Assembly: GCA_002840735.1 (NCBI GenBank)
Contig: PHBY01000028.1
Location: 1-33,720, forward strand
Direction: 5' to 3'
DNA from: Chloroflexi bacterium HGW-Chloroflexi-2
Lineage (GTDB): Bacteria; Chloroflexota; Anaerolineae; Anaerolineales; Anaerolineaceae
DNA length: 33,720 bases
Below are positions 1 through 33,720 of the stretch, piece by piece. The position numbers were made by a program, and so were the translations under genes. Each line of letters starts with the position of its first letter. The stretch's first letter is position 1. The notes under the pieces are model-generated. The model searched no databases. It saw only the letters and a list, made by a program, of their open reading frames with translations, and was not told where the DNA came from.

Positions 1-3
1 TTT

Positions 4-80
4 GAAAATGGTTAGGAGGATTAACCGAATTCATTCGGTTTGAAAATGAATATCCATGGATTTGAATCCATGGATAGGTT
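4..80. repeat. 77-bp hairpin repeat, copy 1
   Basis: First of two direct copies with a 175-bp offset. It holds two inverted repeats: 8-bp arms at 23-30 and 33-40 (AACCGAAT / ATTCGGTT, 2-nt spacer) and perfect 12-bp arms at 51-62 and 65-76 (TATCCATGGATT / AATCCATGGATA, 2-nt spacer). The array may extend beyond the left edge. No coding sequence is convincing here. It could be a small non-autonomous element or a structured intergenic repeat. Confidence 0.75.
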
Positions 81-178
81 GAAAAGGGTAGCTGAAAGGT
101 ACAAGAATCCATTGAGAAGAATCCTATGAATCAATCCACAGGATACCTTCATAGGATAGTAAATCGTAAAAATCATTT

Positions 179-255
179 GAAAATAGTTAGATGAATTAAC
201 CGAATTCATTCGGTTTGGAATCTGGTATCCTTGGATTTGAATCCATGGATAGGTT
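179..255. repeat. 77-bp hairpin repeat, copy 2
   Basis: Second copy of the unit at 4-80. The small hairpin is identical (198-205 / 208-215). The large hairpin (226-237 / 240-251) has one mismatch against the perfect arms of copy 1. Between the copies lies another inverted repeat with 10-bp arms at 121-130 and 148-157 (ATCCTATGAA / TTCATAGGAT). The stretch 1-300 therefore contains only hairpin repeats. Confidence 0.75.
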
Positions 256-308
256 AATCCAAATTTACACACACCAACGATCACCTAATCGAAAATCATA
301 ATTTCCAG

Positions 309-314
309 TATAAT
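309..314 (+). promoter_or_regulatory. -10 box TATAAT, 6 nt before the mutS-like start
   Basis: A consensus TATAAT ends six bases before the ATG at 321 and no Shine-Dalgarno sequence lies between them. This spacing predicts transcription starting at or next to the start codon, so a leaderless mRNA. No good -35 hexamer is visible at 17 bp. The response regulator gene (start 10575) has the same TATAAT-N6-ATG arrangement. Confidence 0.5.
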
Positions 315-320
315 CCTCGT

Positions 321-2165
321 ATGACTCACTTAAACACCCGCATCACCCTCCTCCAGCATCGTCTACAATCCATTTCCACCATCACCGAATATCTCAAAAA
401 AATCGATCAACGCTTTTTCTGGTACCGTCTGGCTGCTTTTTTGGGAGCCTGGGTGCTGGCAATACTGACACGCTTTCTTTTTCCCGGAGCAGCATGGATC
501 TGGGTATTGGCGGGGATGTTCGTAGTTTTTCTGGTTGTGGTGTTTTTTCACCGCCAGCTGGACAGGCAGCGCCAGCACTATCAAAACGCACAGGAGTGGT
601 TAACCCAGCAAGTGGCACGGGCAAGCCTGGATTGGGAGCATCTCCCTGATTTGCCGGCTCAACCCGTGAACCCGGATCATCCGTTTATGAATGATCTAAA
701 TCTGGTGGGGGAGCGCTCGTTGTTGCAATTGGTCGATACCTGCGCCACTCGAGGAGGGCAGGAGCGCCTGCATGCCTGGTTTTTACAGCCGGATTTGAGT
801 TATGAGCGTATCACCCAACGCCAGAATGTGGTAAAGGAACTGCTGGAATTGCCTGGATTTCGCACACGATTAATGCTGATCGGCTGGCAAATCAGGCAGG
901 ATTTCAAGGGGTTATGGGATGATCAGGGGATATTTCACTGGCTCAAAGGTCATGCCGCACAAAGATCTATCAAGCGCTTATTGGTCTTGTTATCTTTTCT
1001 GGCAGGATTGAACTATGCACTGCTGGCATTGAATTTGTTGGCCGGTTGGCAGGCATATTGGCAGTTCAGTTTGATACTGTATTTGGGCGTCTACTTTTTT
1101 CATTATCGCACCTACGAATCCACCTTTCAGGATGCTTATCAACTCAGTAAAGACCTGCAACCCCTGGAGAAAAGCCTGGTGTTTCTGGAAACTTATCCAG
1201 CCAGGCAGGGTAGCCAGTTGGCCGGGTTGTTGTCGGCAGTTAAACAATCGGACCAGAGACCTTCATCTTATTTACGAAAGATATTAATGATCAGCTCGGC
1301 TGCTTCTTTGCAGAACAATCAAATCCTCTCATTGCTGGTAAATGCCTTACTGCCCTGGGATATCTTCTTTGCATACCTTCTGGATGGATTCAAACAGAAA
1401 CTCAACCAACGTTTGCCTGCCTGGTTGAATGTCTGGTATCAGGCGGAGGGATTGACAGCCCTGGCAAATTTTGCATATCTGAATCCTGAATACCGGTTCC
1501 CGGTTATTCGGGATTCAATTACCCAGCCCGTTCTAACGGCGAAGGGATTGGGGCATCCACTCATCGCAAAATCTGCGAGAGTGGTGAATGATTTTTCGTT
1601 TTCCGATCTGGGAGAGGTGGCCCTCATCAGTGGATCCAACATGTCGGGTAAAAGTACGTTCCTGCGCACACTGGGGGTCAATCTGACATTAGCCTATGCC
1701 GGCACGGTAGTGAATGCTGATCAAATGCAAATTTCCATTCTGCGATTGTTCACCTGCATTCAGATCAGTGATTCATTGAAAGATGGTTTTTCTTATTTTT
1801 ATGCGGAAGTACGGCGACTGAAAAAATTATTAACCTGGTTGGAAGAAAGTGAGCAAACCGCAGTCTTTTATCTGATAGACGAAATCTTCCAGGGTACCAA
1901 TCATGAAGAACGCCGCATTGGTAGCCTGGCATATTTGAAATCACTCGTGAATGCCAATGGGGTAGGGGCAATTTCGACCCATGATATCGAGTTGAGTAAA
2001 ATGGCGGACATAGAACTGCGCATTCAAAATTACAATTTCCAGGATTCAGTCGAGGACGGGAAGATGAGTTTTGATTATCGCTTACGTCCCGGTCCCAGTC
2101 CAACGACTAATGCACTCAAGATCATGGCAATTGAAGGCTTACCGGTTGAAGAAGGATCATCATAA
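321..2165 (+). CDS. membrane-anchored MutS-family ATPase (MutS-like, 614 aa)
   Basis: Resembles the ~600-residue MutS-related proteins that keep the core/lever region and the C-terminal MutS ATPase domain but lack the mismatch-reading N-terminal domain. Visible: two hydrophobic helices near residues 36-76, another hydrophobic stretch near 220-260, Walker A GSNMSGKST at 438-446, Walker B with LIDEIFQGTN near 518-527, and a STHD switch near 554. The MutS signature DEIGRGT is altered to DEIFQGT. Role is not known; classical mismatch repair is unlikely because the DNA-reading domain is missing. The start at 321 has no Shine-Dalgarno but a -10 box six bases upstream. It stands alone; the next gene starts 112 bp downstream. 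Confidence 0.85.
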   Translation: MTHLNTRITLLQHRLQSISTITEYLKKIDQRFFWYRLAAFLGAWVLAILTRFLFPGAAWIWVLAGMFVVFLVVVFFHRQLDRQRQHYQNAQEWLTQQVARASLDWEHLPDLPAQPVNPDHPFMNDLNLVGERSLLQLVDTCATRGGQERLHAWFLQPDLSYERITQRQNVVKELLELPGFRTRLMLIGWQIRQDFKGLWDDQGIFHWLKGHAAQRSIKRLLVLLSFLAGLNYALLALNLLAGWQAYWQFSLILYLGVYFFHYRTYESTFQDAYQLSKDLQPLEKSLVFLETYPARQGSQLAGLLSAVKQSDQRPSSYLRKILMISSAASLQNNQILSLLVNALLPWDIFFAYLLDGFKQKLNQRLPAWLNVWYQAEGLTALANFAYLNPEYRFPVIRDSITQPVLTAKGLGHPLIAKSARVVNDFSFSDLGEVALISGSNMSGKSTFLRTLGVNLTLAYAGTVVNADQMQISILRLFTCIQISDSLKDGFSYFYAEVRRLKKLLTWLEESEQTAVFYLIDEIFQGTNHEERRIGSLAYLKSLVNANGVGAISTHDIELSKMADIELRIQNYNFQDSVEDGKMSFDYRLRPGPSPTTNALKIMAIEGLPVEEGSS

Positions 2166-2277
2166 AATAACTTTTTATGCAGAATGATTGGACAATTTAT
2201 ATCCATTAAGTGCAACTTTTCAGGTTATACCACATCTAATCAATTGACCGAAAAATCCAAATAAACAGGAGTTTATC

Positions 2278-2481
2278 ATGAAATATGTAAATGAAGCTGG
2301 TTGGGATAGAATTGTACGTGTAATTTTAGGTGTAGTTTTGCTTATTTTAGCATTTAGCAATATTGTATCAGGTGGATTGGGCACTTTATTTATCATCGTT
2401 GGTATCGTGGCTTTATTAACCGGCTTGAGTGGAATCTGCCCGGCTTATATGCTTTTGAAATTCCGTACCAAAAAGAATTAG
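2278..2481 (+). CDS. DUF2892 / YgaP-type small membrane protein
   Basis: A 67-residue protein with an N-terminal amphipathic segment starting MKYVNEAGWDRIVRVILG, two membrane helices (about 15-30 and 33-50) and a GICPAYML motif with a single Cys. This is the DUF2892 family, also found as the membrane part of YgaP-type rhodaneses; biochemical role unknown. AGGAG at 2266-2270 supports the ATG. It lies 59 bp before the thioredoxin gene, which carries a related domain at its own C-terminus, so the two probably form one unit. Confidence 0.85.
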   Translation: MKYVNEAGWDRIVRVILGVVLLILAFSNIVSGGLGTLFIIVGIVALLTGLSGICPAYMLLKFRTKKN

Positions 2482-2540
2482 GAAGATTTTCACACTCCAT
2501 GTAGTCCATCTTTAAAAAAACACGCAAAGGTCCTTAAAAA

Positions 2541-3062
2541 ATGAAACAAAGCGCTTTCGAATTTAAATTACGAAAAAATCCGCGACCTGTTGTCATCGAA
2601 TTTTGGGCGCCCTGGTGTGGTCCATGTAAGATGATGGCGCCTTATCTTAAAAAAGCTGAGCAGGAGTTTTCTGGCAAGGTCGATTTATGGCGTATCAATG
2701 CGGATGAAGATTCAGACCTTGTGAGATCGATAGGAGTACGTGGCATTCCTACCATGATCGGGTATAATAAAGGTATAGAAGTTTCTCGAAGGACTGGTGC
2801 CATGACCGCAGAGAATGTGCTGGGATTCTTCTCAGCAGTCGAAGAGAACAAACCGTTTTCTCGCAACCTATCATGGGTTGAAAGATTTATGCGAATTGTT
2901 CCCGGGTTGGTGATCCTGGTTCTGGGCTGGACCAATGGTCCCAACTACTGGCAGATGGCATTGGGAGGAGTAATCCTGTTTAGCGCTTTTTATGATCGCT
3001 GTCCGATTTACAAAGTTGTCAGTGCACAATTTCGAGAAATGTTCAAGAAAAAACCAGCCTGA
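2541..3062 (+). CDS. thioredoxin fused to a DUF2892 membrane domain
   Basis: Residues 1-105 form a thioredoxin fold with the active site WAPWCGPCKMM near residues 23-33 and the cis-Pro loop GIPTMI. After a linker, residues about 112-173 (MRIVPGLVILVLGW ... DRCPIYKVVSAQF) repeat the DUF2892 pattern of the preceding gene. No signal peptide is present, so the thioredoxin domain should be cytoplasmic and tethered to the membrane. A dithiol donor for envelope or metal-related proteins is an inference from context. The Shine-Dalgarno is weak (AAAGG). The gene converges on the P-type ATPase gene. Confidence 0.85.
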   Translation: MKQSAFEFKLRKNPRPVVIEFWAPWCGPCKMMAPYLKKAEQEFSGKVDLWRINADEDSDLVRSIGVRGIPTMIGYNKGIEVSRRTGAMTAENVLGFFSAVEENKPFSRNLSWVERFMRIVPGLVILVLGWTNGPNYWQMALGGVILFSAFYDRCPIYKVVSAQFREMFKKKPA

Positions 3063-3086
3063 TTAACAACTTATTACCTGGGGAAG

Positions 3087-3156
3087 AACAAAACCAGCTC
3101 TCAGGGGGAGCGTACCCTGGATGGAGGGCAAAATGGGGAACTGGTTTTGTTTTTTC
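3087..3156 (+). terminator. hairpin terminator after the thioredoxin gene
   Basis: Perfect 11-bp arms at 3087-3097 and 3141-3151 (AACAAAACCAG / CTGGTTTTGTT), ending in a run of T. A second small stem, CAGGG 3102-3106 with CCCTG 3115-3119, sits inside the 43-nt loop. It lies between converging genes and may act for the plus-strand unit; the branched loop is unusual for a simple terminator. Confidence 0.6.
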
Positions 3157-3261
3157 AATTTAAATTACAACCTTTAAAGTAAAAATCATCAGATATCAAC
3201 AATTATTGAAATTCATTGGTTTTTTATTAAGACTAATATTGAGAGCTTATTCTGATTATTT

Positions 3262-5496
3262 TTATAAAACTGTTCTCCGTAGCAATTGTGCATTAATGGC
3301 GACGATCACTGTGCTGAGTGACATTAATACCGCACCGACTGCTGGTGAGAGTAAAATTCCAATTGGTGCCAGCACTCCAGCTGCTAAGGGGAGCGCGACA
3401 ATGTTATATCCTGCAGCCCAAACAAGGTTTTGGATCATTTTGCGGTAGCTGGCACTACTCAAGCTGAAAATCTTAACCACGTCCAATGGATTGCTTTTGA
3501 CCAGGATAATTCCTGCTGATTCAATTGCAACATCGGTGCCGCTCCCAATCGCAATGCCTACATCCGCCCTGGTCAAGGCAGGGGCATCATTTACGCCATC
3601 ACCAACCATAGCAACCAGCTTACCCTGTTTTTGTAGTTCCATTACCTTTTGGTCTTTGTGTTCGGGTAAAACCTCAGCAAAATAGGTTTCAATACCTAGC
3701 TCGTCCGCTACAGCTTTGGCGACTGCCTGACTATCACCGGTAAGCATGGCGACTTCTATTCCCATTTTTCTCAGCTTTTCGATCGCCAACTTGCTCTCTG
3801 GGCGTACAACATCTGCTAGTGCAAAGGCTGCAATAACCTCGCCTCCATTTTGACCATCCTGAATCAAGTTAATTACACTCTGCCCTCTTGTACTGGCTAA
3901 TTGCTCGAATTTGAGTAGTTTGTCCGGCAACTCAATTTTTAGCATCTCCAATAAACGCGGACCGCCGATATATACTGAGTAACCTTTACTTTTAGCCCGC
4001 ACACCACGTCCTTGAATGGCTTCAAAGTCAGAGATCTCAGGCAAGGATAATTTACGATCTTCTGCTGATTTTCGAATGCCACGGGCGATCGTATGCTCTG
4101 AGTCACCTTCGATGGCGGCTGCCAAGGCAAGGGCTTCGTCTTCGGTCCAACTTTCGATCGTCTCCATGGCAACCACGCCAAATTTACCTTCGGTCAATGT
4201 TCCTGTTTTGTCGAAGATAATCATGTTGATCAGACGCGCTTTCTCCAGCGCCAGACGATCACGAATAAGAATACCGTTTTTTGCACCTTTTGCGGTTGTT
4301 ATAGCTACAACAAGTGGGACTGCCAGACCAAGTGCGTGTGGGCAGGCAATTACAAGCACCGTTGCAACGCGTGCAATGACTTCGACGTTAAATCCCACCG
4401 CGATGGTCCATGCGATGGCTGTAATCGCTGCTACACCTAATGCAACGTAAAACAACCAGCCTGCAGCTTTATCTGCCAGGATCTGTGTGCTGGACTTGCT
4501 TTGTTGAGCCTGTTCCACCAGACGCATGATTCCAGCCAACGCTGTCTGGTCTCCCGTAGCAGTGACCTTCACGCGTAAACTACCATCGCTGTTAATGGTA
4601 CCTGCAATCACTTTTGCACCTGGCTGTTTTTTCACAGGAATCGATTCGCCTGTAATCATCGATTCATTAACCTTCGATTCTCCTTCCTGAACTTCACCAT
4701 CTGCCGGGATGCTGCCACCTGGCCGAACCAATAGGAGATCTCCGCTTTGAAGTTTGTCCAATGAGACAGTCTCAATGCTGCCATCCGAATTGATTCGGTC
4801 AGCTGTATCAGGCATCAACTTGGATAACTCTTTCAATGCTCCTGAAGCTTGTCTCACACTTCTCATTTCGATCCAATGTCCTAGCAGCATGATGTCAATC
4901 AACGTGACCAATTCCCAGAAGAAAGTCATACTGGCAGGCATGATCAAAGCTGCCAGACTGTAAATAAGTGCTACCGATATTGCCAGTGAAATCAGAGTCA
5001 TCATTCCTGGTTTACGATTCTGCAACTCAGGGATCGCCATCTGTAAAAAGGGAACACCGCCATAGATAAAGACAATGACAGCAAATGTCGGGGTGATCCA
5101 TTGACTGCCGGGGAAAACCGGCAGACTAAAATTTAACCACTGCTGAATCGATGGACTGAATAAAAGTACCGGAATTGAGAGCACCAACGACGTCCAGAAC
5201 TTTTTCCGAAACATTTGCTCATGACCGCTATGGTCTGTATGCGTCTTGCCATGGTCGCCTTGACCATTATTTCCACCATGACCTGTGTGCTCAGAAGGGG
5301 TTGTAATTGAACCTTGACGCTTGCTGTGATCCATAGTGTTGTGATTTTCGTGTTGATCTTTTTGGGTAGTATGTTCCTGATGAAGTTTAGAAGTATGCTT
5401 TCCTGATTCATCTATTGAGTGATGATTGTGTTTCATAGAATCCCCGTTTTCCTTTGCACTTTGTACCGTTTTTTTATTCATTTCTTCTCCATTCAT
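3262..5496 (-). CDS. copB: copper-translocating P1B-type ATPase (CopB-like, CPH type)
   Basis: Heavy-metal exporter of the inner membrane. A His-rich N-terminus carries about 15 His in the first 92 residues in place of CxxC metal-binding domains. Then come the membrane helices, actuator TGES at 282-285, the CPH transport motif at 385-387, DKTGTLT with phosphorylated Asp429, and [10 protein letters not shown]-terminal segment with [17 protein letters not shown] follows. CPH plus a His-rich N-terminus indicates the CopB (P1B-3) group, proposed to export Cu(II)/Cu(I). It is the last gene of the YHS to copB operon. An alternative start at 5481 (MNKK) has the better Shine-Dalgarno, GGAG eight bases upstream. 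No regulator gene is adjacent. Confidence 0.93.
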
Positions 5497-5646
5497 TTTT
5501 CATTTCCCTCATTCGGGCATTTCTGAAACTGATCTAGATTTTTTTCAATAATTTGTATTCAGAAAACCATTTTATTTAAACTCTTCTCTTTAATAATAGC
5601 TCATATTGAAACAAATTTTCTCTTACTTTCGGTGAACATTATGTCC

Positions 5647-6456
5647 TCAATTCTTTTCACTTAAAACTTCAGCAGATGATAAGTGTAACAAACGATCTTT
5701 TTCATGAACTAACCATTCCTGTGATTGAATCTTATATTGAACAATCTCAGCTGAATTTGAAAAAGCTTCATCAATGTACGGGAAGCCAAACCAGACAATC
5801 CCCAATCCAAATAATAGTCCGGAGACCAAACGCATCCAGGCGTTGAACGACCCCCAGGCATCACCTGCATAGAAATTTGGATCCAATAAGTTGTTGGTTA
5901 TGGAGACTAACCAGGTATTCGTGTCACGAAATCCCTGACCAATTCCAGACAAATCGCTGATGAAATGAGTTGTTCCATCAAAAGCCATTGGCAAAAGCAG
6001 AAGAACAAATCCCCATATTGGCAACCGTTTTAAATTATTCTTCATCAATCCCCAAACAATTCCGAACAACCAGATACTGGTATACATCGAAACCATTCGG
6101 TCAGACCAGGCAACTTTCCAACCCATCTGTGGGTTTCCCGCGAATTGACGGAGATTGACAATATTATTCGTGTTTTCCCACACAGCCTGAATCTCTGAGA
6201 GGGAGTAAGAAATCTTTGGACCAAACAGGAAATAAGAGCGTTGTGGTAATTGGTGACATAAGATTGAGTATATCCAATAAATGACATTCCCTGGGGTGTC
6301 CCATCCAACTGCCATAAAAACTGGGGCAAGAAAGGGTGTCAAAACAAATCCTCCAAAAAGGACACCGAAGACTAAAATCCAATGTTGGTTAAACCAAAGG
6401 ACAAAACGATCTGTTTTATTCATTGAATTCGAAGTCATTCTATTGGTAGAACCCAT
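5647..6456 (-). CDS. DUF2085 family membrane protein
   Basis: 269 residues with about five membrane helices. The region CHQLPQRSYFLFG, then WSDRMVSMYTSIWLFGIVWGL and LPMAFDGTTHFISD matches the DUF2085 family of unknown function. The conserved Cys-His pair and the DGTTHF motif could bind metal, which is inference. GGAG nine bases before the ATG fits the start. It lies 150 bp upstream of copB and 51 bp downstream of the 119-residue unknown gene on the same strand, so it is probably part of the metal-export operon. Confidence 0.8.
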   Translation of the reverse strand: MGSTNRMTSNSMNKTDRFVLWFNQHWILVFGVLFGGFVLTPFLAPVFMAVGWDTPGNVIYWIYSILCHQLPQRSYFLFGPKISYSLSEIQAVWENTNNIVNLRQFAGNPQMGWKVAWSDRMVSMYTSIWLFGIVWGLMKNNLKRLPIWGFVLLLLPMAFDGTTHFISDLSGIGQGFRDTNTWLVSITNNLLDPNFYAGDAWGSFNAWMRLVSGLLFGLGIVWFGFPYIDEAFSNSAEIVQYKIQSQEWLVHEKDRLLHLSSAEVLSEKN

Positions 6457-6507
6457 TGTTAATTACTCCATTAGAGACAAACTTAAATTACAAGATAGAT
6501 ATAATCC

Positions 6508-6867
6508 TTAAATCCTGGAAACAGGTAATGGAATTTGTGAATCAAAATCCTCCATATAATCCATTTTCATATTTTGAACACAGTTAATAATTTCAGACCT
6601 CGCGGATTGTTCAGGATTGATTTCCAAAAAAATAGATGTGCCAGAGTTATTCGCGGCAAAAATGAGTGTCGCAGGGGAATTATTATGGCGATAAACCAAT
6701 AGAATTACTATATGGTTGACAAAATTTGGATTTATCGCGATATCTGAATGCAATTCACATGACTGCACAACCAGATATCCCTGGTTATTCAAATTTTCTC
6801 TCACAAGGTTAACCGTAGAATTACAATCTTGCTTCAAAACCATTATCGGTTGTTTCCCTGAGACCAT
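6508..6867 (-). CDS. unknown 119-residue cytoplasmic protein
   Basis: I do not recognise this protein. It has no signal peptide or membrane helix and reads as an alternating alpha/beta fold (GYLVVQSCEL, FVNHIVILLVYR, ATLIFAANNS). Two Cys lie in the N-terminal half (CNST and SCEL) and one near the C-terminus (NCVQNM). A textbook GGAGG seven bases before the ATG and the tight 24-bp gap to the Lgt-like gene support a real gene in the operon. A metal- or thiol-related job is only suggested by the neighbours. Confidence 0.7.
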   Translation of the reverse strand: MVSGKQPIMVLKQDCNSTVNLVRENLNNQGYLVVQSCELHSDIAINPNFVNHIVILLVYRHNNSPATLIFAANNSGTSIFLEINPEQSARSEIINCVQNMKMDYMEDFDSQIPLPVSRI

Positions 6868-6891
6868 TTTATACCTCCAAAAATCTAAAAT

Positions 6892-7689
6892 CTATATCGA
6901 AGACGATTGTTTTTTTAATATTGTGATAACGAAAAACGGTATACATCCGGCAAAGACGAGAATACTGATGATTTGTGCCTGGTTTAATCCTAATGCTACG
7001 ATTTGATATGAGCTTGTAAAAGCAATGAAAAATCGGATAAAGGAATAGGAGACCAGATAAATTAACGTCAAGACACCGTCTTGCAAACCTTTCTTGCGTA
7101 ACGACCACAACAAAGAAAAGATTGTCAGGTTCATCAGAATTTCAAAAACAGGAGTGGGTGTATAGTAAACACCTAGCTCTGGAACCATGGCATTCGGACT
7201 GGTGTAAGCAAATCCAAAGGGACCACTGGTCTCTTTTCCAATGGAATCGCCAGTGATAATGCAGGCGAATCGTCCAATCGCCTGCGCCAGAACCACACCT
7301 GGTACCAGGGCATCCAGGAATCGTGATAATTTCCAATGCTCAATTTTCGCTAAGATGGCTGCTGCAATTAAGCCACCCAGTACTCCACCCCAAATGGCTA
7401 ACCCACCTTCCCAAAAGTAAAGTGATCGAATTGGATTGGCAGCGAAGACATCAGACCAATGGTCGATGACATGGAACAAGCGTGCACCAATAAATCCGGC
7501 GATGATAATCCAAGCAGCGCTGTTGAATATTACATCGGTATTAAATCCTTTGCGGCCAGACTCTCTAATCGCCAACCAGACACCCATTAACATGGCGATG
7601 GATATGATCAAGCCATACCAACGAAGATGAAAGTGACCGATTGAAAAAATAATCGGATCGACTGAAATTGTAATCATGTTTCCTTCCAT
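6892..7689 (-). CDS. Lgt-family prolipoprotein diacylglyceryl transferase (divergent)
   Basis: Multi-pass membrane protein of the Lgt family, which transfers diacylglycerol to the lipobox Cys of prolipoproteins. Family hallmarks: N-terminal FHLRWYGL, the FWEGGLAIWGG loop, the AIGRFACIITGD signature region, and a C-terminal half with VFEILMNL. Several positions depart from the usual pattern: the His of the HGG loop is Trp, the Asn of NG(D/E) is Thr, and the usual HPTQLYE reads TPTPVFE. It may be an accessory Lgt for the many lipoproteins nearby, or have another function. Start 7689 is preceded by GGGGGA; 7677 (MITIS), with AAGGA close before it, is an alternative. A hairpin sits just upstream. 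Confidence 0.82.
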   Translation of the reverse strand: MEGNMITISVDPIIFSIGHFHLRWYGLIISIAMLMGVWLAIRESGRKGFNTDVIFNSAAWIIIAGFIGARLFHVIDHWSDVFAANPIRSLYFWEGGLAIWGGVLGGLIAAAILAKIEHWKLSRFLDALVPGVVLAQAIGRFACIITGDSIGKETSGPFGFAYTSPNAMVPELGVYYTPTPVFEILMNLTIFSLLWSLRKKGLQDGVLTLIYLVSYSFIRFFIAFTSSYQIVALGLNQAQIISILVFAGCIPFFVITILKKQSSSI

Positions 7690-7694
7690 AAGGT

Positions 7695-7724
7695 CCCCCA
7701 GTTTACAAGTCTATAAACTGGGGG
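7695..7724 (-). other. 11-bp hairpin between the YHS and Lgt-like genes
   Basis: Perfect 11-bp arms at 7695-7705 and 7714-7724 (CCCCCAGTTTA / TAAACTGGGGG) with an 8-nt loop. On the minus strand the hairpin ends only about five bases before the Lgt-like start and includes its G-rich ribosome-binding region. No T-run follows, so it is more likely a translation-control or mRNA-stability structure than a terminator. Confidence 0.6.
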
Positions 7725-7738
7725 GAGTTAGCAAGTTG

Positions 7739-7915
7739 TTAGTGATGGTGGCTAGATTGATTACCTTCTATTTTCCCTACAAATTTTTCGGGTTCTTTAT
7801 CGAAGGTTTTTTTACATCCTTGCGCACAGAAGTAAAAAGTATTACCCCTATAGTCCGATTTCCATTCTGCTATTTTCGGGTCTACATCCATTCCACAAAC
7901 CGGGTCTTTAACCAT
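7739..7915 (-). CDS. small YHS-domain protein
   Basis: A 58-residue protein beginning MVKDPVCGMDV and continuing with TFYFCAQGCKKTFDKEPEKF, the complete YHS metal-binding pattern (CGM ... FC..GC...F), and ending in three His. Such small YHS proteins accompany copper and mercury resistance genes and are thought to bind soft metals. AAAGGAGG lies seven bases before the ATG, an excellent Shine-Dalgarno. It is the first gene of the operon running to the CopB ATPase, so it may be a cytoplasmic metal carrier feeding the exporter (inference). Confidence 0.92.
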   Translation of the reverse strand: MVKDPVCGMDVDPKIAEWKSDYRGNTFYFCAQGCKKTFDKEPEKFVGKIEGNQSSHHH

Positions 7916-7951
7916 AGTATCCTCCTTTGACTGTATTTAATTTCATTAAAT

Positions 7952-7980
7952 GACAGTATAATTCGCTGTCCCAGGTTCAA
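7952..7980 (-). promoter_or_regulatory. possible promoter/operator of the metal-export operon
   Basis: On the minus strand TATACT (7955-7960) lies upstream of the YHS gene, with TTGAAC at 7975-7980 as a possible -35; the 14-bp spacing is short. An inverted repeat GACAG-N9-CTGTC (7952-7956 and 7966-7970) overlaps the -10 box, so it is a candidate operator for a metal sensor encoded elsewhere. No regulator gene is adjacent. Confidence 0.35.
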
Positions 7981-8094
7981 ACAGCGCCATGTTGCCGAAA
8001 TTGATCTAAGCTTTTTTGCCTATTGTTAGACATCGAACCCTGTTATTGTCTCAATCCGGTTTTTAACACACATGCATGCAAAGTATTTCTGTTA

Positions 8095-9846
8095 TTAATT
8101 TAGTTTTGAAGGAGGTTTATTTTTTAACCGAATTAATATGGTCGTGCCTGCTCCGAGGTTGGATTTAATCCTAAAATCAGCTTTTATCAGATCGGATCGT
8201 TCTTTTAATCCCAACAGTCCAAAATGTCCCCTTTTAGGAAATTCAGCTGCATTGGCTGGAACGATGAATCCACATCCATCATCTCTTATCTGTAAAAATA
8301 AATCATTATCAGAAAATTCCAAATCAACCCAGGCATGCTCTGCATTGGCATGCTGGACCACATTATTGAGTGATTCTTGTGCAATTCGATAAAGTGACAT
8401 TTCGCTTTGTGGATCTAAACGACGCTCATTTCCCATCGAGGTAAATGTAATCTGAATATTGGAGGTTTGTTCCAATTCGCGAATCAGCATTTCAAGGGAA
8501 GCAACCAGTCCTAAATCTTCCAGGTAAATTGGTCGTAATCCTCTTATCATGTGGCGAAGGTTGGTTATGGATTGCTGCACCAGCATTTGGAGATCCTTTA
8601 TCGAACTTCGCTGAGTTTCTGAAGCGTCCATCATAATCATTTGGATCTTTTGATTGAGTGCAATTAACGCTTGGATCGTATCATCATGCAACTCACGTGC
8701 AATACTGCGACGTTCATTTTCCACACCAGCAGTAATTGCGCCAATATAACCTCTCAAATTTTGTTGGGCAATTTTGACCTTCTGTGCCATCTCAATCAAT
8801 TCAGTTTGCAGATTACGAATTTCTTCAATTCCTCCTACTGGATTTTGTATGGCATCATAGTCTCCAGAAGCCAAACTGATCGCTTGTTTTTCCAATTTTT
8901 GCAGAGGGGTGACAATACGACGAGCGCCAAACCATAATGCGATTAAAGCCAATAAAAAAACGGGAACCAGAACTAATGGAGCAGATTGTGTGTTGATCAG
9001 GTAGGGGCTGGCAATGTCCTCCCAGGCTTCCTCAATAATTAATCCCCAACCGGTTGGAAAAACTGGACTAAAAGCGACAACATTCTCTTCCTCATCACTC
9101 TGAAAATAATCAATCCCGCTCTCTCCATTAAGTACTTCTTTTATTCCCGGACGAGAAGGATCATTCTGATCAGAATTATACGAGCCACTACGATAAAGCA
9201 CATTATGTTCTCCATTCTGGTTTGCAGGACTAATAACCAAAATAGATAACTCTGCTGAACCGACAAGGCTGCCTATTGTATGCTCAATGATCCTTTCCGG
9301 AGAGAAAGCCCCTACCAAAATATTATTCTGGTCTGTTACGGTACTGATGAAGATGAATACATGATTACCATTCTCTGAGGAAATTGGTGGTGAAAAAACC
9401 GGATGAGAATCAGCCAACTTTAATTCATCGAATGAATCGGGAATTTGCTTAGAAATTGTTTGCCAATCAACCTCTAAAGTGGTTGATTGTATTAATCGAC
9501 CTTCAGACGTGAACAGAGCAATTCCTCCATCAAAAATGGATGAAATCTCCTCAGGGTTTAAGATCAGGGAATTTAAATCGGACTTTTCATTAAGGCTGCG
9601 GGATAATATTTGAATTGTACTGCTCAAATGTGAGAGCTCTTTTCCTAAAGAACTGGATGCGGCAAGAACTGTTCTTAAATCGCGATCACCCACCAGACGA
9701 CGCATGGCTTCATGATGAAGAGATTGGCTACCAAATGCAACAACCAGGAGAAGTGCAGACAATGGAAGCACGGTGATGACGAACAATTGTAAAGTGAACC
9801 CCCTCCAATTTGCTTTTTTCATTGGTGTGGAGTTATCTTTTGTCAA
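8095..9846 (-). CDS. NarL/DegS-type sensor histidine kinase with extracytoplasmic sensor domain
   Basis: 583-residue membrane histidine kinase. Helix about 15-40, a ~250-residue extracytoplasmic domain of Cache-like appearance, helix about 290-310, HAMP linker, then a HisKA_3 dimerisation domain with phospho-acceptor His in RSIARELHDDTIQALI. The ATPase domain has N-box AQESLNNVVQHA and G-box DDGCGF. It should phosphorylate the response regulator encoded 54 bp upstream. The start is TTG at 9846, supported by AAGGTG just before it; ATG at 9822 lacks a ribosome site. Its place directly after the CuA/cytochrome operon suggests that it senses a metal or redox cue, but the ligand cannot be read from sequence. 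Confidence 0.92.
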   Translation of the reverse strand: MTKDNSTPMKKANWRGFTLQLFVITVLPLSALLLVVAFGSQSLHHEAMRRLVGDRDLRTVLAASSSLGKELSHLSSTIQILSRSLNEKSDLNSLILNPEEISSIFDGGIALFTSEGRLIQSTTLEVDWQTISKQIPDSFDELKLADSHPVFSPPISSENGNHVFIFISTVTDQNNILVGAFSPERIIEHTIGSLVGSAELSILVISPANQNGEHNVLYRSGSYNSDQNDPSRPGIKEVLNGESGIDYFQSDEEENVVAFSPVFPTGWGLIIEEAWEDIASPYLINTQSAPLVLVPVFLLALIALWFGARRIVTPLQKLEKQAISLASGDYDAIQNPVGGIEEIRNLQTELIEMAQKVKIAQQNLRGYIGAITAGVENERRSIARELHDDTIQALIALNQKIQMIMMDASETQRSSIKDLQMLVQQSITNLRHMIRGLRPIYLEDLGLVASLEMLIRELEQTSNIQITFTSMGNERRLDPQSEMSLYRIAQESLNNVVQHANAEHAWVDLEFSDNDLFLQIRDDGCGFIVPANAAEFPKRGHFGLLGLKERSDLIKADFRIKSNLGAGTTILIRLKNKPPSKLN

Positions 9847-9900
9847 ATCACACCTTTTTTTTCATCCGAAAAGTGTAGTCTAATTTCATTAAAATGAATT

Positions 9901-10575
9901 TTAAGGAATTTCAGCAATATTTGTAGAAATTAATCCCAAGGAAACTGCACGCATGACTGCCTCGGTACGACTTTCTGCATTCAATTTCTGGAAGATATTT
10001 GCAAGATGATTTTGTACAGTACGGTCACTGATTCCCAACTGCATGCCAATTGCCTTATTCGTAAAGCCTTTTGCGGTCAGGGTTAAGATTTGCAACTCAC
10101 GGTCAGTGAGCGGTTCAATTAATTGTGATTCAGTTTTTCCACCAAGTTTTGCAATCAGTTTTAGGGTGAGTGTAACATCCAGCACGGATTTACCATGAAA
10201 GACATCGCGCACGCCTTCTATAATTTCCTGGGGTTCTGCGGTTTTCAGAACATACCCATTTGATCCGGCTTGCAAAACTGCTTGCACATAGGGCGCATCG
10301 TCATATGCGGTTAGAACTAAGATGCCTATCGATAAATGATTGGAGCGAACCCATCGGGTTACTTCAATACCGCTCATCAACGGCATTTGAATGTCCAGGA
10401 CAGCAACATCAGGTTTGAATTGCTCGATCAGTTCACAAGCTTCTTTTCCATTGGATGCTTCTGCTACAACCTGAATATCAGAGGTTTGTTCAAGGAATTG
10501 ACGAATCCCTGCTCGCACAACGACATGGTCATCAGCGAGAAGAACGCGAATAATCGGGGAATTTTGTGAGGCCAT
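9901..10575 (-). CDS. NarL/FixJ-family response regulator
   Basis: 224 residues: a receiver domain with acidic pair Asp15/Asp16, phospho-acceptor Asp61 (VAVLDIQMP), Thr89 and Lys111, then a LuxR-type helix-turn-helix from about 155 to 215 (LTDRELQILTLTAKGFTNKAIG). Partner of the histidine kinase downstream. Targets are unknown; the adjacent CuA/polyferredoxin operon is the obvious candidate. There is no Shine-Dalgarno before the ATG, but TATAAT ends six bases upstream, so the transcript may be leaderless. It lies 39 bp after the CuA-cytochrome gene and could also be read from that operon. Confidence 0.94.
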   Translation of the reverse strand: MASQNSPIIRVLLADDHVVVRAGIRQFLEQTSDIQVVAEASNGKEACELIEQFKPDVAVLDIQMPLMSGIEVTRWVRSNHLSIGILVLTAYDDAPYVQAVLQAGSNGYVLKTAEPQEIIEGVRDVFHGKSVLDVTLTLKLIAKLGGKTESQLIEPLTDRELQILTLTAKGFTNKAIGMQLGISDRTVQNHLANIFQKLNAESRTEAVMRAVSLGLISTNIAEIP

Positions 10576-10581
10576 GATTGA

Positions 10582-10587
10582 ATTATA
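10582..10587 (-). promoter_or_regulatory. -10 box TATAAT, 6 nt before the response regulator start
   Basis: Minus-strand TATAAT followed by six bases and the ATG at 10575, the same arrangement as before the mutS-like gene. No Shine-Dalgarno and no good -35 are visible. This predicts a leaderless transcript that separates the two-component genes from the upstream electron-transfer operon. Confidence 0.5.
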
Positions 10588-10614
10588 CCCGCTAAAAAAG
10601 TGTTTATTCCAGCT

Positions 10615-11649
10615 TTAATCCAGGTTTTCGTTAGGTGTGAATCCCCAGGCAAAATTGAATAGATAACTTACCAGATTTTCAATTTGCTGAGATGTGAAAA
10701 TTGGACCCCAATATGGCATGCCAGTGCCCATTCCACCCCGGATGATTTTTCCTTCAAGCAATGCTGGACTGGTTCCTAATAGGTTCTTGGGATCGCTGGA
10801 ATCCCGCGGCCTCACGAAACCCTCTCCGGTAAATGAACCGGATGATTTATCCATATTATGGTTGCCTGGATCCCAAACAGGATTATTTCGCACCATAACA
10901 CCATCCCCTTTACCGGTCTCTCCGTGACAGGCAGCACAATTTTCTGCATAGAGTCTTTGACCATTTTCTAAATTTTCAGGCGTTGTCTGTCTTTGCCAGA
11001 TCCATGCAACCGCATCCCAAATATCCTGGTCGCTCAAGCTGAACAAAGCTGATTCTGCTCGTAACCGCATCCATAGAACTGCTGGACTGGTTGAGAGGTA
11101 GGTGGTGCGGTCGATTGCATAGGTGGGGAGAAGACTTGCAAAGTTCGCGCCTCGTTCTGCTGAGACTTGCTCAGTTGGAACAGTTTCAACAATCGGTGGT
11201 GAGTCAATATCGATGTCGAGAGTAACAAATAATGGTTGTGGTTCGGGTTGCAGAGGCCGTCCTTCTCCTGATACATCAATAGTTCCACGCATACGCCAAT
11301 GATTCGGTCCACACCATCGTGTGCAATAAAAAGTATATTGTCCTGGTTGGTCAAAAACGAACGTAGTTTCAACGAATTCTCCGGGATAAATATCCACCCC
11401 AGGTAAATCTGATTTTCCGATAGCAATTCCATGAACCACATCGTCACTCGTCATACGCAGATGAATTGGTTCGTCGACCACTGCATCGATCCGCTCAATA
11501 CTCCATCCGCCATTTTCCGGCATCCGGGCGTGGAGTTCTATGGTATTGATCCTGTTTCTGGAGAACAACCATTGTCCTGCAAAAGGAATCGCCACAGCAA
11601 TCAAAATAAACAGGATCACTAGAATACGTGCTAAAAATTCTTTTTTCAT
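10615..11649 (-). CDS. CuA cupredoxin - cytochrome c fusion protein
   Basis: Counting from the ATG at 11649 (344 aa): membrane anchor about 7-28, then a cytochrome-oxidase-subunit-II-like cupredoxin domain with all CuA ligands, His73 (DVVHG) and CTRWCGPNHWRM giving Cys109, Cys113, His117 and Met120. A long linker leads to a class I cytochrome c domain with CAACH at 238-242 and a likely axial Met311 in GTGMPYW. It should carry electrons on the outer face of the membrane. Unlike caa3 oxidase subunit II it has one membrane anchor, and no oxidase subunit I gene is nearby. An in-frame TTG at 11661 is an alternative start. It is the last gene of its operon, 4 bp after the polyferredoxin stop. Confidence 0.9.
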   Translation of the reverse strand: MKKEFLARILVILFILIAVAIPFAGQWLFSRNRINTIELHARMPENGGWSIERIDAVVDEPIHLRMTSDDVVHGIAIGKSDLPGVDIYPGEFVETTFVFDQPGQYTFYCTRWCGPNHWRMRGTIDVSGEGRPLQPEPQPLFVTLDIDIDSPPIVETVPTEQVSAERGANFASLLPTYAIDRTTYLSTSPAVLWMRLRAESALFSLSDQDIWDAVAWIWQRQTTPENLENGQRLYAENCAACHGETGKGDGVMVRNNPVWDPGNHNMDKSSGSFTGEGFVRPRDSSDPKNLLGTSPALLEGKIIRGGMGTGMPYWGPIFTSQQIENLVSYLFNFAWGFTPNENLD

Positions 11650-11653
11650 AAGC

Positions 11654-12979
11654 TTAACCAATCAAGAGCCAAAGCATGCTGAAGGAAAATATTCCACTAA
11701 AAGTAACCAGTGGTAGCGCCTGACGGTGAGTCCCACTTACTCTGAGTGCAACGCGACTGCTCCATGCCAGGCCAACCGCAAGCATTACAACTTGCAATAG
11801 CAAGCTAATAGACGTAGACTGTCCTACCCAGGCAGAATTTGAATACCCTATCAAATTCCAACCCCACCCAAGTGGGTCAGATATCACCGGTAGCACATAA
11901 GAGAATTTGGCAAAAGCGAAAGAGATGGTAAATGCAATCCATGCCATTAACCCCAGTGGGACTAGCACCTGGCTATATTTTGCCAATGACTTTCTCAGAG
12001 TAGTTCTAGATGAGCCCATTAACATCGATAACTTCACAGCCCCCGCATAAAGACCTGGCAGTATGACTAAGGCTGCAAAGAGAAAAACCCCTGCAAAAAT
12101 GAACCAGGGAGTGCTACCGATCGCATAAGCTGCAGATTTGATCTGCCCCCAAGGTCCTAGAAAAACCGCTGAATCGACCAATACACTAGCCAACATTATT
12201 AAACCCAGAAAAGCTTCGTCCAAACGATGTTTCGTTTTTGGTCCCAAGTCACTTCCCCATGGACGCAGGTTTACAGCGATGTTGTCACTCGGACAGACGC
12301 GTAAGCACTCCATACATAGGCCACAATTCGCACTGGATTTTAATGCCAAAGGGAACTGTCCCCATGGGCAAGCGGTATAACAGGTCTTTTCAGCGTGGCT
12401 GGCGCAAACTTCAGCATCTTTGACACGCACCTCCACTGGCCCAGCTTGCGCATATAGCCCCGTGAAACCACCAATTGGACAAAGGTAATTGCAGAAGGAG
12501 CGCCGTTCGAATACCAGGCTTAACACGAAAGCAAGAACAATGATAAATAAAAGAACAAAGGCTGTTACACTGGCAGAAGTCAGTGTTAGCGCTCCAAACA
12601 ATCCGATGAGTAGAAATCCACCAGCCTGCAACCAGGAACCGCGCAGCGCTTTAGGCCACCTCTTGTTTAACCCGAAACCTTTACCGCGAGGCATTAATAT
12701 CCCGCCATTCTGAAGCCATTCTCCAGGCATAGGGATCGGACAAATGGAACACCAGGAACGCCCACCAAAGGGGATGAAAAATAACTTCAAGGCTGTCCAC
12801 CATGCGATCCACACAAAAATAATCGCAAAATTATGACTACCAACTACTGAACCAAACAACCCGGTTAAAATAGTAAAAACAAACCCTGCCAATGTCACAG
12901 CTCGCAACAAAAATTGTGGCCAACGGTTACGCAAAATTGAGAGTGCCCATGGGTAACGGGTCAAATCCAGTCGCACCAT
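11654..12979 (-). CDS. membrane polyferredoxin (NapH/CcoG-like 4Fe-4S protein)
   Basis: 441 residues from the ATG at 12979, chosen because it overlaps the upstream stop as TGATG; a longer reading frame to 13141 would run into that gene. Multiple membrane helices carry two conserved Cys pairs, CSICP (77, 80) and CNYLCP (163, 167). Then comes a ferredoxin-like domain with Cys192, Cys200, Cys204 and the complete CxxCxxCxxxCP at 219-229, followed by four or more helices. NapH, NosR and CcoG relatives move electrons across or along the membrane from quinol or reduce copper. With CuA proteins on both sides, a role in membrane electron transfer or copper-site reduction is likely; the substrate is unknown. 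Confidence 0.88.
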   Translation of the reverse strand: MVRLDLTRYPWALSILRNRWPQFLLRAVTLAGFVFTILTGLFGSVVGSHNFAIIFVWIAWWTALKLFFIPFGGRSWCSICPIPMPGEWLQNGGILMPRGKGFGLNKRWPKALRGSWLQAGGFLLIGLFGALTLTSASVTAFVLLFIIVLAFVLSLVFERRSFCNYLCPIGGFTGLYAQAGPVEVRVKDAEVCASHAEKTCYTACPWGQFPLALKSSANCGLCMECLRVCPSDNIAVNLRPWGSDLGPKTKHRLDEAFLGLIMLASVLVDSAVFLGPWGQIKSAAYAIGSTPWFIFAGVFLFAALVILPGLYAGAVKLSMLMGSSRTTLRKSLAKYSQVLVPLGLMAWIAFTISFAFAKFSYVLPVISDPLGWGWNLIGYSNSAWVGQSTSISLLLQVVMLAVGLAWSSRVALRVSGTHRQALPLVTFSGIFSFSMLWLLIG

Positions 12980-13482
12980 CAGGCCAACCTTGTCTGAAGT
13001 TGGGGGATTTGCCTCACCGAATAGAACGCTGTCACGATGGATAATATTAATAAAGCAATACCGCGTATGATTAATTGATTTGGTCCGATCTGAAGTTTTC
13101 CAATCATGAAGGGGTGTAAATTGCCACAGGCAACAGAACATCGAAAACGGAATACACCGGCTTTATCTGCGACAAAAGTTGCTGAAACAGTTTGACCAGG
13201 ATCAGCCTTTAATTCAAAATCATATCCATCCAGTGATAAACCATGTACAACATCCATCGAAACCAACTCTACTGTTACCTCGTCATTTGGATTAATATGA
13301 ATTTGACCAGGCGTGAATTGAAAGCTGGATGCTTCAATGCGGATAAGCCGTTTCTGTGGCGTTCTGGAAGACTGTGGAAGTGGAGCAATGAGGATAAGTA
13401 ATCCAGACAACACAAACACGAAGAGCCAAATCCATTGAAGAAAAAATGTAATGAGATTAGAAATGGGTAAAGGAAGTTTCAT
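12979..13482 (-). CDS. membrane-bound CuA-type cupredoxin
   Basis: 167 residues: N-terminal helix about 12-33, a cupredoxin domain about 45-135 and a C-terminal helix about 138-156. CuA ligands are complete: His80 (DVVHG), Cys115, Cys119, His123 and Met126 in CSVACGNLHPFM. It resembles cytochrome c oxidase subunit II but is anchored at both ends and is short. It starts six bases after the PCYCGC gene stop without its own Shine-Dalgarno and overlaps the next gene by one base, so translation is probably coupled. No subunit I is in the window, so it probably belongs to a non-oxidase electron-transfer unit. Confidence 0.9.
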   Translation of the reverse strand: MKLPLPISNLITFFLQWIWLFVFVLSGLLILIAPLPQSSRTPQKRLIRIEASSFQFTPGQIHINPNDEVTVELVSMDVVHGLSLDGYDFELKADPGQTVSATFVADKAGVFRFRCSVACGNLHPFMIGKLQIGPNQLIIRGIALLILSIVTAFYSVRQIPQLQTRLA

Positions 13483-13488
13483 TTTATA

Positions 13489-13968
13489 TTATTGGATAGG
13501 CTGCATGTTCGACGTACCATATTGCGAATATGTCAGGTCAATGGTCTCCCGGATTTTCTCGGGCGCTTTCCCGTCCGTTGTCATTTTAATCACATCCTGG
13601 GCAATATCAACACAAATCGAACAGCCAAGGGAGTGGTAGTCGAAGATAATCTCCCCCGAAGATTTTATTTCTTTCACGTAGCAGGAATAATTCGAAGTAT
13701 GCCCGACCTTGCCACAACCACAATAACAGGGAACATTTTTTAGCGCATCAGGATTAGCAACCGCAAATTGATAGGAAACTTGAACAGTTACAGGTGCATT
13801 TTGTACCTCTTCTGGCATATCAGACATGGGAGCCATTTTGTCGAGGTCCATGTTGGAAGTGGTTGGATTACCACTACAACCTGCCAGTATAGAACTTATC
13901 GTTAATAAAATGATGAATGGCAACAAAAATTTACTACGAGAAAACAATCTACTTGCATCTATTTTCAT
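13489..13968 (-). CDS. PCYCGC-motif lipoprotein
   Basis: 159 residues. Signal peptide with lipobox LAGC, Cys31 being lipidated. The mature part has PCYCGCGKVGHTSNYSC (Cys81, 83, 85, 96) and LGCSICVDI (Cys116, 119), the hallmark of PCYCGC-motif proteins, thought to bind metal, possibly copper, outside the cell. First gene of the operon with the CuA cupredoxin, polyferredoxin and CuA-cytochrome. AAAGGA seven bases before the ATG supports the start. A role in loading copper into the CuA sites encoded next to it is a reasonable inference. Candidate operators lie upstream at 14014-14101. Confidence 0.9.
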   Translation of the reverse strand: MKIDASRLFSRSKFLLPFIILLTISSILAGCSGNPTTSNMDLDKMAPMSDMPEEVQNAPVTVQVSYQFAVANPDALKNVPCYCGCGKVGHTSNYSCYVKEIKSSGEIIFDYHSLGCSICVDIAQDVIKMTTDGKAPEKIRETIDLTYSQYGTSNMQPIQ

Positions 13969-14013
13969 GTATCATCCTTTTTCGTATCATCTTCATAAAA
14001 CGGAGCTGAAGCA

Positions 14014-14101
14014 TTTTTGGTGAAGTGCAACCAAAAACACCTTGACACGTTATGATGAAACGACCTTTTTAATCATAATTTTTGGTACTTACCAAAGTAT
14101 A
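14014..14101 (-). promoter_or_regulatory. paired TTTGGT/ACCAAA inverted repeats upstream of the PCYCGC operon
   Basis: Two related inverted repeats lie in the 270-bp gap: TTTTTGGT-N8-ACCAAAAA (14014-14037) and TTTGGTA-CT-TACCAAA (14081-14096). The second touches a minus-strand TATACT (14096-14101) that could be the -10 box. Two copies of one core near a promoter suggest operator sites for a single regulator. No -35 with good spacing was found. Confidence 0.4.
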
Positions 14102-14239
14102 GTCAATGTAAGTAATTGAAAGCAGGGTGGATCAGCTTAATGAAAGGTAGGCATTTTTGCTTAGTTTAAAATTTTACCGAAACCTGGAAGCTGAACTTTT
14201 ACAATAACTTATTTATCCTTGCAACGAAAGCCTTTTTGA

Positions 14240-14737
14240 TCAAGGAATCCAATTCGAAAGGATTGTGAGCGTCTTGTTTAGATTATCAGGATCATTGGTA
14301 GAAATATGAAGTCTGAAGTCATGAATCCCTCCCATTTCAATACCATGCATATTAAATTGCATTGATATTAATGTAGTTTCGCCAGGTTGAAGGGTCATCG
14401 AACCGATGACAGGGGTGGGGGGTCAACAACCCTCTTTTACTTCAACATAAGGTACATTAGAAATCCGTAGAGTTTCATCACCAACATTTTTAAGTTCGAA
14501 AGAAACACGAACGGTTTGTCCTAATTTAACATTTCCAAGATCTACCATTTCTTTATCAGTTTTAAGGCTGGGTTTATCGGTAACCTCAGGGGTGAAAGGT
14601 TCGGTTTTTTTCTGGAAAGCGAAAAGTAAAGCAATAATAATAATTGCCAAACCACCAAATATGAATAATAACGGGAATTTTTTCGGATTATTCCGTTTCT
14701 TTTGGTTTCTGATAATCTTCCTTCTAAATTTAGGCAT
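14240..14737 (-). CDS. DUF1573-type protein with in-frame UGA after Cys (candidate selenoprotein)
   Basis: Reading from ATG 14737 (AAAGGA nine bases before) gives a Lys/Arg-rich start, a membrane helix at 22-41 and a DUF1573-like domain, reaching KEGC (Cys104). Codon 105 is UGA at 14423-14425. The same frame then continues for 60 sense codons (PPTPVIGSMTLQPGE, then HDFRLHISTNDP) to a UGA at 14240. This completes the DUF1573 fold and parallels the C-terminus of the DUF1573 protein at 16284-16892. Other genes here use UGA as stop. A perfect 7-bp hairpin lies 12-28 nt after the UGA. Either codon 105 is selenocysteine (Cys-Sec pair) or this is a very recent nonsense mutation. If UGA stops, the product ends at residue 104. 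Confidence 0.6.
14394..14410 (-). promoter_or_regulatory. SECIS-like hairpin downstream of the UGA codon
   Basis: On the minus strand GTCATCG-GTT-CGATGAC forms a perfect 7-bp stem with a 3-nt loop beginning with G. The loop starts 19 nt after the UGA. Bacterial SelB-binding hairpins lie inside the coding sequence shortly after the UGA, with a G at the start of a small apical loop, so geometry and loop fit. Stem stability and SelB recognition were not computed. Confidence 0.5.
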
Positions 14738-14768
14738 GAGATCAATCCTTTCCTATCTAGACAACTCT

Positions 14769-14860
14769 AGTAAATCATTAAATCATAGAGGTAAAGGTAT
14801 TTATGGTGGAGATTCCCACCATAAATACCCGCTACCACTTTTTATGGAAGATGATTTACT
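14769..14860. repeat. nested inverted repeats in the divergent intergenic region
   Basis: Outer 10-bp arms (AGTAAATCAT 14769-14778, ATGATTTACT 14851-14860) enclose a perfect inner hairpin with 14-bp arms at 14796-14809 and 14816-14829 and a 6-nt loop. It lies 30-120 bp upstream of the UGA-containing gene on the minus strand and would be in its leader. It could be a structured RNA leader or a tiny terminal-inverted-repeat element. Confidence 0.55.
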
Positions 14861-15045
14861 CTGGTGTTATTCTATTGGGGAGATAATTAATCCACAATAG
14901 GCACTTTTGCCTGTTTTTCCTAGGCCATTTAATTTTGGTTAACCATCGTTAGAACCAGATGGATAAAATTTGTTTCACAATCTGATAAAAGCCTGAATTT
15001 TAAAGTTGATTAGCAGGTGTATTTTCACAATATAGTATGAATGAA

Positions 15046-15083
15046 AAATCTCAACTTAAACGAGAGGGTTTTCGTTGAGATTT
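15046..15083. other. hairpin upstream of the CCxHH operon
   Basis: Inverted repeat with 10-bp arms (AAATCTCAAC 15046-15055, GTTGAGATTT 15074-15083) and a partly self-complementary interior. It lies 135 bp before the CCxHH gene. Further downstream an 11-bp palindrome, CGTAT-G-ATACG at 15179-15189, is followed by a related CCGTATC at 15203-15209; either may be a regulator site. Nothing else is seen in 14861-15218. Confidence 0.4.
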
Positions 15084-15218
15084 GTTATATCTAAATTAAA
15101 GTGTAAAGGTTTTTTTGATAGGTGTTTTTGCTTATTGCAAATCAAGCGACTCAGCGCATAACAATACAGACATGATTCCGTATGATACGAGGGAAGGTTA
15201 ATCCGTATCAGGTATGAA

Positions 15219-15758
15219 ATGAAAAAAACATTGCTAACGAACCTAAGAACCCCCCTGATCCCTTTAGGCGTTGGTTTGCTTGCTTCCATATTTCTCACAA
15301 CAGTCTATTTTGGGATTGTTTCGTGGGCAGAAAGTGTAAGCCATGCGGTTGATTTCTTCTGGCAGGATCGATGGATCGTACTCCCGATTATTATTGGATT
15401 CGGCGTACAGGCTGCGTTGTATACAATTCTGAAATGGAGATTGTATATGCCGGTGAGTGTGTCCAACTCAATTGGATCAAAACAAATTCCTGCAACAGGT
15501 GCAAGTATGGGGGTCAGTGGAACCACTTCAACCGTGGCGATAGTAGCATGTTGTGTGCATCATGTAACCGATGTGTTACCGATTTTAGGGTTAACGGTCG
15601 CCGCTACTTTTCTGGCGAAATACCGTCTACTTTTTATGGGTATTGGCTTAGGAATGACTTTCATAGGGATAAGCTACATGCTCTTTCTTTTAATACGCGA
15701 AAGTCAAAGAGCAAGAACAATAATATTAAATTCACACATTATAAGGGATGTCATATGA
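15219..15758 (+). CDS. membrane protein with CCxHH motif
   Basis: 179 residues with about four membrane helices (13-35, 52-70, 104-132, 138-160). The third holds ACCVHHVTDVLPILG, with Cys111, Cys112, His114 and His115 in the membrane, a likely soft-metal site reminiscent of small mercury or copper transporters. I do not know an assigned function. Weak CAGG about eight bases before the ATG. The stop overlaps the next start (ATGA), so it is coupled to the lipoprotein gene. Copper movement across the membrane is inferred from the motif and the copper-type neighbours. Confidence 0.75.
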   Translation: MKKTLLTNLRTPLIPLGVGLLASIFLTTVYFGIVSWAESVSHAVDFFWQDRWIVLPIIIGFGVQAALYTILKWRLYMPVSVSNSIGSKQIPATGASMGVSGTTSTVAIVACCVHHVTDVLPILGLTVAATFLAKYRLLFMGIGLGMTFIGISYMLFLLIRESQRARTIILNSHIIRDVI

Positions 15759-16291
15759 AAAATCATCGACTCTTTGTTTTCTTCATCGTTATTGTAACGG
15801 TTTTTGGAGTGGCTGCCTGCACCATACAAGATTCAGGAAGTGGTTCCACGATTGAACCATCAATTCAAGTCCAGTCAACGCAAGTTCAATCAACTCAGGT
15901 TCAACCAACTGTCATTGCGAGCCAAGATATTGAACCTACTTTTCACGGAATGAAATCAGATGCACAAGGATTTGTCACAGTGGATATCACGCCAGAAAAA
16001 TTAGTCAATTCTGAAGAAGCCTTGACCTTTGTTGTCGCTTTGAATACCCACTCGATTGACCTGAGCATGGATCTTGCTGAACTTACAGTCCTCACAACGG
16101 ATACAGGAAAATCTGTTCAGGCAACGCTCTGGGATGCTCCACGAGGAGGACATCACGTGGAAGGGATGCTTTCTTTTCCGTCTTCATTTGATGAAACAAG
16201 CGTGTTAAATGGAGCAAAGAATATCACGCTTACTATTAAAGATTTGGATGTTCCGTTACGAAAATTTACATGGCAATTAATTAATGATTAA
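15755..16291 (+). CDS. lipoprotein of unknown function, metal-island operon
   Basis: 178 residues from ATG 15755, chosen because it overlaps the preceding stop as ATGA and has AAGGGA before it; a longer frame from 15371 merely overlaps the CCxHH gene. Signal peptide with lipobox VAAC (Cys about 20), a Gln/Thr/Ser linker with repeated VQST units, then a beta-rich domain with THSIDL, WDAPRGGHHVEG and TLTIKDLDVPLRKFTW. The two adjacent His and the acidic surroundings could bind metal. I do not recognise the family. It overlaps the DUF1573 gene by eight bases, so all three are translated together. Confidence 0.75.
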   Translation: MKNHRLFVFFIVIVTVFGVAACTIQDSGSGSTIEPSIQVQSTQVQSTQVQPTVIASQDIEPTFHGMKSDAQGFVTVDITPEKLVNSEEALTFVVALNTHSIDLSMDLAELTVLTTDTGKSVQATLWDAPRGGHHVEGMLSFPSSFDETSVLNGAKNITLTIKDLDVPLRKFTWQLIND

Positions 16292-16892
16292 AAAAAATTC
16301 ACTAATCCCGCTTAAAAAGTTATTGAATCACCTTTTTGATTTTTTGCGATCGACAGAAAAAAGGGCATGGGACTATTTAGTTCTGGGCTCAGCAATTTTT
16401 TTGGTTATAGTATTCATTATTTATGGATCAAAAACACAGAGTATTATGAATTCAGAGATTCAATATTCACCTGCAGATGTGGTTTATGGAGAGTCAATAT
16501 ATGCGATTCATAATGTTAATATCATGAATACCCCTCAAAACATTGGCTTGATTTCTAATGAGGCAACAGAAAAACCACAGATTCTCATATCAGAAAAATT
16601 TTACGATTTTGGGGAGGTCAATTCAAATCAAATTTTGAAACGCACATTCATTTTTGCTAATTCAGGCAATTCTCCCCTAACGATCCATCGCGCTTATACC
16701 ACCTGTGGCTGTACTACAGCAATTTTCACCGCCACTGAAATTCCGCCAGGAAAAGTTGTACTAATGACTTTGCAATTTGATACAGGTTATCACGATATGC
16801 AAGGAAAGACTGTCCGTCGTGGGGTGATGATCGAAACCAATGACCCGGATCACCCAGTCCAGGAAATATGGATACAGGCGAAAGTGAGATGA
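16284..16892 (+). CDS. DUF1573 protein with membrane anchor and CGCT motif
   Basis: 202 residues: membrane helix at 31-48, then a DUF1573 domain from about 100 to 202 (FYDFGEVNSNQILKRTFIF, TTCGCTTA with Cys141 and Cys143, PPGKVVLMTLQF, ETNDPDHPVQEI). DUF1573 is an extracytoplasmic immunoglobulin-like fold of unknown function with a conserved Cys pair. The C-terminal half parallels the sequence after the UGA in the gene at 14240-14737, so the two are paralogues facing each other across the intergenic region. Its start lies inside the preceding gene, indicating translational coupling. Confidence 0.85.
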   Translation: MIKKNSLIPLKKLLNHLFDFLRSTEKRAWDYLVLGSAIFLVIVFIIYGSKTQSIMNSEIQYSPADVVYGESIYAIHNVNIMNTPQNIGLISNEATEKPQILISEKFYDFGEVNSNQILKRTFIFANSGNSPLTIHRAYTTCGCTTAIFTATEIPPGKVVLMTLQFDTGYHDMQGKTVRRGVMIETNDPDHPVQEIWIQAKVR

Positions 16893-17023
16893 GTGTCTTT
16901 CGAAAATTTTTTTCCCATCAGTCCCTCTTTGACACTTGTTACATGTTTTGGTTATTTTGCAGTAATCAGGTATTATTTTGATTAAGACAAAATAAATTTG
17001 TGTCCTTTCAATAATTAGCGGTC

Positions 17024-17063
17024 CGGGTTTTTTTGGCGTGCGTCCGCACGCCAAAAAAACCCG
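17024..17063. repeat. perfect 19-bp inverted repeat
   Basis: Arms 17024-17042 and 17045-17063 are perfectly complementary with a 2-nt spacer, each holding a run of seven T or A and a GC-rich GGCGTGCG part. It lies between the DUF1573 and rhodanese genes. It would form a very stable hairpin on either strand; no T-run follows the stem. A bidirectional terminator or a small mobile palindrome are both possible. Nothing else is apparent in 16893-17132. Confidence 0.7.
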
Positions 17064-17132
17064 CTTGCCCCGATTTATTGAGATGATACTAAAATTGTTG
17101 GTAATAATTCGTAAGAAGGATAGGTTTGTAAA

Positions 17133-17582
17133 ATGAAAATAAAGATTAATTTACTGCATATTTTGTTTGTTATGTTGATACTGGGATTAAGTGCTTGCCA
17201 ATCATCAACTGTAACAACGGGCGGTTTAGAGACCACAGATATTGGGACAGATATCAAAATTAATGGGGGTTCTTACAAAGAAATTTCTGTGAATGAGTTG
17301 TTGTCGATGATGGAGAAAAAAGACTTCACCCTGGTAAATGTTCATATTCCATTTGAGGGCGATCTGCCAAAAACCGATCTATCGCTTGCATATGATTCGA
17401 TTGGTCAAAATTTAGACCAATTGGGGGGTGACCAAAATGCCAAAATAGTCCTTTATTGTAAAAGTGACAGAATGAGCACGATTGCAGCTGAGGAATTGGT
17501 CAAACTCGGATACACCAATATCTGGAATTTGGATGGAGGAATGGTTGCCTGGGAGCAGGCAGGGCAATCGATCGAAAAGTAG
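17133..17582 (+). CDS. rhodanese-like lipoprotein
   Basis: 149 residues. Signal peptide with lipobox LSAC (Cys22) and a single rhodanese domain with active-site loop YCKSDRMS (Cys in CxxxR), followed by AAEELVKLGYTNIWNLDGGMVAW, a typical rhodanese C-terminus. The usual VDVR motif is VNVH and is followed by an unusual FEGDLPKTDL insertion. Rhodaneses carry sulfur on the Cys; here it would act outside the membrane, perhaps on thiols or metals handled by the neighbouring Cys-rich proteins. AAGGA lies upstream of the ATG. It sits alone after a strong hairpin. Confidence 0.87.
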   Translation: MKIKINLLHILFVMLILGLSACQSSTVTTGGLETTDIGTDIKINGGSYKEISVNELLSMMEKKDFTLVNVHIPFEGDLPKTDLSLAYDSIGQNLDQLGGDQNAKIVLYCKSDRMSTIAAEELVKLGYTNIWNLDGGMVAWEQAGQSIEK

Positions 17583-17682
17583 GGATGGTCATCAAAAAAT
17601 CTACTGATTGGTATTTTTTGAAAATTATAATCAACGAAAATAAGGATGATATCTCTAGATTCATGACATCTTATATAAAAAG

Positions 17683-17711
17683 TTGACTTACCTCCTTTCT
17701 GTGGCTATAGT
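17683..17711 (+). promoter_or_regulatory. sigma-70-type promoter upstream of prpB
   Basis: TTGACT (17683-17688), 17-bp spacer, TATAGT (17706-17711). Start of transcription is expected near 17718, giving a leader of about 85 nt before the TTG start of prpB. No operator repeat is obvious. Confidence 0.6.
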
Positions 17712-17803
17712 TTTACTACCAGGTCAGACGTTCAAGACTGTTATTCCAAACCCAATCCTGCTTCATCCATAATGCCCTGGAATTTTCTATCTCAGAGGGA
17801 AAA

Positions 17804-18730
17804 TTGTCAAATTTATCATCCAGAGGAGTTGTTTTTCGTCAATCACTTACACTTGAAAAACCATTACAGGTAGTTGGTGTGCTGAATGCATATGCTGCAT
17901 TATTGGCAAAATCTGCTGGGTTTAAAGCAATTTACCTTTCGGGCGGGGGAGTGGCAACCAGCTCACTCGGTGTTCCTGATCTGGGGATTACGACACTGGA
18001 TGATGTGCTGATCGATGTGCGCCGCATCACCGATGCCTGTGATCTGCCATTACTGGTGGATGTCGATACCGGCTTTGGTTCGGCTTTTAACATTGCCAGA
18101 ACGGTGAAATCACTCATCAAATCAGAAGCAGCCGCCATGCATTTGGAAGACCAGGTACAGGCGAAACGCTGTGGGCATCGACCGGGGAAGGCACTGGTTT
18201 CGAAGGACGAAATGTGTGACCGCATCAAAGCAGCCGTGGATGCCCGCACGGATCCAGGATTTGTGATCATGGCGCGCACCGATGCTTTGGCGTCCGAAGG
18301 ACTTGAAGCTACGATTGAACGTGCCCAGGCATATATCCTCGCTGGTGCGGATATGATCTTTGCGGAAGCTGTAACAGAATTGAATCAATACCAGGCTTTT
18401 GTGGATGCCTTACACGTACCGGTATTGGCAAACATGACAGAATTTGGCCAGACACCCCTGTTCACCCGCGAGCAATTAGCCTCAGTAGGGATTGGGTTGG
18501 CGCTCTATCCTTTGAGCGCTTTTCGGGCGATGAGTGCTGCTGCTTTGCGGGTTTTCCAGACCATCCGGGATCAGGGTACCCAGGAAAGCATGCTTTCCCA
18601 TATGCAAACCCGTGATGAGTTGTACCAAATATTGAATTATTACGCCTATGAAGAAAAACTGGACGAGCTATTTAAATCATCCAAATCAGAAAGTGATATG
18701 GTTGATTTCAACGAATTGGGATCAGATTAA
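17804..18730 (+). CDS. prpB: 2-methylisocitrate lyase
   Basis: 308 residues of the isocitrate lyase/PEP mutase superfamily. Key features are VDVDTGFG (Asp86, Asp88 for Mg), HLEDQ (Glu115) and the catalytic loop KRCGHR with Cys123, of the methylisocitrate lyase type. It cleaves 2-methylisocitrate to pyruvate and succinate. The start is TTG with GAGGG five bases upstream; no ATG fits near the N-terminus. First gene of prpBCD, 18 bp before prpC. Confidence 0.93.
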
Positions 18731-18748
18731 TTATTGAGGGAGAATCAC

Positions 18749-19906
18749 ATGAGTACGCAAACAGTCGAAGTTAAAAAGTCTGGGAAAAAAAGGGTTCAAC
18801 TTTCCGGTGTACCGGTGGGCGAAACAGAAATCTGCACGGTTGGCACCGAAGGGCATGAACTGCGTTATCGCGGATACGATATCTTTGATCTGGCGGAACA
18901 TGCCAGTTTTGAAGAGGTGGCGTATTTGCTGGTGCATGGTGAATTGCCCATCAAAAACGAATTGGATCGCTACAAGCTTAAATTGAAAAATTTGCGTGGT
19001 ATTCCCGCTCCCGTCAAAGCAGCCCTGGAGCAGATTCCGGCTGCTGCGCACCCCATGGATGTCATGCGTTCTGGTTGCAGCATTCTAGGCGCTGTATTGC
19101 CCGAACGGGGAGATCATACCCCTGAGGGTGCCCGTCACATTGCTGACCGGTTGTTGGCGGTGTTCCCATCCATGCTGCTGTATTGGTACCATTATGCCCA
19201 TCATGGCAAACGCATTGAAGTCGAAACCGATGATGATTCAATCGCAGCCCATTTTCTGCATCTCCTGCATGGGAAAAAACCAAGTGATATCCACGCCCGT
19301 GCGCTCGATGTCACTTTCGTTTTATATGCCGAGCATGAATACAATGCCTCAACCTTCAGTTCACGAGTAATTGCTGGTACAGGCACCGATTTTTACTCCG
19401 CCATTACGGGCGCTATTGGCGCATTGAAAGGATTCCGGCATGGGGGTGCCAATGAAGGTGCCATGGAAGTGATTGAACGCTACAATTCCCCGCAGCAGGC
19501 GGCTGAGGATGTCCGGCAGATCTTAAAAAACAAAGATATCATCCTGGGGTTTGGGCATCCGGTTTATACGATCTCAGACCCACGTTCTAAGATTATCAAG
19601 GGACTTTCGTGTACATTGTGTAAAGATTATGGCGATGAGACGCTTTGCGATATCTCTGAGGTGATTGAAGATGTGATGTGGAAGGAAAAACGGATGTTCC
19701 CCAACCTGGATTGGTACAGTGCGGTCACCTATCATATGATGGGCATTCCCACTTTTATGTTTACGCCTCTGTTTGTGATGTCACGCGTTTCCGGTTGGGC
19801 AGCCCATGTGATCGAACAGCGCTCAAGTGGAAAGATTATCCGTCCGAAAGCGGATTATATCGGACCAGCGCCGCGTGATTATGTGCCATTGGAACATCGT
19901 ACCTAG
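18749..19906 (+). CDS. prpC: 2-methylcitrate synthase / citrate synthase family
   Basis: 385 residues from ATG 18749, chosen over an in-frame TTG at 18734 because GAGGGAGA lies properly before the ATG. Citrate synthase fold with catalytic His231 (HGGANEG), His270 (GFGHPVYT) and Asp321 (NLDWYSA), and the C-terminal arginine region [13 protein letters not shown]. Between prpB and prpD it is best read as methylcitrate synthase, joining propionyl-CoA and oxaloacetate; citrate synthase side activity is common in this group. Confidence 0.93.
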
Positions 19907-19915
19907 GAAATATCC

Positions 19916-21364
19916 ATGAGCAGCCAGATCTCCAATGTTCGTCCGCAACCTGATGAAATCCTTACAAAAGTTGCTGACTATGTATTGCAATATCACGTGG
20001 ACAGCCAGGAAGCTCTGCAAACAGCCCGATATTGTCTGATGGACACCCTGGGTTGTGGGATGGAAGCGCTCCAATACCCCGCCTGTTTGAAATTATTAGG
20101 ACCGATTATTCCAGGTACCCAGGTTCAAAATGGTGCCCGTATCCCTGGAACGGATTATGTCCTGGATCCGGTTCAGGCTGCTTTTAACCTGGGTGCAATG
20201 GTGCGTTGGCTGGACTTTAATGATACCTGGCTGGCTGCTGAGTGGGGTCACCCTTCGGATAATCTGGGGGGTATCCTGATGGCAGCAGATTGGTTTTCCC
20301 GAAATGCAGTGGCAAATGGTAAAGAGCCATTGCTGATGCGTGATGTACTCACTGCCATGATCAAAGCGCACGAAATTCAAGGTGTGTTGGCGTTGGAAAA
20401 TAGCTTTAATCGCGTCGGCCTGGATCATGTCCTCCTGGTCAAGATTGCATCAACGGCTGTCGTGAGTGGTTTGTTAGGCGCAACCCGAGAGCAGCTGATC
20501 AATGCCTTGTCCAACGCCTGGGTGGATGGTCAGGCATTGCGCACCTACCGGCACGCACCCAACACCGGGTCACGCAAGTCCTGGGCAGCCGGGGACGCCA
20601 CCAGCCGGGCAGTCTGGCTGTCTTTAATTGCCTTACGTGGAGAGATGGGATATCCTTCCGCTATCACAGCACCAACCTGGGGCTTTGCGGATGTTCTTTT
20701 TAAAGGAAGAGAGCTGGTTCTCCCTCAGGAATTTGGCAGTTATGTGATGGAGAATGTGCTTTTTAAGATCTCTTTTCCAGCTGAGTTTCATGCCCAGACC
20801 GCAGTGGAAGCAGCTTTCCAATTGCATCCTGTGGTAAGAAATCGCCTGGATGAGGTTGAAAAAATAGTCATCACCACACATGAGTCTGCCATCCGCATCA
20901 TTGATAAACGTGGACCGCTGCACAATCCTGCTGATCGCGATCATTGTCTGCAATATATGACAGCCATCGGTTTGATCTTTGGTGAGCTGACAGCTGATCA
21001 TTATGAGGATCGAATCGCTGCTGATATGAGGATCGATACGCTCAGAGATAAAATGATTGTTGTCGAAAATCCTGAATATAGCCGTGATTATCTTGACCCG
21101 CAAAAACGCTCGATCGCCAATGCTGTGCAAATTTTCTTCAAGGATGGCAGTATCTCCGAAAATGTAGTGGTTGAGTATCCATTGGGTCATCGCAGGCGTA
21201 GAACAGAAGGTATTCCATTATTGTTAGAAAAATTCAGAAGCCATTTGTATCACCGGTTCTCAACTGTGCAATTGGAACGTATTATGGAATTATGCCTGGA
21301 TCCACAACGCCTATCCCAAACCCCGGTTCATGCGTTCGTCGACCTATGGATCCCATGGAAATAG
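19916..21364 (+). CDS. prpD: 2-methylcitrate dehydratase (MmgE/PrpD family)
   Basis: 482 residues matching PrpD, which dehydrates 2-methylcitrate to 2-methylaconitate. Typical features: [15 protein letters not shown], the [18 protein letters not shown] helix, [28 protein letters not shown] and [13 protein letters not shown]. Starts nine bases after prpC with AGGAAA upstream. The hydratase step (aconitase or AcnD/PrpF) is not encoded in the window. Together the three genes allow propionyl-CoA to be converted to pyruvate and succinate. Confidence 0.93.
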
Positions 21365-21424
21365 ACATACTCTGAGAATGAAATTTCCATATAAAGGTTG
21401 ATCCGAAACTACCCAAATTGGTAG

Positions 21425-21453
21425 TTGACAAATTATATTTAATGTTGTAAACT
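21425..21453 (+). promoter_or_regulatory. sigma-70-type promoter upstream of the small acidic protein
   Basis: Consensus TTGACA (21425-21430), 17-bp spacer, TAAACT (21448-21453). Expected start of transcription near 21460, leaving a leader of about 80 nt before the ATG at 21543. Confidence 0.55.
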
Positions 21454-21542
21454 CTTTTTACCGCAAAAATATATTTTACCGATACGAATGATTTTATCGT
21501 TTGAAAAATTGATAAGATCCAGCATCTTGCGGTGGAGATGAA

Positions 21543-21749
21543 ATGAACACCCAAACTTTATCCAAAAAAAGTCGAGAAGAGCTAAATGAGTCATTGCTTA
21601 ATCTGTATCGTAAGCTAACATTCAAACCGGATTCTATTCCAGATAAGGAAGAGACCAAATCCAGCAATCCAGCCTACTCTGAATCTGAAGAAGAACGAGA
21701 AGATCAGGATGAACAACAAATAACACCAGCCATTGGAATCGGGATCTAA
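21543..21749 (+). CDS. small acidic protein, unknown (68 aa)
   Basis: I do not recognise this protein. GGAG seven bases before the ATG and a promoter at 21425 support expression. The first ~28 residues are basic and helical (KKSREELNESLLNLYRKLTF); the rest is very acidic and disordered-looking (SESEEEREDQDEQQ), ending in the hydrophobic tail TPAIGIGI. No Cys, no signal peptide. A leader-plus-tail layout is compatible with a modified-peptide precursor, but no maturation enzyme is adjacent. It lies 59 bp before the carboxypeptidase gene. Confidence 0.6.
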   Translation: MNTQTLSKKSREELNESLLNLYRKLTFKPDSIPDKEETKSSNPAYSESEEEREDQDEQQITPAIGIGI

Positions 21750-21763
21750 CATCTCGATTCTTG

Positions 21764-21769
21764 TATAAT
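21764..21769 (+). promoter_or_regulatory. possible -10 box of the carboxypeptidase gene
   Basis: TATAAT between the small acidic gene and the carboxypeptidase gene, 38 bp before its start; no matching -35 at normal spacing. Confidence 0.3.
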
Positions 21770-21807
21770 AAAAATAAAATTCAATCATTAATCCGAAAGA
21801 GGTCCTA

Positions 21808-23307
21808 ATGCAGGAAAAATTTGAACAATTGCAGGCAAAAATACGAGATATCATCGACCTGGGTTCTGCAGCAGCCATTTTAGGATGGGATCAAAATACA
21901 TATATGCCACCCGCTGCAGCTGAAACACGTGGTCATCAGATGGCAATTATCAACCGCATCACTCATGAATGGGCAACCTCGCAGGAGATGGGGCAATTGT
22001 TGGATGATCTCAAGGCCTACGCTGAATCGCTTGATCCAGATTCAGATGAAGCCCGGATGATTAAAGTAGCCCAACACGATAATGATATCGCCACTCGCGT
22101 CCCTTCAGATTTTGTCGTTGAACAATCGCAGGTTACCACAGCTGCCTTCTCTGCCTGGGCAGAAGCACGCGCAAAATCAGATTTTAAAATTTTTGAACCA
22201 CTTTTGGAAAAAGTAGTGGATCTCAATCAACGTTATGCTGCTTTCTTCCCGGAAGTCGATCATCCATACGACGCGCTTCTGGACCAATTTGAACCTGGCA
22301 TGAAAACAGCGGATGTTAAAGCGATTTTTGATGGACTGCGACCCCAACAGGTGGAATTGATCCAGGCTATCAGTGAGCAACCGCAGGTGGACGATTCCTT
22401 CCTGCACCAACCCTTCGATGAGAAAAAACAATGGGAATTTGGAGAAGAAGTCATCACCAAATTTGGCTATGATTGGGATCGCGGCAGACAGGATAAAGCG
22501 CCTCATCCATTTACCATGGGTGTCAGCATCGACGATGTTCGCATCACCACCCGGGTCGATCCTAATTTCTTCAACCCCATGTTTTTTGGAACTGCCCATG
22601 AATGTGGCCATGCCCTCTACAACCTCGGTCATGCACGTAAATATCATCGCACCCTCCTTTCCAATGGAGCCTCCCTGGCTGTGCACGAATCCCAAAGCCG
22701 TATGTGGGAAAATCTGGTTGCCCGTTCCTATCCATTCTGGGAACACTTCTACCCACGCATGCAGGAAATTTTCCCGCAAATGTCGGGTGTCTCTCTGGAT
22801 CAATTTTATAAAGGCATTAACAAGGTAGAACCATCTTTAATTCGGGTGGAAGCAGATGAAGCCACCTATAATCTGCACATCATGCTGCGACTTGAACTGG
22901 AAATCGCCCTCCTGGAAGGCAAACTGCGGGTCAAAGATCTACCCGAGATTTGGAATGCCAAGATGCAGGAATACCTTGGACAAACCCCGCCCAATGATGC
23001 CCTCGGCGTTTTACAAGATGTGCACTGGTCGTATGGTAATCTGGGTTACTTTTCCACTTACGCTCTGGGAAATCTGATTTCTGCCCAGTTATGGGAAGTT
23101 ATTCAAAATGATCTCCCAGATCTGGATGACCAGATTCGAGCTGGTAAATTTGAAGGCTTACTCGCCTGGCTGCGTGAGAAAATCCATGTTCACGGTCGCA
23201 AGTACGAACCGCAGGAACTGGTTGAGAAAGTTACCGGCTCCAGGATTGATCCGACTGCTTATGTTCGCTACCTGAAGAATAAATTCGGAAAGATTTATAA
23301 TCTGTAA
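21808..23307 (+). CDS. metallocarboxypeptidase, family M32
   Basis: 499 residues, the usual length of thermostable carboxypeptidase 1 (M32). Zinc motif HECGH (His264, Glu265, His268) in FGTAHECGHALYNLG, third ligand region VHESQSRMWEN with Glu294. N-terminal part with WDQNTYMPPAAAETRG and DPHPFT-like KAPHPFTMGV are also characteristic. It removes C-terminal residues from peptides in the cytoplasm; no signal peptide. GAGG five bases before the ATG. Followed by a clear terminator, so it ends its unit. Confidence 0.95.
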   Translation: MQEKFEQLQAKIRDIIDLGSAAAILGWDQNTYMPPAAAETRGHQMAIINRITHEWATSQEMGQLLDDLKAYAESLDPDSDEARMIKVAQHDNDIATRVPSDFVVEQSQVTTAAFSAWAEARAKSDFKIFEPLLEKVVDLNQRYAAFFPEVDHPYDALLDQFEPGMKTADVKAIFDGLRPQQVELIQAISEQPQVDDSFLHQPFDEKKQWEFGEEVITKFGYDWDRGRQDKAPHPFTMGVSIDDVRITTRVDPNFFNPMFFGTAHECGHALYNLGHARKYHRTLLSNGASLAVHESQSRMWENLVARSYPFWEHFYPRMQEIFPQMSGVSLDQFYKGINKVEPSLIRVEADEATYNLHIMLRLELEIALLEGKLRVKDLPEIWNAKMQEYLGQTPPNDALGVLQDVHWSYGNLGYFSTYALGNLISAQLWEVIQNDLPDLDDQIRAGKFEGLLAWLREKIHVHGRKYEPQELVEKVTGSRIDPTAYVRYLKNKFGKIYNL

Positions 23308-23324
23308 ATGAATTAATAATTATT

Positions 23325-23361
23325 AAAGACCCCCGGTGTTTTTCCATCAGGGGTCTTTTAA
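23325..23361 (+). terminator. intrinsic terminator after the M32 gene
   Basis: Stem with 9-bp arms AAAGACCCC (23325-23333) and GGGGTCTTT (23350-23358), a 16-nt loop and a T-rich tail, 18 bp after the stop codon. Confidence 0.85.
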
Positions 23362-23440
23362 TTTCTCAAGCATTTGAATTGTTACTTTCATTTGCACATC
23401 TCATAGTATAATTGTATTATTACAAATACACGAGATATTA

Positions 23441-23895
23441 ATGTTGCCAGCCCTTACTGAAATCATTTTACTATCATTGCAAGTTTCTGGTATTGCTTTA
23501 TTGTTCAGTACCGTGATTGGCATCCCTCTGGGTGCTATTATGGGTTTAAACCGGTTTATGGGACGCAAGCTGGTGATTGCTCTGCTATACACTGGCATGG
23601 GTTTTCCCCCGTTGTGGTTGGTTTGTTTGTATATATCCTTTTATCACGTAGCGGTTGGTTAGGTTCTTTAAACTGGTCATTTATCCCCAGTCTATTTACG
23701 TCAGGTGCGATGATTATTGCACAAACGATTATTTCATTCCCATTAGTGGCTGGATTTACGATGGCTGCAGTGATGGGTGTTGATCCCAATTTGCGTCAAC
23801 AAGTTACATCTTTAGGTGCAACTAACCGCCAGGCAGTCTGGACAGTTTTAATGGAAGCTAAGGTGGGTGTGATGGTTTCTATCATCGCTGGTTTT
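23441..23895 (+). pseudogene. tupB: broken tungstate ABC transporter permease (tupB remnant)
   Basis: The first 57 or so residues (LPALTEIILLSLQVSGIALL, IGIPLGAIMG, YTGMGFPP) match the TupB permease. Then the frame breaks near 23610: reading continues in another frame as VVGLFVYILLSRSGWLGSL and runs through MGVDPNLRQQVTSLGATNRQ, the EAA-like cytoplasmic loop. Adding one base, a G in CCCCCGTTG, would restore the frame. The gene ends abruptly after VSIIAGF, where a deletion joins it to the ATPase remnant; about 50 expected C-terminal residues are missing. Not functional as an intact permease. A TATAAT at 23407 precedes it. Confidence 0.85.
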
Positions 23896-24169
23896 AAAAC
23901 CAGATATTTTATTAATGGATGAACCAACTGCCAATTTAGATCCAGCCAACGTGTCCATCATAGAACAAATTGCCTCGGACCTGAATAAAAGCAGTGGTAC
24001 CACGGTGGTTCTGGTTACACACAATATCTTTCAGGCAAAAAGATTGGCACACCGGATCGCGTTTATCCTGGAAGGTTAATTAATTGAGTTAGGTTCAAAT
24101 CATGATTTTTTTACCTCCCCAAAAGATCCACGAACCATGGCATTTATTGGTGGAGAAATGGTTTATTGA
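23891..24169 (+). pseudogene. tupC: tail of tungstate ABC transporter ATPase (tupC remnant)
   Basis: Starts directly at the permease junction with VLKPDILLMDEPTANLDP (Walker B and D-loop) and continues through VTHNIFQAKRLAHRIAFILEG. The H-loop His is present, but Walker A, Q-loop and LSGGQ are gone. A TAA at 24077-24079 interrupts the frame after FILEG; the rest (LIELGSNHDFF to FIGGEMVY) follows in frame to a stop at 24167. So it has a large 5' deletion plus a nonsense mutation. It is clearly the remnant of the ATPase partner of tupB and tupA. Confidence 0.85.
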
Positions 24170-24173
24170 GTAA

Positions 24174-24195
24174 CTATTCGATGATATTCGAATAG
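24174..24195. promoter_or_regulatory. inverted repeat upstream of tupA
   Basis: CTATTCGA-N6-TCGAATAG at 24174-24181 and 24188-24195, 25 bp before the tupA start. Candidate operator or short leader hairpin; no clear -35/-10 pair was found around it. Confidence 0.45.
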
Positions 24196-24219
24196 ATATA
24201 TTTTTGGAGAGGAGAAAAA

Positions 24220-25524
24220 ATGAAAAAGCTATACCCAATCATCAGTATTTTATTTATTCTCGTGCTGGCATTATCTGCCTGTGCTCCATCAGCAACGACT
24301 GAAGCGCTAGCATCCGAGCAACCCGCGATTGAACAATCAGCCGCAGAAGAACCAGCTCCACAAGAACCAACCGCTGAAGAACCTGCTGCCGAAGAGGTAG
24401 TGGTTGAAGAACCTACAGGTGAATCAATTATTTTAGCAACTACAACCAGTACAGCTGATTCAGGTTTATTGGATTATATCCTGCCAGATTTTGAAGCCAG
24501 AACCGGTGTAAAAGTGGATGTCATCGCAGTAGGAACCGGACAGTCGCTTCAGTTAGGCGTGAACGGTGATGCGGATGTGCTTTTGGTGCATGCGCGTGCC
24601 AGTGAAGATGCCTTCATGGAGGCTGGGGATGGTATTCGTCGCGAGGATGTTATGTACAATGACTTCGTCATTGTTGACCCAGCGGATGACCCAGCGGGGA
24701 TTAAAGGCAAAAGCAATGCAACAAAAGCGCTCGAAATGCTTTCAGAAGCTGGAGCGACCTTTGTGTCTCGTGGAGATGATTCCGGAACCCATAAAAAAGA
24801 ATTATCCCTCTGGAAAGAAGCTGGCATTGAACCCGCTGGGGATTGGTATGTTTCCGCTGGACAGGGTATGGGTGATGTGCTCGTGATGGCTAACGAACAG
24901 TTGGCGTATACAATGAGTGATCGCGCAACATACCTTGCATTAAAACTGGAAGGAATAGAATTGGAAATCGCGGTTGAAGGAGATCCTCTTCTCTTCAATC
25001 CTTATGGGATTATCGCTGTAAATCCTGATAAAAATCCGAATATTAAGGGCGATCTGGCGAACATATTCATTGACTGGCTGGTTTCTCTTGAAACTCAGAT
25101 ATTGATTTCTACCTATGGTGTCGATAAATTTGGCGCTCATTTGTTTACCCCTGATTCAATTGCCTGGCGTGAGGCACAAGGATCTGGTGAAGGGTCTGTA
25201 GAAGGTGATTTCATTATCACTGGTTTGGTCAAGAATCCAATGGGTTGGACTGAAGACGAAATTCGAGCGATGGATACCACAGATGCTGTCAGTCAAAACA
25301 AAGAAGGGCAAGATGAGACATACACCGGTGTGCTTATTACTACCCTTCTCAACATGGCAGAACCTAAAAACGATGCCACAACTTTGGTGTTGATCGCTGA
25401 TGATGGTTACTCCGTTGAAGTACCATTGGCTGATGTATTGACTTGTGCAGATTGTATTTTGTCTTTCCGCGCCAATGGTGGTTTTAGCTCGGTCTTGCCT
25501 GGATTTGCCAAAAACACCCTGTAA
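24220..25524 (+). CDS. tupA: tungstate-binding lipoprotein with an extra C-terminal domain
   Basis: 434 residues. Signal peptide with lipobox LSAC (Cys21), an acidic Pro/Glu-rich spacer (25-65), then a TupA-type binding domain: ILATTTSTADSGLLDYILP, VGTGQSLQLG, GDADVLLVHAR, MYNDFVIVDPADDPAG, SRGDDSGTHKKE. From about residue 305 an additional ~130-residue domain follows (NPMGWTEDEIRAMD, YTGVLITTLL, DGYSVEVPLADVL) that resembles the fold of molybdopterin-domain oxidoreductases, but two Cys in TCADCILSF are the only candidate ligands. GGAG five bases before the ATG. The gene is intact although permease and ATPase genes are destroyed; it may use another transporter or now serve as a surface binder. 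Confidence 0.85.
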   Translation: MKKLYPIISILFILVLALSACAPSATTEALASEQPAIEQSAAEEPAPQEPTAEEPAAEEVVVEEPTGESIILATTTSTADSGLLDYILPDFEARTGVKVDVIAVGTGQSLQLGVNGDADVLLVHARASEDAFMEAGDGIRREDVMYNDFVIVDPADDPAGIKGKSNATKALEMLSEAGATFVSRGDDSGTHKKELSLWKEAGIEPAGDWYVSAGQGMGDVLVMANEQLAYTMSDRATYLALKLEGIELEIAVEGDPLLFNPYGIIAVNPDKNPNIKGDLANIFIDWLVSLETQILISTYGVDKFGAHLFTPDSIAWREAQGSGEGSVEGDFIITGLVKNPMGWTEDEIRAMDTTDAVSQNKEGQDETYTGVLITTLLNMAEPKNDATTLVLIADDGYSVEVPLADVLTCADCILSFRANGGFSSVLPGFAKNTL

Positions 25525-25662
25525 CAACCACAGTCTATCTCGAAGAGGGTTGAGTGTCACCTGGCTAAGGTCAGGTATTAAGATAGGTAATCTGGCTAGT
25601 TTTTTCCCTCAGCAAATTGGACAGGTAAGAAAGACAAGGAAAAAAATGGATAAGAATCTTAA

Positions 25663-25761
25663 GTGGATATACTGGACAGAAAACCTCGCGGTAAACCTTA
25701 TTCTCAGGCAGAACGCACCGCGATGTTGAGAGAAGAATCCAAAATCGAGGCTAATTCATAA
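25663..25761 (+). CDS. possible 32-residue peptide or gene remnant before the DUF4491 gene
   Basis: A short frame from GTG 25663 ends at a TAA that overlaps the next ATG (TAATG). It reads LDRKPRGKPYSQAERTAMLREE, which looks protein-like rather than random, but there is no Shine-Dalgarno and a stop lies directly upstream. It could be the 3' end of a lost gene or a coupled small peptide. Confidence 0.3.
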   Translation: MDILDRKPRGKPYSQAERTAMLREESKIEANS

Positions 25762-26093
25762 TGAATACATTTGGATTAATCATCGGCATACTTACGCTGT
25801 TCATCATTGGATTGGGATTTGTTTGTGTGATTTATGGAGAGCGTTATTTCAGTTATCTATGGTGGCCTTATGTGATTATTTTAGGTGTCATCATAATTGG
25901 CGTTTCATTGTTCACCGAAAAGGATTTGCTTTCTGCGCTTGTCGGAGCATTGGGTGCTTCCTTCGTGTGGGGTGCAACGGAGCTCAAGGCTCAGGCAGTC
26001 AGGAGCGAATTGGGTTGGTTCAAGTATCATGACAGGAAAATACCAGCTCCATTGGAAAAATTGATCAGAAAAATGCTCAAGCCAAAGATTTAA
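25761..26093 (+). CDS. DUF4491 family membrane protein
   Basis: 110 residues with three hydrophobic segments (4-25, 31-52, 57-74) and the DUF4491 pattern: GERYFSYLWWPYVII, VSLFTEKDLLSALVGALGASFVWGATEL, and the C-terminal GWFKYHDRK. Function unknown; probably an inner-membrane protein. It precedes the toxin-antitoxin pair on the same strand, but that pair has its own promoter. Confidence 0.8.
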   Translation: MNTFGLIIGILTLFIIGLGFVCVIYGERYFSYLWWPYVIILGVIIIGVSLFTEKDLLSALVGALGASFVWGATELKAQAVRSELGWFKYHDRKIPAPLEKLIRKMLKPKI

Positions 26094-26104
26094 AAATCAT
26101 TCAA

Positions 26105-26148
26105 TATTTGTAATCAATACATCACTTATGATATAATGATTACAAATA
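26105..26148 (+). promoter_or_regulatory. toxin-antitoxin promoter with 12-bp operator repeat
   Basis: Perfect 12-bp inverted repeat TATTTGTAATCA (26105-26116) and TGATTACAAATA (26137-26148). The left arm covers a -35-like TTGTAA (26108-26113) and the right arm begins at the end of the -10 box TATAAT (26132-26137), with 18 bp between boxes. An ideal position for autorepression by the ribbon-helix-helix antitoxin encoded ten bases downstream. Confidence 0.75.
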
Positions 26149-26157
26149 GGAGAATTT

Positions 26158-26403
26158 ATGATCAGAACACAGATACAATTAACAGAAGAACAGTCTAAAA
26201 TGTTAAGACGAATGGCGATTCGGAAAAAAAAATCAGTGGCTGAATTGATTCGTATGAGTGTTGACGAATTGATCCAAAAAGAGGGAGAACCTGATAATCG
26301 TCAATTAAGGTTAAAAGCAATTCAAGCTGCTGGAAAATTGAGCGGACCGACGGATCTTTCCATAAACCATGATGATTATCTGGCTGAGGTTTATGGAGAA
26401 TGA
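26158..26403 (+). CDS. ribbon-helix-helix antitoxin
   Basis: 81 residues. The N-terminal 45 match a CopG/MetJ-type ribbon-helix-helix DNA-binding domain (MIRTQIQLTEEQSKMLRRMA, then KKSVAELIRMSVDELI); the C-terminal part (LSGPTDLSINHDDYLAEVYGE) is the toxin-neutralising tail. GGAG six bases before the ATG. It overlaps the PIN toxin gene by four bases (ATGA). It should repress its own promoter through the repeat at 26105-26148. Confidence 0.9.
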   Translation: MIRTQIQLTEEQSKMLRRMAIRKKKSVAELIRMSVDELIQKEGEPDNRQLRLKAIQAAGKLSGPTDLSINHDDYLAEVYGE

Positions 26404-26807
26404 GTATTTTCATAGACACTTCAGCATTTTTGGCATTATTAAATAAAGAAGATCATTTCCATCAAATCGCAAAAAATACTTGGGAAGAAATAAACCTATC
26501 AGAAGAATATTTAATATCGAGTAACTATGTGATTATTGAGACGATTTCATTATTACAAAAGAGATTTGGAATTGAGGCTGTAAGAATTTTTGATAATGAA
26601 GTACGTCCTGTTATTGATATAATCTGGATAGACCAAACGATTCATCACGCAGGCATGGTCGTTGTTCTGACAACTAATCATAGAAAATTATCCTTGGTCG
26701 ACTGCACAAGCTTTGAGATCCTACGAACTCTACATGTAGAAAAAGTTTTCACTTTAGATTCCCACTTTTTTGAACAGGGATTCAATATTTTTCCAGAATT
26801 GAAATAA
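26400..26807 (+). CDS. PIN-domain ribonuclease toxin (VapC-like)
   Basis: 135 residues with the PIN acidic quartet visible: Asp6 (FIDTSAF), Glu47 (VIIETI), Asp101 (SLVDCTSF) and Asp120 (TLDSHFFEQGF). VapC-type toxins cut specific RNAs, commonly tRNA or rRNA, when the antitoxin is degraded. Coupled to the antitoxin gene by an ATGA overlap. All catalytic residues are present, so it is likely functional. Confidence 0.92.
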   Translation: MSIFIDTSAFLALLNKEDHFHQIAKNTWEEINLSEEYLISSNYVIIETISLLQKRFGIEAVRIFDNEVRPVIDIIWIDQTIHHAGMVVVLTTNHRKLSLVDCTSFEILRTLHVEKVFTLDSHFFEQGFNIFPELK

Positions 26808-26822
26808 ATATAATTCAAAAAA

Positions 26823-26872
26823 CTGTACAATTTTGCAATCGTATTGCATAATTGTACAGAATGTTCTATAAT
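26823..26872 (+). promoter_or_regulatory. 37-bp palindrome at the promoter of the AAA/DUF4143 gene
   Basis: 17-bp arms 26823-26839 and 26843-26859 with one mismatch around a CGT centre; the outer ten bases (CTGTACAATT / AATTGTACAG) are perfect. The right arm contains a -35-like TTGCAT (26844-26849), 17 bp before TATAAT (26867-26872). Candidate operator for the gene starting at 26906, or a bidirectional hairpin after the toxin gene. Confidence 0.65.
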
Positions 26873-26905
26873 ATTGATGGATAGCGTTTTACCTGGAGGT
26901 ATGCT

Positions 26906-28078
26906 GTGATTGAAAGAGCTCTACAAAAAAAACTGATTGATCTATCAGAAAAATTCCAGGTAGTTACATTAACTGGTCCGAGACAGTCCGGAAAAACAAC
27001 CCTGGTGAAATCAATATTTCCATCCTATTCATATGTATCTCTCGAAGAACCAGACATTCGACAATTTGCTCTCACGGATCCACGAGGATTTTTATCGAAT
27101 TACCCGGATGGAGTCATCTTTGATGAAATTCAACATACACCAGATTTGTTTTCATACATTCAGACGATTGTGGATACTGAAAGAGACAGAAAATTTATTT
27201 TAACTGGTTCTTCCAATTTTCTGTTGATGGAAAAAATAAGTCAAACATTGGCAGGAAGAACAGGAATTCTACATCTATTACCTTTATCATTATTCGAATT
27301 GGAAAATGGGGGGTACAGGTTCGAAAAATATGAAACCCCCATCTATGCCGGACAATATCCCAGAATTTATGATCGAAATATTTCTCCCAATGATTTTTTC
27401 CCATCTTATATTCAGACTTATGTTGAAAGAGATGTAAGATTGATGAAAAATATTGGTGATATTAATTCATTTATTCAATTTATTCAATTATGCGCTGGTA
27501 GAACAGGCCAATTACTGAACTATTCAAGTCTAGCCAATGATGCAGGTATCAGTCCAAACACAGTAAAGTCCTGGATCTCAATTCTGGAAGCTTCCTATAT
27601 TGTTTATCGTGTACAACCATATCACAAGAATTTTAATAAAAGGTTGGTGAAACAACAAAAATTGTATTTTCATGATACAGGCATAGCTTGTGCTTTGTTA
27701 AGAATTCAAGATGAGCGTCAGATTGGTACACATTATATGAAAGGTGCCCTATTTGAGAATTTGATCATTAATGAATTCATTAAATATAATTTCAACAAAG
27801 GAAATCGACAGTATCCATATTTTTGGCAGGATAATCATGGGCGAGAGGTAGATTGTCTGCTCGAAGACGGGGATGAATTAAGCGCAATTGAGATGAAATC
27901 AGCTAAAACGATAGACAATAGTTTTTTTGATAATCTTAAGTTTTGGTATGATTTGACGAATACCTCACCTGATAATGGATATGTGGTATATGGGGGAGAA
28001 AAATCTTATCAAACAAATTTGGGTACTTATGTTAGTTGGAATGATTTGAAACGTATTAAATTCATACAAAATGATTAG
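26906..28078 (+). CDS. AAA-family ATPase with DUF4143 nuclease-like domain
   Basis: 390 residues. Walker A GPRQSGKTT (24-32), Walker B VIFDEIQ (70-76), sensor region LTGSSNFLLM, then a winged-helix-like segment (YSSLANDAGISPNTVKSWISILE). The C-terminal DUF4143 domain has the PD-(D/E)xK-type pattern REVDCLLEDGDELSAIEMK. These AAA_14/DUF4143 proteins are widespread, often in accessory regions and in several copies; their function is unsettled. The start is GTG at 26906 with GGAGG seven bases upstream; the nearest ATG (26901) is out of frame. It has its own promoter and palindrome. Confidence 0.92.
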   Translation: MIERALQKKLIDLSEKFQVVTLTGPRQSGKTTLVKSIFPSYSYVSLEEPDIRQFALTDPRGFLSNYPDGVIFDEIQHTPDLFSYIQTIVDTERDRKFILTGSSNFLLMEKISQTLAGRTGILHLLPLSLFELENGGYRFEKYETPIYAGQYPRIYDRNISPNDFFPSYIQTYVERDVRLMKNIGDINSFIQFIQLCAGRTGQLLNYSSLANDAGISPNTVKSWISILEASYIVYRVQPYHKNFNKRLVKQQKLYFHDTGIACALLRIQDERQIGTHYMKGALFENLIINEFIKYNFNKGNRQYPYFWQDNHGREVDCLLEDGDELSAIEMKSAKTIDNSFFDNLKFWYDLTNTSPDNGYVVYGGEKSYQTNLGTYVSWNDLKRIKFIQND

Positions 28079-28080
28079 CG

Positions 28081-28106
28081 CATTCAAAATTTCCATTCAA
28101 AATTTC
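28081..28106. repeat. 13-bp tandem duplication
   Basis: CATTCAAAATTTC occurs twice head to tail (28081-28093 and 28094-28106), just after the AAA/DUF4143 stop codon. It looks like a simple local duplication; no function seen. Confidence 0.7.
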
Positions 28107-28152
28107 CATTGACATTCCGCGGTTTTTATGGGAAACTTGCCTGCGTTTTTGA

Positions 28153-28210
28153 TATAATATCAGTATCAATCATGGTGCATGGAGCAGCCACAACTGCTTT
28201 GTTGCACCAT
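28153..28210 (+). promoter_or_regulatory. -10 box and leader hairpin of the pot operon
   Basis: TATAAT at 28153-28158 without a matching -35 is followed by a leader hairpin: ATGGTGCA (28172-28179) pairs with TGCACCAT (28203-28210), and GCAG (28184-28187) pairs with CTGC (28194-28197) inside. It ends 32 nt before the potD start. The leader may fold to control the polyamine operon; it matches no riboswitch that I know. Confidence 0.45.
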
Positions 28211-28242
28211 CACTTTATAGAAGCATGGAGTATAACGATTAA

Positions 28243-29343
28243 ATGAAGATTTACCGATTTCGCGCTTTGGTTTTACTGGCAGTGTTCGTCAGTACACTGT
28301 TAGCTGGCTGTTCGGCTGGGGCTGGAACGCAGGAAATCGATAAACCAGAAAAACCACTGGTGATTCTGGAGTGGACTGGTTACGAAGTGACCGAATATCC
28401 ACAGTTCTTTGTGCCCTTTAGCGATAAGTATGGGGACAATATTAATGATTATGTCAATGTTTCTGTTTTTGGTGATGATGCCGAAGCATTTGCCAAAGTA
28501 CAATCCGGTTTTAAGGCAGATATTGTCCATCCCTGTTCATCCTGGTGGGGACTGTATGTGGAATCCGGTTTGGTACAGCCATTGGATGTTTCCCGCATTG
28601 CAGAGTGGGAAAATATCCCGGAAGCTTTTCGTGAGCCTGGAAAATTTAACGGCCAATATTACTTTGTCCCCTGGGATTGGTATTTTGAAGCCCTGTTGGT
28701 GCGCACCGATTTAGTGCCCGAAATGCCCACCTCGTTAGCAGATCTCTGGGATCCCGTCTATGCCCGCCATGTTTCACTCTGGGATAATGGTGAAGTCAGC
28801 TTTGCCATGGCTGCACTTGCCTTTGGGATTGATCCCTTCAACACCACGCCCGAACAGAACGAATTTGTAAAACAAAAACTAATCGAGATTAAACCGAATC
28901 TTTTAACCTACTGGTTGGATTACACCCAGGCAATTGAATTATCTGCTTCTGGTGATGCCTGGATTGTTGCCAGTGCCTGGCAGGATACCTGGTCTGTCCT
29001 GGTGGATGAAGGCTATGAAGTAGCCTATCTGGAACCGGAAGAAGGTTATCTGGCAGGTGTGTGTGGCTATGGAATCGGAACCAACAACAACAACCTTGAT
29101 CTGACCTACGAATTTTTGAATGCTGCCATTGACCCTCATTCCATGGCGAATTTCACCAATGAATACTGGTATGGCGCAGCTAATTTCGCTGCCAATGAAT
29201 TCATTGATGAAGGAGCAGCGGTACTATTGCAACTGGATGATTTTGAAAACGTCCTGAAGAATACCCGCTTCTACCCTCCGCTGACTGCGGAACGCCGCGA
29301 TCTACTTTCAGATCTATGGAATGAAGTCAAAGCAGCTCCATGA
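28243..29343 (+). CDS. potD: spermidine/putrescine-binding lipoprotein
   Basis: 366 residues. Signal peptide with lipobox LAGC (Cys23) and a type 2 periplasmic-binding fold of the PotD family: LVILEWTGYEVTEYPQFF, VSVFGDDAEAFAKVQSG, ADIVHPCSSWWGLYVESGL, YYFVPWDWYFEALLVR. The aromatic and acidic residues around WW and the D/E-rich pocket fit polyamine binding. It overlaps potB by four bases (ATGA). The Shine-Dalgarno (GGAG at 28227-28230) is rather far from the ATG. Confidence 0.9.
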   Translation: MKIYRFRALVLLAVFVSTLLAGCSAGAGTQEIDKPEKPLVILEWTGYEVTEYPQFFVPFSDKYGDNINDYVNVSVFGDDAEAFAKVQSGFKADIVHPCSSWWGLYVESGLVQPLDVSRIAEWENIPEAFREPGKFNGQYYFVPWDWYFEALLVRTDLVPEMPTSLADLWDPVYARHVSLWDNGEVSFAMAALAFGIDPFNTTPEQNEFVKQKLIEIKPNLLTYWLDYTQAIELSASGDAWIVASAWQDTWSVLVDEGYEVAYLEPEEGYLAGVCGYGIGTNNNNLDLTYEFLNAAIDPHSMANFTNEYWYGAANFAANEFIDEGAAVLLQLDDFENVLKNTRFYPPLTAERRDLLSDLWNEVKAAP

Positions 29344-30278
29344 GAGACGAAACGTCTTTGAACCCCCCCGTTTCCATCAAAGATGGCCGCGGGGGAATTG
29401 AGAAAAAATTAACTGGCATACCCCGCAAAAGCCAACTGGCATTGCTGGTAGCGCCATCTGCGTTATGGTTGATCATACTTTTGGTGCTACCGCTGATCAC
29501 CATGATTGGCTTGAGTTTCCAGAAATCTGCTTTTGGACCTGGAAGTGATGTTTTTACTTTCGCCAGTTATCTGAATTTCTGGCAAAATTCGGCTTATCAA
29601 GGTTTACTGGGTAAATCGTTATGGATTTCATTGGTTGTAGCTGTCATGTCTATTGTGCTGGCATATCCGGTGGCGTATTTTCTGGCTTTTCATGCTGGCG
29701 ACAAACAGGGGATGCTGCTGAATATCCTGATTATCCCGGCCTGGACCAGCTTTTTGCTACGGGTTCTCGCCTGGCGTTTGATCTTAGGATCAAACGGTTT
29801 GTTAAATACATTTCTGATCTGGCTTGGGGTGATTCAAGAACCTATCTCCGGATTATTTTATAGTGTCAATGCTGTCATCATCACACTGGTATACATCTGG
29901 ATTCCCTTTGCTGCCTTGCCGATTTACGTGGCATTACTGCGCATCGAACCGGGATTGCTGGAGGCAGCTTCCGACCTGGGTGCCAGACCCTGGCAGGGGT
30001 TTTTCAAAGTTACCCTGCCATTAAGTATTCCAGGTGTTCTGGCTGCATTCCTGTATGTCTTTATCCCCACAGTGGGTGAGTACGTTACGCCTGCGCTGGT
30101 TGGCGGACCCAATGGCTTGATGATTGGCAATATCATCTGGGATCAATTTATGCGTGGTCTCGATTGGCCTATGGGTGCTACCCTGTCGTTGATCGTGATG
30201 CTGATCGTTTTGTTACCACTCATGTTCATAGCAAAAGCAGCCCAACAGACCGGTCTCTTTGGAGGAAAAAGTGAATAA
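29340..30278 (+). CDS. potB: polyamine ABC transporter permease PotB
   Basis: 312 residues, six membrane helices, with the binding-protein-dependent permease (EAA) loop EAASDLGARPWQGFFKVTLPLSIPG. The long hydrophilic N-terminus before the first helix (LALLVAPSALWLIILLVLP) is typical of the PotB subfamily. Start overlaps the potD stop; the end overlaps the potC start by eight bases. Confidence 0.92.
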   Translation: MRDETSLNPPVSIKDGRGGIEKKLTGIPRKSQLALLVAPSALWLIILLVLPLITMIGLSFQKSAFGPGSDVFTFASYLNFWQNSAYQGLLGKSLWISLVVAVMSIVLAYPVAYFLAFHAGDKQGMLLNILIIPAWTSFLLRVLAWRLILGSNGLLNTFLIWLGVIQEPISGLFYSVNAVIITLVYIWIPFAALPIYVALLRIEPGLLEAASDLGARPWQGFFKVTLPLSIPGVLAAFLYVFIPTVGEYVTPALVGGPNGLMIGNIIWDQFMRGLDWPMGATLSLIVMLIVLLPLMFIAKAAQQTGLFGGKSE

Positions 30279-31083
30279 ACCTCAAACCTCCATTTTTGGT
30301 TCGGTATATTTTGTGTTGATGGCTATTTTCCTTTACCTGCCAATCTTTATCCTGATTCTTTTTTCCTTTAATGATTCGACAGTTCTGGCTTTTCCTTTAA
30401 AAGGATTTACCCTGGATTGGTATCGCCAGTTGGGGAATGCTCGTGAACTGTTAATTTCAGCCCGAAACAGCGTCTGGGTAGGTGTTTTATCATCCATTCT
30501 GGCGGTTGCACTGGGATCCCTGGCAGCTATTGCAATGACAAAACATCATGTGCCAGCTAGAAATTTGTTCCTCAGCCTGGCGAGCGTCCCTCTTGTGATG
30601 CCTTCGATTGTGCTGGGTGTCGCTATGCTGGTGTTCTTTCGCAAAGTATTGGGTCTGGATCTGAATATGTGGCTGATAGCAGCTGCCCATGTCCTGATCA
30701 GTATTCCCAGCACGATCCTGATTGTGATGGCACGCCTGGCGGATTTTTCTGCAAATTTGGAAGAAGCCGCCATGGATCTCGGAGCTAATTATTGGGTGAC
30801 CCTGATCAAAGTTACCTTGCCGATCAGTTTTCCAGCATTGGTGGCAGCTTTTCTTACGGCTTTTACCACCTCATTCGACGAATATGCGATGACAACCCTG
30901 ATCACAGGCACAGACACCACCCTGCCTGTTTATCTTTATTCATTATTGCGTTTTCCCCGGCGTCTACCGGTTGCTGTTGCCATGGGTAGTATCATCATGA
31001 TCGTTTCTGCCTTACTGGTTGTTCTGGCGGAATGGTTGCGACGCTGGGGAACCGCACGTACACCTAAGGAGGAGAGAGTATGA
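30271..31083 (+). CDS. potC: polyamine ABC transporter permease PotC
   Basis: 270 residues from GTG 30271, supported by GGAGG five bases upstream; an in-frame TTG at 30259 has no such site. Six membrane helices and the EAA loop EEAAMDLGANYWVTLIKVTLP. The region FTTSFDEYAMTTLITG is typical of PotC. Pairs with PotB in the membrane. Its stop overlaps the start of the small gene by four bases (ATGA). Confidence 0.92.
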   Translation: MNKPQTSIFGSVYFVLMAIFLYLPIFILILFSFNDSTVLAFPLKGFTLDWYRQLGNARELLISARNSVWVGVLSSILAVALGSLAAIAMTKHHVPARNLFLSLASVPLVMPSIVLGVAMLVFFRKVLGLDLNMWLIAAAHVLISIPSTILIVMARLADFSANLEEAAMDLGANYWVTLIKVTLPISFPALVAAFLTAFTTSFDEYAMTTLITGTDTTLPVYLYSLLRFPRRLPVAVAMGSIIMIVSALLVVLAEWLRRWGTARTPKEERV

Positions 31084-31256
31084 GTACCTATGAAGAATTC
31101 CACCTGAATAGCTTTCAGGATAGACAGATGACCTGTCGCGAGGCCATCAACCCATTTGCGGGTTTTTCGATACGCACCAAGAAACATGAAGGCCAGGAAG
31201 TATTAACTTATTGGTGGCATCAAATTGGGTATGTGCTCTGTCCGGAGGATGATTAA
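31080..31256 (+). CDS. 58-residue protein inserted between potC and potA
   Basis: A small gene: ATG overlaps the potC stop (ATGA), its TAA overlaps the potA ATG (TAATG), and AAGGAGG precedes it, so it is a coupled member of the operon. Sequence: acidic start MSTYEEFHLNSF, CREAINPFAGFSI with Cys19, a KKHEGQE turn, and YWWHQIGYVLCPEDD with Cys54. No signal peptide or helix long enough for the membrane. I do not recognise it. Place and coupling suggest a cytoplasmic partner of the transporter ATPase or a polyamine-related small protein. Confidence 0.8.
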   Translation: MSTYEEFHLNSFQDRQMTCREAINPFAGFSIRTKKHEGQEVLTYWWHQIGYVLCPEDD

Positions 31257-32359
31257 TGGTCAACAAAAACATAATTGAATTTTCAGGTGTCTCAAAACAA
31301 TTTCGCGAACGCAGCGGTGAAACAGTCAATGCACTGCAACCATCCAATTTGGGTGTGCACGAAGGTGAATTCTTCACATTACTCGGACCCAGTGGATGTG
31401 GCAAAACAACAGCTTTACGATTGATGGCCGGGTTCATCCAACCCACCGCAGGGGAAATTAAGATCGAAGGCAAAACCATGAATAACGTACCGCCCTATCG
31501 CCGGCCGGTCAATATGGTTTTCCAGGATTATGCCCTCTTTCCACATTTGAACGTGTTTGAGAATGTCGCCTTTGGCTTGAAGATCAAACGTATGCATAAA
31601 GATGAAATTCGCCAGCGTGTTTATCAATCCCTCGAAATTGTCCAGTTATCCGGTTTCGAAACACGCCGGCCCGGGCAGCTTTCGGGGGGTCAGAAGCAAC
31701 GGGTTGCCCTGGCAAGAGCGCTTGTCAACCAACCGGCTGTCTTATTGCTGGATGAACCACTGGGAGCATTGGATCTTAAATTGCGGCGTGCCATGCAGCT
31801 GGAACTGAAAGCTTTGCAGCAACAGGTAGGCATAACCTTCGTGTATGTGACCCATGATCAGGAAGAAGCGCTGACCATGTCCGATCGGATTGCGGTCATG
31901 AGCCAGGGTCAGATTTTGCAGGTGGATACCCCGATTAATATCTATGAACGTCCCACCACGCGCTTTGTGGCAGATTTTGTCGGGGAGACTAATTTCCTGA
32001 ATGGAAAAATTGAACACATCATCCCGGGAGAACTGGTTAAAGTGATGATTGGATCCAACCCGGTGGAAGTACGCCATCGCTCCAACGGGGTTCGTCCGGG
32101 GGATCAGGTGACGGTTGCCATTCGCCCCGAAAAATTAACCCTCATGCCGCCGGTTAGCCGCTCCGAGAAGTTGATGGCAACCGTGGCTGAGGTTACCTAT
32201 TTGGGGACTGATACCCGTTACATTGTTGAAATCCCCGGAGGAGAAAAAGCGGCAGTACGTGTTCAAAATACTGGTATCAATCACGCGCCAATTTTCCACG
32301 TGGGTGATCAGGTCACTGTGTCGTACGATCTGGATGACGCCCAGATTTTGACTTCCTAA
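31256..32359 (+). CDS. potA: polyamine ABC transporter ATPase PotA
   Basis: 367 residues. Walker A GPSGCGKTT (44-52), Q-loop VFQDYALFPHL, signature LSGGQKQRVALARAL, Walker B LLLDEPLGALD, H-loop VTHDQEEALTMSDRIAVM, then a C-terminal TOBE-type regulatory domain (about 240-367) typical of PotA/MalK-like ATPases. Powers uptake through PotBC. GGAGG six bases before the ATG; the start shares one base with the stop of the small gene. Followed by a strong terminator. Confidence 0.94.
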   Translation: MVNKNIIEFSGVSKQFRERSGETVNALQPSNLGVHEGEFFTLLGPSGCGKTTALRLMAGFIQPTAGEIKIEGKTMNNVPPYRRPVNMVFQDYALFPHLNVFENVAFGLKIKRMHKDEIRQRVYQSLEIVQLSGFETRRPGQLSGGQKQRVALARALVNQPAVLLLDEPLGALDLKLRRAMQLELKALQQQVGITFVYVTHDQEEALTMSDRIAVMSQGQILQVDTPINIYERPTTRFVADFVGETNFLNGKIEHIIPGELVKVMIGSNPVEVRHRSNGVRPGDQVTVAIRPEKLTLMPPVSRSEKLMATVAEVTYLGTDTRYIVEIPGGEKAAVRVQNTGINHAPIFHVGDQVTVSYDLDDAQILTS

Positions 32360-32373
32360 ATATCAGACGATTC

Positions 32374-32406
32374 AAGAGAGATGGTTTTTTACCATCTCTC
32401 TTTTTC
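32374..32406 (+). terminator. intrinsic terminator of the pot operon
   Basis: Perfect 12-bp arms 32374-32385 and 32391-32402, loop of five T, followed by more T (to 32405). 14 bp after the potA stop. Confidence 0.9.
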
Positions 32407-32421
32407 TAAAACGCCCATATA

Positions 32422-33495
32422 ATGACCCATCAATTTCAAAGAATTCCCATATTTTATTCAGCCGATCATAACCTGCACCGACCGCAATTTGAGTATGATA
32501 GTGGATTTCAGATTCCATACCAGGAACAGGCCAGGCGCATTGAAAGCGCGCGAGAATCCCTGTTGCAATTGCCATTCACCCAGGAATTTCAACCTGATCC
32601 GGTATTAACCATCGAGCAGATTGCCCGCGTACATTCCATAGCACTCATCGAGCATTTACGTGAACGCTCAGCATTTGCCAGGCAACATGAGCAGATCATG
32701 GGGCAGGAGGATCTGTATCTCTATCCCTGGATCTACCCGCTCAACCAACAAATGCGGGAAGGATTACTTAAATCCCCCGATTCAGCTGGATGTTATGCCT
32801 TTGACACTTACGCCCCGATTGGAAAAAACACCTGGAAAGCGGTGTACGCCAGCGCAAATCTGGCGTATTGTGCTGCGAAGACCATCATCCAAGAGGAATC
32901 ACGGATTGCTTACGCCCTCTGCCGTCCACCCGGGCATCATGCGGGTAGAGACATAATGGGTGGCTATTGCTACCTGAATAACGCCGCCATTACGGCAGAT
33001 CAATTCAAGCAAGCATGGGGACGAGGAGCGATCCTGGATATCGATTACCATCATGGCAACGGCACCCAGGAGATCTTCTGGGATGATCCGGAAGTAATGT
33101 TTGTCTCCATCCATGCCGATCCGGCTGATGAGTATCCCTTCTTTTCAGGATTTGCGGAGGAAAGGGGAGGGGAACAGGCACTTGACACTAATCTCAATCT
33201 GCCATTACCCAAAGTATGTGATGACCAAACCTATCTGAATGCGCTCGACCTGGCTCTGGGTACAATCAAGGGATTTCAACCCAACTGGCTGGTGCTCTCT
33301 GCCGGCTACGATACCTGTCAGGCAGATCCTTCAACCTACTTTACTCTGACCAATGAAGTTTATTCCGAGATTGGCAATCGGATTGGGACTTTGAACTTCC
33401 CCACTGTGATCGTACACGAAGGGGGATATGCCATAGAACACAATGGATTGCTCTCTGCCCGTCTGTTATCTGGAATTATTGACTCGTCTACTTAA
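32422..33495 (+). CDS. acetylpolyamine amidohydrolase / HDAC-family deacetylase
   Basis: 357 residues of the arginase/deacetylase fold. Active site complete: His172-His173 in PPGHHAGR, zinc ligands Asp208 and His210 in DIDYHHGNGTQ, Asp297 in SAGYDTC, and Tyr336 in HEGGY. The long loop around 90-130 and the position after pot genes favour an acetylpolyamine amidohydrolase, which frees polyamines from N-acetyl forms; a protein or other amide substrate is possible. No Shine-Dalgarno is seen, and TATAAT (32418-32423) overlaps the start codon. The pot terminator separates it from potA, so its own promoter is unclear. Confidence 0.88.
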   Translation: MTHQFQRIPIFYSADHNLHRPQFEYDSGFQIPYQEQARRIESARESLLQLPFTQEFQPDPVLTIEQIARVHSIALIEHLRERSAFARQHEQIMGQEDLYLYPWIYPLNQQMREGLLKSPDSAGCYAFDTYAPIGKNTWKAVYASANLAYCAAKTIIQEESRIAYALCRPPGHHAGRDIMGGYCYLNNAAITADQFKQAWGRGAILDIDYHHGNGTQEIFWDDPEVMFVSIHADPADEYPFFSGFAEERGGEQALDTNLNLPLPKVCDDQTYLNALDLALGTIKGFQPNWLVLSAGYDTCQADPSTYFTLTNEVYSEIGNRIGTLNFPTVIVHEGGYAIEHNGLLSARLLSGIIDSST

Positions 33496-33720
33496 CGTTT
33501 TTTCTTCCCGTAATTAAGTAATATTCACTACCATTAATTGGGGTATGTGGGATAAAACAATTATCAACCCCCATATATGGTGGTTTTAATCTATGAATTA
33601 AGGTGCGATGCACTTAGGGATGGGGAAGATACCTGGAATAAACTTATGACGAGTGATCCTCCAGAAACCAAAAGTGCGTTGCACCTCAAACCTCTGGTGG
33701 GGAGTTAAGAACAGGTGCAT
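33496..33720. repeat. gene-free end with inverted repeats
   Basis: No gene is visible in this tail. It has a near-palindrome at 33566-33585 centred on CCATATATGG. Inverted arms lie at 33601-33615 (AGGTGCGATGCACTT) and 33672-33686 (AAGTGCGTTGCACCT), matching with two mismatches. The last bases ACAGGTGCAT may begin another copy beyond the edge. It could be the edge of a repeat array. Confidence 0.5.

Follow-up and report, generated by a model that had tools for sequence, protein, structure and literature searches.

We report a candidate selenoprotein gene of the DUF1573 type in the window, i.e., the whole 33,720-nucleotide stretch of DNA of Chloroflexi bacterium HGW-Chloroflexi-2 that was analyzed. 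Judging from comparisons of sequences, we estimate a probability of about 97% that the in-frame UGA at 14425-14423 of this gene is decoded as selenocysteine (Sec). Insertion of Sec at this codon would be aided by the hairpin immediately downstream, together with SelA, SelB, SelC and SelD. The product, hereafter GCUPP from the motif around Sec105, would very probably be a selenoprotein that acts in the envelope in connection with the cluster of partner genes that follows it on the same strand (Table 1).

Table 1. Features of the window that bear on the GCUPP gene and its surroundings.
Feature	Position	Strand	Remarks
DUF1573-type gene, predicted selenoprotein	14240..14737	-	165 residues, Sec at 105; helix 21-40, beta-sandwich about 58-164
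UGA codon, predicted to be read as Sec105	14425-14423	-	directly 3' of Cys104 (TGT 14428-14426)
SECIS-like hairpin	14410-14394	-	7-bp stem GTCATCG/CGATGAC (14410-14404 with 14400-14394), GTT loop 14403-14401
PCYCGC (PF13798) lipoprotein-like protein, partner gene	13489..13968	-	Cys form
Membrane-anchored CuA-domain protein, partner gene	12979..13482	-	CuA motif complete (C-x3-C-x3-H-x2-M)
NapH-like polytopic Fe-S (Fer4_5) protein, partner gene	11654..13141	-	
CuA domain fused to cytochrome c domain, partner gene	10615..11661	-	
LuxR-type response regulator	9901..10575	-	next in same direction
Histidine kinase (HisKA_3)	8095..9846	-	next in same direction
P1B-type ATPase and adjoining DUF2085 membrane protein	3262-5496 and 5647-6456	-	ATPase with CPH motif and His-rich start
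Second DUF1573 gene	16284-16892	+	canonical TTCGCT motif, no UGA; NF041425 67.6 bits, cut-off 100

The reading frame begins with an ATG at 14737 and remains open until the UGA, which is followed by 60 sense codons and a second TGA at 14242-14240. The initial annotation had described a single UGA right after Cys104 as the interruption of this frame, and the 60 further codons as finishing a DUF1573 domain. The former can be read directly in the sequence, and the latter is borne out by the PGE, H-D-F and TNDP motifs, all found downstream of the UGA, and by a Pfam match to DUF1573 (PF07610) of 38.7 bits against a cut-off of 26.1 when the UGA is treated as a residue. The structure predicted for the GCUPP protein (a model from 66 sequences, mean pLDDT of 91.5) has an ASH/PapD-like fold, in which an N-terminal helix precedes the beta-sandwich. 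This single helix, together with the Lys/Arg-rich start, suggests that the protein is anchored in the inner membrane, its domain lying outside. Promoter and terminator scans returned nothing usable.

Cysteine at codon 105 in relatives, which the initial annotation had proposed as a check, was indeed found. Among 147 distinct GC-x-P relatives, 131 carry UGA (one each), 16 carry a Cys codon and none carries any other codon, the absence of other residues being biased because Cys at 104 and Sec or Cys at 105 are part of the definition of this set. The set was derived from 192 alignment rows. Leaving out those gapped at the Sec column gave 154 distinct genes, from which seven that were canonical CGC-like DUF1573 genes or unrelated repeats were then excluded. 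One of the two patterns used in the GTDB contig scan likewise required Cys104 with Sec or Cys at 105. Conversely, the search of 41 related genomes, the class-wide profile search of 396 genomes and the phylum-wide sample made no such demand. The first of these gave 13 strong matches in 10 genomes, the genome of the window included, with exactly one in-frame TGA in all 13; the other strong homologues are 42-95% identical to the GCUPP protein. The class-wide search gave matches in 84 of 396 genomes. Of the 90 places listed at E below 1e-20, 82 contain one TGA and eight contain no stop, these eight being Cys forms. Sequences for the comparison were taken from this search except for its weak or short rows and a split copy in one genome (G251). 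The split copy (G251:C1:4125080-4125534) is a GCUPP gene distributed over two frames, probably a decaying duplicate.

In the phylum-wide sample, 20 of 301 genomes matched at E up to 1e-12, and the match in one of the 20 (G049) is of the canonical CGC type. A regular expression applied to 14 phylum-level loci found GCU in 10 and canonical CGC in one (L265); three (L255, L262, L271) were not recovered by the expression, yet each has one TGA in the phylum-wide search. In a distant member (L264, G665:C39), the position of the UGA is unchanged, and approximately 17 residues are inserted after the hairpin region. The GTDB contig scan yielded 85 relatives; the best 80 of the 85 are mostly titled Chloroflexota or its orders, and a few are titled Acidimicrobiia, Actinomycetes, Acidobacteria, Gemmatimonadetes, Pseudomonadota or Clostridiales, titles of metagenome-assembled genomes that may be wrong. 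The GCUPP subfamily is apparently large and found mainly in Chloroflexota. A quick tree built without the Sec column implies at least 11 changes between the Sec and Cys labels, four of them forced by well-supported branches. Leptolinea sp. HRD-7, a complete named genome, has a relative (L056) that is 62% identical, so that experiments may be practical.

In bacterial SECIS elements a G is located in the apical loop, and the loop lies about 16-37 nt after the UGA. In the window the stem starts 12 nt and the GTT loop 19 nt after the UGA, which places the loop in this range. The perfect 7-bp stem and GTT loop of the initial annotation stand; the distance of 19 nt that it gave for the stem is that of the loop. 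Taken alone, the hairpin of the window is weak, with a z-score of -1.74 for 39 nt (14 of 200 shuffles fold as well) and -0.58 for 49 nt (50 of 200), and it appears convincing only by comparison across relatives. Across 130 distinct 60-nt stretches of Sec genes, pairing is found in 97.9% of the cells of the six stem pairs, compared to 86% for shuffled columns (maximum of 88% in 500) and at most 66% for slid partners; in the 16 Cys genes, the value is 41.7%. Three of the pairs swap between standard types in the Sec genes (66/54, 68/58 and 71/55). At least five of the six pairs are present in 129 of 131 Sec genes versus one of 16 Cys genes, i.e., the stem is lost in 15 of 16, and the two Sec exceptions (L206 and L215) result from one extra residue before the stem, which shifts the columns. 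The stem covaries in Sec genes and is lost in Cys forms, in keeping with the SECIS-like character originally claimed for it.

Constraint is also visible at the level of codons. In Sec genes, near-fixed codons of the stem-loop are GGT (112 of 113), TCG (93 of 94), ATC (71 of 71) and GTC (57 of 57); elsewhere in the same genes these codons are used at 19%, 20%, 52% and 32%, respectively. One Cys gene (L064) encodes the same residues, IGSM, by other codons, and its stem is absent. Further stem variants occur in the phylum-level relatives. A tree-based paired test of hairpin loss gave agreement in 3.9 of 4 independent Sec/Cys pairs (p = 0.125); with only four independent pairs on well-supported branches, this test cannot reach 0.05. 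When folding energies were compared to those of synonymous-codon shuffles, the mean z-score was -0.97 for the 131 Sec genes versus -0.37 for the 16 Cys genes (Mann-Whitney p = 0.03), and 28 of 131 Sec genes and two of 16 Cys genes were at 10 or fewer of 200 shuffles. Used alone, folding energy tests the hairpin poorly. The short SECIS and the natural Cys controls make this family a good test case for decoding rules.

All four genes that were to be sought in the same genome according to the initial annotation, selA, selB, selC and selD, are present: selB scores 349.7 bits, over the cut-off, selA and selD were found, and the tRNA-Sec was found and is also called by ARAGORN. The SelD of this genome (L050, G000:C7:53947-54882) has one in-frame TGA of its own and is thus probably the Sec form of selenophosphate synthetase. 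In the 41-genome search, ARAGORN called tRNA-Sec in eight of the 10 genomes with a Sec gene. No tRNA-Sec is called in G005, although selA and the UGA gene are present there; a tRNA-Sec-like gene of that genome (L226, G005:C24, about 100264-100351) shows a good match over 76 of 93 bases, beyond which the similarity is lost. In G026, tRNA-Ser alone is called and tRNA-Sec is not. As the Rfam tRNA search was limited to 135 scored candidates in each genome, some may have been missed. Among genomes at least 90% complete, selA is over the cut-off in 48 of 52 with a Sec gene; of the others, G026 has a fragment, and G167, G223 and G336 have none. Given that selA is also over the cut-off in 20 of 23 gene-free genomes, as well as in two of five Cys-only genomes, its presence discriminates poorly between the genome classes. 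The gene-free genomes with selA presumably use other selenoproteins.

If the UGA were read as another residue, or leakily, without selenium, as a result of a code change or read-through, the frame would be open as well, as it is under any sense reading of TGA. However, the replacement in relatives is Cys in 16 of 16 cases, the genome encodes the four sel genes, and its SelD has an in-frame TGA, too. Moreover, the terminator of the GCUPP gene itself is TGA, so TGA is not globally reassigned. We regard this explanation as very improbable and reject it. The explanation that the gene is a pseudogene, a sequencing error or an ordinary stop followed by an inactive remnant, for which one could cite the stop inside a recognizable domain, the non-significant fold of the window hairpin alone and the split copy in a relative, has a negligible probability and is rejected because of the column restricted to UGA and Cys in 147 relatives, the protein conserved on both sides of the UGA in 131 distinct genes, the constraint at the RNA level and the one TGA in every strong homologue.

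The decoding of this UGA as Sec being the preferred reading, we compared the GCUPP protein to the selenoproteins that have been catalogued. A DUF1573 selenoprotein with the motif UGC is listed in PMC9312934 and PMC13188914, and the latter (2026) gives 119 prokaryotic selenoprotein families or subfamilies, separated where the position of Sec differs; its Table 1 contains no GCUPP or CUPP motif. Membership of the GCUPP protein in the known DUF1573 selenoprotein model, NF041425, was rejected because the cut-off is missed (29.2 bits versus 100) and the motif differs; there were no matches to this model over the cut-off in any of the 41 related genomes. The GCUPP protein passes none of the NCBIfam models (June 2026). 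In the open-licence literature, we found no description of a GCUPP selenoprotein, an absence that is not proof. We consider it probable that GCUPP is a distinct, apparently uncatalogued selenoprotein subfamily. Gene finders that treat UGA only as a stop would shorten such genes or label them broken. A viral origin was also considered and dropped: the 14 pattern matches from a scan of IMG/VR included no relative.

On the minus strand, the GCUPP gene is followed, after 271 nt, by the genes for the PCYCGC protein, the CuA membrane protein, the NapH-like protein and the CuA-cytochrome c protein, and then by the response regulator and the histidine kinase. The true start of the NapH-like gene is probably near 12979, where its homologues begin. 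The C-x3-C-x3-H-x2-M motif and an upstream His are kept in both CuA proteins. Among solved structures, the closest to them are CuA subunits of cytochrome oxidase and, in the case of one, also of nitrous-oxide reductase. The partner cluster (window 8095-13968, minus strand) resembles an electron-transfer module without a terminal enzyme, and it occurs also with Cys forms. The PCYCGC family (PF13798, OS_HP4/CYCXC) is itself listed as a selenoprotein family with UxxC (PMC13188914); the neighbor in the window, a Cys form, scores 65.7 bits to NF041379, for which the cut-off is 90. No description of the five-gene cluster (PCYCGC, CuA, NapH-like, CuA-cytochrome c, GCUPP) was found in the open-licence literature. 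The proposal of an envelope protein beside copper genes fits this context, with two CuA proteins, a PCYCGC protein and a CPH-type P1B ATPase in the window.

The association extends to other genomes. Where at least 3 kb of sequence flanks the gene on each side (89 distinct genes), the four partner families all lie within 6 kb at 49 of 77 Sec loci and at 10 of 12 Cys loci, a count that is partly circular since the partner profiles were derived from the window and the neighbors in L054-L133. At 19 of the 77 Sec loci, all four partners are missing. Strong matches to the NapH-like protein (E below 1e-100) were found in 10 of the 41 related genomes, nine of which have the Sec gene; in G008 the NapH-like gene is close to one end of a contig that is itself short, and in G027 the Sec gene is present but the NapH-like one is not. 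Across 81 loci, a set that includes near-duplicates, the recurrent neighbors are an E1-E2/P1B ATPase (17), DUF2085 (17), HMA-domain proteins (12) and multicopper oxidases (9); DsbD-type genes are near nine loci and thioredoxin-like genes near eight.

Conservation elsewhere in the protein fits a metal or redox site at Cys104-Sec105: Met130, Met135 and His139 are invariant in all 147 relatives. His131 occurs in 130 of the 147 and Trp163 in all 142 rows that reach it. We infer a membrane-anchored DUF1573 protein with a vicinal Cys104-Sec105 site and its domain facing the envelope. Together with the Met and His residues, the pair would handle either Cu(I) or the thiols of the neighboring CuA centers, and the protein would act as a chaperone or a reductant for a chain that runs from quinol via CuA to cytochrome c. 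With invariant methionines close to a Cys-Sec pair and CuA proteins encoded alongside, either a Cu(I) site or a thiol-selenol reductant that readies CuA would be plausible.

A vicinal Cys-Sec is a classic redox pair. A purely redox function, in which Cys104-Sec105 would be a selenenylsulfide/thiol-selenol pair that reduces disulfides, e.g., in the CuA or PCYCGC proteins, and binds no metal, is consistent with the DsbD-type and thioredoxin-like genes that recur nearby, and the authors of a review expect most uncharacterized selenoproteins to be redox proteins (PMC13188914). However, it leaves the invariance of the two methionines and the histidine unexplained; we consider this function a serious possibility, albeit one with odds clearly below even. 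The Cu(I) site is slightly favored, as these residues would be dispensable in a protein with redox function alone.

A role in metal tolerance, in which the site would capture soft metal ions (copper, silver, mercury) for detoxification and not for enzyme assembly, appears improbable. The recurrent P1B ATPases, HMA-domain proteins and multicopper oxidases are in line with such a role, as is the commonest neighbor at the 19 partner-free Sec loci, a heavy-metal-ATPase-like protein found by eye at seven of them. Nevertheless, the genes most strongly linked to the family encode CuA and Fe-S electron-transfer proteins, and the neighboring ATPases are mixed in motif (CPC with MxxSS in five of 21, CPH in four of 21).

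Tentatively, we favor the copper-loading reading, in which GCUPP would be an envelope copper chaperone for CuA, with a chance that approaches even. The full version of this model, in which Sec is a natural Cu(I) ligand together with Cys104, Met130, Met135 and His139 and the chaperone loads both CuA proteins of a previously undescribed chain from quinol to cytochrome c, is rather doubtful. If the copper role is true, selenium is used here in metal delivery instead of catalysis. Matches to Sco/SenC (E up to 0.001) were found in the genome of the window, in 45 of 52 Sec genomes, in all five Cys-only genomes and in 16 of 23 gene-free genomes. In view of this distribution, the simple interpretation of GCUPP as a substitute for Sco was dropped. 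With Sco present elsewhere in the genome, CuA assembly may not need the GCUPP protein, and any role in this assembly would be dedicated to the cluster or exerted beside Sco. Two weak Sco/SenC-like matches in one genome (G289:C3:156395-156619 and G289:C12:1356-1580; 22.9 bits) have one in-frame TGA each and are perhaps redoxin-like selenoproteins.

Sco and PCu(A)C, the copper chaperones of CuA, supply it with copper or reducing power in the envelope, using Cys or Met/His ligands. The GCUPP protein differs from both in being an ASH/PapD-like domain with a Cys-Sec pair, and Sco is a separate gene here. The best solved match to its fold is 2qsv of Porphyromonas gingivalis in the PDB (Z of 13.6, rmsd of 2.2 over 105 residues, 19% identity in the alignment), which is titled as a protein of unknown function; the 50 fold matches listed are without cupredoxin or PCu(A)C structures, which carries no weight either way. 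Among Sec proteins linked to soft metals, the Sao system, the SO_0444 Cu/Zn transporter and the CopZ-family (2Fe-2S) selenoproteins are comparable by their descriptions, with Sec as a proposed metal ligand or in metal/metalloid handling and some with a CU motif, whereas their domain families are different (PMC13188914). The closest likeness in domain is OS_HP2 (NF041425), also PF07610 and a predicted selenoprotein, in which Sec sits where canonical members have CGC. Its listed motif is UGC, compared to GCUPP here, where no Gly-Cys follows the Sec; Cys104 of the GCUPP protein aligns with the first Cys of the canonical CGC, and Sec105 aligns with its Gly.
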